Assembly (NCBI GenBank): GCA_018057825.1
Contig: JAGPCY010000050.1
Location: 1-62,201, forward strand
Direction of reading: 5' to 3'
Source of the DNA: Kofleriaceae bacterium
GTDB taxonomy: Bacteria; Myxococcota_A; Polyangia; Haliangiales; Haliangiaceae
DNA length: 62,201 nt
A model generated the notes under the pieces. That model did no database searches. It was given only the letters and a program-made list of their open reading frames with translations, and had not been told where the DNA came from. A program made the translations under genes and the position numbers. Shown here piece by piece: positions 1-62,201 of this stretch (the stretch's first letter is position 1; each line of letters begins with the position of its first letter).

Positions 1-345
1 GGGTCGGGGTCGGGGTCGGGTTCGGGTTCGGGGTCGGGTTCGGGTTCGGGTTCGGGTTCGGGTTCGGGTTCGGGTTCGGGTTCGGTCTCGGCCTCCGCCT
101 CAGTCTCGGACTCGGCCTCGGTCTCGGCCTCGGTCTCGGTCTCGGCCTCGGTCTCGGCCTCGGTCTCGGCCTCGGTCTCGGGTTCGGTCTCGGGTTCGGG
201 TTCGGTCTCGGTCTCCGCCATTGCCTCGGCCTCGGTCTCGGCCTCGGTCTCGGTCTCGGCCTCGGTCTCGGACTCGGTCTCGGCCTCGGTCTCGGTCTCG
301 GACTCGGTCTCGGTCTCCGCCTCGGTCTTCGGTCTCCCCCTCCGC
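1..345. repeat. GGNNTC hexanucleotide repeat array (first copy)
   Basis: An almost uninterrupted run of six-base units: GGGTTC at the left end, then mixed GGTCTC and GGCCTC units. It may extend beyond the window. The + strand has almost no A. The left part alternates GGG with three-base spacers, the spacing of telomere-like G-quadruplexes. Long open frames across it encode only Arg/Asp/Gly or Ser/Arg repeats and look spurious. A second array of the same units lies at 42631-42777. Bases 346-500 hold no gene I can support. Confidence 0.85.
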
Positions 346-500
346 CCCGGGTCTCCCCCGCCAGCCGCCCAATCGGCCGCGACCGCACGATCTTGCCGGC
401 CGATTCAGCCATCGTTGCCCGCACGCTCGCCCGCGTCGGCGCCCAAGGCCGCGGACCGTGGTCGTCGTCGGCTGGCGCGCGGCTTGCGACGAGGGGCGGC

Positions 501-782
501 ATGCCCACTCCCCGCTCCCCGTCCCCCGCCCGGCGCCCTCGCGCCCTGACCCACGCGGTCCGCGCTGCCCTCGCGGCCCTCCTCGCCACCGTGGCGGCCT
601 GCGCCGAAACCTCGACGATGGCGGTGCCCGGTCCACCGTGCGACGACTCCGGCCGCGCCGAGTACTGCAAGGAGACCTGCCCGACCGAGACCTGCCCCGA
701 CGCCACCCAGTCGAGCTGCGAGGCCGAGTGCGCGGCGTGCGCCCCCGAGGTCGCCTACTGCCCGGCGCCGAACCTGCCGTAG
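501..782 (+). CDS. Small Cys-rich lipoprotein
   Basis: A 93-residue protein of unknown function. A basic N-terminus is followed by a hydrophobic stretch ending in a lipobox-like VAAC, with the lipidated Cys near residue 34. The mature part has about ten cysteines in CxxxC and CxxxxC spacings, suggesting a disulfide-rich exported protein. An in-frame ATG exists at 393, but the 501 start gives a normal signal peptide while the longer form adds an implausible Arg-rich leader. The stop is ten bases from the 3' end of the convergent CHAT gene. Its Cys density recalls the paired lipoproteins at 32892-33832, but I see no clear alignment. Exact function unknown. Confidence 0.6.
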   Translation: MPTPRSPSPARRPRALTHAVRAALAALLATVAACAETSTMAVPGPPCDDSGRAEYCKETCPTETCPDATQSSCEAECAACAPEVAYCPAPNLP

Positions 783-791
783 GCGCGGCCG

Positions 792-3716
792 CTACTCGAA
801 CACCATGACCGCGGCCCGCCACGGCTCGCCGCCAGCGGCCCGCTCGGCCGCGACCGCCTCCGCCGGCGACGCGCCAGCGGCCAGGCGCGCCCGCACCGCG
901 GCGAAGAAGCGACCGGCGTCGTCGTCGGGGATCGGCACCGCGGCCGCGATCACCGCGCGCGCGCCCGCGGTCAGGAGCGCGTCGGGCAGTCCCCACCGTC
1001 GGTTGATGAGCGGCGAGGCCTGGGCGGCCTCACACGCCGCCAGGACGACGATCGGGCGGCCCGCGAGGGTCAGCCCGCCGAGCGTCGCGGCGGTCAACGC
1101 GAACCGGCCGTCGGGCTCCGGCGACAGCGCCAAGAGCGAGGCCTCGGCGCGGCCGAGATCGACCAGGCCATGGACGTGGAGCTCGACGTAGGCGGCGTCG
1201 GCCAGCGCGGAGATCACGCGGGTCGGCGTGGCCTCGGCCCCGGCCAGCACCTGATCGCCCGGGGCCTCGAGCGCACGGGTCCCGACCCGCGGCAGGCCGA
1301 GGGCCGCCGGCGGGCTCGGGTCGCGGATGATGACCGCGCGACCGGCGCTCGGAAGCGGCCCCGGCGACGGCGGCCGGCTGACGAAGGCCCAGGCCCGATC
1401 GATCGGCAACAGATCGGCGCGCGCGTGGAGCGGCGGCCGCGCGACCACCGACACCGTCGCGCATGCCGCCAAGGCCTGGGCGATCGACGGCGGCACCAGC
1501 TCGGCGGCGGTCGGGGCCAGCATCGCGGCGATGCGCGCGCGGTGGACCACCGGCGGCGCGGCCGCGGTCCGGGCCACCGCCGACACCCGATCGTCGTCGA
1601 GGGACACCGCCAAGACACACCCGGCGACGGGCGGCAGGCCGAGCTCACCCTCGACCAGCGCCAGGGCCGCGGCGCCGTCGCCGCGGGCGGCGGCGTCGTC
1701 GACCAGCGTGCTGTAGGCCCAGGCGCGAAATTCGCCGGCGTTGGCGTCGGTCGGCGCGGCGTCGGCGCCAGCGATCGCGGCGGTCAACGCGGCCCGGGCC
1801 GCCGTCGGATCGCGCTCGAGGTCGAGCCGCCCGCGAGCCGCCGCGGCCGCGATCCGCCCCACCGGATCGTCGGCGATCGCCGCGATCACCGCGTCGGCCC
1901 GCGCGCGATCGGCGGGGTCGCCGGTCAGGCGCGCGAGATCGACCGCGACCATGACCTGGGGCGCCGGCGGCGGCTCGCCGCACGCGCCGGGCGCCGGCAG
2001 GTGGGCGCGGACCCCGGCGACGTCGCCCTGCCAGAACGCCGCGGCGGCGCGCTCCAGCCCGACGAAACGTCGGCGCACGCAGTCGTCCGACGCCGCTGCC
2101 AGGTACTCGTCGAGGTAGGCCGCCATCGGCGCGAACCGCGCCCGCAGCCGCTCGATCTCGCCGAGATGGCCGACCGCCACCGACGCCAGGGCCGGCGTGC
2201 CGGCGGCCACCAGGTGCCCGCGCGCCGCGGTCGCCGCCGCCGCAGCCTCGGCGAGCCGCAGGCTGGCCAGGAGCTGCGCGGCCAGGTCGAGGCCGAGGGT
2301 GCCGCAGCGATAGGCCACGGTCGTCGGGCACGCCGCGATCGCGGCGCGCAAGGTCGCCTCGCTGCCGGCCAGGTCGCCGGCCGCGCGCTGGCGGCGCGCC
2401 CGCTCGCGGGCCACGTGCAGCGTGAACCACGGATCGCCCTCGTCCTCGGCGAGCGCGGCCAGGCGCGCGAACCGATCGTCGACGGCGCCGGCCAAGACGA
2501 TCGCGCCGTACAGCAGATCGGCTACCGCCGGCCCGGCGCGATCGAGCTCGCCGAGGAGCGCGTCGCTCGCGGCGGCGTCCAGGCCGCCGAGCACCAGGGA
2601 CCGGTAGCGGGCGGCGAACCGACCGCGGATCGCGAAGTCGCCGTCGGCGATTCGCGCCACGGCGCGCGCGGCGCCGTCGCCGCCGGTGGCGCGATCGATG
2701 GCCTGGGCCAAGGGCAGGAGTCGACGTGCGTCGTCGGCCGAGGTGGCGGCCCGCAAGGCGTCATGGAGCGCGATCCGGCTCGGCCCCGGGAAGCGCGCCG
2801 CCAGCGCGGGCTCGATCGCGCCGCGGCCCTCGAGGAGCGCGGCCTCGGCGGCGGTGAACTCGGCCAGGGCGCGCTCGCCGGCCTCGACCGGTCCGCGCAG
2901 GCCGTCGGCCAGGGCCCGCGCCTCGTCGCTCCAGCCGGGCTCGCCGGCGGCGGCGATCGCCGCGAAGGCGGCGGCCGCGGTGCGCGGCAAGCCGAGGTCG
3001 CGCAGCGCCAAGGCGCGGTTCCACGCCGCGGCCGGTGCGGGGCCGGCAGCCAACGCGCGGTCGGCCGCCTCGAGAGCCGCCAGCGGATCACCGGCCAGGA
3101 GCGCCAGCGCCGCGCGATCGATCTCGCTGCCGGGGTCGTCCGCCGACGCCAGCGCGGCACGGGCCCGCGCGAGATCGCCGCCCAGCACCAAGGCCCCGAC
3201 GTAGGCCCGGGGCGCGTGGGCCTCGAGGGCGGCCAGGTCGGCCAGCGCGAACCGCTCGCCGGCGATGGCGCCGCGCTCGACGCGCAGCGGCCGGTGACGA
3301 TCGAGCGCCGCGTCGGCGACCCGGACCTCGACGGCGCGGGTGGGCGCCAGGGCCAGGCGCGGCGCCGCCGCCCGCTGCGGCCCGGGGCGCGTGACCCACC
3401 AGCCGATCGCGACCGCCGCCGCCGCCGCCAGCCCGACGGCGACGAACACCGGGGCCGCCCGACGGGCGCGGCGCGGCGCCAGGGGCACCACCGGCGCCGG
3501 CTGGGACGCAGGCTTGGGCGCGGCCGCGAGGGCGGGTCCCGGCACCGCCGCCGCTGCGCGCTCGCCCCCGACCGCGGCGTCGATCGCCATCCACCCCGCG
3601 AGGTCGTCCTGGCAGCGCTGGCAACCGGCCAGGTGATCGAGCGCCGCGACCTCGGCCTCGGGGTCGAGCTGGCCGTCGTAGTAGCGCTGGGTCAGCGCGT
3701 GGACCTGTTCACTCAT
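792..3716 (-). CDS. Anti-sigma zinc-finger protein fused to a CHAT protease domain
   Basis: A 974-residue protein. Residues 1-45 carry an anti-sigma zinc finger of the H-x3-C-x2-C type (H28, C32, C35). After an Ala/Pro linker there is one membrane segment at about 89-108. A long alpha-helical, TPR-like region follows. The C-terminal 150 residues match the CHAT caspase-like fold, with a probable catalytic dyad His849 (in HVHG) and Cys895 (in LAACEAA). The start overlaps the sigma factor stop by eight bases (ATGAGTGA), so the two are translationally coupled and the zinc finger presumably binds that sigma factor. A longer frame to 3896 only reads through the sigma gene. Topology of the protease domain is inferred: with one membrane segment it would lie outside the cytoplasm, unusual for CHAT. 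Confidence 0.85.
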   Translation of the reverse strand: MSEQVHALTQRYYDGQLDPEAEVAALDHLAGCQRCQDDLAGWMAIDAAVGGERAAAAVPGPALAAAPKPASQPAPVVPLAPRRARRAAPVFVAVGLAAAAAVAIGWWVTRPGPQRAAAPRLALAPTRAVEVRVADAALDRHRPLRVERGAIAGERFALADLAALEAHAPRAYVGALVLGGDLARARAALASADDPGSEIDRAALALLAGDPLAALEAADRALAAGPAPAAAWNRALALRDLGLPRTAAAAFAAIAAAGEPGWSDEARALADGLRGPVEAGERALAEFTAAEAALLEGRGAIEPALAARFPGPSRIALHDALRAATSADDARRLLPLAQAIDRATGGDGAARAVARIADGDFAIRGRFAARYRSLVLGGLDAAASDALLGELDRAGPAVADLLYGAIVLAGAVDDRFARLAALAEDEGDPWFTLHVARERARRQRAAGDLAGSEATLRAAIAACPTTVAYRCGTLGLDLAAQLLASLRLAEAAAAATAARGHLVAAGTPALASVAVGHLGEIERLRARFAPMAAYLDEYLAAASDDCVRRRFVGLERAAAAFWQGDVAGVRAHLPAPGACGEPPPAPQVMVAVDLARLTGDPADRARADAVIAAIADDPVGRIAAAAARGRLDLERDPTAARAALTAAIAGADAAPTDANAGEFRAWAYSTLVDDAAARGDGAAALALVEGELGLPPVAGCVLAVSLDDDRVSAVARTAAAPPVVHRARIAAMLAPTAAELVPPSIAQALAACATVSVVARPPLHARADLLPIDRAWAFVSRPPSPGPLPSAGRAVIIRDPSPPAALGLPRVGTRALEAPGDQVLAGAEATPTRVISALADAAYVELHVHGLVDLGRAEASLLALSPEPDGRFALTAATLGGLTLAGRPIVVLAACEAAQASPLINRRWGLPDALLTAGARAVIAAAVPIPDDDAGRFFAAVRARLAAGASPAEAVAAERAAGGEPWRAAVMVFE

Positions 3717-4245
3717 CGTCGACCCCCGTGAACATGGCGCGGATCCGCCGGCGCGCCCGCAGGATGCGCGTGCCGACGGTGTTGCGGCTGATCCCGAGGC
3801 GCTCGCTGACCTCCAGGTACGACAGGCCGTCGACCGTGTAGAGCCGGAACGCCTCGCGCAGCTCCTCGGGCAAGGCGGCGATCCGCTCGTGGACATCCCG
3901 AGCGCTCAGGCGGTGCCACCACGGCTCGACCTCGGGCTCGGGGCTAGCCAGCTCCTCGGTGGCCACCGGCGCCACCGCGCGGCTGCGCCGCACCAGATCG
4001 ATGAACCGGTTGTGCATGACCCGGGTGAGCCAGGCGCGGACCGGCACGTCGGCCGGGATGCGCTCGGCGTTGGTGACCAGGCGCTCGAGGACATCTTGGA
4101 CCAGGTCGCCGGGGTCGAGCTGCGTCCGACATAGCCGGAGGGCCATCGCCCGCAGGAACGGCTCATGCTCGCGCACCAGCGCAGCCAGGGCGGCGCGCCG
4201 ATCGGCGTCGGACGGCGGCGGATCGGCCGGTGGCGGCTTTTCCAT
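3709..4245 (-). CDS. ECF-type RNA polymerase sigma factor
   Basis: A 178-residue sigma-70 family ECF factor. Region 2 begins around PFLRAMALRLC and includes the DLVQDVLERL core-binding helix. Region 4 contains LSYLEVSERLGISRNTVGTR, a typical helix-turn-helix for the -35 element. The chosen ATG at 4245 is the first that leaves a complete region 2; the longer frame to 5298 crosses another gene. It is followed at once by the zinc-finger/CHAT protein and is divergent from the lipoprotein at 4351. As usual for ECF factors, activity is probably set by release from the anti-sigma partner. The target promoters are not evident. Confidence 0.9.
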   Translation of the reverse strand: MEKPPPADPPPSDADRRAALAALVREHEPFLRAMALRLCRTQLDPGDLVQDVLERLVTNAERIPADVPVRAWLTRVMHNRFIDLVRRSRAVAPVATEELASPEPEVEPWWHRLSARDVHERIAALPEELREAFRLYTVDGLSYLEVSERLGISRNTVGTRILRARRRIRAMFTGVDDE

Positions 4246-4350
4246 GGGGGTGAGGCGGAATTTTGCCGGGTCGGACCGTAATAGCGTCAGCGGACATTGG
4301 TCCGCCCAGTTCCCACCCGGCCACTCGATCATCGCACAGGGAGTCCCACC

Positions 4351-4821
4351 ATGGCACACCGCCCCAGCCTCATCCTCTCGATCCCCCTCCTCGCCCTCGC
4401 CGCCGCTTGCGCCGACCCGGCCCCGCCCTCGACCGCGACCCACGAGGCCGCCCTCCAGGCGCCGGCCCCGCGCGTCTGGGACGGCACCCTCACGCCCTCG
4501 CCGACCGGCAAGGCCACCCTGGTGTTCTACGCCGACCTGTACCAGGCCGACCGGCTGCACGCCTGGTTCGTCGACGCCAACACCCTGGCCGTCTACGATC
4601 ACCTCAAGCTCAAGCGCGACGAGCTGGGCGCGGTGGTCGCCAACGCGCTCCTCATCGACCCCGACCTGGCGGTGGCGGGCAGCACCGTGCAGCCGGTCCC
4701 GGTCGGCGGCGGCAAGGGCCCCCGCCCCGGCACCGAGGAGTTCTACGTCCGCGAGATGGCCCGGGGCCTGCCGGAGCTTCAGCGCGAGTCCATGGCGCTC
4801 GCCGAGCTCGGCGCGCCGTAG
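4351..4821 (+). CDS. Small lipoprotein of unknown function
   Basis: A 156-residue exported lipoprotein. The N-terminus has a hydrophobic core ending in LALAAAC, with the lipidated Cys at residue 20, so it should be membrane-anchored after signal peptidase II cleavage. The mature part has no family I recognise; it is acidic and mixed alpha/beta in appearance. The ATG at 4351 places the signal peptide at the N-terminus, while an in-frame start at 4297 would add 18 residues. It diverges from the ECF sigma factor, sharing about 105 bases of regulatory space, so it is a reasonable candidate member of that regulon. That link is inference only. Confidence 0.75.
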   Translation: MAHRPSLILSIPLLALAAACADPAPPSTATHEAALQAPAPRVWDGTLTPSPTGKATLVFYADLYQADRLHAWFVDANTLAVYDHLKLKRDELGAVVANALLIDPDLAVAGSTVQPVPVGGGKGPRPGTEEFYVREMARGLPELQRESMALAELGAP

Positions 4822-4970
4822 TCGCAGCGCGGCGGCGCTCACGACGGCGCTCTCCGGCAAAGGGCGGGGCTGGGAAGGCGAGTCACGGGAGGCTCCGGCG
4901 GTAGAACGAGCGAGACCGCCGAAGTTCCCGCGCCGCCGGTCGGATGCCCCCCAGCCTGCCGATCGAGGCG
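4822..4970. other. Convergent intergenic region with a weak hairpin
   Basis: Between two converging genes. It contains a seven-base inverted repeat, CGGCGGT at 4896-4902 and ACCGCCG at 4915-4921, with a 12-base loop and no T-run. This may act as a weak terminator or may be chance in such GC-rich DNA. I see no gene. Confidence 0.3.
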
Positions 4971-5252
4971 CTAGCGATCGGCGGCGATCGCGAAGCCCGC
5001 GGCCCGGCCCGTCGACGGCTGCGCATCGATCGCGAGCTCGGTGACCTCGATCCCGGCGACCTCGGCCAGCCGCGGGCCGCGCCGACAGAACCCGACCAGC
5101 GCCGCGACCGCATCGGCCGGCCCCGCGGCCTCGAGCTCGACCGCGCCGTCCGCGCGGTTGGCGACCCACCCCGAGAGCCCCAGGCGCGTCGCAAGGCGAG
5201 CGGTCGACGCGCGAAAGCGAAGGGCCCGCGAATGAACACGTCGGTCGAAGAT
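4971..5252 (-). pseudogene. Acylphosphatase-like gene, apparently degraded at its 5' end
   Basis: The C-terminal 75 codons clearly read as an acylphosphatase: LATRLGLSGWVANRADGAVE is followed by a GP-centred strand and a C-terminal strand. The catalytic Asn (in WVAN) and the Arg after the phosphate loop (in LRFR) are present. The canonical GxVQGVxFR loop is replaced by the shorter VHSRALRFR, and no ATG, GTG or TTG lies in frame close to the expected start; the frame stays open upstream only by chance. About 93 codons from an ATC at 5252 would match family length. It is either a decaying gene or one with a rare start. Acylphosphatases hydrolyse carboxyl-phosphate bonds in the cytoplasm. Confidence 0.45.
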
Positions 5253-5435
5253 CGCGGTCGAGGCGCCCGGATGGCAAGGCGCGAGGAGCGGCGCACACTC
5301 TCGGTCTGAAACCGACGAGTAACGCCGCCAGCCGGGATGGATCGGCCGCGAGATCGGCTGGGTTGTTCTTTCGCGGGCCCTAACGCCCTGGACCCGGCCG
5401 GTGACCACCGCGCGGATCCGACGTACCGGCGCGCC

Positions 5436-5465
5436 TTGACCGATCGCCATCGAGGTCCCTACTCT
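5436..5465 (+). promoter_or_regulatory. Candidate sigma70 promoter of the rho-like gene
   Basis: TTGACC at 5436-5441 and TACTCT at 5460-5465 are separated by 18 bases. This predicts transcription from about 5472 and argues that the in-frame ATG at 5337 is not the translation start. Based on consensus similarity only. Confidence 0.45.
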
Positions 5466-5519
5466 AGTCGTCACCTCCGCTCGTGTCGCGTCGCCTGGCG
5501 CGGCGCCAACCTCCCGCCC

Positions 5520-6788
5520 GTGGCCCCGCCCAGCCCCTCGTCCTCGTCGAACGCTCTGCCGGCCGCCGCGCTGGAGCTGGGTGCGCTGCGCCGCATGCCC
5601 GAGGCCGACCTGCTCGCCACCGCCGAGCGCCTGGGCGTCGACGACGCGCGCGAGCTGCGCAAGAGCGACCTGATCCTGGCCGTGCTCGAAGCCCACGCCG
5701 ACCGGCGCGGCGAGACCCACGCCGAGGGCGTGCTCGAGGTGCTGAGCGACGGCTTCGGCTTCTTGCGCAACCCCGACGCCACGTTCGCGCCCGGGGCCGA
5801 CGACGTCTACGTCTCGCCGTCGCAGATCCGGCGGTTCGGGCTGCGCACCGGCGACACCGTCCGCGGCACCGTGCGCGCGCCTAAGGAGAGCGAGCGCTAC
5901 TTCGCGCTCCTGCGGGTCGAGACCGTCGAGGGCGGCCCCGCCGATCAGCACCCGCACCGCGCCGATTTCGAGCACCGTCCGGCCGGCCCGGCGACCGCGA
6001 GCCTGGACGTGCGCGGCGCGCCAGCGCTGGTGCGCCACGCCGATCTGCTGGCGCCCCTGGGGCTCGGCCAGCGCATCCTGATCAAGGCGCCGCCGCGCGG
6101 CGGCAAGAGCGGGCTCCTCGGTGAGCTGACCCGGGCCTTGGTCGCCAACCATCCGACCGCCCACGTCACCCTGGTCGCGATCGACGTCCGCCCCGAGGAG
6201 GCCGGCGAGCTCGGCCGCGGCCTCGACGGCCACGTCGCGGTCTCGACCCTGGCCGATCCTCCAGCCCGCCACGTCCAGCTCGTCGAGATGCTGGTCGAGC
6301 GCGGCAAGCGGATCGCCGAGGCCGGCGGCGACGCGATCGTGGTGATCGACTCGCTGGGTCGCCTGGCCCGCGCCTGGAACGTCGTCGCGCCGCCCAGCGG
6401 CCGCGCGCTGATCGGCGCCCTCGACGCCGCGGCCGCGGTCCGGGTCCGCCGGCTGTGGGCCGGGGCCCGCCGGCTGCTCGGCGGCGGCAGCTTGACCCTG
6501 ATCGGCACCCTCACCATCGACTCGGGCCAGCGCCTCGACGAGGTCATGGCCGACGAGCTGGCCGAGACCGCGTCGGCCGAGCTGGTGCTGGGGCGCCCGA
6601 CGCCGGGCGCCGCCCCGACACTCGACCGCGCCGCCAGCTACTCGCGCCAGGCCGAGGCCCTGGTCGGCGACCTCACCGCCTGGCACCGCGCCCGGACCGC
6701 CGACGACGCCGCGGTCGCGACCGCCGCCTCCACTGCTGGCGATCGCGCCGCGCTGATCGCCGCGGTGAGCGCCGCGCTGGCTGGCTGA
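5520..6788 (+). CDS. Divergent Rho-family transcription termination factor
   Basis: A 422-residue RecA-type ATPase with Rho architecture: an N-terminal Rho helical domain, a cold-shock RNA-binding domain ([12 protein letters not shown]), then the helicase core. The P-loop is PPRGGKSG instead of the usual PPRAGKT. Walker B reads [15 protein letters not shown]. The Q-loop and R-loop differ strongly from canonical Rho: the R-loop motif with its conserved Lys is replaced by [14 protein letters not shown], and the usual RSGTR becomes YSR. A GTG start at 5520 lies downstream of the promoter; ATG 5337 would precede it. Its stop overlaps the next ATG by one base. It is probably a second, specialised Rho, and a canonical rho should exist elsewhere. 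Confidence 0.85.
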
Positions 6789-7651
6789 TGGCGCGGCTCC
6801 TGCGCCTGCCCGACCACGGGGTCCTGATCGTCTGCACCGACCTCCAGGGCTGCCTGCGCGACTTCCATCGGATCGTCGAGGTCTTCGACGAGGCCACCGA
6901 GGCCACCGGCGGCGACGCCCACCTCTTGTTCACCGGCGATCTGATCCACGGTCCGTACCTCGAGGCGGCCGACTGGCCCGACTTCCTGGGCGAGTACTAC
7001 CGCGACGCCTCCGACGAGGTGATCGATGAGTTCGTCGTGCTGTCGCTGCGCCACCCCGGGCGGGTCCACGCGCTCCTCGGCAACCACGAGCATGGCCACA
7101 TCGGCGGGCCTCACACCTCGAAGTTCGCCCACGACGAGGTCGACGTCCTCGAGCGGCGCCTCGGCCCGGCCGCGGCCGCCCGCCTGCGCGAGGTCCTGCG
7201 CGGCTTCGCCCTGGCCGCGGTCGCGCCGTGCGGCGCGGTCTTCACCCACGGCGCTCCCGGCGCCGCGATCGACTCGCCGGCCGACATCGAGGCCGCGTCC
7301 CTCGACGGCTTCGCCGCCGGCGCGCCCTTCGACATCTTCGACGTGCCGGTGATCGGCCCGATCCTGTGGGCCCGCTCGGCGGCGCCAGCCGCCGCCGCCC
7401 GGTTCGTGCGCGCCCTGGGCGGCCGGTTCTGCATCTACGGCCACGACGTGATCCCCGAGGGCTTCGAGCGGATCGGCGACGAGCAGATGGTGGTGTCGAC
7501 CAGCTTCGGCGTCCCCGACGCGCGCAAGGTCTACGTCCGCCTCGACCTGGGCGCGCGCTACCGCTCGGTCCAGGACCTCGCGCCGGGCCGCGAGATCCTG
7601 CCGCTCTATCCCTCCCAGGATCCGGCGCGGCCGCCCTGGCTAGGCCCCTGA
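6788..7651 (+). CDS. Calcineurin-like metallophosphoesterase (PPP-type)
   Basis: A 287-residue protein with the ordered metallophosphoesterase motifs: VCTDLQG near residue 14, [23 protein letters not shown] and YGHD near the end. These supply the dinuclear metal ligands and the catalytic His of the bis(5'-nucleosyl)-tetraphosphatase / PPP phosphatase group. The first motif is normally DxH; here the His is Gln (DLQ), which removes a usual metal ligand. The start overlaps the rho-like stop (TGATG), so the two are co-translated. No signal peptide; cytoplasmic. The substrate cannot be told from sequence. A hairpin follows the gene. Confidence 0.8.
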
Positions 7652-7693
7652 CGGCCTGGCCCCTCCCCCGGCTGGCGCCTAACCCGCTGAAAT

Positions 7694-7716
7694 GCGTCAG
7701 GCCTCCCGCCTGACGC
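7694..7716. terminator. Perfect 9-bp hairpin after the phosphoesterase gene
   Basis: GCGTCAGGC at 7694-7702 and GCCTGACGC at 7708-7716 form a perfect nine-pair stem with a five-base loop. There is no downstream T-run, so it may be a weak or Rho-assisted terminator, or a structured leader element for rpmE, which starts about 107 bases later. Confidence 0.55.
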
Positions 7717-7822
7717 GGTCCGGCCGTAGACCGCCGGCCGCGAACCTGCTAGTAAACGCCTCCGCTTTGGCCCGCACCCCCCGGCGCAATCTCGCGTCGG
7801 CACGCGTGGCCCCGAGGACACC

Positions 7823-8029
7823 ATGAAGGACACCGCCGCTCACCCGCACTACCGCCCGAGCAAGATCTCCTGCGCCTGCGGGATGATCTACGACACGTTC
7901 TCGACCAAGGGCGACTTCGCCGTCGAGATCTGCGCCAAGTGCCACCCGTTCTTCACCGGCCAGCAGAAGCTCCTCGACACCGCCGGCCGCATCGACCGGT
8001 TCAAGAAGAAGTACGGCACCAAGACCTGA
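7823..8029 (+). CDS. rpmE: 50S ribosomal protein L31
   Basis: A 68-residue ribosomal protein L31 of the zinc-binding (C+) type. It has CAC at residues 18-20 and CAKC at 37-40, the four-Cys zinc site, and the typical basic C-terminus ending RFKKKYG. L31 bridges the central protuberance of the 50S subunit with the 30S head. Length and motifs match the family. The gene precedes prfA by 47 bases, the common rpmE-prfA arrangement. The leader of about 107 bases contains a stable hairpin and a possible -10 box, TAGTAA, at 7750-7755. Confidence 0.95.
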
Positions 8030-8076
8030 TCGACGACGGCGGCCCCGGCCGCACCTGATCAGGATCAGGTCGCCCC

Positions 8077-9162
8077 ATGTTCGACGAACCGCGCTTCCAC
8101 GAAAAGATGGCGGCGCTGAGCCGCCGCCACGAAGAAGTGCTGGCGTTGCTCGGCGATCCCGAGGTCATCGCTCGCCGCGCCGAGTTCAGCAAGCTGTCGC
8201 GCGAGCACGCCGAGCTCGAGCCCCTGGTCGGGGCCTGGGCGCGGTACCGCAAGCTGCGCGCCGATCTCGACGCCGCCCGCCAGATGGTGGCGGCCGAGAC
8301 CGACCCCGAGCTGCGCGAGCTGGCGCGCGACGAGGCGCGGACCCTCGACGCCGAGCGCGACGCCACGGAGCAGGCGATCAAGATCCTGCTCCTGCCCAAG
8401 GATCCCAACGACGCCAAGAACACGATGCTCGAGATCCGGGCCGGCACCGGGGGAGACGAGGCCGCGCTGTTCGCCGCCGACCTCTACCGCATGTACAGCC
8501 GGTTCGCCGAGCGGCACGGCTGGAAGTGCGACGTGATGTCGTCGTCGCCCGGGGCCGCGGGCGGATGGAAAGAGATCATCGTCCTCATCGAGGGCCAGGA
8601 CGTGTTCTCGCGGCTCAAGTGGGAGTCGGGTGTGCACCGGGTCCAGCGGGTCCCGGCCACCGAGGCCCAGGGTCGCATCCACACCTCGGCCGCCACGGTC
8701 GCGGTCTTGCCCGAGGCCGAGGAGGTCGACATCAAGCTCGAGGACAAGGACCTGCGCTACGACGTGCAGCGCGCCTCGGGCTCGGGCGGCCAGTCGGTCA
8801 ACACCACCGACTCGGCGGTGCGCCTGACCCACCTCCCGACCGGCATCGTCGTCTACTGCCAGGACGAGAAGTCCCAGCACAAGAACAAGGCCAAGGCGCT
8901 CAAGGTGCTGCGCTCGCGGCTCTACGATCACGAGCTGGCGCAGCGCCAGGCCGCCGAGCGCGACAGCCGGCGCTCGATGGTCGGCTCGGGCGATCGGTCG
9001 GAGAAGATCCGGACCTACAACTTCCCGCAGGACCGGGTGACCGATCACCGCATCGGCCTCACCAAGCACAACCTGCCGGCGGTGATCGACGGCGACCTCG
9101 ACGACATCATCGAGGCCCTGCGCGCCCACGATCAGGCCGATCAGCTCCGGGACCAGACGTGA
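8077..9162 (+). CDS. prfA: Peptide chain release factor 1
   Basis: A 361-residue class I release factor. The stop-codon recognition tripeptide is PAT at 193-195, the RF1 type that reads UAA and UAG. The catalytic GGQ is at residues 237-239 within [15 protein letters not shown], which promotes hydrolysis of peptidyl-tRNA on the ribosome. Length is normal for RF1. It follows rpmE and would usually be followed by the GGQ methyltransferase prmC, which is absent here; a lipoprotein gene overlaps its stop instead. Confident assignment. Confidence 0.97.
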
Positions 9163-9593
9163 TCGCTCGTGCGGCGGCCGCGCTGGCGGTGGCCGCCGGC
9201 GGGTGTAGCCAAGGCCCCGCGCTCACCGCCGACTGCGGCGGCTCGCTGGCCGGCGTGTGGCGCGCGCCGAGCGGTCGCTGGCAGGCCCTCGAGGGCCGCG
9301 GCCGCATCGAGCTGTACCCGATCGATCGCGAGCCCGCGGCCGTGTTGCCGCCCGGCGTGATGAGCGCGCCGGCGGCGATCGATCTCACCCGCGGCAGCGC
9401 TGGCCTGACCGGGACCCTGACCCGTCGCTTCGAGCGCGGCGCGCAGTTCTGCCGGGTCACCACGCCGATCGCGGCGGTGGCGTGCGGCGGCGGGGCCCTG
9501 ACCTTGACCGTCCACCCGCCGGCGCCGCCGTCGGACTGGACCACCTGCGCCGCACCGACCGCGCCCGCCGAGCCGCTGATCCTGCGGCGCTGA
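9159..9593 (+). CDS. Small lipoprotein, coupled to prfA
   Basis: A 144-residue protein starting with GTG at 9159, which overlaps the prfA stop in a GTGA junction. A short hydrophobic leader ends in VAAGGC, a lipobox-like site at about residue 16. The mature part has five cysteines and no family I recognise. The start is supported by the junction and by the immediate signal sequence, since the longer frame runs antisense-like through prfA. Coupling to a release factor gene is probably positional rather than functional. Confidence 0.65.
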
Positions 9594-9643
9594 CCGCCGC
9601 CGTACGGACGACAGTCCAAGGCCCCGCGCGAGCCCGCCGATCG

Positions 9644-10147
9644 CTACGAGCCGACCCGCGCCGCCAGGGCCTTGTCGAGCTTGGCCTCGTCGCCGCTGGT
9701 GTAGCTCTCGTGCATCTCGACGACGATGCCCTTGGGATCGATCACGAAGGTGGTCGGCTGGGTCGGCGGCGCGTAGATGTCGGCCGCCGCGGCCTTCTCC
9801 TCGGGCGCGTACAGCCGGACCAGATGCTTGAGCTTGAGCCCGTCCATGAACTTCTTGCCCTTGGCTGGGTCGTTGTCGAGGTTGACCGCGACGAACACCA
9901 CCTTGGGCTTCCACTTGGCGGCCAGCTTGTCCCAGGCCGGCAGCTCCTTCTTGCACGGCTTGCACCACGAGCCGCCGAAGGTCATCACGACCCACTTGCC
10001 CCGCTGGGCCTTGAGCCGCCAGGCCTTGCCGCGGCTGTCCTTGGCGCCGTCGAGCTCGGGCGCGCGGTCGCCCTTCTTGACCTCGGCGACGGCGGGAGCC
10101 GCGGTGGCCAGGGCCAGCGCGACGACGGCGATCACAGTGCGACGCAT
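9644..10147 (-). CDS. Exported TlpA/thioredoxin-like protein
   Basis: A 167-residue periplasmic thiol-disulfide protein. A signal peptide of about 21 residues ends in PAVA. The redox motif WCKPC sits in the TlpA/ResA context GGSWCKPCKKELPAWDKLA. The cis-Pro strand (QPTTFVIDPKG) is present. Such proteins reduce or isomerise cysteines in exported proteins, often in c-type cytochrome or Cu-site maturation. The gene lies 35 bases downstream of the DsbA-like gene on the same strand, so the pair is probably one operon. The ATG at 10147 is the natural signal-peptide start. Confidence 0.88.
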   Translation of the reverse strand: MRRTVIAVVALALATAAPAVAEVKKGDRAPELDGAKDSRGKAWRLKAQRGKWVVMTFGGSWCKPCKKELPAWDKLAAKWKPKVVFVAVNLDNDPAKGKKFMDGLKLKHLVRLYAPEEKAAAADIYAPPTQPTTFVIDPKGIVVEMHESYTSGDEAKLDKALAARVGS

Positions 10148-10182
10148 GGGTACTCCTGGGACGGCCCGAGGCCGGGCGAGAT

Positions 10183-11241
10183 TCACTTGCCGGCGGGCGC
10201 AGGTGCTTCGGGCGCGGCGGGCGTCGGGGCGGGCGCGGCCGGCGCGGGGGCTGCGGCCGCGGCCTTGACCGCGATCTCCTCGTCGATCGCCGCCGCCATG
10301 TACTTGGGATCGAGGGGCCCGCCGTAGGCGCGACCGTTCAGGTATAGCGACGGCGTCGAGTCGACCCCGACGTCGTTGCCGTGCTTCATGTCGGCCTTGA
10401 CCAGCATCTCGGCGGCGGCGTAGTCGGCCTCGAAGCGCGCCAGGTCGAGCCCGATCTCGGCGGCGTACTTGCGCAGGTCGTCGCGCTTCTGGTTGCCGAA
10501 CTTGCGGAACAGGATGTCGTGCATCTCGTGGAACTTGCCCTGGGCGGCGGCGGCGAAGGCCGCCTGGGCGCAGCCGAAGGAGTCCGGGTGGGCCTGGACC
10601 AGCGGGTACATCTTGTAGACCGTGCGCAGGCGGCCCTTGTTCTCCTCGATCACGCGGTCGAGGAGCGGCTTGGCCTGCACGCAGGCCGGGCAGCCGTAGT
10701 CGAAGAACTCGACCAGGGTCACCGGCGCGTCGGCCGAGCCGACCGACGGCGCCCCGGTGGTCTCGATCGGCCAGACCTTCTGGTTCTTCAGGTAGCGCTC
10801 TTCGTAGATCTCGGTGACGGTCTGGCGATCCTGCTCGTCGATGATGAGCTCGCGCACCAGGCGCACCGCGAACGGCGCGCGCACGCAGGAGGCGTCGGAG
10901 GTCACGCTCGTGCGCAGGCTGTGGGCCTTGCCGCACGGCGACGACAGCGAGCCGACCAGCGAGAAGAACAGGTCCTGCTTGGCGGCCGGCAGGGCGGCGA
11001 CGTCGTAGCCGGGTAGCGGCGTACGATCGATCGGCGCCGAGGCCCCGGCGCCGACCGTGCCCGCGCCGGTGCCGTTGGCCTTGTCGGCGGCGTTGATCAC
11101 GTCGGCCGGGTTGGCCTTGGGCCCCGTCTCCTTCTTGCACGACGCGCCGACCAGGAGGCCGGCCATCATGACCATTGCGAGCGAGCCGACCAGACGGCCG
11201 AGCAGCGACCGGTTTTCGTTGCGGTTCCGCGGCGTTTGCAC
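10183..11241 (-). CDS. DsbA-family thioredoxin-domain lipoprotein
   Basis: A 352-residue protein starting with GTG at 11241. The leader ends in LLVGASC, a plausible lipobox with Cys near residue 35. After a region of about 140 residues containing several Cys, a DsbA-like domain carries CPAC (in FFDYGCPACVQAKPLL) and the cis-Pro loop VDSTPSLYLNGR. An Ala/Pro tail closes the protein. It resembles the DsbA/vitamin-K-reductase-associated thioredoxins that oxidise exported proteins. An upstream in-frame ATG at 11361 lies inside the tetR gene on the other strand and overlaps its operator, so I reject it. Downstream partner: the TlpA-like gene. Confidence 0.85.
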   Translation of the reverse strand: MQTPRNRNENRSLLGRLVGSLAMVMMAGLLVGASCKKETGPKANPADVINAADKANGTGAGTVGAGASAPIDRTPLPGYDVAALPAAKQDLFFSLVGSLSSPCGKAHSLRTSVTSDASCVRAPFAVRLVRELIIDEQDRQTVTEIYEERYLKNQKVWPIETTGAPSVGSADAPVTLVEFFDYGCPACVQAKPLLDRVIEENKGRLRTVYKMYPLVQAHPDSFGCAQAAFAAAAQGKFHEMHDILFRKFGNQKRDDLRKYAAEIGLDLARFEADYAAAEMLVKADMKHGNDVGVDSTPSLYLNGRAYGGPLDPKYMAAAIDEEIAVKAAAAAPAPAAPAPTPAAPEAPAPAGK

Positions 11242-11308
11242 CGGTGGGTTGTAGCGAGGCCGCCGGGCCGACGCAAGCGGGGCGATCCGCGTGCGACCGC
11301 GCGCCGCC

Positions 11309-11337
11309 TTGACGTCGTGCGTCACTCGCGGTACCAG
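11309..11337 (+). promoter_or_regulatory. Candidate promoter of the tetR-etfBA operon
   Basis: TTGACG at 11309-11314 and TACCAG at 11332-11337 are separated by 17 bases. Transcription would begin at or next to the ATG at 11346, giving a leaderless or nearly leaderless mRNA that starts inside the operator. Confidence 0.4.
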
Positions 11338-11342
11338 ACGGG

Positions 11343-11360
11343 TGAATGACGGTTCATTCA
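11343..11360. promoter_or_regulatory. FadR-type operator palindrome
   Basis: TGAATGA at 11343-11349 and TCATTCA at 11354-11360 form a perfect seven-base inverted repeat with a CGGT spacer. Both half-sites are identical to those I recall for the Bacillus subtilis FadR (YsiA) box. It overlaps the start codon of the TetR gene that precedes etfBA, an ideal place for autoregulation. Confidence 0.75.
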
Positions 11361-12061
11361 TCGGCCGCTCGGCCCGGACGCGCCAGCGCCGATCCCGATC
11401 GCGCGGCCAAGCGCGACCGGATCCTCGAGGCCGCCGAGGGCGTGTTCGCGGAGCGCGGCTTCTACGCCGCCAAGGTGGCCGACATCGCCAAGGCCGCCGG
11501 GGTCGCCGACGGCACGATCTACCTCTACTTCAAGAACAAGGACGATCTGCTGATCACCCTGTTCGAGTCGCGGATGGAGCGGGTCAATCAGCTCCTGGCC
11601 GAGGCGGTGGAGGGCGCGGTGGGACCGCGCGCGCAGCTCGTGGCCTTCGTCCGCGCCTACCTCGACTTGATCGTCGCCCAGCCGACCGCGGCCGAGGTCT
11701 TGACCATCGAGCTCCGGCAGTCGACCAAGTTCATGCGCGAATACTCGCCGCACCGGTTCGGCGAGCTGCTCCGCCTCCTGGCCGGCGTGATCGCGCGCGG
11801 CCAGGCCGCCGGCGAGCTGTCGGACGCCGTCCCCGCGCCTCACGCGGCGCGCATGATCTTCGGCGTGCTCGACGAGATGGCCCTGGCGTGGCTGCTCGGG
11901 CGCGCGCCGCGGCGGCGCGGACAAAAGCCGCCGCCGACCCTGGCCACCGGCCGCGAACGCGGCAAGATGCCAGCGCCGTCCGGCAACGACTTCGACCTCG
12001 GCCGCGCCGTCGACTGGGTGGCGGCCTTCATCACCACTGGTCTCGAACGAAGGAGCCCCGC

Positions 12062-12065
<4 letters not shown>
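11346..12065 (+). CDS. TetR-family regulator, probable fatty-acid degradation repressor
   Basis: A 239-residue TetR regulator. Residues 19-65 form the N-terminal helix-turn-helix ([15 protein letters not shown], then [15 protein letters not shown]). The rest is an all-helical ligand domain. A stop codon sits directly before the ATG at 11346 and no other start precedes the HTH, so translation begins within the palindromic operator. Its stop overlaps the etfB GTG. In Bacillus subtilis the FadR repressor responds to long-chain acyl-CoA and controls beta-oxidation genes including etfBA; the shared operator and etfBA linkage suggest the same role here. The function is inferred from context and site, not from a diagnostic residue. 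Confidence 0.85.
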
Positions 12066-12889
<824 letters not shown>

Positions 12890-12991
12890 CCCCCGCGGCC
12901 GGCGCGCTCGGCGACGATGACCGTCCCCGCACCTCGTCCACCGAGTCGCGCCTCGGCCTCGCTAACCCCGACCAACAAGGATCCCACCTCC

Positions 12992-13960
<969 letters not shown>

Positions 13961-13991
13961 CCGCGACGAGGTGCCCCCAAGCCGGCGGCGT

Positions 13992-14022
13992 AGCCGGCCC
14001 CAGGGCGTGGCGCGGGCCGGCT
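13992..14022 (+). terminator. Intrinsic-like terminator after etfA
   Basis: AGCCGGCCC at 13992-14000 and GGGCCGGCT at 14014-14022 form a nine-pair stem with a 13-base loop. The arm runs into TTT at 14022-14024. It lies 31 bases beyond the etfA stop and just before the next gene's promoter box. Confidence 0.6.
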
Positions 14023-14029
14023 TTCCCGA

Positions 14030-14035
14030 TAGAGT
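14030..14035 (+). promoter_or_regulatory. -10-like box, leaderless arrangement, M3 peptidase gene
   Basis: TAGAGT lies seven bases before the ATG at 14043. No Shine-Dalgarno sequence fits in the gap, so the transcript probably begins at or very near the start codon. Confidence 0.45.
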
Positions 14036-14042
14036 CCGGGGC

Positions 14043-16253
14043 ATGACGGTCGCTCGCTCCCTCGCCTCGCTCCTCGTCGCCGCCGCTCTGTGCGGTGGCT
14101 GTGGCCCCAAGGCCACCACCAAACCTGGACCCGGCTCCGGCTCGGCGGTCGCCGAGTCGCCCGCCCACGCCGCCGCCAAGGCCGAGGTCGCGCGCCTGCG
14201 CGCCGCCGCCGAGGCCTTGCCGCTCCTGGCGCCGTGGACCGGCGACTACGGCGGGGTGCCGCCGTGGGACAAGCTCGACGCCGCGCAGGTCGGCCCGGCC
14301 TACGCCGCCGCCCTGGCCGTGCTCGACGCCGAGATCGAGGTCATCACCACCGATCCCGCGGCGCCGACCTTCGCCAACACCATCGTTCCTCTCGAGGACG
14401 CCGGCCGGCACCTCGACCGCATCGACGCGCTGTTCGGCGTGATGTCGTCGAACCTGTCGAACCCCGACGTGGTCGCCCTCGACAAGGAGTGGCAGCCCAA
14501 GCTGGCCGCCGCGTTCGACAAGATCAACTTCGACGGCGCGCTGTTCGCCCGCATCGAGGCGGTCTACGCCGCCCGCGCCGAGCTGACCGCCGAGCAGCGC
14601 CGGCTGGTCGAGCTGCGCCGCGATCGCCTGGTCCGCGCCGGCGCCAAGCTCGACGCCACCGCCAAGGCCGCGCTCGGCAAGATCAACGAGGCCCTGGCCT
14701 CGGCCTTCGCCGACTTCTCGGCCAAGGTCCTGGCCGACGAGAACACCTGGACCGTGCTGTCGAGCAAGGCCGAGCTGGCCGGGCTGTCGCCGTCGCAGAT
14801 CGCCGGCTACCAGGCGGCCGCCGAGGAGCGCGGCCTGGCCGGCAAGTGGGCCGTGGTCAACACCCGGTCGAGCGTCGATCCGTTCCTCACCACCTCGACC
14901 CGCCGCGACCTGCGCGAGCGGGTGTGGAAGAAGTTCAAGGGCCGCGGCGACAACGGCGACGGCAACGACACCAAGGCCCTGATCGCCGACATCGTGCGCC
15001 TGCGCGCCGAGCGCGCCAAGCTCCTGGGCTTCGCCACCCACGCCCACTGGCGCATGGCCGACACCATGGCGGTCGAGCCGGCGCGGGCCAAGGAGCTCAT
15101 GATGCGGGTGTGGCCAGCGGCGGTGGCCCGGGTGCGCGAGGAGGTGAAGGACATGACCGCGATCGCCAAGAAGGAGCGCGGCAACGCCAAGTTCGTCCTC
15201 GAGCCGTGGGACTACCTGCACTACGCCGAGAAGGTCCGGGCCAAGAAGTACGCCCTCGACCAGGGCCAGATCACGCCGTACTTCGAGCTCGGCAACATGA
15301 TCGCGGCGTCGTTCTGGATGGCCAAGCGGCTCTACGGCCTGACGTTCCACGAGATCACCGGCACCGTGCCGGTGTTCCACCCCGACGTCCGGGTGTGGGA
15401 GGTCAAGGGCCAAGGCGGCGCCCACGTCGGCCTGTTCTACGGCGACTACTTCGCGCGCGCCGGCAAGCGCTCGGGCGCCTGGGCCACCACCTACCGCAGC
15501 CACGAGACCTTCACCGGCAAGCCCCTGACGCCGCTGTCGTCGAACAACAACAACTTCGTCAAGGCCCCGGCCGGCCAGCCGGTGTTGATCTCCCTCGACG
15601 ACGCCGAGACCTTGTTCCATGAGTTCGGCCACGCCCTCCACAGCCTCCTGTCCGAGGTCAACTACCCGGGGCTGGGCGTGACCCCGCGCGACTTCGTCGA
15701 GTACCCGTCGCAGGTCCACGAGCAGTGGGTGCTGTCGCGGCCGGTCCTCGACACGTTCGCCAAGCACTACCAGACCGGTAAGCCGATGCCCCAGGCCCTG
15801 GTCGACAAGATCGAGGCCGCCGCGACCTTCAACCAGGGCTACGCCACCGTCGAGTATCTGACCTCGGCGATCCTCGACATGGAGCTGCACATGTTGCCCG
15901 ACGCGACCGCGGTCGACGCCGCCGCCTTCGAGCGCGACATGCTGGCCAAGCTGGGCGCGCCGCGCGAGGTCGCGCTGCGCCACCGCCTGCCGCAGTTCAA
16001 CCACCTGTTCACCAGCGACTCGTACTCGGCCGGCTACTACAGCTACCTGTGGAGCGAGGTGATGGACGCCGACACCCGCGCCGCCTTCACCGAGGCCGGC
16101 GATCTATTCGACCCCAAGGTCGCGGCCGGCATGCGCGAGCACATCCTGGCGCCCGGCAACACCACCGATCGCACCGAGGCCTACCGCAAGTTCCGCGGCC
16201 GCGATCCCGAGGTGACGGCGCTGCTCAAGAAGCGCGGGTTCCCGACCGAGTAG
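14043..16253 (+). CDS. M3-family zinc metallopeptidase lipoprotein (oligopeptidase/Dcp type)
   Basis: A 736-residue exported peptidase. The leader ends in LCGGC, giving lipidated Cys near residue 20. The catalytic motif HEFGH is at 526-530 ([10 protein letters not shown]), with the downstream Glu-containing segment ([14 protein letters not shown]) that completes the zinc site in thimet oligopeptidases and dipeptidyl carboxypeptidase. The largely helical N-terminal two-thirds is typical of the family, which cleaves short peptides. Most bacterial M3 enzymes are cytoplasmic; the lipobox places this one in the envelope, where it may recycle peptides. Four bases separate it from the next lipoprotein. 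Confidence 0.92.
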
Positions 16254-16256
16254 CCG

Positions 16257-17090
16257 ATGCTCCGGCGGGCCGCTGTCGTCGTCGGCGTGACCGCGCTCGC
16301 GGGTGGGTCGGCGTGTCTCGACGGCGGCGCGCCGCCGCCGGCGACCGGCTGGGCCCCGCTCGTGACCGTCCCGTGGAGCCTGGCCCCCGGGACCCAAGAT
16401 CCGGCGGTGCACGCGACCGTCGCGCCCGGCGACCTGGCGATCGGCGGCCTGCGCATCCTGGCCCCGGCGGGCACCCACGACGTCCGGGTCACCGTCGACG
16501 ATCCCGGGCTCACTGCGGCCAGCTTCCTGTTCGCCGCGGTGGTCGGCGACCCGCCGGTCGAGTTCCCGCCCGGCGTGGCCCTGCGCCTGCCGGCCGGCCA
16601 CGCCCTCGACCTCGAGCTCCACGTCTTTAACGTCACCGACGCCCCCCTCGCCGGGACCTCGGGTGTCGAGGCCCGGCTCCTCGACCCGGCCGAGATCACC
16701 GCCGAGGTCGGCGTCGTGATCGTCGGGGCGCGGACGCTCCGCGTCCCGCCGGGGATCTCGACCGCGACCAGCTCCTGCACGGTGACGGCGGCGATGACCG
16801 TCCTCGGGGTCTACCCGTATCTCCGGCAGCACGGCCGCCGCGCCACCGTGACCGTGACCACCGGCGGCGCCGACCACGTCCTCTACGACCAGCCCTACGA
16901 CACCGACCACCAGGGGCTGGTCGCGGTGGCGCCGCTGGCCGTGGCGCCGGGTGACACGATCACCACCACCTGCGTCTGGGACAACTCGACCGCGACCACC
17001 CTCGGCTACGGCGAGGGCCCCGACGGCGAGGTCTGCCACGCCCTGGTGCTGGCGGCCCCGGTCGTCGGCCGGACGTGGTGCGAGCGCTGA
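16257..17090 (+). CDS. PHM/DBH-like lipoprotein lacking copper ligands
   Basis: A 277-residue protein with a lipobox-like GGSAC at residues 16-20. The fold resembles the C-terminal domain of copper type II ascorbate-dependent monooxygenases (PHM, dopamine beta-hydroxylase): YLRQHGRR aligns with the HxH strand, then DTITTTCVWDNST and GEGPDGEVCHALVL align with the GDxxxxxC and DEMC strands. The HxH pair and the Met ligand of the CuM site are absent (the MC position reads VC), so I predict a non-catalytic member. It is transcribed with the M3 peptidase and converges on the GH114 gene. The assignment rests on motif order, not on an alignment. Confidence 0.6.
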   Translation: MLRRAAVVVGVTALAGGSACLDGGAPPPATGWAPLVTVPWSLAPGTQDPAVHATVAPGDLAIGGLRILAPAGTHDVRVTVDDPGLTAASFLFAAVVGDPPVEFPPGVALRLPAGHALDLELHVFNVTDAPLAGTSGVEARLLDPAEITAEVGVVIVGARTLRVPPGISTATSSCTVTAAMTVLGVYPYLRQHGRRATVTVTTGGADHVLYDQPYDTDHQGLVAVAPLAVAPGDTITTTCVWDNSTATTLGYGEGPDGEVCHALVLAAPVVGRTWCER

Positions 17091-17100
17091 CCGCGCCGGG

Positions 17101-18666
17101 TCACGGACACGTCGCGCGCCAGGCGTCGAGGTCGAGGCGCTTGATGATCGTCGACAGCCCGAGCGGTCGCGTCACCGCGCACACCGCCGCGGTCCGCGAG
17201 GCCGCCACGTACTCGGCGTGGAAGACCGCCTTGCCGGCGGCGATGAACGGCGTCATCGCCGCGCACTCCTCGTAGGTGAAGCACTCCTCGTTGAGCGCCC
17301 AGTCGAAGTCGCCGACCAGCTCGGGGATGATCGCCATCGCGTTCTTGAGCCCGATCGACAGGCCACGCGCGTGGGCGGTCTGGGCGAGGAACCGGTTGAA
17401 GGCGACCTGGTGGGCGGCGGTGAGCGCGAAGCCGGTGTCGTTGTCGAAGCCATCGACGTTGTCGGGCTCGACCGCGTCGCAGCCCTTGGTCTGGGCCAGC
17501 GCGATCCGGGCCGCCATCAGCTCGCGCACCGCGGAGGCGCGGATGTCGAGCCAGCGCTCGTCGGGCCAGCCGTCCATGACCCGCCCCTTGACCGCGGCCG
17601 GGAAGCTGGCCGAGTCCGGCCGCCCGGGCTCGTAGCTGCCGGCGCTGAAGTAGCAGATCACCTTCTTGCCGCTCGCGCGCAGCGCGGAGATCTGCGCCGC
17701 CGAGGTCTCGTACAGATCGACGTCGTAGACCGCGACCGGCAGCGACGGATCGAGGGTCCCCGAGAGCTGCCACTGCCAGGTCGTGCCCGGCGCCGGACGC
17801 CAGATCGTGGATGGCGGCGGTGGGGGCGGCGGCGCGTCGCCACAGGCCGCGTGCCCGGCGCAGTCGGCGCACGCGCAGCCCTCGACGTACTGATCGCACA
17901 CGCCGTCGCGATCGCAGTGCGCGGGGTTGGCGCACCACAGATCCGAGCTGCACTCGTGGCAGACGCAGTCGTCGTCGACGGTGCAGGCCGCGGGGTCGCC
18001 GCAGGTGGCGTCGGGGGTCCCGCCGGTTGGGCCTGGCGGTGGCGGCGGCGGCGGCGACGGCGCGGTGACCGGCCCGAGCGGGGTGTCGTCGGCCACCACC
18101 TCGACCGTGACCTCGCCGCGCTCGGTGGCCGCCATCGGGCCGCCGAACAGGTAGTCGGTGACCCGGTACGACGCGTCGAGCACCCAGTAGTCGACCCGGC
18201 GCTCGATCGTGCAGCTCGGGCCCTTGTCGAGGACGACCGCGATCACCGCCTTGCCGTTGGCCGGGTTGGTGACCCGGAGCCGGGTCATACAGCCGAAGCG
18301 ATCGGAGTCGGCGACGTACCAGTTGACCGCCTCCTCGCAGGCCCGGCCGCTCAGGCCGCCGCACAGCGCCTGGTAGGCCGCGCCGCGGCCCTGGGCGGCG
18401 GCGCCCGACTGGCAGTAGGGGATGCAGTTGTCATCGCCGTCGCCGTGGGTCTGGCCTGCGGCGTCGGTCCAGCAACCGAACGACGTCACGTAGTACGAGC
18501 CGGTGGGGTTGGCGCCGTGCCCGGTGGTGCCGGTGCAGGTCCACTGGCCGTTGGCGTAGGTGTTGCGCTCGTCGATCGGATCGTAGGGCGGCGGCTCCCC
18601 GGCGCAGGCGGCGAGCGACGCGAGGGCGAGGGCGAGGGCGAGGGACGCGCGGGGCGAGGACAGCAC
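17101..18666 (-). CDS. GH114-type endo-alpha-1,4-polygalactosaminidase lipoprotein with a DPBB-like domain
   Basis: A 521-residue protein starting with GTG at 18666. A repetitive hydrophobic leader ends in LAAC (Cys21). Residues about 40-180 resemble an expansin/RlpA-like double-psi beta-barrel, with a LDKGPSC strand and many Cys. A Pro-rich linker, a Cys-cluster of about 55 residues and a second poly-Pro linker follow. The last 250 residues match the GH114 barrel: YDVDLYETSAAQI, KVICYFSAGSYE and CDAVEPDNVDGF. GH114 enzymes degrade galactosaminogalactan-type exopolysaccharide. The next gene upstream in the window on this strand is the kinase at 18791; the 124-base gap holds a palindrome. Confidence 0.82.
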   Translation of the reverse strand: MLSSPRASLALALALASLAACAGEPPPYDPIDERNTYANGQWTCTGTTGHGANPTGSYYVTSFGCWTDAAGQTHGDGDDNCIPYCQSGAAAQGRGAAYQALCGGLSGRACEEAVNWYVADSDRFGCMTRLRVTNPANGKAVIAVVLDKGPSCTIERRVDYWVLDASYRVTDYLFGGPMAATERGEVTVEVVADDTPLGPVTAPSPPPPPPPGPTGGTPDATCGDPAACTVDDDCVCHECSSDLWCANPAHCDRDGVCDQYVEGCACADCAGHAACGDAPPPPPPPSTIWRPAPGTTWQWQLSGTLDPSLPVAVYDVDLYETSAAQISALRASGKKVICYFSAGSYEPGRPDSASFPAAVKGRVMDGWPDERWLDIRASAVRELMAARIALAQTKGCDAVEPDNVDGFDNDTGFALTAAHQVAFNRFLAQTAHARGLSIGLKNAMAIIPELVGDFDWALNEECFTYEECAAMTPFIAAGKAVFHAEYVAASRTAAVCAVTRPLGLSTIIKRLDLDAWRATCP

Positions 18667-18722
18667 GGTCAGGGGCTTTGCAACCGGTCGGCCAGCGCAA
18701 GTCCTTGGACCACCGACCGCGG

Positions 18723-18740
18723 TGTCGACGTCGGTCGACA
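18723..18740. promoter_or_regulatory. Palindromic candidate operator upstream of the GH114 gene
   Basis: TGTCGAC and GTCGACA flank a GTCG spacer: a perfect seven-base inverted repeat, 57 bases before the GH114 start. The geometry equals that of a TetR operator. No regulator is adjacent, and GTCGAC is common in GC-rich DNA. Confidence 0.35.
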
Positions 18741-18790
18741 GCGATCGACCGCGGCTGCTCGGCTGAGGTTGCAGTCGGCCGAGGATCGGC

Positions 18791-21648
<2,858 letters not shown>

Positions 21649-21652
<4 letters not shown>

Positions 21653-22998
21653 CGGCCGCGGGTGCGGATCCCGAGCCGCTGGATCATCTTGTAGATCGAC
21701 ATCCGATCGAGGCCGGCGGCCCGGGCCGCGGCCGACAGGTTGCCGTCGTGGGCATCGAACAGGGCGGTCAGGTAGCTGCGATCGAAGGCGTCCATCATCT
21801 GTCGCTTGGCGTCCTTGAACGGCACCGCGAGATCGACCGCGATCACCGGCGGCAGCTCGGCGGTCGGCACGAACCCCGGCACCTCGAGGGCCGACACCGC
21901 TTGCTCGACGGCGTTGCGCAGCTCGCGGACGTTGCCCGGCCAGCGCTGGCCCTCGGCCCAGGTCCGAAAGCCGGACGGCAAGGCCTGACCGCGCCCCGCC
22001 GGCAGCTCGGCCAAGAAGTGCTCGATGAGGAGCGCGACGTCGCCGATCCGCTCGCGCAGCGGCGGGACGTGGAGCCGAGCGACCGCCAGCCGGTAGTACA
22101 GATCGGCGCGGAAGGCGCCGCGGTTGACCTCGGCCGCCAGGTCGCGGTTGGTCGCCGCCACCAGCCGGACGTCGCAGGTCCGGGCCTCGGTGCCGCCGAT
22201 CCGCCGGACCCTCTTGGTCTCGACCGCCCGCAGGAGCTTGGGCTGGACGTCGAGTGGCAGCTCGCCGATCTCGTCGAGGAACAGGGTGCCCCCGGCGGCG
22301 GCCTCGAGGAGCCCCGGCGTGGTCTTGTGGGCGCCGGTGAAGGCCCCGGCCTCGTGACCGAAGAGCTGATCCTCGAACAAGGTCGCCGGCGTGGCGCCGC
22401 AGTCGAGGACCACGAACGGCCGCTCGCGCCGCGGCGACTGCTCGTGGATGGCCTCGGCCACCCGCTCCTTGCCGACCCCGGTCTCGCCGGTGACGAGCGC
22501 GGTCGCGTCGGTCGCCGCCACGCGGGCGATCGCGTCGAACAAACGGCGCATCACCGGCGAGGCGCCGATCATCCCGGCGAAGTGCGGCTCGCGCCACAGC
22601 GGCAAGAGGGCCGCGTCGGCCAGGGCCGCGAACCGCACCGCGCTGTCGCCGACCGCCAGCGTCGCGCCCGGCTCGATCAGCGCCTCGATGACCCGGACCC
22701 CGAACACCCGGGTGCCGTTGGTCGAGTCCAGATCGCGCAGGCGGTAGCCGGCGGGCTCGAGGGTCAACTCGCAGTGCAGCGCCGACACCCGGCGATCGGT
22801 CAGGGTCACGTCGGCCGGGCCGCGGCCGATCACGATCCGCGGCTGCGCCAGCTCGACCACCAGGCCGGCGTCGGGGCCGGCCACCACCTCGAACCGGCAA
22901 CGCCGCACCTCCAGGCCGGCCGGCCCGCCCGGGCGCTCGACCAGCCAGGTACCGCTCGCGACGTCGTCGGTCGCCGGGGCCACGCCCGACGGTAACAC
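21649..22998 (-). CDS. Sigma54-dependent transcriptional activator with N-terminal FHA domain
   Basis: A 449-residue enhancer-binding protein. The FHA domain at about 38-123 has the phosphothreonine-binding GRG, SALHC and STNGT motifs. The AAA+ core has Walker A GETGVGKE (171-178), the sigma54-contact loop GAFTGA (218-223) and Walker [11 protein letters not shown]. The C-terminus is a Fis-type helix-turn-helix ([20 protein letters not shown]). It should activate sigma54 promoters when its FHA domain reads a phosphothreonine, plausibly one made by the kinase encoded next. Two in-frame GTGs (22998, 22983) could start it; 22998 is preceded by a G-run resembling a ribosome site. It is divergent from the BI-1 gene. 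Confidence 0.92.
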
Positions 22999-23048
22999 GG
23001 GTCGCCCCCGGGCCGGCGACCGCGCCTTCCCGCGCCGCCGAGGTGCGC

Positions 23049-23054
23049 TACACT
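23049..23054 (+). promoter_or_regulatory. -10-like box, leaderless arrangement, BI-1 gene
   Basis: TACACT lies seven bases before the ATG at 23062, leaving no space for a ribosome-binding site. This is consistent with a leaderless transcript. Confidence 0.45.
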
Positions 23055-23061
23055 GCCCGTC

Positions 23062-23784
23062 ATGATGTCCTCCGCGCGCGTCATCCGTGGTGCGGTCGCC
23101 ACTCTCGGGGTGAGCGACCGCGTGTCCTTCCTCCGCCGGACCTACGCCCACCTGGGCGTCGCGCTCCTGGCCTTCACCGGGCTGACCGCTGGCCTGCTCC
23201 AGACCGAGACCAGCGCGCGCCTGTCGCTGCAGGTCCTGGGCAGCCCCGGCGGCTGGCTCCTGGTCCTGGCGCTGTTCATGGTCGCCGGCTGGGGCGCCCA
23301 GCGCCTGGCGTCGTCGCCGAGCTCGCGGGTCTTGCAGTACGCCGGCCTGGCCCTGGCGGTCACCCTCGAGGCGATCATCCTCCAGCCGCTCCTGTGGCTG
23401 GCCTACTACACCAGCAACTCGACGGCCGACTTCCGCGAGCTCGTGCTGTCGGCGGCGCTCTTGACCGGCGCGATCTTCGGCGGCCTGACCCTGACGGTGT
23501 TCCTGACCAAGAAGGACTTCTCGTTCTTGCGCGGCGCGCTGGTCATCGCGTCGTTCGCCGCCCTCGGGCTGATCGTGGCGTCGATGGTGTTCGGGTTCCA
23601 GCTCGGCGTGGTCTTCGTCGGCGCCATGATCGTCCTCATGGCCGGGTACATCCTGTACCAGACCAGCACGGTCCTGCGGTCGTTCCACCCCCAGGCCCAC
23701 GTCGCGGCCGCGCTCATGTTGTTCTCGACGATCGCGACCCTGTTCTGGTACGTGCTCCAGCTCCTCATGGAGCTGCGCCGCTAG
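23062..23784 (+). CDS. Bax inhibitor-1 (BI-1/YccA) family membrane protein
   Basis: A 240-residue inner-membrane protein with about seven hydrophobic segments. The family hallmark [13 protein letters not shown] near residue 193 corresponds to the YxxYDT region of bacterial BI-1/YbhL proteins, and the N-terminal [16 protein letters not shown] matches the first helix. BI-1 proteins act as pH-sensitive calcium leak channels or as modulators of the FtsH protease; which applies here is unknown. A second ATG at 23065 is possible. It is divergent from the FHA activator and 77 bases upstream of the MoxR gene. Confidence 0.92.
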
Positions 23785-23847
23785 CGCCCGCTGACGCCGC
23801 CACCGCGGTCGTCGGTGGCGACGCTCCGCAACCCGCGCCGGGTCCGC

Positions 23848-23853
23848 TATACT
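23848..23853 (+). promoter_or_regulatory. -10-like box, leaderless arrangement, MoxR gene
   Basis: TATACT, five of six matches to the -10 consensus and rare in this GC-rich DNA, lies eight bases before the ATG at 23862. A leaderless transcript for the MoxR-DUF58-transglutaminase operon is likely. Confidence 0.5.
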
Positions 23854-23861
23854 CGCTCGAC

Positions 23862-24887
23862 ATGGTCGCCGTCGCCCCCGCACCGGCCGAGGTGCCCACC
23901 GCCAACGTGACGGCCGCGAACGGGCCGACGCCAACCGTGCCGACGGGAGACTTGGTCGCCGCGGTCCGCCGACTCGAGGCCGCGATCGCCACGGTAGTGC
24001 GCGGCAAGGCCGGGGCGATCCGCCTGGCGGTCACCACGCTCCTGGCGCGCGGCCACCTGCTCATCGAGGACATCCCCGGGGTCGGCAAGACCACCCTGGC
24101 CCGGGCGCTGGCGGCGGCCCTCGGTGGCACCTTCCACCGCATCCAGTTCACCAGCGACCTCCTGCCGTCGGACATCACCGGCGTGTCGATCTTCGACCCG
24201 GCGACCAAGACCTTCGAGCTGCGCCACGGCCCGATCTTCGCCAACGTCGTCCTGGCCGACGAGATCAACCGCACCGCGCCGCGCACCCAGTCGGCGCTCC
24301 TCGAGGCCATGAGCGAGGGCCAGGTCTCGATCGACGACGCCACCTACCCGCTGCCACCGCCCTTCATGGTCCTGGCGACCCAGAACCCGGTCGAACATTT
24401 CGGCACCTACCCGCTGCCCGAGTCGCAGATGGATCGCTTCCTCTTGCGCATCCAGCTCGGCTATCCCGAGCGCACCGTCGAGCGGGCGCTCCTGCGCGAG
24501 CGCGGCGGCGACGACCCGGTGGCGGCGCTGGCGCCGGTGGTCGATCACGCGGTCCTGGCCGCCGCCCAGCGCGCGGTCGAGCGGGTGACGATCGACGACG
24601 CGCTCCTCGACTACGCCTTGACGATCGTCGACGAGACCCGCAAGAGCTCGCAGCTCGCGGTCGGCGTCTCGACCCGCGGCGCCCTGGCCTGGACCCGGGC
24701 GGCCCAGGCCCACGCCCTGGCCGACGGCCGGACCTACTGCGTGCCCGATGACTGGAAGCAGCTCGCGGTGCCGGCGCTGGCCCACCGGGTCACGCTGCCG
24801 GCCGCCCACGACTCGCTGGGCCGCGCCCGGGCCGAGGCCGAGCGCGCGATCGCCGAGCTGGTCGCCCGGGTCCCGGTGCCGACCTGA
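23862..24887 (+). CDS. MoxR-family AAA+ ATPase
   Basis: A 341-residue MoxR ATPase. It has Walker A in [17 protein letters not shown], Walker B in [20 protein letters not shown], and sensor 1 in [20 protein letters not shown], all diagnostic of the family. MoxR proteins act as chaperones for von Willebrand/DUF58 proteins and metal-dependent enzymes. The ATG at 23862 follows a -10 box directly, and the longer frame from 23043 crosses the BI-1 gene. DUF58 and transglutaminase genes follow in tight order, the classic MoxR-DUF58-TgpA operon. Confidence 0.95.
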
Positions 24888-24902
24888 TGGCGGGAGCCGG
24901 CG

Positions 24903-26014
24903 ATGGCGACTAGGCGGCCGCGGGGATGGCAGCGGGTGTGGCGACGGCTGCGGCCGCCGCGCCGCCTGCGCTTCACCCGCGAGGGCAACTGGTTCGTGTT
25001 CCTGGCCCTGGCGGTCGGCGTGGCGGCGGTCAACACCGGCAACAACCTGCTCTACCTGCTCCTGGCCTGGCTCCTGTCGTTCATCATCGCCTCGGGCGTG
25101 CTGTCGGAGCTGACCATGCGCGGCCTGCGGGTCACCCGCCGGCCCGCCCCCGAGGTCTTCGCCGGCCAGCCGTTCTTGATGGAGATCGCGGTCGCCAACG
25201 GCAAGGCCGGCCTGGCGTCGTTCTCGATCGAGATCGAGGATCTGGTCGGCGGCCGGCCCCTCGACAAGAAGTGCTACTTCCTCAAGATCCCGCCGGGCAA
25301 GACCCAGCGCACCTCGTACCGCCACACCTTCGCCCGCCGCGGCGAGTACCACTTCGACGGGTTCCGCATCGCCACCCGGTTCCCGTTCACGCTGTTCCGC
25401 AAGTCGCGCGACACCGAGGACGGCGGCGCGGTCGTGGTCTTCCCGCGGCTGTCCCCGGTGCCGCGCCTGCCGCCGCGACCGCGCCACCTGGGCGCCGGGA
25501 CCAGCGATCGCCTGGGTCGCCACGGCGAGTTCTTCGGCCTGCGCGAGTACAAGGCCGGCGACGATCGCCGCACGATCCACTGGCGGTCGACCGCGCGGAC
25601 CGGCCGGCTCCTGGTCCGCGAGGTCCATGACGAGAGTGAGCGCCGGGTCGCGATCGTCGTCGACCACGCCGTGCCGCCCGCGGTCGCGCGGGCCCTGGCC
25701 GCCGGCGAGCGGCTGCGCGAGGACGCCGCGATCGATGACGCGGTCGAGCGGGCGATCGCGCTGGCCGGCAGCCACGCCGCCAGCTACCTCGAGCACGGCT
25801 GGGCGGTGGCGCTCTACGCCCGCGGCGCCACCGTGCCGCTCGGCCGGGGCCGCGGCCACCTGATCCGGATCCTGCGCGCGCTGGCCATCCTGCCGCCCGC
25901 CACCGACGCCACCCCCCTGCCGGCCGGCGAGGCCGCCCTCGACCGCGTGCTGATCGTCCCGCGCGGCGTCGCCGCCGGCGGCCGGCCCGGGGCCGACCAC
26001 GTGCTCGAGGCCTG

Positions 26015-26015
<1 letters not shown>
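24903..26015 (+). CDS. DUF58 domain-containing membrane protein
   Basis: A 370-residue protein. A basic N-terminus is followed by two closely spaced membrane segments at about 29-65 and then the DUF58 region. The signature [20 protein letters not shown] near residue 215 is present. DUF58 proteins adopt a von Willebrand A-like fold and are partners of MoxR ATPases. It begins 15 bases after the moxR stop and its stop shares one base with the next ATG (TGATG). Function beyond the conserved operon is unknown. Confidence 0.93.
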
Positions 26016-28186
<2,171 letters not shown>

Positions 28187-28330
28187 CGCCGTGACACCCG
28201 GCACGCGATCGGCTTGCCAATCTGGCGCGGCACCCGCGCGAAGTTGAGTGGTCGCGATCCGCATGTTAGCCATGGGGCTGGCCCTCGTCGCCGGCACCAC
28301 CGGCACCGCCCTTGCAAAAGGCCCGCTTCG

Positions 28331-30244
28331 ATGTCGATCCGCCCGCTGATCCTCGCGCTCGTGCTCGCCGTGCCCGCCGGCGCCCACGCGCAGAACAAGC
28401 TCAACGACGGCAAGATCGAGCTGACCCTCAAGCTGCCGGCCGAGAACGGCGGTAGCTCGTTCACGACGCCGAACACCGACTACCTGGCGCGCTACTTCAA
28501 CGTGTCGCGGTGCGTATGCGATACCGACAGCGACACCAAGGAGTACCGGATCGAGTACCGCTGGGTCGACCCGGCCCCGACCCCGACCCCGACCGAGCTC
28601 CTGCGCCCGTGGTCCGGCGAGGGCTGTAACGCTGCGATGGCTTCGACCCGCGACGCCCAGTGCCTCGATCACCCCACGTTCACGCCGGCCGAGCTGGCGA
28701 CGGTGAAGACCGTCGACTACGACGCCCGCGATCTCATGCTCCACGACGCGGAGCGCGCGGTCGGCTGCCCGAGCGCCGTGCGCGCCGTCCAGCACTGGGT
28801 CGTCACCCAGACCGGCAACGAGTGGGACGGCGAGGATCTGCGGTTCAAGCTGGCCGCGGACCTGAACGCCGACATGCTGGCGCCGCCGATCCCCGACGAG
28901 CTGACCTTGGTCCCGCGCGAGGGCGGCATCGTCCTGTCGTGGGAGGCCCTGAGCGACACCACCGACGTCCAGTACTTCCAGGCGCTGTGCTCCAAGGCCG
29001 ACGGCACCAAGGTCCACGACGAGCCGACCCACGAGGCGCGCTACGAGACCCCGACCATGATGTGCGGCGCGAGCTACGACTACGCGCTGCCGCCGGCCAC
29101 CGTCACCAACCCCGGCACCGAGCCGACCGCGGAGCTGCCGGCGGCCCTCGCCGCTCTCGACGAGGCCTTCGTGTGCGGGGAGGCCAGCGGCACCGCGCGC
29201 TCGATCACCCTCGACGAGCTCGAGGACGGGCAGGCCTACCGGGTCGTCCTGGTGTCGGTCGACCGGTCCCGCAACCTGTCGGGCGTGTACGTCGATCGGC
29301 CGATCACGCCCAAGCCGGTGACCGACCTGTGGGAGGTCATCCACGAGAACGATGACGGCGTGGCCGGCGGCTTCTGCGTCGCCCAGGTCGGTCGGGGCGC
29401 GGGCGGAGCCGGTGGCGCGGCGTTGATCGCGGTGGCGACCCTGGTGGCCGTGCGGCGTCGGCGCCGGCGCCGCGGCGCCGGCCGGGCCGCCCGCCTCCTG
29501 CTCCTCGGGCTCGTGCTCGTGCCGACGATGGCCTCGGCCCAGCCGACCTACTCGCCGTACTGGGAGGCCGACGACGACGACGAGGTCGGGGTCGCCGAGC
29601 CGGCGTGGGTGCTCGGCGCGCGCCTCGGGCCCTACGTGCCGTCGATCGACAAGAACTTCATGGCGCCGGGTCCCTACGCCCAGGTGTTCAAGAACGACAG
29701 CGTCATGTTCGCGGTCGACCTCCATCGGGTCTGGCAGCTCGAGTTCGGTCAGGTCGGCTTCGGCGGGACCGCCGGCTACTACACGAACTCGGCCCTGGCC
29801 TTCGAGGACGGCACCACCCCGGGCGATCCCGAGCGCGAGCGCGCCGACGACAACCTGACCCGGCTGTCGATCGTGCCGCTGCACCTGACCGCGACGTTCC
29901 GCGCCACGATCCTCGACGATCGCTTCGGCATCCCGGTCGTGCCGTACGTCCGCGGCGGCCTGGCCTACAACGTCTGGTGGATCAAGACCCCGTCCGACGA
30001 GATCGCGGAGGTCGACGGCGATCGCGCGCGGGGCGGCACGCTCGGCGTGGTCGGCGCCGCGGGGCTGGCGATCCGCGCCGAGCGGATCGATGCCGACGCC
30101 ACCGCGTCGATGCGCGACGGCGGGATCGAGCACGCCGGGTTCTTCGCCGAGGTCGAGGTCGGCTACGTCGACGGCTTCGGCGACAAGACCAAGCTGTCGG
30201 TCGGCGACACCACCTGGTTCGGCGGCGTGGCCTTCGAGTTTTGA
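28331..30244 (+). CDS. Fusion of a MYXO-CTERM-like anchored protein with an outer-membrane beta-barrel protein
   Basis: A 637-residue single frame. Residues 1-20 are a signal peptide ending in AHA. Residues about 25-350 contain fibronectin-like strands and paired Cys. Residues 352-385 look like a MYXO-CTERM sorting signal: a GFC motif, a hydrophobic helix and a run of seven Arg. A second signal-peptide-like stretch follows at once (RLLLLGLVLVPTMASA), and the remaining 235 residues are a beta-barrel ending in Phe, as outer-membrane proteins do. I recall separate adjacent genes in Myxococcus (MXAN_2561, MXAN_2562) with these two parts. Internal in-frame GTGs at 29444 and 29450 could start the barrel alone. 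The stop overlaps truA. Confidence 0.8.
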   Translation: MSIRPLILALVLAVPAGAHAQNKLNDGKIELTLKLPAENGGSSFTTPNTDYLARYFNVSRCVCDTDSDTKEYRIEYRWVDPAPTPTPTELLRPWSGEGCNAAMASTRDAQCLDHPTFTPAELATVKTVDYDARDLMLHDAERAVGCPSAVRAVQHWVVTQTGNEWDGEDLRFKLAADLNADMLAPPIPDELTLVPREGGIVLSWEALSDTTDVQYFQALCSKADGTKVHDEPTHEARYETPTMMCGASYDYALPPATVTNPGTEPTAELPAALAALDEAFVCGEASGTARSITLDELEDGQAYRVVLVSVDRSRNLSGVYVDRPITPKPVTDLWEVIHENDDGVAGGFCVAQVGRGAGGAGGAALIAVATLVAVRRRRRRRGAGRAARLLLLGLVLVPTMASAQPTYSPYWEADDDDEVGVAEPAWVLGARLGPYVPSIDKNFMAPGPYAQVFKNDSVMFAVDLHRVWQLEFGQVGFGGTAGYYTNSALAFEDGTTPGDPERERADDNLTRLSIVPLHLTATFRATILDDRFGIPVVPYVRGGLAYNVWWIKTPSDEIAEVDGDRARGGTLGVVGAAGLAIRAERIDADATASMRDGGIEHAGFFAEVEVGYVDGFGDKTKLSVGDTTWFGGVAFEF

Positions 30245-31041
30245 TCGCCGACGCTACCGAGGAGCGCGTCGACCTGGGCGCGGGGCGCCGCCAGGTCCGC
30301 CTGGTGGTCGAGTACGACGGCACCGGCCTGGGCGGCTGGCAACGGCAGGACAACGCGCCGACGGTCCAGGGCCACCTCGAGGCCGCCCTGGGCCGCCTTC
30401 TCAACGGCCCGACGACGGTGGCGGGCGCGTCGCGCACCGACGCCGGGGTCCACGCCCTGGGACAGGTCGCCAGCTTCCGCACCGATCGGACGACGCCGCT
30501 CCACGGGATCCGCCGCGGCCTCAACTCGCTCCTGCCGCCGGGGATCGCGGTGGTCGAGGCCGCCGAGGCCGACGACGCCTTCCACCCGCGGTTCTCGGCC
30601 ACCGGCAAGCACTACCAGTACCTGCTCCTCACCCGGCCCGATCGCTCGCCGCGCTGGGCCCGGGTGGCCTGGCATCGCCGCGCGCCGCTGGACCTCGCGG
30701 CGATGACCGCGGCCGCCGCCGCCTTCGCGGGCGAGCGGGACTTCGCGGCGCTCCGGGCGGCCGGGTGCACGGCGCGCACGACGACGCGGCGCATCGATGA
30801 GGTCGCGCTGTCCCGGCCGAGCCCCGAGCTCCTCGCCGTCGACGTCCGGGGCAACGCGTTTCTGCGCAACATGGTGCGGATCCTGGTCGGGACCCTGATC
30901 GACGTCGGCGAAGGACGCCTGTCGCCGGGTCAGATCCCTGAAATCCTTGCCAGCCTCGACCGGACCCGGGCCGGCCAGACCGCCCCCGCCCACGGCCTGA
31001 CCCTGGTGTCGGTCGGCTACGGCGGCCGTCGTGTAAGCTAG
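30241..31041 (+). CDS. truA: tRNA pseudouridine(38-40) synthase
   Basis: A 266-residue pseudouridine synthase. The catalytic Asp lies in ASRTDAGVHALGQVASF, and the substrate-binding segments GERDFAALRAAG and FLRNMVRILVGTLIDVG are typical of TruA. It isomerises uridines 38-40 in tRNA anticodon arms. The start is TTG at 30241, overlapping the upstream stop in a TTGA junction; no ATG or GTG in frame keeps the conserved N-terminal VRLVVEYDGTGLGGWQ complete. The rare start and overlap suggest expression by coupling to the barrel gene. Confidence 0.95.
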   Translation: MIADATEERVDLGAGRRQVRLVVEYDGTGLGGWQRQDNAPTVQGHLEAALGRLLNGPTTVAGASRTDAGVHALGQVASFRTDRTTPLHGIRRGLNSLLPPGIAVVEAAEADDAFHPRFSATGKHYQYLLLTRPDRSPRWARVAWHRRAPLDLAAMTAAAAAFAGERDFAALRAAGCTARTTTRRIDEVALSRPSPELLAVDVRGNAFLRNMVRILVGTLIDVGEGRLSPGQIPEILASLDRTRAGQTAPAHGLTLVSVGYGGRRVS

Positions 31042-31072
31042 CGGCTCCCCCGCCGTTGAGGAAGCGCCCGCC

Positions 31073-31675
31073 GTGGTCTCGGAACCCGCCAGCGAGCTCG
31101 AGCTCGAAGAAGAAGCGCGGCTCATCCGAGCGGCCCAGGCCGGCCACCTCGACGCCATGCGCCCGCTCCTCGAACGCTACGCCTCGCCGCTGTACGCCGC
31201 GGTGATCCTGCCGCGGCTGGGCAACGCGGTCGCGGCCGAGGACATCCTGCGCGACACCCTGGCCACCGCGGTCGAGAAGATCGACCGCTTCACCTGGCAG
31301 GGCAAGACCATCTACCCCTGGCTCCGCCAGATCGCGATCAACAAGATCTTCGACCTGCATCGGGCCAACAAGCGCTCGCGCCGCCTGGCCGAGGCCGTGG
31401 CCCAGGAGCTGCCGATCGAGTCGGATCCCGACAGCTCGGCCGACGCGATGCTCATGGCCGACCAGGAGCGGGCCGCCCACCGGGCCCAGATCGCCTCGAC
31501 CCTCGAGCTCTTGCCCGAGCGCTACCGCACCGCGATCGAGCTACGCTTGATCGGCGAGCTGTCGCGCGACGAGTGCGCGCGCCGGCTGGCGATCTCGGTC
31601 GGCGCCTTCGACGTCCTCCTCCATCGCGCCGTGCGAGCGTTCCGCAAGCAGTTCGGCGACCGCTCCCCCTCGTGA
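31073..31675 (+). CDS. ECF-type sigma factor
   Basis: A 200-residue sigma-70 family factor starting with GTG. Region 2 spans about 22-90 (GHLDAMRPLLERYASPLYA; YPWLRQIAINKIFDLHR). Region 4 is LLPERYRTAIELRLIGELSR followed by a helix-turn-helix that is less typical (ISVGAFDVLLHRAVRAF). It heads a five-gene operon with four exported or membrane proteins. The next gene encodes a single-pass membrane protein that may serve as its anti-sigma factor. It probably controls an envelope response. The target promoters are not evident. Confidence 0.88.
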   Translation: MVSEPASELELEEEARLIRAAQAGHLDAMRPLLERYASPLYAAVILPRLGNAVAAEDILRDTLATAVEKIDRFTWQGKTIYPWLRQIAINKIFDLHRANKRSRRLAEAVAQELPIESDPDSSADAMLMADQERAAHRAQIASTLELLPERYRTAIELRLIGELSRDECARRLAISVGAFDVLLHRAVRAFRKQFGDRSPS

Positions 31676-31693
31676 CGTTCGTGCCGTGACGCC

Positions 31694-32320
31694 ATGACCA
31701 CCGACGCCCTCCCCCCCGACGACGACGACGACCTCTCGGTCCCGGCCCCCGACGCCCCCGACGCGCCCGGCGAGCGAGCCCGCGCCAAGGGCTTCGCCGA
31801 GCTGATCGACAAGGTCGTGGCCGGGCGGACGCCCGCCGCGGTGCCGGCCGAGGAGCAGGCCCTGCTCGAGGTCGCGACCGCGCTGCGGGCGGCGATGCGC
31901 CCAGTCGAGCTGGCGGCGGCGCGGCAGAGCGCGCTGGTCGAGTCGGCGCTGGCCACCGCGATCGATCGCCGGGCCGGGCGCCCGACCGGGGTCAGCGCCT
32001 CGCTGCCGGTGATCCCGCTGGCCGCGGCGCCGCGGCGGCGGGCGGCGCGCTGGGCGCCGTGGCTGGTGGCGGCGACGACCTCGGTCGCGGCGGCCGCGGC
32101 CTTGCTCTTGTGGCTGCGCGAGCGCGCCGCACCGCCGGCGCCGCCCCTGACCACCGCGGTCGCGCCGCTGCCCGAGACCGAGCGGTCGCGGCCGGCCGAC
32201 CCCCTGATCGGCGTGATCGAGCGCGATCGCGCCGGCGCCGCCCTCGATCGCATCGACGCCATCTACGCCGATCGCCTGACCGGCTATCGCGCGCGCCGGA
32301 TGGCGGGAGGTCGCCGATGA
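31694..32320 (+). CDS. Single-pass membrane protein, candidate anti-sigma factor
   Basis: A 208-residue protein. The N-terminal 115 residues are cytoplasmic, acidic at first (poly-Asp) and then helical (FAELIDKVVAGRTPAAV). One membrane helix lies at about 120-141. A C-terminal periplasmic tail of about 65 residues ends in an Arg-rich segment. No zinc-finger Cys/His motif is visible. Its position directly after the sigma factor and its topology fit an anti-sigma factor of the ASD-lacking kind, but this is inference. Its stop overlaps the next ATG (ATGA). Confidence 0.65.
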   Translation: MTTDALPPDDDDDLSVPAPDAPDAPGERARAKGFAELIDKVVAGRTPAAVPAEEQALLEVATALRAAMRPVELAAARQSALVESALATAIDRRAGRPTGVSASLPVIPLAAAPRRRAARWAPWLVAATTSVAAAAALLLWLRERAAPPAPPLTTAVAPLPETERSRPADPLIGVIERDRAGAALDRIDAIYADRLTGYRARRMAGGRR

Positions 32321-32895
32321 AGCCCCGCCGGACCGTCTTGGCGCTGGTCGCCGCTCTGGTCGCGTCGCCCCTGGTCGCCTGCGAGCGGACCGACGAACGG
32401 CCGACCGGCCGCGTGACCCAGGTGGCCTGTCCCGAGGACGCCATCGACGAGACCCTGATGATCGCCCTGGGCCAGGCCAAGAATTTTCACCACAAGGCCA
32501 AGGTCTACATGAGCGATGGCAAGCCCGACCTGGCGATCGCCGCGGTCAAAGAGGTGCTCGCGGTGCGCTTCCCGGCCGACGCTCCCGAGGCCGAGGACGT
32601 GCGCGCCGACGCCCGGGCGCTCCTGGCCAAGCTGCTCCTGGCCCAGGGCCAGCTCGACACCGCCATGAGCGAGATCGACGCCGCCCTGGCCGCCGCGACC
32701 CGCGAGTCGTTCTTCGTGGCCAACCTCTACACCGTGCGCGGCGAGATCCTCGAGGCCCAGGCCGCCGACGCCGACGCCGCCGGCCCCGCCGAGGCGACCC
32801 GGGCGCGCGAGCTGCGCCGCCAGGCCATCGTCGCCTACGACAAGTCGATCGCGATCAACAGCGCGCTGCAAGAGCGCCTGCTGGGGGCGCCGTGA
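32317..32895 (+). CDS. TPR-like lipoprotein in the sigma operon
   Basis: A 192-residue lipoprotein. The leader ends in PLVAC, lipidated Cys near residue 22. The mature part is helical with paired helix repeats typical of TPR (KAKVYMSDGKPDLAIAAVKE; LLAQGQLDTAMSEIDAALAA; LRRQAIVAYDKSIAIN). TPR lipoproteins mediate protein contacts at the membrane. It is flanked by ATGA and GTGA overlaps, so it is co-translated with both neighbours and is probably part of the same sensing complex. Confidence 0.8.
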   Translation: MKPRRTVLALVAALVASPLVACERTDERPTGRVTQVACPEDAIDETLMIALGQAKNFHHKAKVYMSDGKPDLAIAAVKEVLAVRFPADAPEAEDVRADARALLAKLLLAQGQLDTAMSEIDAALAAATRESFFVANLYTVRGEILEAQAADADAAGPAEATRARELRRQAIVAYDKSIAINSALQERLLGAP

Positions 32896-33341
32896 TCGCT
32901 CGACGCGTGCTCGGGGCGGCGGTGACCGCGGCCGCGGTCGTCGGAATCGTCGCCTGCGCCGGTCGACCGCAGCCGTCGATCGCGTGGAGCGAGCTCCAGG
33001 CCAAGCGCAACGAGATCACCGCGCTGTCGACCCAGATCCGGCAGTGGCGGCGCGAGGCCGGCCTGGGCGTCGAGCCCGACGCGGCCGCGGTCCTGGCGAT
33101 GGCCCGCACCACCGCGGCGTCGGCGGCGCGGGTGTGCACCCGGCCGGCCCCGGTGCCCGAGCGCTGCGCGGACGTCTGCGAGCTGGGCGCCGCGATCTGC
33201 GAGAACGCCGAGGACATCTGCGCGATCGCCGCCGAGCTCGGCGACGATCCGTGGGCAGCCGACAAGTGCGACAGCGCCAAGGCGTCGTGCCGCGAGGCCC
33301 AGGAGCGGTGCTGCGGCTGCGACCGCGCGGGGGCGCCGTGA
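32892..33341 (+). CDS. Cys-rich lipoprotein, first of a tandem pair
   Basis: A 149-residue lipoprotein with GTG start at 32892 (GTGA junction). The lipobox is IVAC with Cys22. A charged helical region is followed by a C-terminal domain of about 65 residues with ten cysteines: CADVCELGAAICENAEDIC, then a spacer and CDSAKASC, ending ERCCGC. The domain recurs in the next gene, so the two arose by duplication. It could bind metal or form disulfides. I do not recognise the family and cannot assign a function. Confidence 0.8.
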   Translation: MIARRVLGAAVTAAAVVGIVACAGRPQPSIAWSELQAKRNEITALSTQIRQWRREAGLGVEPDAAAVLAMARTTAASAARVCTRPAPVPERCADVCELGAAICENAEDICAIAAELGDDPWAADKCDSAKASCREAQERCCGCDRAGAP

Positions 33342-33832
33342 GGCCGCGAGCGGTACCGAAGGCTGCCCGGTCGGCCGCCCGAGCGGTTGGCCCGACGGTT
33401 GGCCTGGCGGTCGGCGCGATCATCGCCGTCGCCCTGGCCGCGTGTGGCGCCGCCCACGCGCCGCCGGCCACCCAAGGCTCCGCCGGCCCCGACCCGATGC
33501 CGCCGCTGGCCGACGTCCGCGCCGAGATCGAGGCCCTCGACCTGGCGATCGCCACCGACCGCGCGAGCCTCGACCTCGACGCGCCCGGCCCCGAGGCGAT
33601 CGCCGCGGTCCAGGCCGCCGAGGTCGGCCGCGCCGGCGGCACCTGCGCGCCGCCCGCCGGCGATCGCTGCGTCGACGCCTGCCGCCTGTCCGACGCGATC
33701 TGCAGCAACGCGGCGCGGATCTGCGAGCTGGCGCGGGGCCTGCCCGGCGACGCCTGGGCCACCGAGCGCTGCGACGCCGGCAAGGCGAGCTGCGCCGCCT
33801 CGATCGAGCGCTGCTGCGGCTGCCAGCCGTAG
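33338..33832 (+). CDS. Cys-rich lipoprotein, second of a tandem pair
   Basis: A 164-residue lipoprotein with GTG start at 33338 (GTGA junction). The leader has a long n-region and ends in ALAAC (Cys36). The C-terminal domain repeats the pattern of its neighbour: CVDACRLSDAICSNAARIC, CDAGKASC and ERCCGC, with the segment between them also alike. The N-terminal halves share only a helical, charged character. It is the last gene of the sigma operon; 94 bases precede the next gene. Function unknown. Confidence 0.8.
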   Translation: MRPRAVPKAARSAARAVGPTVGLAVGAIIAVALAACGAAHAPPATQGSAGPDPMPPLADVRAEIEALDLAIATDRASLDLDAPGPEAIAAVQAAEVGRAGGTCAPPAGDRCVDACRLSDAICSNAARICELARGLPGDAWATERCDAGKASCAASIERCCGCQP

Positions 33833-33914
33833 CTGGGATCGCGGCGGGCGCGATCGACGGTCGATGTGATCGCGGTCGCGTCACCCCGGGTGGCGAGGTC
33901 GGCGCCCCGCGGGT

Positions 33915-33920
33915 TATTTT
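33915..33920 (+). promoter_or_regulatory. -10-like box, leaderless arrangement, FadL-like gene
   Basis: TATTTT, a conspicuous AT island, lies six bases before the GTG at 33927. There is no Shine-Dalgarno sequence and no clear -35 element. Confidence 0.45.
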
Positions 33921-33926
33921 GCCGCC

Positions 33927-35261
33927 GTGCAGCGCCGCCTGGTCGCCGCCTGGTGCGTCGCGGCGCTGGCCGCCGGCGAGGCGTCGGCCGGCGTCGAGGT
34001 CGGCCCGCTGTCGCCGCGCGGCATCGGCCACGCCGGCGCGTCGCTGGTGTCCGACGATGGCGCCGCGGCGCCGTTCTTGTGCCCGGCGGCGATCGCCCGC
34101 CGCGACCAGCGGCGGGCCCAGCTCGTCGGGGTCATGCGCGACGACGAGGCGTGGCTCGCGACCGCCGATCGCCCGCGGGTCGGCGACGGCAGCGGCGCCA
34201 CCCTGACCCCGCTCGTCGGCGCCCAGGGGCACCTCGGCCCGCTGATCGTCGCCGCGAGCTTCGCGGTCACCGAGGCCTTCGATCGGCGGCTGCCGGTGCC
34301 GGCCGCCGAGCTGCCGGCGGCCGACGTGCTCGCGCGCTATCCTCACCGGTACGCCGGCCTTGCCGCGAGCTGGACCCGCCGGACCCTGGCGGCCGCCGCG
34401 GCCTGGCGCGCCACCGACTGGCTGGCGCTCGGCGCGTCGGTCACCGTGGCCCAGGTCGACGTCGACGAGCGCCGCCACCTGTGGGCGGGGTTCGCCGGAC
34501 GCGATCCGCTGGCCCAGCCCAGCCGCGACGTCGACCTCTCCCTGACCGCCAGCGACGGGCTGGTGCCCGGCGCCGCCCTGGGCGCGCTGGTGGCCCCCCT
34601 CGACGCGCCCCTCGAGGTCGCCCTCGGCGTGGCCTGGGCCGACGACGTCCGCGCCGACGGCGAGGTCGTCGCCGCCGCGCGGACCGAGGCGCCGACGGTG
34701 GCCGCGGTCGCGCCCCGGGCCACGCTGCGGGTCGGCTCGGCGTTGACCGCGGGCCTGGGCGTGCGCTGGCTCGGCGAGCGCTACGCCGTCGAGGGCGCCG
34801 CGACCTGGACCACCTACCCGACCGGCCTCGATCGCTGGCGCGTGACCGGCCTCGAGCTGGTCGATCAGAGCGGCGCGCGGGCCGCGGTCGATGGCCTGTC
34901 GACCCGCCTGCCCCACCGCGGCCACGGCAGCGTGGCGGCCGCGATCGATGTCGCGATCACCCCCGGGTTCGCGTGGTTGACCGTCGGCTACCGGTTCGCC
35001 ACCGCGGCGTCGCCGACCCTCGCGACCACCACCGTCGGCGCCGCGCTCGGCGGCCACACCCTGGCCACCGGCCTCGAGCTCTCGGTCGACGGCGCGGTGA
35101 TCACCGTCGGCGTCGCCCATCAGCTCGCGGTCGAGCGCGCGATCCTGGCCCCCGGCCTGCCCCTCGACAACCCGTTCTCGGGCGGCAGTGCGCCGGCCAA
35201 CCTGGGCCGCCACGCGACCAGCCAGGACGTGATCGCGATCGGCCTCGAGCTGACCCGCTGA
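33927..35261 (+). CDS. Outer-membrane beta-barrel protein of the FadL/OmpP1 type
   Basis: A 444-residue protein with a 21-residue signal peptide ending in ASA. The mature N-terminus (VGPLSPRGIGHAGASLVSDDGAAAPFLCPAA) resembles FadL/TodX transporters, which start with a hatch bearing an NPA-like motif. Repeated alternating strands follow (LGASVTVAQVDVD; LRVGSALTAGLGVRWLGERY) and the C-terminal strand IGLELTR suits a barrel. FadL proteins carry long-chain fatty acids or other hydrophobic compounds across the outer membrane; the substrate is not determinable. Its GTG start is set by the promoter box just upstream. Confidence 0.7.
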   Translation: MQRRLVAAWCVAALAAGEASAGVEVGPLSPRGIGHAGASLVSDDGAAAPFLCPAAIARRDQRRAQLVGVMRDDEAWLATADRPRVGDGSGATLTPLVGAQGHLGPLIVAASFAVTEAFDRRLPVPAAELPAADVLARYPHRYAGLAASWTRRTLAAAAAWRATDWLALGASVTVAQVDVDERRHLWAGFAGRDPLAQPSRDVDLSLTASDGLVPGAALGALVAPLDAPLEVALGVAWADDVRADGEVVAAARTEAPTVAAVAPRATLRVGSALTAGLGVRWLGERYAVEGAATWTTYPTGLDRWRVTGLELVDQSGARAAVDGLSTRLPHRGHGSVAAAIDVAITPGFAWLTVGYRFATAASPTLATTTVGAALGGHTLATGLELSVDGAVITVGVAHQLAVERAILAPGLPLDNPFSGGSAPANLGRHATSQDVIAIGLELTR

Positions 35262-35277
35262 GCGCCGAGCGCGCCGC

Positions 35278-35775
35278 CTACTCGACGTAGACCACGCCGC
35301 CCATGAGATCGGCGGCGTGGGTCACGCAGTAGTACGGGTAGATGCCCGCCGCGGGGAACGTGAAGGTCGCCTCGGCGCCGGTCGAGGTCGCGGTGATCGG
35401 GCTGCCCGGATCTGGACTGCCGCCACCGCCGGCCAGGATGCCTCCGACCAGCGGGTGGGCGAGGAAGTCGCCGCGAAAGGTGACCGTCTGCCCGGCCGCG
35501 ATCCGGATGCAGCCCGGCGTGTAGATCAGGCCGACGAAGGTCACGACGCGCTCGGCGGCGCCGTCCCGGCGATCGACCGCCAAGGCCGGCGTGCAGTTGT
35601 TCACGAACGGCGACGCGTCGGCGTTGGGCCCGTCGATCGTCGCGCCGTCGATCGCGGCGTCGGCGACCGGCGCGTCGATCGCGGCGCCATCGTCGCCGCC
35701 ACACGCGGCGTGGGCCACCACGAGGGCGACGGCGACCGCGCCGTGCGCCACGCTCGCCGCGGCGGAGCTACGCAT
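35278..35775 (-). CDS. Cupredoxin (type I copper) lipoprotein
   Basis: A 165-residue lipoprotein. The leader ends in VVAHAAC. A low-complexity Asp/Ala spacer (IDAPVADAAIDGATIDGP) precedes a plastocyanin-like domain. Copper ligands appear as His in FLAHPLVGG and as C-x2-H-x4-M in YYCVTHAADLMGG, the classic blue-copper arrangement. It probably transfers electrons in the periplasm. The start codon overlaps the stop of the upstream small lipoprotein by eight bases, so the two are coupled. The start at 35775 gives the signal peptide; the longer frame adds 16 unlikely residues. Confidence 0.85.
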   Translation of the reverse strand: MRSSAAASVAHGAVAVALVVAHAACGGDDGAAIDAPVADAAIDGATIDGPNADASPFVNNCTPALAVDRRDGAAERVVTFVGLIYTPGCIRIAAGQTVTFRGDFLAHPLVGGILAGGGGSPDPGSPITATSTGAEATFTFPAAGIYPYYCVTHAADLMGGVVYVE

Positions 35776-35998
35776 CGGCCTGGCTCGCGTCGGGCGGCAC
35801 GTCGGCGTCGGGCGAGGAGCCATCCTGGTTGGGGCCGTCCAGGCTGGGCCCGTCGGGCGGCGTCGCGTCGATCATCGGCGCGTCGACCGGCGACGGACCG
35901 TCGATCGGCGCTGCGTCGATCCGCGGCGGGATCTTCTCGTCGTCACCGCCACAGGCGATCAGGGCCAACGCGAGCACGACGGACGCGGAGCGCTTCAT
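35768..35998 (-). CDS. Very small Asp/Pro-rich lipoprotein
   Basis: A 76-residue protein. The leader KRSASVVLALALIAC gives lipidated Cys16. Almost all of the mature part is a low-complexity spacer of IDGP, VDAP, DATPPDGP and similar units. It has no folded domain. Such a chain may act as an anchor or a flexible surface tether. It overlaps the cupredoxin start by eight bases. An AT-richer segment GATACC lies nine bases before its ATG and may be a -10 box. Confidence 0.7.
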   Translation of the reverse strand: MKRSASVVLALALIACGGDDEKIPPRIDAAPIDGPSPVDAPMIDATPPDGPSLDGPNQDGSSPDADVPPDASQADA

Positions 35999-36036
35999 GC
36001 TCCATGGGTATCACCAACCGCGACGCGGCCCAAGTC

Positions 36037-36516
36037 TCAGGCCTTGCCCTTGGGCAGGGCCTTGGTGGCCGGCTTGGCCTTGCCGGCCGCGCTCTTGCCG
36101 GCGCCGCCCTTGGCCGGCGCGTCGCCGCCGATGGCGTCATCGATCTCGAAGAACCCGCCGAGGAACCCACCGACCGCGGCGGCGAAGGCCGGCTGCCAGT
36201 GCTGGAACAGTCGCGGCTGGTCCGCGAGGAACGACAGCGAGAGATCGAAGCCGCCCCACACCCGATCGACCAGGGCGTAGAGCCCACAGCCGACGCCGAA
36301 CCCGAAGAGCGCCTTCAGCACCGAGACCCAGGTCGTGCCGTCCTTGTCGGTGATGAGGGCCCACAGCGGCCGGCCGGCGACCAAGCCGACCAGGGCGCCG
36401 GCGGCGCCGTAGACCAGCCACAGCCAACCGCCATCGAGCCCGGCGGCGAAGGCCCCGTAGCCCAGCGCGGCGCCGACCAGCGCCCCTTTGACGAGTCCCA
36501 AGATGAGCTTCAGCAC
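36037..36516 (-). CDS. Small membrane protein of unknown function
   Basis: A 159-residue protein with at least three hydrophobic Gly/Ala-rich segments in the first 120 residues ([56 protein letters not shown]) and a Lys/Ala/Pro-rich cytoplasmic tail. The GTG at 36516 is preceded by AGGA, with short spacing; an in-frame TTG at 36552 would add 12 residues. It follows the M23 endopeptidase on the same strand with about a 95-base gap. I do not recognise the family. Confidence 0.6.
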
Positions 36517-36610
36517 CTGTCCTAGGATGCGCGCAAACCGACGACCCGGCAACCGACGATCGGACGCCCGGGCCCACGCCGGGCGCGATCCGGTCGCGGT
36601 CCGGTCGCGA

Positions 36611-38047
36611 TCAGGGCGCGATCGCAGCCGGGTCGCCGGCCGCGGTCGTCGCGGGCCCCGTCGGGATCCCCGTCGGCGCCGTCGGCGCCGTCGCGATCGC
36701 CGCGAGCTGCTCGACGAGCGTGCCGGTGTCGGCGCGGAACCGGGTCAGGTCGCCCTTGGACACCCCGGCCGCCCGGGTCGGCTTGAGGCTCTGGAAGTCG
36801 ACGTAGACGCCGTTCTTCTTGACCCCGAAGTGCAGGTGCGGGCCGCTGGAGAGGCCGGTGTTGCCCGAGTACGCGATCACGGTCTTGGCGGCGACGCGAT
36901 CGCCGACCTTGAGTGTCGGGATGAACTTCGACAGGTGCATGTAGAGCGTGACCAGGCCGTTGTCGTGGCGGATCGTGATCATGTTGCCGGCGCCGCCGGC
37001 CGGGCCGCGCTGGGTGATCACGCCGTCGGCGGCGGCCCACACCGGGGTCCCGACCGGGCACGCGAAGTCGGTGCCGAAGTGGCCCTTGACCCGGTGCAGC
37101 ACCGGATGCATCCGCTTGGGGTTGAAGCTCGACGACACCCGCGCGAACTTGAGCGGCGTCTTCAGCATGCTCTTCTCGACCGAGGCGCCGGTCTCGTCGT
37201 AGTAGCGGCCAGGCTTGCCGGTCGGCTGCCAGTAGAAGGCGCGGAAGGTCCCGGCGGTCTTGCCGCTGTACTCGGCGGCCAGGATCCGGCGGTAACGCAG
37301 GAACTCCTGGTCCTTGTACTCCTTCTCGACGATCACCCGGAAGGTGTCGCCCTCCCGGGTGTCGTTGTAGAAGTCGATGTCGTAGGCGAAGACGTCGACG
37401 AAGAAGTTGACCAGGGCTCCGTCCTCGCCGGCGGCCTTGACCGACGCGTAGAGCGAGCTGGCGATCGCGCCGCCGACGGCCGCGGTCTCGATCCGGGTCG
37501 CGGCCTCGTCCTTGGTGCCGACCAGGGCGCCGTCCTCGCCGCGCTCGACGCGGATGGTCACGGTCTTGGACACCACCAGCTCGAAGCGCTCGACCTCGCC
37601 GCGCTCGCCGATCACGATCGTGTAGGCCTGGCCGTCGCGCAGCCCGCGCAGGTCGAACACCGGCCCGACCGCGCGGATCAGCTCGTCGGCGGCGGCCGCG
37701 CTCAGGTCGGCGCCCGCGCTGCCGCGGAGGATCTTGCCCAGGCTCTCGCCCTTGGCGACCTTGCCGGCCACGGTGCGCGGGCCGCTCTCGACCGGCGCGG
37801 CCGCGACCTCGGGGATCGGCGCCGGCGGCGCGTCGAGGGCGACCGTGCCGATGCTCTGGGCCTTGGCCCGGACCGCGCCGATGCTGGTGCCGTCGCGCCA
37901 GACGAAGACGTACAGGTTGACCAGCACCAGCACGCCCAGCATGAAGAACAGCCGGACCGTGCCACGGCGCGCCGGGGCCTTGCCGCCCAGCTCGAGGACC
38001 GGGCGACGCGCCGTTTTCTTGCCCGAGGGCGATCGCTTGTCGACCAT
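36611..38047 (-). CDS. M23-family murein DD-endopeptidase, membrane-anchored
   Basis: A 478-residue protein. A single membrane anchor lies at about 32-50. An OapA/LysM-like region follows ([16 protein letters not shown]), then an M23_N domain. The catalytic LytM domain has [16 protein letters not shown] (HxxxD) and [17 protein letters not shown] (HxH), the complete zinc site, so it should cleave peptidoglycan cross-links in the periplasm. It is divergent from the topoisomerase operon, with about 100 bases between starts. The ATG at 38047 is the only sensible start. Confidence 0.93.
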
Positions 38048-38136
38048 GCGGCGGTCCGTGAACGTCCCTACTACCACGACGACCCCGCCGGCGGCAAAAA
38101 CCTCGGGCATCCGCCTGTCGTGGTACCCCCGGCCCC

Positions 38137-38142
38137 AGGAGG
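38137..38142 (+). promoter_or_regulatory. Perfect Shine-Dalgarno before GTG 38147
   Basis: AGGAGG ends four bases before a GTG that is in frame with the topoisomerase A gene, 36 codons upstream of the first ATG (38255). No comparable site precedes the ATG. This supports the longer protein, although the DNA in between could also hold a promoter (TTGGAC, 17 bases, TAAGGT). Confidence 0.55.
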
Positions 38143-38146
38143 CCCC

Positions 38147-42624
<4,478 letters not shown>

Positions 42625-42630
42625 AGCACC

Positions 42631-42777
<147 letters not shown>

Positions 42778-42803
42778 ACCGCGATCGCGATCGCCCGGCG
42801 TGT

Positions 42804-42809
42804 TATCAC
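42804..42809 (+). promoter_or_regulatory. -10-like box, leaderless arrangement, STAND gene
   Basis: TATCAC lies seven bases before the GTG at 42817. A G-run in the gap could instead be a short Shine-Dalgarno, so either a leaderless or a conventional start is possible. Confidence 0.4.
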
Positions 42810-42816
42810 CGGGGGC

Positions 42817-45393
42817 GTGGGGCGCCCTCGCACGAGGCCCGCGCGAACCCGGACGACGGCCGCACCGCCGCCCCGGGCGCCGAGCTTGTTCGTCGGCCGC
42901 GAGCGCGAGCTGGCGCAGCTCGAGCGCGGGCTGGCCCGGGTGCCGGTGGCCGTGATCTGCGGCCTGGCCGGAGTCGGCAAGTCGAGCCTGGCCTACGCGG
43001 TCGCCGCGACGTGGTCCGGGCCGGTCGCCCATGTCGCCGCCCGCGGTCCCGAGCTGGGCGCGCTCCTCGACGAGGTCCGCCGGGCGGTGGGCCCGGCCCC
43101 CGAGGTGCTGGGCGACGACGCTCGGGCGGCGGCCCTGGCCGAGGCCCTCGACGGCGCGGGCGCCCTGGCCGTGGTCGACGACCTCCACCTCCTGGCCGCC
43201 GACGACCAGGCTCGACTCCTGGCCGCGGTCGGCGCCCGGCTGGACCGCGGCCGCCTGGTCGCCACGTCGCGCGAGCGCCCGGCCTCGGCCCAGGGCTACG
43301 ACCGCGTCGAGATCCACCTGGGCGGCCTATCGGAGCGCGCGGCCCGCACGCTGTGGGCGTCCCTCGACGAGCTGCGCGGCGCCACCGCCGGCTTTGCCCG
43401 GGCCTTCGCGGCCTCGGGCGGCAATCCGTTCCTGCTCCGCCGCAGCCACGCCGGCGATCCGTCGGCGCCCGACCCGCTGGTGGCCGCGATCGCGATGCTG
43501 CCGGGCGACGCCGGCGCGCTCCTGGGCGCGATCGCCCTGGCCGGGGCACCGCTGGGCGCCGCCGAGCTGACCGCGATCGGCGGCCGCGATCCCAAGGTCG
43601 CGCTGGGCGTCCTGCGCCGCGCCCTCCTGGTCGATCTCGACGGCGACGGCGCGCCGCTGCTCCACGAGCTGGTGCGGACCGCGGCTCGGGCGGCCCTGGC
43701 GCCAGGCGACCTCGCCGACCTCCACGCCCGGCTGGCCGCGGCCCTCGCGCCGCGCCGCGATCCGGCGGCGATCGTCGCCACCGTCCATCACCACCTGGCG
43801 GCGGCCGCGCCCGAGCGGGCCCGGGCCCACCTGGTGACCACCGGCAAGGTCCTCCTCGACGTCGGCGCCAGCCGCGCGGTCGCCACCCTGACCGCCGAGC
43901 TGGGCGCGCCGCGCGATCGCGAGCTCGGGGCCCTGCGCGCCCGCGCCCTGGCTCGCCTCCTCGACGTCGGCGAGGGCGAGAAGGCGCTGCGGGCGGCGCT
44001 GGCGGCGCGGCCGCCGTCGGGCGCCGAGCTGTCGGCGCTGGGCACCCTGGCCCTGTGCGCCGGGCGCTTCGAGGACGCGCGGCTGGCCCTGGCCCGGGCG
44101 GCCACCGATCCCGAGGCCACGCCGTCGGTGCGCGCGGCGATCGCCGGCCTCGACGCGGTCCGCCGCTTCCACACCGAGTCCCTCGGCGCGGCGATGGGTG
44201 ATCTCGCCGCCGCCGCCGAGAGCGCGCGCGGCGGCGGGCGCGCGGTCCTGGCCGCGACCGCCACGTATCTGGCGTGGCTCGAGCGCTACGCGGTCGGCGC
44301 CGAGCGCAGCGGCCTGCCGACCACCGACAACCGCGCGCCGTCGGCCCACGGCTATCGCGCCGCGGCGCTCGGGGCCCTGGCCCTGGGCGGCTACGACATC
44401 CGCGCCGCCCCCGGCGACAGCGCGCGGGCCCTGGCCGCCCTCGAGGTGGCCCTGGCGGCCCACGACGATCCCCTGGCGCGCATCCACACCGACGCGGTGC
44501 GGGCCTTGCGGCAGTGGGAGGACGGCGATCGGCTCGGCGCCGCGGCGGCCCTGGGTGAGCTGGCCAATCGCGCCGAGGACGCCGGCTACGCGCTGGCCGT
44601 CCTGTGGGTGCAGATCTTCGCCGCCCGCATCGCCTTCGTGCTGGGCCAGCGACGGGCCGCGCGGGCGTTGCTCGAGCGGGTCGGCGAGCGGGCGCGCTCG
44701 CTTGGCGCCCACGCGCTGGTGCGCGCCGCCGGCTACTGCAGCGACGACGATCCGGTCGCGCGCCTCGCGGTCGTCATGCACAGCGCGGCGGCGACCTCGT
44801 CGTCGTCGGTGCGGACCCGGGCCTTCCAGGCGGTGGCGGCGGCCGCGCGGGGCGAGGCGGTCGCGATCGAGCCCGACCGCCGCGACGGCTACCACGTCGA
44901 GGCCGCCCTCGCCCACCTGGCGGTCGGCCTGGTGGCGCGGCGCGGTCGGCGCGGCGAGGTCGCGTGGGAGCGGGCCTGCGCGGCCGCGGCGGCCGTCCTG
45001 ACCGATCGGGCCGACCCCGATCTCCTGCCGGCGCTCCTCGGGGTCCTCGACGGCGATCCTCGCGGCACCACCGCGCCGGTGGTCGTCGACGCGGTCCGCC
45101 ACGAGGTGATCGCCGGCGCCCACACGCTGGCGCTCGGCAAGCGCCCGGTCATGCGCAAGCTGCTCTACGCCCTGGCCGCGCGCCCGGGCGAGGTCCTGGC
45201 CAAGGACGAGCTGACCCAGGCGGCGTGGGCGCGCCCATACGATCCGCTGCGCCACGACAACCCCCTGTTCGTGAACCTGTCGCGGCTGCGCGGCCTGCTC
45301 AAGCCCACCGGGATCTCCGTCGAGGCGGACCCCGACCAGGGCGGCTACCGCCTGGTCAGCGCCGACCCGATCCTGGTGCGCCGCGGGCGGTGA
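42817..45393 (+). CDS. STAND NTPase transcriptional regulator with C-terminal winged helix
   Basis: An 858-residue protein. A basic leader is followed by an NB-ARC/AAA-like NTPase: LFVGRERELAQLE, P-loop GLAGVGKSS (49-57), Walker B LAVVDDLHLL. A long helical repeat region of TPR type covers about 300-760. The last 90 residues form a winged helix of the OmpR/SARP type (LLYALAARPGEVLAKDELTQ; NLSRLRGLLKP; GGYRLV). Such STAND regulators oligomerise on binding an inducer and switch on transcription. No obvious target is adjacent; the next gene encodes a lipoprotein. Effector unknown. Confidence 0.85.
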   Translation: MGRPRTRPARTRTTAAPPPRAPSLFVGRERELAQLERGLARVPVAVICGLAGVGKSSLAYAVAATWSGPVAHVAARGPELGALLDEVRRAVGPAPEVLGDDARAAALAEALDGAGALAVVDDLHLLAADDQARLLAAVGARLDRGRLVATSRERPASAQGYDRVEIHLGGLSERAARTLWASLDELRGATAGFARAFAASGGNPFLLRRSHAGDPSAPDPLVAAIAMLPGDAGALLGAIALAGAPLGAAELTAIGGRDPKVALGVLRRALLVDLDGDGAPLLHELVRTAARAALAPGDLADLHARLAAALAPRRDPAAIVATVHHHLAAAAPERARAHLVTTGKVLLDVGASRAVATLTAELGAPRDRELGALRARALARLLDVGEGEKALRAALAARPPSGAELSALGTLALCAGRFEDARLALARAATDPEATPSVRAAIAGLDAVRRFHTESLGAAMGDLAAAAESARGGGRAVLAATATYLAWLERYAVGAERSGLPTTDNRAPSAHGYRAAALGALALGGYDIRAAPGDSARALAALEVALAAHDDPLARIHTDAVRALRQWEDGDRLGAAAALGELANRAEDAGYALAVLWVQIFAARIAFVLGQRRAARALLERVGERARSLGAHALVRAAGYCSDDDPVARLAVVMHSAAATSSSSVRTRAFQAVAAAARGEAVAIEPDRRDGYHVEAALAHLAVGLVARRGRRGEVAWERACAAAAAVLTDRADPDLLPALLGVLDGDPRGTTAPVVVDAVRHEVIAGAHTLALGKRPVMRKLLYALAARPGEVLAKDELTQAAWARPYDPLRHDNPLFVNLSRLRGLLKPTGISVEADPDQGGYRLVSADPILVRRGR

Positions 45394-45539
45394 GCGACGC
45401 GGCCGCGGCCTGCGCCGTGCCACGCGCTGGGACGGACCGCGGCGTGCGCCGGGCCACGGTGTGCCCTTGGGTCCCACCCGGTGGCGCCGATCCGATCCGG
45501 GACGTCTTTCGTAGCCACGGCTTGGCCCGCCGCCGCGGA

Positions 45540-45556
45540 TTGGCGTATTGTGCCAA
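45540..45556. promoter_or_regulatory. Inverted repeat and possible promoter upstream of a lipoprotein gene
   Basis: TTGGC and GCCAA flank a seven-base spacer that contains TATTGT (45546-45551), a possible -10 element with TTGGCC 19 bases upstream (45521-45526). It lies about 75 bases before the lipoprotein start, so it could be an operator over a promoter. Consensus quality is modest. Confidence 0.3.
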
Positions 45557-45630
45557 GCACGAACGGAGAGGACGGCCGATCGTCGAGGATCGCCTCGCCC
45601 GCCGTCGGCCGCGTCTTTCGGAGGACCCCC

Positions 45631-46938
45631 ATGAAGCGTTTCGCCTGCCTTGCCATCCCGCTCGCCCTCGCCGCCTGCGGCGACAACCAGAAGACTGTCG
45701 GTGACGTCGACGCGCCGCCGGCTCCGATCGACGGGCCGACCATCGACACGCCGACGCCGATCGACGCGCCGAACATCGACGCGCCGCCGGCGGTGACGTA
45801 CACAGGCACGTTCACCGTGTTCGAGGCGAAGCTCCTCGGGGCCCCGTCGCCCGCGCCGTCGAACACCGTCATCGCGCAAGGCATCCAGCTCGGCAACGCG
45901 GTGCTCCCCGCCACCGACCTGGTCGCGCAGCACCCGGACAGCACGACCGGCGCCGCCGTCCCCACCGGCTGCAAGATCTTCGAGTACACCCCGGCCCAGT
46001 ACCTCGCCTCGCTCGGCGGCAACGAGGGCACGGCGACGGTCACGGTGACCCAGACGGCCCCGGCCGCCCCGGCGTTTCCGACGTGCATCTTCCAGGCGGG
46101 CGCTGGCTACATCTGCCCGGACGCCGGCAGCAGCGGCACCGCGGTCGGCATCACCTTGACCGGCACTGGCACCGGCGCCACAGCGGCGGCGATCCTGACC
46201 CTGCCCGCCGGCCACCCGGCCACCTTCGCGGCCGAGGATATCGGCCGCTTCGTGAAGTTCGGCGGCACGGCGAACCCCACCCTCGACGCGTCGTACAACG
46301 CCTTCGCCATCGTCAACATCGTGAGCCCGACGTCGGTCGCGATCGGTCTACCGCTCGGCACCGGCACGAACATCCCGGCGCTGACCGCGGGCACGATGAC
46401 GACCCTCGCGGGCGTCGGTCCGTCGCCGGCGTTCGCCGGAACCGGCCAGCTCGCCGACGACGCGATGGTCTCCGTCGCGTTCAACACCACGGCGGCCGGT
46501 GGCGCCGGCCATGTGCCCAACTTCACCGTCAGCCACGGCGATGTCGGCAACGACTTCACCATCTCGACCGCCGTCGCGACGCGGATGCAGTCGGTTCCGA
46601 CCAACGCAGCGCTGACGCTGGAGTGCAACGACGCCGGCGGGAGCTGTGGCACTTCTATCGGTACGCTGGTCAACATCGTCAGCACCGATGCCCCGGTCAC
46701 CGGCCTGAGCCCGTTCGCGTTCCCGCCGCCGGTGGCCAAGCGCGTCCAGATCCGTTGTGCGTTCTTCGACGCCAATCCGGTCGTGATTCCGGCGACCGTC
46801 ATGGACAACCTCGCCGGCGCCACGCGCATCCAGACCACCTACGCGCGCGTGGTGCTCTCGCCGGTCGCCAACGAGATGTTCACGCCGGACGTGTTCCCGC
46901 TCGCGGGTCACGCCTACGTGGGCTTCACCACGCCCTGA
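45631..46938 (+). CDS. Large lipoprotein with Asp/Pro spacer, unknown function
   Basis: A 435-residue lipoprotein. The leader ends in LALAAC (Cys16). A spacer of IDGP, IDTP and IDAP units (residues about 24-52) tethers a Thr/Ala/Gly-rich, beta-strand-rich mature domain with a few paired Cys and no motif I recognise. A good ribosome site (GGAGG at 45620-45624) precedes the ATG. The gene ends at a perfect bidirectional hairpin shared with the converging lipoprotein gene. It is a probable surface or periplasmic structural protein. Confidence 0.75.
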   Translation: MKRFACLAIPLALAACGDNQKTVGDVDAPPAPIDGPTIDTPTPIDAPNIDAPPAVTYTGTFTVFEAKLLGAPSPAPSNTVIAQGIQLGNAVLPATDLVAQHPDSTTGAAVPTGCKIFEYTPAQYLASLGGNEGTATVTVTQTAPAAPAFPTCIFQAGAGYICPDAGSSGTAVGITLTGTGTGATAAAILTLPAGHPATFAAEDIGRFVKFGGTANPTLDASYNAFAIVNIVSPTSVAIGLPLGTGTNIPALTAGTMTTLAGVGPSPAFAGTGQLADDAMVSVAFNTTAAGGAGHVPNFTVSHGDVGNDFTISTAVATRMQSVPTNAALTLECNDAGGSCGTSIGTLVNIVSTDAPVTGLSPFAFPPPVAKRVQIRCAFFDANPVVIPATVMDNLAGATRIQTTYARVVLSPVANEMFTPDVFPLAGHAYVGFTTP

Positions 46939-46967
46939 CGCGGCGGCCACGCACTGAACGCGTTGAT

Positions 46968-46990
46968 AGAGGCCGGCCCTGCCGGCCTCT
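46968..46990. terminator. Perfect 10-bp hairpin between converging lipoprotein genes
   Basis: AGAGGCCGGC at 46968-46977 and GCCGGCCTCT at 46981-46990 form a perfect ten-pair stem with a three-base loop. There is little T downstream on either strand. Its placement 30 bases behind one stop and about 107 before the other suits a bidirectional terminator. Confidence 0.65.
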
Positions 46991-47097
46991 CGGCGTTTCG
47001 GACATCTGTCGCAGGAGCCCAGCCGCACGCAATCGTCCCGGCGTCGCTCCGGCCCATGGGTAGCGGGCGGCAGCGTGTGCCCTCCTTTGTGTGGCGG

Positions 47098-48960
47098 CTA
47101 GCGGCGGCGCAGGGTGCCGGCGGCGTCCTCGACGATTCGACGACTGTTGGCGGTGGTGGGGCTGGTCCCTGAGGCGGTGCTGATCCGGAGGAGGCCCGCG
47201 CCGCCACCTCCGCCGGCCTGCGCGGTGCCGTTGGTCGCCGTCGCGTTACCGCCAGCGGGGGCTCCCTCATGGCCACCGGCGCCGCTCGTACACGTCGATC
47301 CGCCGCAGGCGACCGGCGCAGCGAAGGTGCCAGGGCCCGTCGGGCCATCGTTGCCGAAAGTGCACACGCCCCCGTCCGCGGCCGCCCCGCTGCCTCCGCG
47401 CCCCGCGATGAAGCCACCGACCGCGATGGCGGCCGTCGGCGATTCCATGACGACCGTCCCCCCGCCACCAGCCCCGGAAGCGCCAGAGGGCGGACCGCCG
47501 AGCTGCCAACAGATCCCGCCGGCTCCTGAAACGTCGATCGCCCCGGTGCTCTGCAGTGCGATGCGGCGCCTGCTGACGAGTTGAATCGCCCCACCGCCAG
47601 GACCTGGCACGAACGTGTCACATCCGCCGCGCAGCGGAGATAGGAACGGAAACAGACCGCGTTGCCCCCCGGTGCTCGTGGAGGCGACCGAATGGCCACC
47701 ATTGGCATTCGGAGCAGCGCCGGCACCACCGCCGATACCGCGGTCGCCGAGCATGCCGCTACAGATGGGATGCTGTGTTGTGCTCCCGCTGGGGACGACG
47801 TTGCTTGCCCTCGCAGCCACCTCGATCGTGCCGGCGAGCACGATGTCGAACTCCGAGGCGATGGCCAACGCAGGCGCCCCTCTGGATCGCAGGAGCGCGC
47901 CAGCGCGCAAGGTGAAGCTCCTCACCATGAGGACGATGATGTCCGGGGCCTCGGACTGCATCAGACGCAACGCGGGGATCGATACGGGCTGACCGTCGGT
48001 GTCCGTGACGACGATCTCGTGGCGAGTCGCATCGAACGCGTTGGTGTTGATCGTGATCGTCCCGGCCGTGTTGTTGCCGAGCCGGGGCAGGACGAGATCG
48101 ACGCCGGACGGGCTGACGGCTGGGTGATCGAGGGCGGCGTTCAGGCCGTTGGTGGCGTCGACGTCGTTGCACCGAGGCTCGGTGGCGTGGCAGCCGAGCG
48201 GGCACAGGTAGTCGTTCATGACCAGGGTCGTCGCGGTGCCGTCGGGGGCGCCGTTGGGCACGAGGTACGAGACGTAGTTGCCCTCGGCGTCGCACTGGGT
48301 GAAGCGCCCGAGGGTGCAGGTCTGGGTCGACGGCACGCAGGTCGAGCGCAAGAACGTCACGGTGGTCGCCCGCGGTCCCCCGAGGGCCGGCAGGGTGCAC
48401 GGCATGGTCGAGCAGTCGCCGGTGACCGTCGACACGCGATCGTTGGGCGTGGCCGGGTTCGCGGTCAGGGTGACCTCGGCGCCGGCGTCGAAGAAGGCGT
48501 TGCAGGTGCCGCTGGCGCAGGCCAGGCCGGCCGGCGTCGAGGTCACCGTGCCCTGCCCGCCGTCGGTGGCGACCAGGGTCACCGCGACCTGGTGCTGGAG
48601 GCGCGCGCCGTGGGTCACCACCCGCTCGACGTCGGCCACGACCTCGCAGGTCGCGGCGGTGCCGCGGCTGGCGCAGTCGCCGCCCCAACCGTCGACGACG
48701 ACCTGGGAGCCGGCCCCCACGGTGTCGGCGGCGTAGGTCAAGGTGACGCGCTGACCGACCGGCACGTCGACGGCGCAGGTGCCGACGTTGCCCGTGGCGC
48801 AGTCGACGCCGCCCCCGGTCACGCGGCCCGGCCCGCCGCCGATGAGCGTCACGGTCAGGCGCGCGGTCGGCGGCCCGTCGATGGGCTGCTTGTCCACGGG
48901 CGGGTCGAACTTGCAGCTTCCGAGCGCGAGCCCGAGGCCCGCCGCGATCCACACGTTCAT
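47098..48960 (-). CDS. Large lipoprotein with bacterial repeat domains and Gly-rich beta-helix
   Basis: A 620-residue lipoprotein. The leader ends in LALGSC (Cys16), followed by a short PIDGPP spacer. Residues about 30-215 hold two or three InlB-like bacterial repeats (VPVGQRVTLTYAADTV; GTVTSTPAGLACASGTC with AEVTLTANP). A Cys-rich stretch is next. The last 300 residues are Gly-rich with regular strands (GGGAIQLVSRRRIALQSTGA), resembling a beta-helix. The ATG at 48960 follows a -10-like box by eight bases; the longer frame to 49281 crosses the SRPBCC gene. Probably a surface protein. Function unknown. Confidence 0.75.
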   Translation of the reverse strand: MNVWIAAGLGLALGSCKFDPPVDKQPIDGPPTARLTVTLIGGGPGRVTGGGVDCATGNVGTCAVDVPVGQRVTLTYAADTVGAGSQVVVDGWGGDCASRGTAATCEVVADVERVVTHGARLQHQVAVTLVATDGGQGTVTSTPAGLACASGTCNAFFDAGAEVTLTANPATPNDRVSTVTGDCSTMPCTLPALGGPRATTVTFLRSTCVPSTQTCTLGRFTQCDAEGNYVSYLVPNGAPDGTATTLVMNDYLCPLGCHATEPRCNDVDATNGLNAALDHPAVSPSGVDLVLPRLGNNTAGTITINTNAFDATRHEIVVTDTDGQPVSIPALRLMQSEAPDIIVLMVRSFTLRAGALLRSRGAPALAIASEFDIVLAGTIEVAARASNVVPSGSTTQHPICSGMLGDRGIGGGAGAAPNANGGHSVASTSTGGQRGLFPFLSPLRGGCDTFVPGPGGGAIQLVSRRRIALQSTGAIDVSGAGGICWQLGGPPSGASGAGGGGTVVMESPTAAIAVGGFIAGRGGSGAAADGGVCTFGNDGPTGPGTFAAPVACGGSTCTSGAGGHEGAPAGGNATATNGTAQAGGGGGAGLLRISTASGTSPTTANSRRIVEDAAGTLRRR

Positions 48961-48968
48961 CACGTCCC

Positions 48969-48974
48969 ATCCTA
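48969..48974 (-). promoter_or_regulatory. -10-like box, leaderless arrangement, Gly-rich lipoprotein gene
   Basis: On the minus strand TAGGAT lies eight bases before the ATG at 48960. No ribosome-binding site is apparent. Confidence 0.4.
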
Positions 48975-49001
48975 CCGCCGGGAGGCCGCGCGCGGCCAGC
49001 G

Positions 49002-49472
49002 CTACCCGCCGGCGAGCTGCGCCTCGAGGCGGGCGTAGCTGGCCTCCATGCCGTGCTCCATGCCGGTGGCGAGCATCGCGGTCCGGGTCTCCGCGTCGGG
49101 CAGGCTCATGCGCATCGTGAGGAGCGTGCCGTCGCCGTCGGCGGCGAACACGGTCTCGACGCGGTTGTCGGGAGTTGGATCGGGCAGGTGCATGCGCTCG
49201 ACGTGGACCGTACGGTGCGGCGCGTCGACCTCGAGGAACTCGCCGGTCAGGTAGAAGCCGTGGCCCTGCCCGTCGGTCCACTCGTAGCGGATCGATCCGC
49301 CGGGCCGCGGCTCACAGATGCACACCGGCATGGTCCAACCGTCGGGGCCGAGGCACCAGCGCTGGAGCAGCGCCGGCTCGACGTGGGCGCGGAACACCGC
49401 GGCCGGCGAGGCCGCGAAGCGGCGGGTGACGACGACGACGGCGTCGCCCTCGGTGCGAAGTGACAGGGTCAT
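49002..49472 (-). CDS. SRPBCC / AHSA1-family protein
   Basis: A 156-residue cytoplasmic protein of the START-like AHSA1 group. It shows the N-terminal VTRRFAASPAAVFRAHVEP strand-helix, the central GGSIRYEWTDGQGHGFYLTG and the C-terminal long helix ending YARLEAQL. These proteins bind hydrophobic ligands; members are commonly paired with an ArsR repressor, but none is adjacent here. The ATG at 49472 has AAGGA seven bases upstream and a well-formed promoter further up. Ligand unknown. Confidence 0.88.
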   Translation of the reverse strand: MTLSLRTEGDAVVVVTRRFAASPAAVFRAHVEPALLQRWCLGPDGWTMPVCICEPRPGGSIRYEWTDGQGHGFYLTGEFLEVDAPHRTVHVERMHLPDPTPDNRVETVFAADGDGTLLTMRMSLPDAETRTAMLATGMEHGMEASYARLEAQLAGG

Positions 49473-49534
49473 GGGGCGGTCCTTTCGGGCCCCGCCGCGC
49501 GACCTCGTGCGAGGCCGGGGCGAAGCAGGATGGT

Positions 49535-49563
49535 TATATAACGCATTTGCTATACGATGTCCA
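49535..49563 (-). promoter_or_regulatory. Strong sigma70-type promoter of the SRPBCC gene
   Basis: On the minus strand TGGACA (49563-49558), a 17-base spacer and TATATA (49540-49535). It sits in a conspicuous AT island. An imperfect inverted repeat of TATA and GCA elements spans it, a possible repressor site. Transcription would start near 49528, about 55 bases before the ATG. Confidence 0.65.
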
Positions 49564-49615
49564 CGGCCAAGCGCGCTGCGGCCGCAGCCACGGCCGCGAA
49601 GCCGCGAAACCCAGG

Positions 49616-51136
49616 TCAGCGGTCGTCCGGGATGCCGTCGCAGTCGCGGTCGCCCAGGATCTTGGGTCGACCGTTCGGACATAGATCGCGCGCCGCGCTG
49701 CCGCTGCCCGCGCCGCTGCCGCTGCCGCTGCCGCTGCCGCTGCCCGCGCCGCTACCGCCGCCCGCGCCAGCTCCGCCGCTGCCGCTGCCCGCGCCATCTC
49801 CGCCGCTGCCGCTGCCGCGACTTCCGGAACCGGTCGCTACGCCACTCGAACCGCGCCCGCTGCCCCGCCCACTGCCGCGCCCACCGCCGGCCGGCTCGCG
49901 CCGCGCATCGCTGCCCCCGCCGGCGTCGACCGGCGCGTCGACCACCCCGGCGTCGACTGGCGCGTCGATCCCCCCGGCGTCGACCGGCGCGTCGACCACC
50001 CCGGCGTCGATCGCGCCACCGCCGCCCGCGCCGCCGCCGCCCCCACCGCCACCGCCACCGACCCCACCGGCGCCGACCACGATCGCGATCGCCACCCCGA
50101 CCCCGCCGATCGCAGCGACCAGGGCGATGATCGACGCGCGCTTGCGCAGCGCCGTCGCGCCGCGCCGCGCCCCCGGCGGCCGCACCGAGGTCGCGCGCGA
50201 CAAGGTCGTCGCGTTCATGAGCGCCAGCGCGCCCTCGCCGCGGGCCTCGACCGTCGGCCCGACCTGGACCCGACCGACGGCCGCGGCGATCCCCGCCGCC
50301 CCCGCCGAGCCGAACGGCGCGATCGCCGCCGCCAGGGCGGCGACGTCCCGCCAGCGACGGCGCGGATCCTTCTCGAGGCAGCGCATCACCGCGTCGGCGA
50401 ACCCGCGCGGCACCGTGGCCGGGATCGCCGGCACCGGCTCGGTCGCCACCAGCATCGCCAGCTCAGTGATGGTCTGGGCCTCGTAGGGCCGCCGCCCCGA
50501 CACCAGCTCGTAGAGCACGACCCCGAGGGACCACAGGTCGGCGCGCGCGTCGACGTCGCGGGCGCTGCGGAGCTGCTCCGGGGACATGTAGCCCGGCGAG
50601 CCCATCACCGCGGCCGACTCGGTGATCGCGGCGTCGCCGGCCCCACCGGCCTTGGCGATGCCGAAGTCCATGACCTTGACCAGCGGCGAGCCGTCGGGGC
50701 GCCGGGTCAGAAACAGGTTGGCCGGCTTGAGGTCGCGGTGCACGAGGCCCGCGGCGTGGGCCTCGACCAACCCGAGGCAGGCCTGCAGCACGTAGTCGAC
50801 CGCGACCGCGACCGGCATCGGACCGTTCGACGCCAGGGCGCTCGCGAGGTCCTGGCCCTCGAGGTACTCCATGACGATGTAGGGCCCATCGCTGGAGGTG
50901 CCGACGTCGACCACCTTACCGACGTGCTCGCCGCGCAGGCGGCAGGCGGCCCGGGCCTCGCGCAGGAACCGCTCGACCAGCTCGCCATCGCGCGCCGCCT
51001 CCGGCCGCAAGAACTTGAGCGCGACCCGCTGTCCGAGCTGCAGGTGGGTGGCGGCCACGACCACGCCCATACCGCCGCGCCCGAGGACCCGCTCGACCCA
51101 GTACTTCTCGGCGACGACCGCGCCAGGCTCGATCAC
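49616..51136 (-). CDS. Transmembrane Ser/Thr protein kinase with Gly/Ser-rich external region
   Basis: A 506-residue kinase, GTG start. The kinase domain is at about 12-275: GRGGMGVVVAAT, Lys41, HRDLKPAN (133-140), DFG at 157-159 and GSPGYMSPEQ, all intact. A membrane helix lies at about 335-356. The external part is low complexity: a poly-Gly run, a nine-residue repeat (DAGVVDAPV) and Ser/Gly stretches, ending in a calcium-binding-like DRDCDGIPDD motif as in thrombospondin type 3 repeats. The chain could reach a cell-wall or outer-membrane ligand. A promoter with good elements places its start codon near the transcript end. Confidence 0.93.
   Translation of the reverse strand: MIEPGAVVAEKYWVERVLGRGGMGVVVAATHLQLGQRVALKFLRPEAARDGELVERFLREARAACRLRGEHVGKVVDVGTSSDGPYIVMEYLEGQDLASALASNGPMPVAVAVDYVLQACLGLVEAHAAGLVHRDLKPANLFLTRRPDGSPLVKVMDFGIAKAGGAGDAAITESAAVMGSPGYMSPEQLRSARDVDARADLWSLGVVLYELVSGRRPYEAQTITELAMLVATEPVPAIPATVPRGFADAVMRCLEKDPRRRWRDVAALAAAIAPFGSAGAAGIAAAVGRVQVGPTVEARGEGALALMNATTLSRATSVRPPGARRGATALRKRASIIALVAAIGGVGVAIAIVVGAGGVGGGGGGGGGGAGGGGAIDAGVVDAPVDAGGIDAPVDAGVVDAPVDAGGGSDARREPAGGGRGSGRGSGRGSSGVATGSGSRGSGSGGDGAGSGSGGAGAGGGSGAGSGSGSGSGSGAGSGSAARDLCPNGRPKILGDRDCDGIPDDR
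49921..50010. repeat. 27-bp tandem repeat inside the kinase gene
   Basis: Three 27-base units (49921-49947, 49948-49974, 49975-50001) plus a partial fourth encode DAGVVDAPV-type nonapeptides in the external linker of the kinase. Units 1 and 3 are identical; unit 2 differs at a few bases. Likely to vary in number between strains. Confidence 0.8.
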
Positions 51137-51145
51137 GGCGCCAAC

Positions 51146-51174
51146 AGTCTACGGAGCACCCGATCGAACCACAA
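51146..51174 (-). promoter_or_regulatory. Promoter of the transmembrane kinase gene, leaderless arrangement
   Basis: On the minus strand TTGTGG (51174-51169), a 17-base spacer and TAGACT (51151-51146), then nine bases to the GTG. It occupies the 48-base gap between the TPR gene and the kinase gene, so the kinase can be expressed on its own. Confidence 0.55.
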
Positions 51175-51184
51175 GAGGCGGCGA

Positions 51185-51946
51185 CTACGCGACCCGCGCG
51201 ACCGCGTCGCGGGCGCGATGACGGCCGTGATAGGCCAGCGAGGCCCACTCGATCTTGGGCTCGCTGACGAAGCCCAGGGCCACCGCCGCGGCGCCGAGCC
51301 GGACCCCGGTCGAGCGCTTGTAGGCCAGGGCGGCCTTGAGCTGGACCGGCGACAGGAGCCCGCACGCGACCAGGTGCTGACCGAAGCCGGCGGCCACGGG
51401 CAAGGGCGGCGATGGCGCGCGCGGACGCCGCACCCCGGGGGCGCTGCCCTCGGCCCGGATCGGCAAGACCAGCGGTCGGGGTCGAGGAGCGGCGATCGCC
51501 CGCGGCGGGGCCGGTCGCGGCCGCTCGCGCCGCCCGCGCCGCTGGGTCAGGCCGTCGACCAGGCCGAGCCACTCGCCGGCCTCGTGGTCGTCGCGATCGA
51601 GGCGCAGGGCCTCGCGCAGAAAGACCCGGGCCGAGGCCAGCTCGTCGTAGCGCAGGGCGAGCTGACCGAGCAGACGGTAGGCCGGGCCGCAGTGGGGCTC
51701 GGCCTCGAGGCAGGCCCGGATCTCGAGCTGCGCCTCGGCGTCGCGCCGCAAGGCCAGGAGGCTCCGCGCGGCCAGGAGCCGGAGGGCCACCACGGAGCGG
51801 TCGGTCGGCGCCAGCTCGGGGATCGCGCCCGCGCACACCGCGGCCGCGCCCGGGAACTGCCCGGCGGCGAACAGCTCACGGACGGCGGCGACGATGGCGA
51901 CCGAGTCCACCGGCGGCGGAGAAGCAAGGACCCGGCCAAGGTCCAC
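51185..51946 (-). CDS. TPR protein with C-terminal GspE N-domain-like region
   Basis: A 253-residue cytoplasmic protein, GTG start. Residues about 15-130 are TPR-like helical pairs (AAVRELFAAGQFPGAAAVC; LRRDAEAQLEIRACLEAEP; ELASARVFLREALRLD). After an Arg/Pro linker, the last 60 residues (FGQHLVACGLLSPVQLKAAL, then GVRLGAAAVALGFVSE) resemble the small N-terminal domain of type II secretion ATPases. No ATPase is attached, so it may be an adaptor. It is divergent from the exported TPR operon at 52028 and upstream of the kinase. The alternative is an unclassified TPR protein. Confidence 0.7.
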   Translation of the reverse strand: MDLGRVLASPPPVDSVAIVAAVRELFAAGQFPGAAAVCAGAIPELAPTDRSVVALRLLAARSLLALRRDAEAQLEIRACLEAEPHCGPAYRLLGQLALRYDELASARVFLREALRLDRDDHEAGEWLGLVDGLTQRRGRRERPRPAPPRAIAAPRPRPLVLPIRAEGSAPGVRRPRAPSPPLPVAAGFGQHLVACGLLSPVQLKAALAYKRSTGVRLGAAAVALGFVSEPKIEWASLAYHGRHRARDAVARVA

Positions 51947-52027
51947 GGCGCCGGGTCCGCGCGGTTACCGCACGTGGGCTGGCGGCCGGGGTCGCCACCC
52001 CGAGGCCTGGCCTCCCCGTCGAGGGCC

Positions 52028-53005
52028 ATGCATACTCTCGCGGTGCGGGTCTCGGTCCTCGCCCTCTGCGCTACGCTGGGCCTCGCGGGCGCGGCCCAGG
52101 CCGACATGATGCCGGTGCCGCCGCCGGTGCCGCCGCCGGCGGACTTCTGGGCCCGGGCGATCGAGGTCCGCTCGCCGCAAGCGGTCGAGCTGCACCAGCA
52201 CCTGGCGACCGCGCTGCGCACCCTCGAGGAGCCCTGGGGCTCCACCGATCGCCTGCGGGTCGAGCTGGTCCGCCGCGCCGATCGAGTGGCCCGGATGCTG
52301 GTCGCGCGCTACCCGACCGACCCGACCTCGCTCTACTACGCCGGCGCGTTCGCCGATCTGACCGGCCGGAGCGATCTAGCCCTCGGCTGGCTCACCGAGG
52401 CGCGCGAGCGCGCGCCGGCCAGCGCCCTGGCCGGCGACGCCGAGCTGCGGCTAGGGCTCCTGGCGCTGCGCCGCGGCGACCTCGAGCGCGCGATCGCCTG
52501 GCTGCGTCCGCTCACCGCGGTCAGCCGCGATCGCGACGGCCAGGTCCGCGCCAGCATCGCCCTGGCCTTCGCCCACGAGGCGCAAGGCGACACCGCGGCC
52601 GCGATCGCGGCGCTGCGTGTCCTCGACAACCCCACCTCCGACGACCCCGGCTCGCAGGCGATCGCCGTGACCCTCGCGGTGATCTACGACCGCGACGATC
52701 AGGTGACCAACGCCTTCGACCTCCTGGTCCGGCTGCGGCAGTTCGAGGAGGGCGGCGCGATCGCGATCGTCGATCGGACGCTGCGCGCGTATCCGCCGCC
52801 CTTCGCCCTCGACCGCGTCTACCTGCGGGCCCTGGCCTACGACGTGACCCCGGGCAGCGAGCGCGAGGCCCACCGGCTGTGGCTCCAGCTCGAGCAGTCG
52901 GGTGGGCCCCCCGAGCTCGCCGCCCGCGCGCGCGCCCATCGCCTGCTCCTCGACCGCACGCTGACCGAGGCGCGCCGGCCGCGCGCGCCGTCGAGGCCGC
53001 AGTGA
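52028..53005 (+). CDS. Exported TPR-repeat protein, first of three coupled genes
   Basis: A 325-residue protein with a signal peptide ending in AAQA near residue 25. The mature part is helical TPR (SLYYAGAFADLTGRSDLALGW; LGLLALRRGDLERAIAWLRP; FAHEAQGDTAAAIAALRVLD). It probably mediates protein contacts in the periplasm. Start is uncertain: ATG at 52028 or the in-frame GTG at 52043, which lies four bases after a TACTCT box; both give a signal peptide. The stop overlaps the next GTG. Function unknown. Confidence 0.75.
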   Translation: MHTLAVRVSVLALCATLGLAGAAQADMMPVPPPVPPPADFWARAIEVRSPQAVELHQHLATALRTLEEPWGSTDRLRVELVRRADRVARMLVARYPTDPTSLYYAGAFADLTGRSDLALGWLTEARERAPASALAGDAELRLGLLALRRGDLERAIAWLRPLTAVSRDRDGQVRASIALAFAHEAQGDTAAAIAALRVLDNPTSDDPGSQAIAVTLAVIYDRDDQVTNAFDLLVRLRQFEEGGAIAIVDRTLRAYPPPFALDRVYLRALAYDVTPGSEREAHRLWLQLEQSGGPPELAARARAHRLLLDRTLTEARRPRAPSRPQ

Positions 53006-54003
53006 CGCGCGCGGTCGCGATCGCGCTGGCCGGGGCCTTGGCCGGGGCCGCCATCCCGGCCCGCGCCGACGACAGCGTGTGGGCTGTCGCGACCCGCACG
53101 CCCGATCAGCTCCTGGCCGCGCGCAGCTACGCCGAGGCGATGATGGCCGGCGACGACGCCCTGGCCCTGGCCGCCGCCGCCGAGGTCGTCGCGCTCCGCG
53201 CCCGCCTGGTCGATCGAGCGCTCCGCCACTTCGCCGCCGCCAGCGCCGCCCGCCCCGAGGCGATCGCCCCCCACGTGCGGGCGGCCAGCGCGCTCCAGGC
53301 GTTCTTCGTCGAGTGCCGCCGGACCTTCGCCGCGCTGTGCGGGCGGCGCCTCGACGCGGTCCGGGCCCGGGCGCTGATCGCCGAATGGGACGCGATCGAG
53401 CGCAAGGCCCCGCTCGATCCGCGCCTGACCGAAGGGATCCTCTTCGATCGCGCGATCCTCCATACCAAGCTCGACGGCCCGGGCGATCTCGAGGCCGCGC
53501 GCGACACCTACCAGCGCCTGCTCGACCGCCTGCGCGGCCTGGCCCCCTACGACGCGATCGGCGACGCCCGCAACCGCCGCGCCACCATCCTGGGCAACCT
53601 CGCCGAGACCCACATGATGCTCGGCGATCTCGAGGCGTCGATCGAGGCCTACCGGATGGCCGAGGAGCTCGACCCCGACGTGTCGCGCGGGTTTGGCCTC
53701 GCGGTCGCGCTCGATCGCGACGACCAGGGCGAGGCGGCGCGGCAGGTGCTGCGCGGCCACGGCGACGAGGCCTTCGCGCGGTTCATCGAGCTGGTGACCT
53801 CGGGGAGGGTGTTCTTCGTGCCCGACGGCGAGGTCGCCTACTACCTCGGGATGGGCGCCGAGCTGGCCGGCGATCACCTGACCGCCCTCGAGCACTTCGA
53901 GGAGTTCGTGCGCAGCGGCGCCCACCCGCGCTATCAGCGGCGGGCGCGCGAGCACATCGCCGCGCTGCGCGCCCGACTCGCCGCGCCCGGGCGGCGACGG
54001 TGA
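53002..54003 (+). CDS. Exported helical TPR-like protein, second of three coupled genes
   Basis: A 333-residue protein starting with GTG at 53002 (GTGA junction). A signal peptide ends in ARA. The mature part is alpha-helical with TPR-like pairs (AILHTKLDGPGDLEAARDTYQRLL, split by a long loop; LAETHMMLGDLEASIEAYRMAEELDP; LGMGAELAGDHLTALEHFEE). It has only two nearby Cys (CRRTFAALC). Likely a periplasmic partner of its neighbours. Function unknown. Confidence 0.75.
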   Translation: MTRAVAIALAGALAGAAIPARADDSVWAVATRTPDQLLAARSYAEAMMAGDDALALAAAAEVVALRARLVDRALRHFAAASAARPEAIAPHVRAASALQAFFVECRRTFAALCGRRLDAVRARALIAEWDAIERKAPLDPRLTEGILFDRAILHTKLDGPGDLEAARDTYQRLLDRLRGLAPYDAIGDARNRRATILGNLAETHMMLGDLEASIEAYRMAEELDPDVSRGFGLAVALDRDDQGEAARQVLRGHGDEAFARFIELVTSGRVFFVPDGEVAYYLGMGAELAGDHLTALEHFEEFVRSGAHPRYQRRAREHIAALRARLAAPGRRR

Positions 54004-55310
54004 ACCTCCGCGCGTTCGCGACCATCGCGCTCGTCGCGGCGTCCGCCGCGTCGGCCCGCGCCGCGCCGCCCACCGACGACCCCGAGGCCGCCGCCGAGGC
54101 GACCAGCCGGTTCTGGGGCGACGCGGTCGACCCGACCGCGCCGCGCCGACGCGCCCAGGTGGCCGACGCCGTGCGGACGCTGCGCTTGACCAACCCCGAG
54201 CTGTCCGGGGTCGAGCGCGACCTGGTGGCGTTGACCGCGGCGGCCCCCGACGACGCCGACGCCTGGGGCTACCTGGCGCTGGTCGCCGAGCGACGTCGAT
54301 CGTGGCGCGTGTGCGGCCAGGCGCTGCGGGTCCTGTCGACCCTGGCCCCGACCTGGCGCCCCGATCCGTCGGCGATCCCGGGCCGAAGCCGGACCGCGAT
54401 CGCCCGATCGCCAGCGGTGGTCGAGGCGACCTGCTGGGCGCAAGCCCGGGCGTACCGCGAGGCCGCGGCGGTCATCGAGCGCGCGATCGATCGCGGCGAT
54501 GAGTCGCCGGACCTGTGGCTGGTCGCCGGCCAGGTCGCGATCGGCGAGGGGCGGCTCGCCGACGCGGTCGCGGCGCTCGACCGCGCCGGCGGCGGGTTCG
54601 CGCCGTGGCTCACCATCCTCGCCCTCGATCGGGCCGGCCGCGAGGTCGACCTCGCGGCCTTCCTGCCCAACCAGCTCGACGACCGCAGCCCGCCGTGGAC
54701 CAGCGAGCGCGGTCTGTTCACCGAACCCGGCGACGATGACTACGCCCTCGCGGTGGCGGCGCGACGCAAGGGCCGGCCCGAGCGCGCGCTGGTGTTCTAC
54801 CGACGCTACCTGGCCCGGGCCGAGCCGACAGCGCCGTGGCGGCCCGCCGCCGCGGCCTGGGTCGCGCGCCTCGCGCCGACGCCGCTGACCGCCAGCTTGA
54901 CGTTCACCGGCAGCGACGGCGACACCCGCGCCCGCGCCGAAGCGACGGCCGCCGTCGTGGCGGCCGCGCCGACCGTGGCGGCGTGCCTCGCCGACCTCCC
55001 GACCGCGCTCCTCGAGGTCTCCGTCACGGTGGTCGGGCCCCCGCCGCGGCCGATCGCGCTGAAGCCGTCCCCGTTCGCGGGCGCTCGCCCGACCGCCCGG
55101 CCCCACGGCGGCGGGCGGACGGTGACCGTGCTGGGCCCCGATCCGGGACGCGACGTCGTGCGCCTCGCGATCGCCCCGGTCGGCGACGGCGACGGCGAGC
55201 GCCGGAACGCGGCCCTGGCCTGCGCCGAAGCCGCGGCCAGGGCGATCGCGCTGCCGAAGCCGCGCCCCGGCGACTACCTGACGGTGCGCTGGCCGGCCCG
55301 GGCCCGCTGA
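54000..55310 (+). CDS. Exported TPR protein with AgmX/TonB-C-like C-terminal domain
   Basis: A 436-residue protein starting with GTG at 54000 (GTGA junction). The signal peptide ends in ARA. Residues about 60-290 are helical TPR-like. The last 120 residues read as beta strands with two conserved-looking Cys ([47 protein letters not shown]), a pattern like the AgmX/PglI or TonB-like C-terminal domain of myxobacterial motility proteins. That assignment is tentative. With the two preceding genes it forms a translationally coupled operon. Confidence 0.65.
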
Positions 55311-55429
55311 CGCCGCGCCGGCGCTCGCCGTCGGCGCCCGTCGACCCGCGCGCGCGCCGCGCGGATCGCGGGTTCGCGCTACAGTGCCGTCGGCGTCGAT
55401 CCACTCCACGGACGGCGACCGGAGTTCCC

Positions 55430-56274
<845 letters not shown>

Positions 56275-56278
<4 letters not shown>

Positions 56279-57135
56279 CCTACCGCCTCATCCGCGACCC
56301 AGCTGAGCTGCGCGCCCACGTCGACGACCTGCGCCGCGACGGCAAGGTCATCGCGGTGGTCCCGACCATGGGCTACCTCCACGAGGGCCACCTGTCGCTC
56401 CTGCGCGCGGCGCGGGCCCGGGCCGACGTCGTGATCCTGACGATCTTCGTCAACCCGACGCAGTTCGGCCCGACCGAAGATCTGTCGCGCTACCCGCGCG
56501 ACGAGGCCGGCGATCTGGCCAAGGCGGCGGCGGTTGGCCTCGACGTCGCGTTCTGTCCCGACGCCGCGGCGATGTACCCGCCCGGCGCCCAGACCGCGGT
56601 CACGGTCCGCGACCTCGAGCGGCCGCTGTGCGGCGAGCGCCGACCCGGCCACTTCACCGGCGTCGCCACGATCGTCACCAAGCTGTTCAACCTGACCCGC
56701 CCCCACCTGGCGCTGTTCGGCGAGAAGGACTACCAGCAGCTCGCGGTGATCCGCCGGCTGACCCGCGACCTCGACTTCGGGATCGAGATCGTCGGCATGC
56801 CCATCGTCCGGGAACCGGACGGTCTGGCCATGAGCTCGCGCAACGTCTACCTGACGCCGGCCGAGCGGGTCGCGGCGCGCGCGCTGTCGGCCGGCCTGGC
56901 CGCCGCCGCCGTCGCGGTCGCCGCCGGGGAGCGCGACGCCGCCGCGGTGGTCGCCGCCGCCACCGCGCCCTTGGCCGCCCAGCCGGCGATCCGGATCGAC
57001 TACGTCGAGCTGCGCGACGCCGACGACCTGACCGCGATCACCACGGTGACCGCGCCGGCGGTCCTGGCGATCGCCGCGTTCGTCGGCGCCACCCGCCTGA
57101 TCGACAACCGGGTCCTGACCCCGACCGTCACTTGA
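56275..57135 (+). CDS. panC: Pantothenate synthetase
   Basis: A 286-residue PanC starting with GTG. It has the nucleotide-binding HIGH-like motif in [17 protein letters not shown] and the KMSKS-like MSSRN, plus [16 protein letters not shown]. It joins pantoate and beta-alanine using ATP. Coupled to panB by a GTGA junction, the two form the pantothenate operon. Its last eight bases overlap the 3' end of the convergent zinc-ribbon gene. Confidence 0.97.
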
Positions 57136-58057
57136 TGATGCTGCAGTCCGAGAAGGCGTAGAGCCGGTCGAGCTTGAGGTCGTCGTTCATCACGCGCCAG
57201 GCGTAGAAGTCGGCGAACTTCGGGTCGAAGGTGACGCGCACGGTCTTGCCGGCCGGCAGCTCCTTGGCGACCAGCGCCATCACGTCCTTGATCGTGCAGG
57301 TCGGCGTCGGGTGCTTCTCGATCCCGGTCCACGGCTCCGAGGCGCCCCACAGCCGCTTGTGCGACACCCCGGCCGACCCGGCGCTGTACTTCTTGACCGA
57401 GTCCTTGCGCTGGCTCTTCGACGCCGACTGGACCCGGCCCTCGGAGATGTAGACCACCTCGGCGCCCTTCGCGACGTCGACCCGGCCCTCGGCGTCGACC
57501 GCCTGGAAGTTGGCCGACCACCAGATCGCGTCCTTCTTCCACTTCTCGGCCGGCTTGGCCAGCGCGGCGATCAGCTTGTCGCCGTCGGGCTTCTTGGCGT
57601 CGACGCCCAGGCTGGCGTACGACAGGTTGCCCTTGGCGGTGGTGCCGAGCTTCATCTTCACGAACACGCCGGCGATCGCGAGGACGATCGCCAGCGCGAT
57701 GCCGCCGAAGATCTTGGCGCGCGACACGCCGCCGCCGGCGCTGCCGATCTTGAACGGGATCTTGAAGCCGCCGACGTTCAGGTTGAACTGCGGGGCCGGC
57801 GCGGCCGGGCTCGCGGCCGCCGGGGCCGCCGCCGGCATCGGCGCGGGCGCAGCGCCGGGATAGGCGCCACCGAAGGCCGCGGCCCCGGCCATCGCCGGGT
57901 TGCCGCCGTAAGGCGTGGCGGCGATCGGCGCCGCCGGCGGTGCGTAGATCGGGCCGACCGCGGCGCCGCAGCGCTGACACGGCACGGCCTGGGTCGACAA
58001 GGCCCACGCGGGCTGGCCGCACCGGGGGCACTGGGTCTGGACGTAGGGGTTCGTCAT
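57128..58057 (-). CDS. Zinc-ribbon membrane protein of unknown function
   Basis: A 309-residue protein. The N-terminus has a zinc ribbon (CPRCGQ at 10-15 and CQRCGA at 27-32). An Ala/Pro/Gly-rich linker follows, then one membrane helix (FGGIALAIVLAIAGVFVKM) at about 118-136. The C-terminal 170 residues are exported and Lys-rich with three late Cys. It could relay a cytoplasmic signal outward or interact with RNA polymerase. I do not recognise the outer domain. GGAG precedes the ATG. It converges on panC. Confidence 0.75.
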   Translation of the reverse strand: MTNPYVQTQCPRCGQPAWALSTQAVPCQRCGAAVGPIYAPPAAPIAATPYGGNPAMAGAAAFGGAYPGAAPAPMPAAAPAAASPAAPAPQFNLNVGGFKIPFKIGSAGGGVSRAKIFGGIALAIVLAIAGVFVKMKLGTTAKGNLSYASLGVDAKKPDGDKLIAALAKPAEKWKKDAIWWSANFQAVDAEGRVDVAKGAEVVYISEGRVQSASKSQRKDSVKKYSAGSAGVSHKRLWGASEPWTGIEKHPTPTCTIKDVMALVAKELPAGKTVRVTFDPKFADFYAWRVMNDDLKLDRLYAFSDCSIIK

Positions 58058-58148
58058 GCTCCGACAGAGGCCACCCCGGGTGGTTTGTGACTGGAGAAAA
58101 ACACCGCCGCGGGCCGCGATGGCGATGGTGAGGACCGGCCACGCGCGC

Positions 58149-58154
58149 TACCAT
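58149..58154 (+). promoter_or_regulatory. -10-like box, leaderless arrangement, response regulator gene
   Basis: TACCAT lies nine bases before the GTG at 58164. No Shine-Dalgarno sequence is present in the gap. Confidence 0.4.
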
Positions 58155-58163
58155 CTCAGCACC

Positions 58164-58550
58164 GTGGCGTCCGCCAAGAAGATCCTCGTGGTCGAAGACG
58201 ATCCGGTGAACCTGCAGATCCTCACCGACTACCTGGCGGCCAACGGCTACGCCATGCACGGCGCCAGCGACGGCGCGGCCGGGATCCGCGCGTTCTTCAG
58301 CGAGCGCCCCGATCTGCTCCTGGTCGACGTGCAGCTCCCCAAGAAGAGCGGCTTCGAGGTGTGCTTCGAGGTCAAGCGCTCAAGCGAGGGCGCGGCGATC
58401 CCGGTCCTGCTCATGAGCGCGGTCTACGCCCCTCGCGATCAGCTCGACCGCCTGGCCGCCCCCGGGATGGCGGCCGGCTACCTGACCAAGCCGTTCGCCC
58501 TGGCCGAGCTGCTGACCCAGGTCCGGTCGCTCATCGGCCCGGCCGCGTAG
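58164..58550 (+). CDS. Single-domain response regulator
   Basis: A 128-residue receiver domain with nothing attached. The acidic pair is D12/D13, the phospho-acceptor is Asp55 (LLLVDVQLP), the switch Ser85 is in LLMSAVY and Lys109 in LTKPF. It can be phosphorylated but has no DNA-binding output, like CheY or Spo0F. The GTG at 58164 follows a -10 box; the longer frame to 58056 adds 36 residues with no conserved content. A histidine kinase gene starts three bases after the stop, so this is a two-component pair. Confidence 0.92.
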   Translation: MASAKKILVVEDDPVNLQILTDYLAANGYAMHGASDGAAGIRAFFSERPDLLLVDVQLPKKSGFEVCFEVKRSSEGAAIPVLLMSAVYAPRDQLDRLAAPGMAAGYLTKPFALAELLTQVRSLIGPAA

Positions 58551-58553
58551 CCC

Positions 58554-59906
58554 GTGCGGCTGCCGAGCTTCGTCGAGGAGCTGCGCCACCCGTCGTACCA
58601 TCAGCGGCTCCTGGCCGGCGTCTGGTCGGGCTACCTCATCGCGCTCGCGCTGGCGGTGCTGGCGGCCGGCGCAGTGGTGTTCGAGCTGGTGCCCCACGGC
58701 CGAGCCTTCGTCGCGCTGGTGACGATCAAGGTCGCGACCAACACCGCGGCCCTCCTCGCGCTGCGCAGGCGCAGCCGCTTCGCTCTCGAGTGGATGACCG
58801 TCAACACCGGGGCGGACGTCCTGTGCATGACCGCCGCGATCTACTTCACCGGCGGCGTCGCCAGCCCGCTGTTCGCGATCTACGTCATCGAGATCGCCGT
58901 GGTCGCGCTCCTGTCGAACCTCGGCACCACCCTCCTGGTGGCGGCTAGCATCCTGTCGGCCTACGGCGGCATGTGCGTACTCGAGGTGACCGAGGTGATC
59001 CCCAACACGCCGCCCTTGGCGACCGGGACCCTGACCGGCTGGCACGTCGCGGTGGCCATGACCTACGCCGCCTTCACGATCGGCGTGCCGACCCTGTACA
59101 CCAGCCTGATCCTGGCCAAGCTGCGGCGCCGCGAGGCCGCCCTCGAGGCCCGCACCGCCGAGCTGATCGACGCCGGCAAGCAGAAGAGCGTGTTCCTGGC
59201 GTCGGTCACCCACGAGCTGCGCACGCCGATCCACGGCGTGTCGGGCCTGGCCGAGCTGATCGGCAGCGGGGTCTACGGCCCGGCCACCGACAAGCAGCGC
59301 GCGGCCGCGACCTCGATCCAGCACAGCGCCCAGGGCCTGCTCCACCTGGTCGACGATCTGCTGGCCCTGGTCAAGGCCGAGGTCGGCAAGGTCGAGCTCC
59401 AGCCGACCCGGTTCGCCCTCGACGAGCTGGTCGACCAGGTGACGGCGTCGGTGACCTGGATGCTCGGCACCAAGCGGCTCGAGCTCACCCGCGAGGTGGC
59501 CGCGGTCGAGGTCGTGACCGATCGCCGCTTGCTCAGCCACGTCCTCGTCAACCTGGTGGCCAACGCCGCCAAGTTCACGCCGGAGGGGGGCCGGGTCGAG
59601 GTCCGAGCGCGGCGCGACGGCGACGCGATCGTGGTCGAGGTCGCCGACACCGGCATCGGCATCGCGCCGGCGGATCGCGCGCTCATCTTCGAGGCCTTCC
59701 GCCAGATCGACGGCGGCGACACCCGGACCTACGGCGGCATCGGGCTGGGCCTGGCCCTGGTCAAGCGCCTGACCGACGCCCTGGGGGGCACGGTCGAGGT
59801 CGCCGGCGAGGTCGGGCGCGGCTCGACCTTCACGGTCCGCATCCCCGAGGCGACACCGGCCTCACGCGGCGCGGGCGATGGCGTCGAGCTTGCCGGCGAT
59901 CGGTAG
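58554..59906 (+). CDS. Membrane sensor histidine kinase
   Basis: A 450-residue kinase starting with GTG. Six membrane helices lie between about residues 20 and 190, with very short loops. A charged helix leads to the HisKA domain with phospho-His220 (ASVTHELRTPIHG). The HATPase_c domain has the N box (NLVANAAKFTPEGG, Asn337), DTGIGI and GGIGLGLALVKRL. It is a hybrid of neither receiver nor HPt; partner Asp is presumably in the adjacent regulator. The input is probably a membrane or lipid-phase signal. Its last 45 bases overlap the converging gene. Confidence 0.93.
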   Translation: MRLPSFVEELRHPSYHQRLLAGVWSGYLIALALAVLAAGAVVFELVPHGRAFVALVTIKVATNTAALLALRRRSRFALEWMTVNTGADVLCMTAAIYFTGGVASPLFAIYVIEIAVVALLSNLGTTLLVAASILSAYGGMCVLEVTEVIPNTPPLATGTLTGWHVAVAMTYAAFTIGVPTLYTSLILAKLRRREAALEARTAELIDAGKQKSVFLASVTHELRTPIHGVSGLAELIGSGVYGPATDKQRAAATSIQHSAQGLLHLVDDLLALVKAEVGKVELQPTRFALDELVDQVTASVTWMLGTKRLELTREVAAVEVVTDRRLLSHVLVNLVANAAKFTPEGGRVEVRARRDGDAIVVEVADTGIGIAPADRALIFEAFRQIDGGDTRTYGGIGLGLALVKRLTDALGGTVEVAGEVGRGSTFTVRIPEATPASRGAGDGVELAGDR

Positions 59907-60506
59907 CCGGTAGAACCGCCGCAGCTCGACCAGCATGTCGGCGATCCGGCCGCGGGCGACGTAGCGCCGCTCGAGGGCGCCGGCGTAGCGACGGGCGTTG
60001 TCGTTGGCGACCCGGTAGCGATCGCGCTCGTCGGCGTCGAGGTCGGGCTCGAAGCTGCACGCGTCGTAGAGCCGACGGCGCCACGCGGCGCTGGCCGCCG
60101 GCCCGGGGTCGCCGGACAGAAGACAGGTGACGTACTTGTCGACCTCGGCCTGGAGCTCGAGCTCGAGCGCGCTCACCGTGCGCGCCCGCTGGGCGCACAG
60201 CGCGGCGTAGATGAAGTGCGACACGCCCTCGACCGCGTAGAGGAAGGCCGGCAGGTTGCGATCGTCGAGCCCGTCGGCGGGATCGCGGGCCGCGAGCTGG
60301 GCCAGGACCGCGTCGTCGACGAACAGCCCGAAGTCGAGGCCATCGTCAGACTCGACCACCACGAGCTGCTCGCGCGGGGCCCGGGCCAGCCCCAGGGACG
60401 CCCGGCCGGCCTCGTCGAGCATGAAGGCGTCGACCGGCAACCCGGTCGCGACCCGGTAGGTGGCCTCGAGCCCACCCTGCAGCCGGGCCAGGATCGAGCC
60501 GCTCAT
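59862..60506 (-). CDS. Conserved-looking helical protein of unknown function
   Basis: A 214-residue soluble protein. The middle contains FLYAVEGVSHFIYAALCAQR, then a helix with ELELQAEVDKYVTCLL and RRRLYDACSFEPDLD. No signal peptide or membrane segment is visible. I do not recognise the family. It starts four bases inside the preceding gene (ATGA junction at 60503-60506) and converges on the histidine kinase with 45 overlapping bases. It may act with its partner at 60503-61063. Confidence 0.7.
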   Translation of the reverse strand: MSGSILARLQGGLEATYRVATGLPVDAFMLDEAGRASLGLARAPREQLVVVESDDGLDFGLFVDDAVLAQLAARDPADGLDDRNLPAFLYAVEGVSHFIYAALCAQRARTVSALELELQAEVDKYVTCLLSGDPGPAASAAWRRRLYDACSFEPDLDADERDRYRVANDNARRYAGALERRYVARGRIADMLVELRRFYRLPIAGKLDAIARAA

Positions 60507-61063
60507 TGCACGATCGCGGGGTCAGCGTCGACCAGCACGCCGAGCGCGCGCAGCTTCTTCTCGATCCAGGCGTCGCGGGTCCGCAGCCACTGCTCGTAGA
60601 GCTTCATCAGGTCGGCGCCGGCGAAGTCGACCCGGCGCCGGACCTCGCCCAGGACCTCGACGAAGCCGGGGAAGTTGTCGGCCAGTTCGCGGTAGACCTC
60701 GGTCAGCGAGCCCGAGAGCTGGCCAGCCAGCTCGGCGTAGGCGCCGCGCCCCAGCCCGACGTAGTAGTCGGCGTCGACCAGCTTGCGCGACAGCGACTCG
60801 GCGAAGAACCCGGCGACGTAGAGCGAGGTGTCGCCGACCTCCTTCAGGGCCCGGACCCGCTCGGCCGGGGCGGCCAGCTTGGCCTCGGCCAGGCGTAGCG
60901 CCAGGGGCGTGTCGGGCAGCCGGGTCCGGGTGAAGTCACCCAGGAGCGAGACCAGGTACCAGTTGGCCGGCTCGGTCGAGCGCAGCCGGACGGCTTCCAG
61001 CGACTCCGCCACGACCTCGTAGAAGAAGCCATCCACCGATGCAGCAGGTGTAACAGCGTCCAT
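60503..61063 (-). CDS. Helical protein of unknown function, upstream partner
   Basis: A 186-residue soluble, mostly helical protein. Segments such as LYVAGFFAESLSRKLVDADY and GAYAELAGQLSGSLTEVYRE suggest amphipathic helices. It has no Cys and no signal peptide. I favour the ATG at 61063 because a -10-like box ends six bases upstream; an in-frame GTG at 61081 adds six residues. It is coupled to the gene at 59862 and divergent from groES. The family is not recognised. Confidence 0.7.
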   Translation of the reverse strand: MDAVTPAASVDGFFYEVVAESLEAVRLRSTEPANWYLVSLLGDFTRTRLPDTPLALRLAEAKLAAPAERVRALKEVGDTSLYVAGFFAESLSRKLVDADYYVGLGRGAYAELAGQLSGSLTEVYRELADNFPGFVEVLGEVRRRVDFAGADLMKLYEQWLRTRDAWIEKKLRALGVLVDADPAIVQ

Positions 61064-61069
61064 GATCTC

Positions 61070-61097
61070 GTTATCGGCCACGGCAGCGTGGATGCAA
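61070..61097 (-). promoter_or_regulatory. Candidate promoter of the 59862-61063 gene pair
   Basis: On the minus strand TTGCAT (61097-61092), a 16-base spacer and GATAAC (61075-61070), then six bases to the ATG at 61063. It covers the alternative GTG at 61081 and so supports the shorter protein and a leaderless transcript. Confidence 0.4.
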
Positions 61098-61221
61098 GTT
61101 CCCGTGGCATGTCAGCGGCTTGGAGACCGCCGCCGAACCGGGGTCAGGGCGCGCCGATGGTGTGGTCAGATCGCCTACCCGCCGCGGGTCCGCGCACGAA
61201 CGAAATCGGACATGTAGGGCC

Positions 61222-61249
61222 TTGCGCCGACCGGACCCGGCCTTAGTAT
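61222..61249 (+). promoter_or_regulatory. groESL promoter
   Basis: TTGCGC at 61222-61227, a 16-base spacer and TAGTAT at 61244-61249. The CIRCE operator begins nine bases downstream, placing it over the predicted transcription start, the usual arrangement for HrcA control. Confidence 0.55.
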
Positions 61250-61257
61250 GCCGCCCG

Positions 61258-61284
61258 TTAGCACTCGCCCATGGTGAGTGCTAA
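61258..61284. promoter_or_regulatory. CIRCE element (HrcA operator)
   Basis: TTAGCACTC at 61258-61266 and GAGTGCTAA at 61276-61284 are perfect nine-base arms separated by nine bases, identical to the CIRCE consensus. HrcA should repress groESL here and release it on heat shock. Confidence 0.97.
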
Positions 61285-61345
61285 CAAAGCGCGCCCGCCG
61301 CGACGCCGCGCGCGGAAACCCCACGTCACCGAACCGAGGAATCCC

Positions 61346-61633
<288 letters not shown>

Positions 61634-61653
61634 AGGAAAGAGGAGAACTACCC

Positions 61654-62201
<548 letters not shown>

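Follow-up and report, generated by a model that had tools for sequence, protein, structure and literature searches.

What does a single reading frame make when it carries a sorting tag in its middle and then continues directly into another signal peptide and a barrel of the outer membrane? The question is raised by a gene in the window, by which we mean the whole 62,201-nucleotide stretch of DNA that was analysed. The gene lies at 28331 to 30244 on the forward strand, as do all the features described for it here, and is a single unbroken frame of 637 codons (637 amino acids) plus a TGA stop codon. Its ortholog in the closest relative (genome G003) is likewise a full-length frame, which in a genome comparison showed 61% identity to the window gene and no stops. 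Translation confirmed what the initial annotation had read from the letters, namely one frame with two signal peptides, a tag, seven arginines, and a barrel ending in phenylalanine. We consider it probable that the product is one polyprotein, which would be cut into two envelope proteins by signal peptidase, acting twice, and by a myxosortase-type protease.

The frame begins with signal peptide 1 (28331 to 28390; MSIRPLILALVLAVPAGAHA followed by QN), with predicted cleavage after AHA at residue 20, between MSIRPLILALVLAVPAGAHA and Q; aligned fused homologues also have a signal-like N-terminal sequence. The ectodomain (28391 to 29365) is a Cys-rich, FN3-like beta-sandwich as judged from the alignment, the structural model, the fold search, and a weak similarity to the MXAN_2561 family, and eight of its cysteines (61, 63, 99, 111, 146, 220, 245, and 282) are invariant in the aligned fused proteins. 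The internal sorting tag (29366 to 29473), recognized from the sequence, the alignment, the model, and TIGR03901, consists of GGFC at residues 346 to 349, a hydrophobic stretch at about 361 to 374, and exactly seven Arg residues at 375 to 381. A further 256 residues lie beyond it, so the tag of the window is not C-terminal. Signal peptide 2 (29453 to 29539) has an Arg-rich n-region that is common to the Arg end of the tag, an h-region reading LLLLGLVLVPTM, and a predicted cleavage site between ASA and Q; residues 389 to 403 read LLLLGLVLVPTMASA, with the Q directly after. The eight-stranded outer-membrane barrel of the MXAN_2562 family (29540 to 30241), assigned by NF040596, the model, and the fold search, ends in GVAFEF immediately before the stop codon. 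A possible TTG start of truA overlaps that TGA by four bases (TTGA, window 30241 to 30244), so the polyprotein gene itself may be translationally coupled to truA. Farther along, at 33927 to 35261, the window encodes another predicted outer-membrane protein, with a match to PF03349 (FadL/TodX) of 21.4 bits, under the cut-off of 29.7.

Residues 426 to 637 match the MXAN_2562 family barrel model NF040596 at 166.5 bits (NCBIfam cut-off, 100). Residues 8 to 377 match the MXAN_2561 family model NF045522 at 39.3 bits, under its equivalog cut-off of 150, and by this comparison the N-terminal part is a distant homologue of that family and not a member by cut-off. An AlphaFold2 model of the fused protein, made with an 18-sequence alignment, has a mean pLDDT of 77.6, with low confidence at residues 349 to 365 and 395 to 421. 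It predicts a beta-rich N-terminal part, helices at residues 361 to 378 and 384 to 399, and then eight barrel strands. Foldseek matches to this model were FN3 domains and OmpA/OmpX/OmpW barrels. The eight predicted strands and the FEF end agree with the barrel fold and with its C-terminal aromatic residue.

The initial annotation had labelled the tag MYXO-CTERM-like, a label that holds for its architecture; as a family assignment, MYXO-CTERM fails. All three parts of a tripartite tag are present (GGFC, a helix at 361 to 378, and Arg375 to Arg381). However, the tail scored 10.9 bits with TIGR03901, under the cut-off of 20, and strict MYXO-CTERM membership was rejected. The score with GG_III-CTERM was 20.2 bits, under the cut-off of 22; a scan of the tail with TIGR03382 reported no match, and the CFI-box-CTERM model NF041770 (cut-off 40) gave no match at the tag position of the window. 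Given scores under the cut-offs, the tail is MYXO-CTERM-like by architecture only. The midcut-by-XrtH family (NF033207), whose name implies a mid-protein sorting signal, resembles the present case by name only; the window protein was rejected as a member, at 13.4 bits against a cut-off of 45. A literature search on CFI-box-CTERM and midcut-by-XrtH found no papers. Most members of the window's family carry a CFI-box domain and following helices after the tag Cys, and NF041770 scored 76.9 bits at the tag position in L026 and L074 and 33.4 bits, under the cut-off of 40, in proteins of the L005 type. The short MYXO-CTERM-like tail is found in the window, G003, and G019, which the tree nests within the CFI-box clade, and both kinds of tail are also present in split genes. 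CFI-box-CTERM tails (L005 to L022 and the L026 type) and MYXO-CTERM-like tails (L001, L002, and L003) interchange after the same invariant Cys.

Might two genes simply have been joined by an error of sequencing or assembly? The assembly that holds the window is split over multiple contigs, and there are many MAGs among the relatives, but no support for such an error was found. Both halves were searched for in 56 related genomes, and HMMs for each half were run on all fetched loci. The fused form was present in 27 of 27 assessable members of the window's family (Kofleriaceae per record names), each a separate assembly, with L004 and L024, truncated at contig ends, left out of the count. The aligned fused relatives are 33 to 62% identical, and length changes at the junction stay in frame. 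Between the tag Cys and the barrel, the 27 family members together have 3,245 codons, none of them an in-frame stop, whereas the other two frames contain 85 and 23 stops. Much of the junction would be coding whether the frame gives one product or two, and the decisive point is therefore that the stop present in every split pair is missing from all of the family members. The initial annotation had named two findings that would speak against a genuine fusion, a missing base that hid a stop codon and homologues that were always split; neither was borne out. The 27 fused relatives rule out a sequencing error, and an artificial joining of two genes is very improbable.

Fused loci are not confined to the family, as 10 more were found outside it. 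The two halves are separate ORFs in 53 usable loci from Myxococcaceae, Archangium, Polyangiaceae, and others, and the statement in the initial annotation that MXAN_2561 and MXAN_2562 are separate genes was correct. In several of the fused loci, and in some of the split ones, the gene is flanked by a TgpA-like transglutaminase gene and truA, and this synteny supports the orthology of the two forms. A maximum likelihood tree of 90 barrels requires at least six changes between fused and split forms, and branches with good support force five of these. The window's family falls, together with two sister families from its order, in a single fused clade of 29 sequences (support, 100/99). Other fused sequences stand among split ones (L077, L045/L046, L051, L122, L085, and L124/L125), some of them on long branches. 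By this tree the fusion arose repeatedly, and it is presumably the derived state, a direction taken from the wide spread of the split form rather than from a root of the tree. Some loci in the set are unusual in other ways. L045 and L046 are two fused paralogues of the polyprotein gene in one genome (G039), and L081 (WQYX01000154.1) has two consecutive MXAN_2561-like genes, at 1268 to 2524 and 2446 to 3750, before one barrel gene. L095 (BNCN01000003.1), titled Comamonas sp. KCTC 72670, has a pair that groups at short distance with Myxococcus vastator, and the record is probably mislabelled or mixed.

Across residues 336 to 408, the only residues invariant in the 18 aligned fused proteins are G346, G347, C349 (codon at 29375 to 29377), A401, and A403. 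These coincide with the putative myxosortase site and the putative signal peptidase site. The Arg cluster between the two sites is also strongly kept. The polyprotein reading had been one of two proposals in the initial annotation, and it is now well supported, with a fusion that is fixed in the family and of repeated origin and with invariance at the junction confined to the predicted processing sites.

The other proposal was two overlapping products with an internal GTG start. In a wider form, one frame would give two products, the barrel being also, or only, made from an internal GTG or TTG codon within the tag, left over from the coupling of the two genes in their split form. Split pairs overlap by exactly four nucleotides (ATGA) in 40 of 53 cases, and restart at such an overlap favours internal initiation in the fused gene as well. 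The traA and traB ORFs also overlap by four bases (PMC3325183), so that tight co-translation is the rule for the pair, which equally fits the polyprotein reading. Three split loci with an overlap of -58 probably have mis-assigned starts. Candidate internal starts in the window lie at 29423 to 29452, where TTG29423, GTG29432, GTG29444, and GTG29450 show SD-like pairing of -8.0, -2.6, -6.2, and -4.7 kcal/mol, respectively, as compared with -2.6 kcal/mol for the first ATG at 28331. The pairing at TTG29423, GTG29444, and GTG29450, the last two being the codons that had been singled out, is moderate. However, these starts are not conserved in relatives, and Val residues in a hydrophobic stretch are commonly encoded by GTG. 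An automatic signal-peptide finder took the tag helix in many fused proteins, so a search for the basic cluster was used instead to place signal peptide 2, leaving L017, L029, and L051 without an assignment. Of the 34 fused genes analysed, 12 have no ATG, GTG, or TTG in the stretch that separates the tag helix from the hydrophobic core of signal peptide 2, and only 9 have an ATG there. L017 lacks any start codon between the Cys and the cleavage site, a distance of 105 codons, making at least 13 fused genes without a start just before signal peptide 2. The split barrel genes, by contrast, start with ATG in 48 of 53 cases and have a strong SD (median, -9.5 kcal/mol). These counts disfavour internal initiation as a general rule, and we regard it as unlikely for the window gene.

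In the polyprotein reading, signal peptide 1 would direct the FN3-like ectodomain through Sec, and the tag helix would act as a stop-transfer segment, with the Arg cluster held in the cytoplasm. The same Arg cluster would serve as the n-region of signal peptide 2 and restart transfer for the barrel, giving an in-out hairpin. Both signal peptides would be lost to signal peptidase I, the first cut following AHA and the second ASA, and the tag cysteine is the expected cutting site of a myxosortase-type CPBP protease, probably once C349 is lipidated. The ectodomain product would then be a lipid-anchored surface protein, and the barrel would be folded into the outer membrane by the Bam machinery. 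We infer this topology, both kinds of cut, the lipidation, and the final locations, and likewise that the two products work as partners.

The genome of the window (G000) has one gene for a myxosortase-like CPBP protein (G000:C16:57506-58201), which scores 112.2 bits with Mrt_core (NF040914; cut-off, 100) and carries EELFFR and HAASN, matching the EExxxR and HxxxN motifs. With the MrtX, MrtC, and MrtP models it scores 136.2, 130.1, and 160 bits, under the cut-offs of 180, 195, and 250, respectively. Since the tail of the window falls under the cut-offs of MYXO-CTERM, GG_III, and other tag models, its recognition by a myxosortase is an assumption. Might the tag then stay uncut, with signal peptidase alone acting at signal peptide 2 and the ectodomain remaining in the inner membrane or lipid anchored? 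The failure of the tail to reach any tag-model cut-off would fit this, as would the CFI-box with two helices that most relatives have as their tail. However, all 18 fused proteins in the alignment have GG-x-C, and the genome contains both the Mrt_core protease and 49 MYXO-CTERM matches over the cut-off, and an uncut tag seems to us quite improbable.

The frames were read beyond nearly all of those 49 tags. The survey was built on TIGR03901 matches and so misses sub-threshold tags such as that of the window itself, and signal peptides were called by eye and by simple rules rather than by a trained predictor. Most of the tags in the genome are followed by a stop within 0 to 13 residues, apart from L130, which runs on for 65 residues, and L165, whose match lacks the Cys. 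Seven proteins, L166 (C72), L167 (C43), L168 (C18), L169 (C38), L170 (C20), L171 (C12), and L172 (C42), run on for 471 to 628 residues past an internal MYXO-CTERM, and in each of them the Arg cluster leads directly into a second signal peptide. Four of these signal peptides are of the signal peptidase I type and three of the lipobox type. An OmpA domain was found in the two second halves of the signal peptidase I type that were scanned against Pfam, and the other two have similar sequence. L169 has no start codon between the tag and the second signal peptide. Relatives also carry similar fused forms. In four other genomes, internal tags with at least 180 further residues make up 2 of 7 in G012, 2 of 35 in G051, 0 of 12 in G053, and 0 of 8 in G044, and a signal-peptide-like stretch follows all four of them. 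Three G051 tags with 53 to 174 extra residues are without a following signal peptide, so not every tag extension fits the scheme. Fixation of the joined layout in the family, and its recurrence in other genes of the genome, make it probable that these bacteria produce some pairs of envelope proteins as a polyprotein that is cut during export. Two further arrangements were seen in the genome. L170 (G000:C20, about 205331 to 208243) combines SpoIID, an internal MYXO-CTERM, a signal peptide with a lipobox, and Amidase_2, and closes with another MYXO-CTERM; long single frames occur in G002, G003, and G006 as well. At G000:C75:130700-140800, about seven MYXO-CTERM matches stand in a tandem row at a spacing of about 1.6 kb, several with near-identical tails.

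The fused form may have originated when an overlapping gene pair lost its stop and the two frames were brought together. As the Arg end of the tag can double as the next n-region, loss of the stop would be enough to give a polyprotein separable by the standard export proteases. We tentatively extend this to a general scheme for Kofleriaceae and their relatives, plausible though short of probable, in which the Arg end of a tag serves as the next n-region, a lost stop yields a processed polyprotein, and the second half may be of the signal peptidase I or the lipobox type. Within that scheme the CFI-box would be a processing signal equivalent to the MYXO-CTERM-like tail, because both tails swap around the same invariant Cys, and with such a swap at a single position the role of the CFI-box can be tested directly. 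The fused proteins offer natural substrates for locating the myxosortase cut, because that cut would separate two recognizable proteins. Together, separate genes, four-nucleotide overlaps, and fusions form a natural series for studying how partners come to equal amounts. Polyproteins that export proteases separate are unusual in bacteria.

A sorting tag outside the C terminus has an archaeal parallel. In the archaeon Haloferax, a tripartite tag that is not at the C terminus is reportedly still processed by ArtA (Abdul Halim, 2017, cited in PMC11980579), a likeness in the position of the tag and a difference in the enzyme, which is an archaeosortase. Among known systems close to the present protein, the MXAN_2561/MXAN_2562 pair (NF045522 and NF040596) has homologous halves, the same order and tag position, and in some split loci the same synteny with truA and the TgpA-like gene, but is encoded by two genes, usually with a four-nucleotide stop-start overlap. 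TraA and TraB likewise combine a MYXO-CTERM surface protein with an envelope barrel/OmpA partner (PMC3325183). They differ in that they are not fused, the ectodomain is unrelated, and TraB carries OmpA; TraB-like second halves occur in other putative polyproteins of the window's genome, where one second half of the OmpA kind scores 223.8 bits with the TraB model, under the cut-off of 700. Internal MYXO-CTERM motifs in ORFs have been described as rare in a 2025 paper on myxosortase (PMC11980579); the internal tag described here is fixed across a family, in a fused form of several origins and with at least seven companions in one genome. The scheme is already anticipated for one protein, MXAN_5598 of Myxococcus xanthus, which has an internal MYXO-CTERM and for which a gene fusion with processing of the N-terminal part was suggested (PMC11980579). 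MXAN_5598 resembles the window protein in that a single frame joins a surface-type N-terminal part, an internal tag, and an outer-membrane barrel. The barrel of MXAN_5598 is of a different family and has an OmpA domain, whereas the window tail is not a model MYXO-CTERM, and, unlike in that account, fixation of the fusion is shown here for a whole clade and a second signal peptide is recognized. What is new here is a second family, the clade fixation, the repeated origin, the regular second signal peptide, the exchange with the CFI-box tail, and the presence of several companions in one genome.
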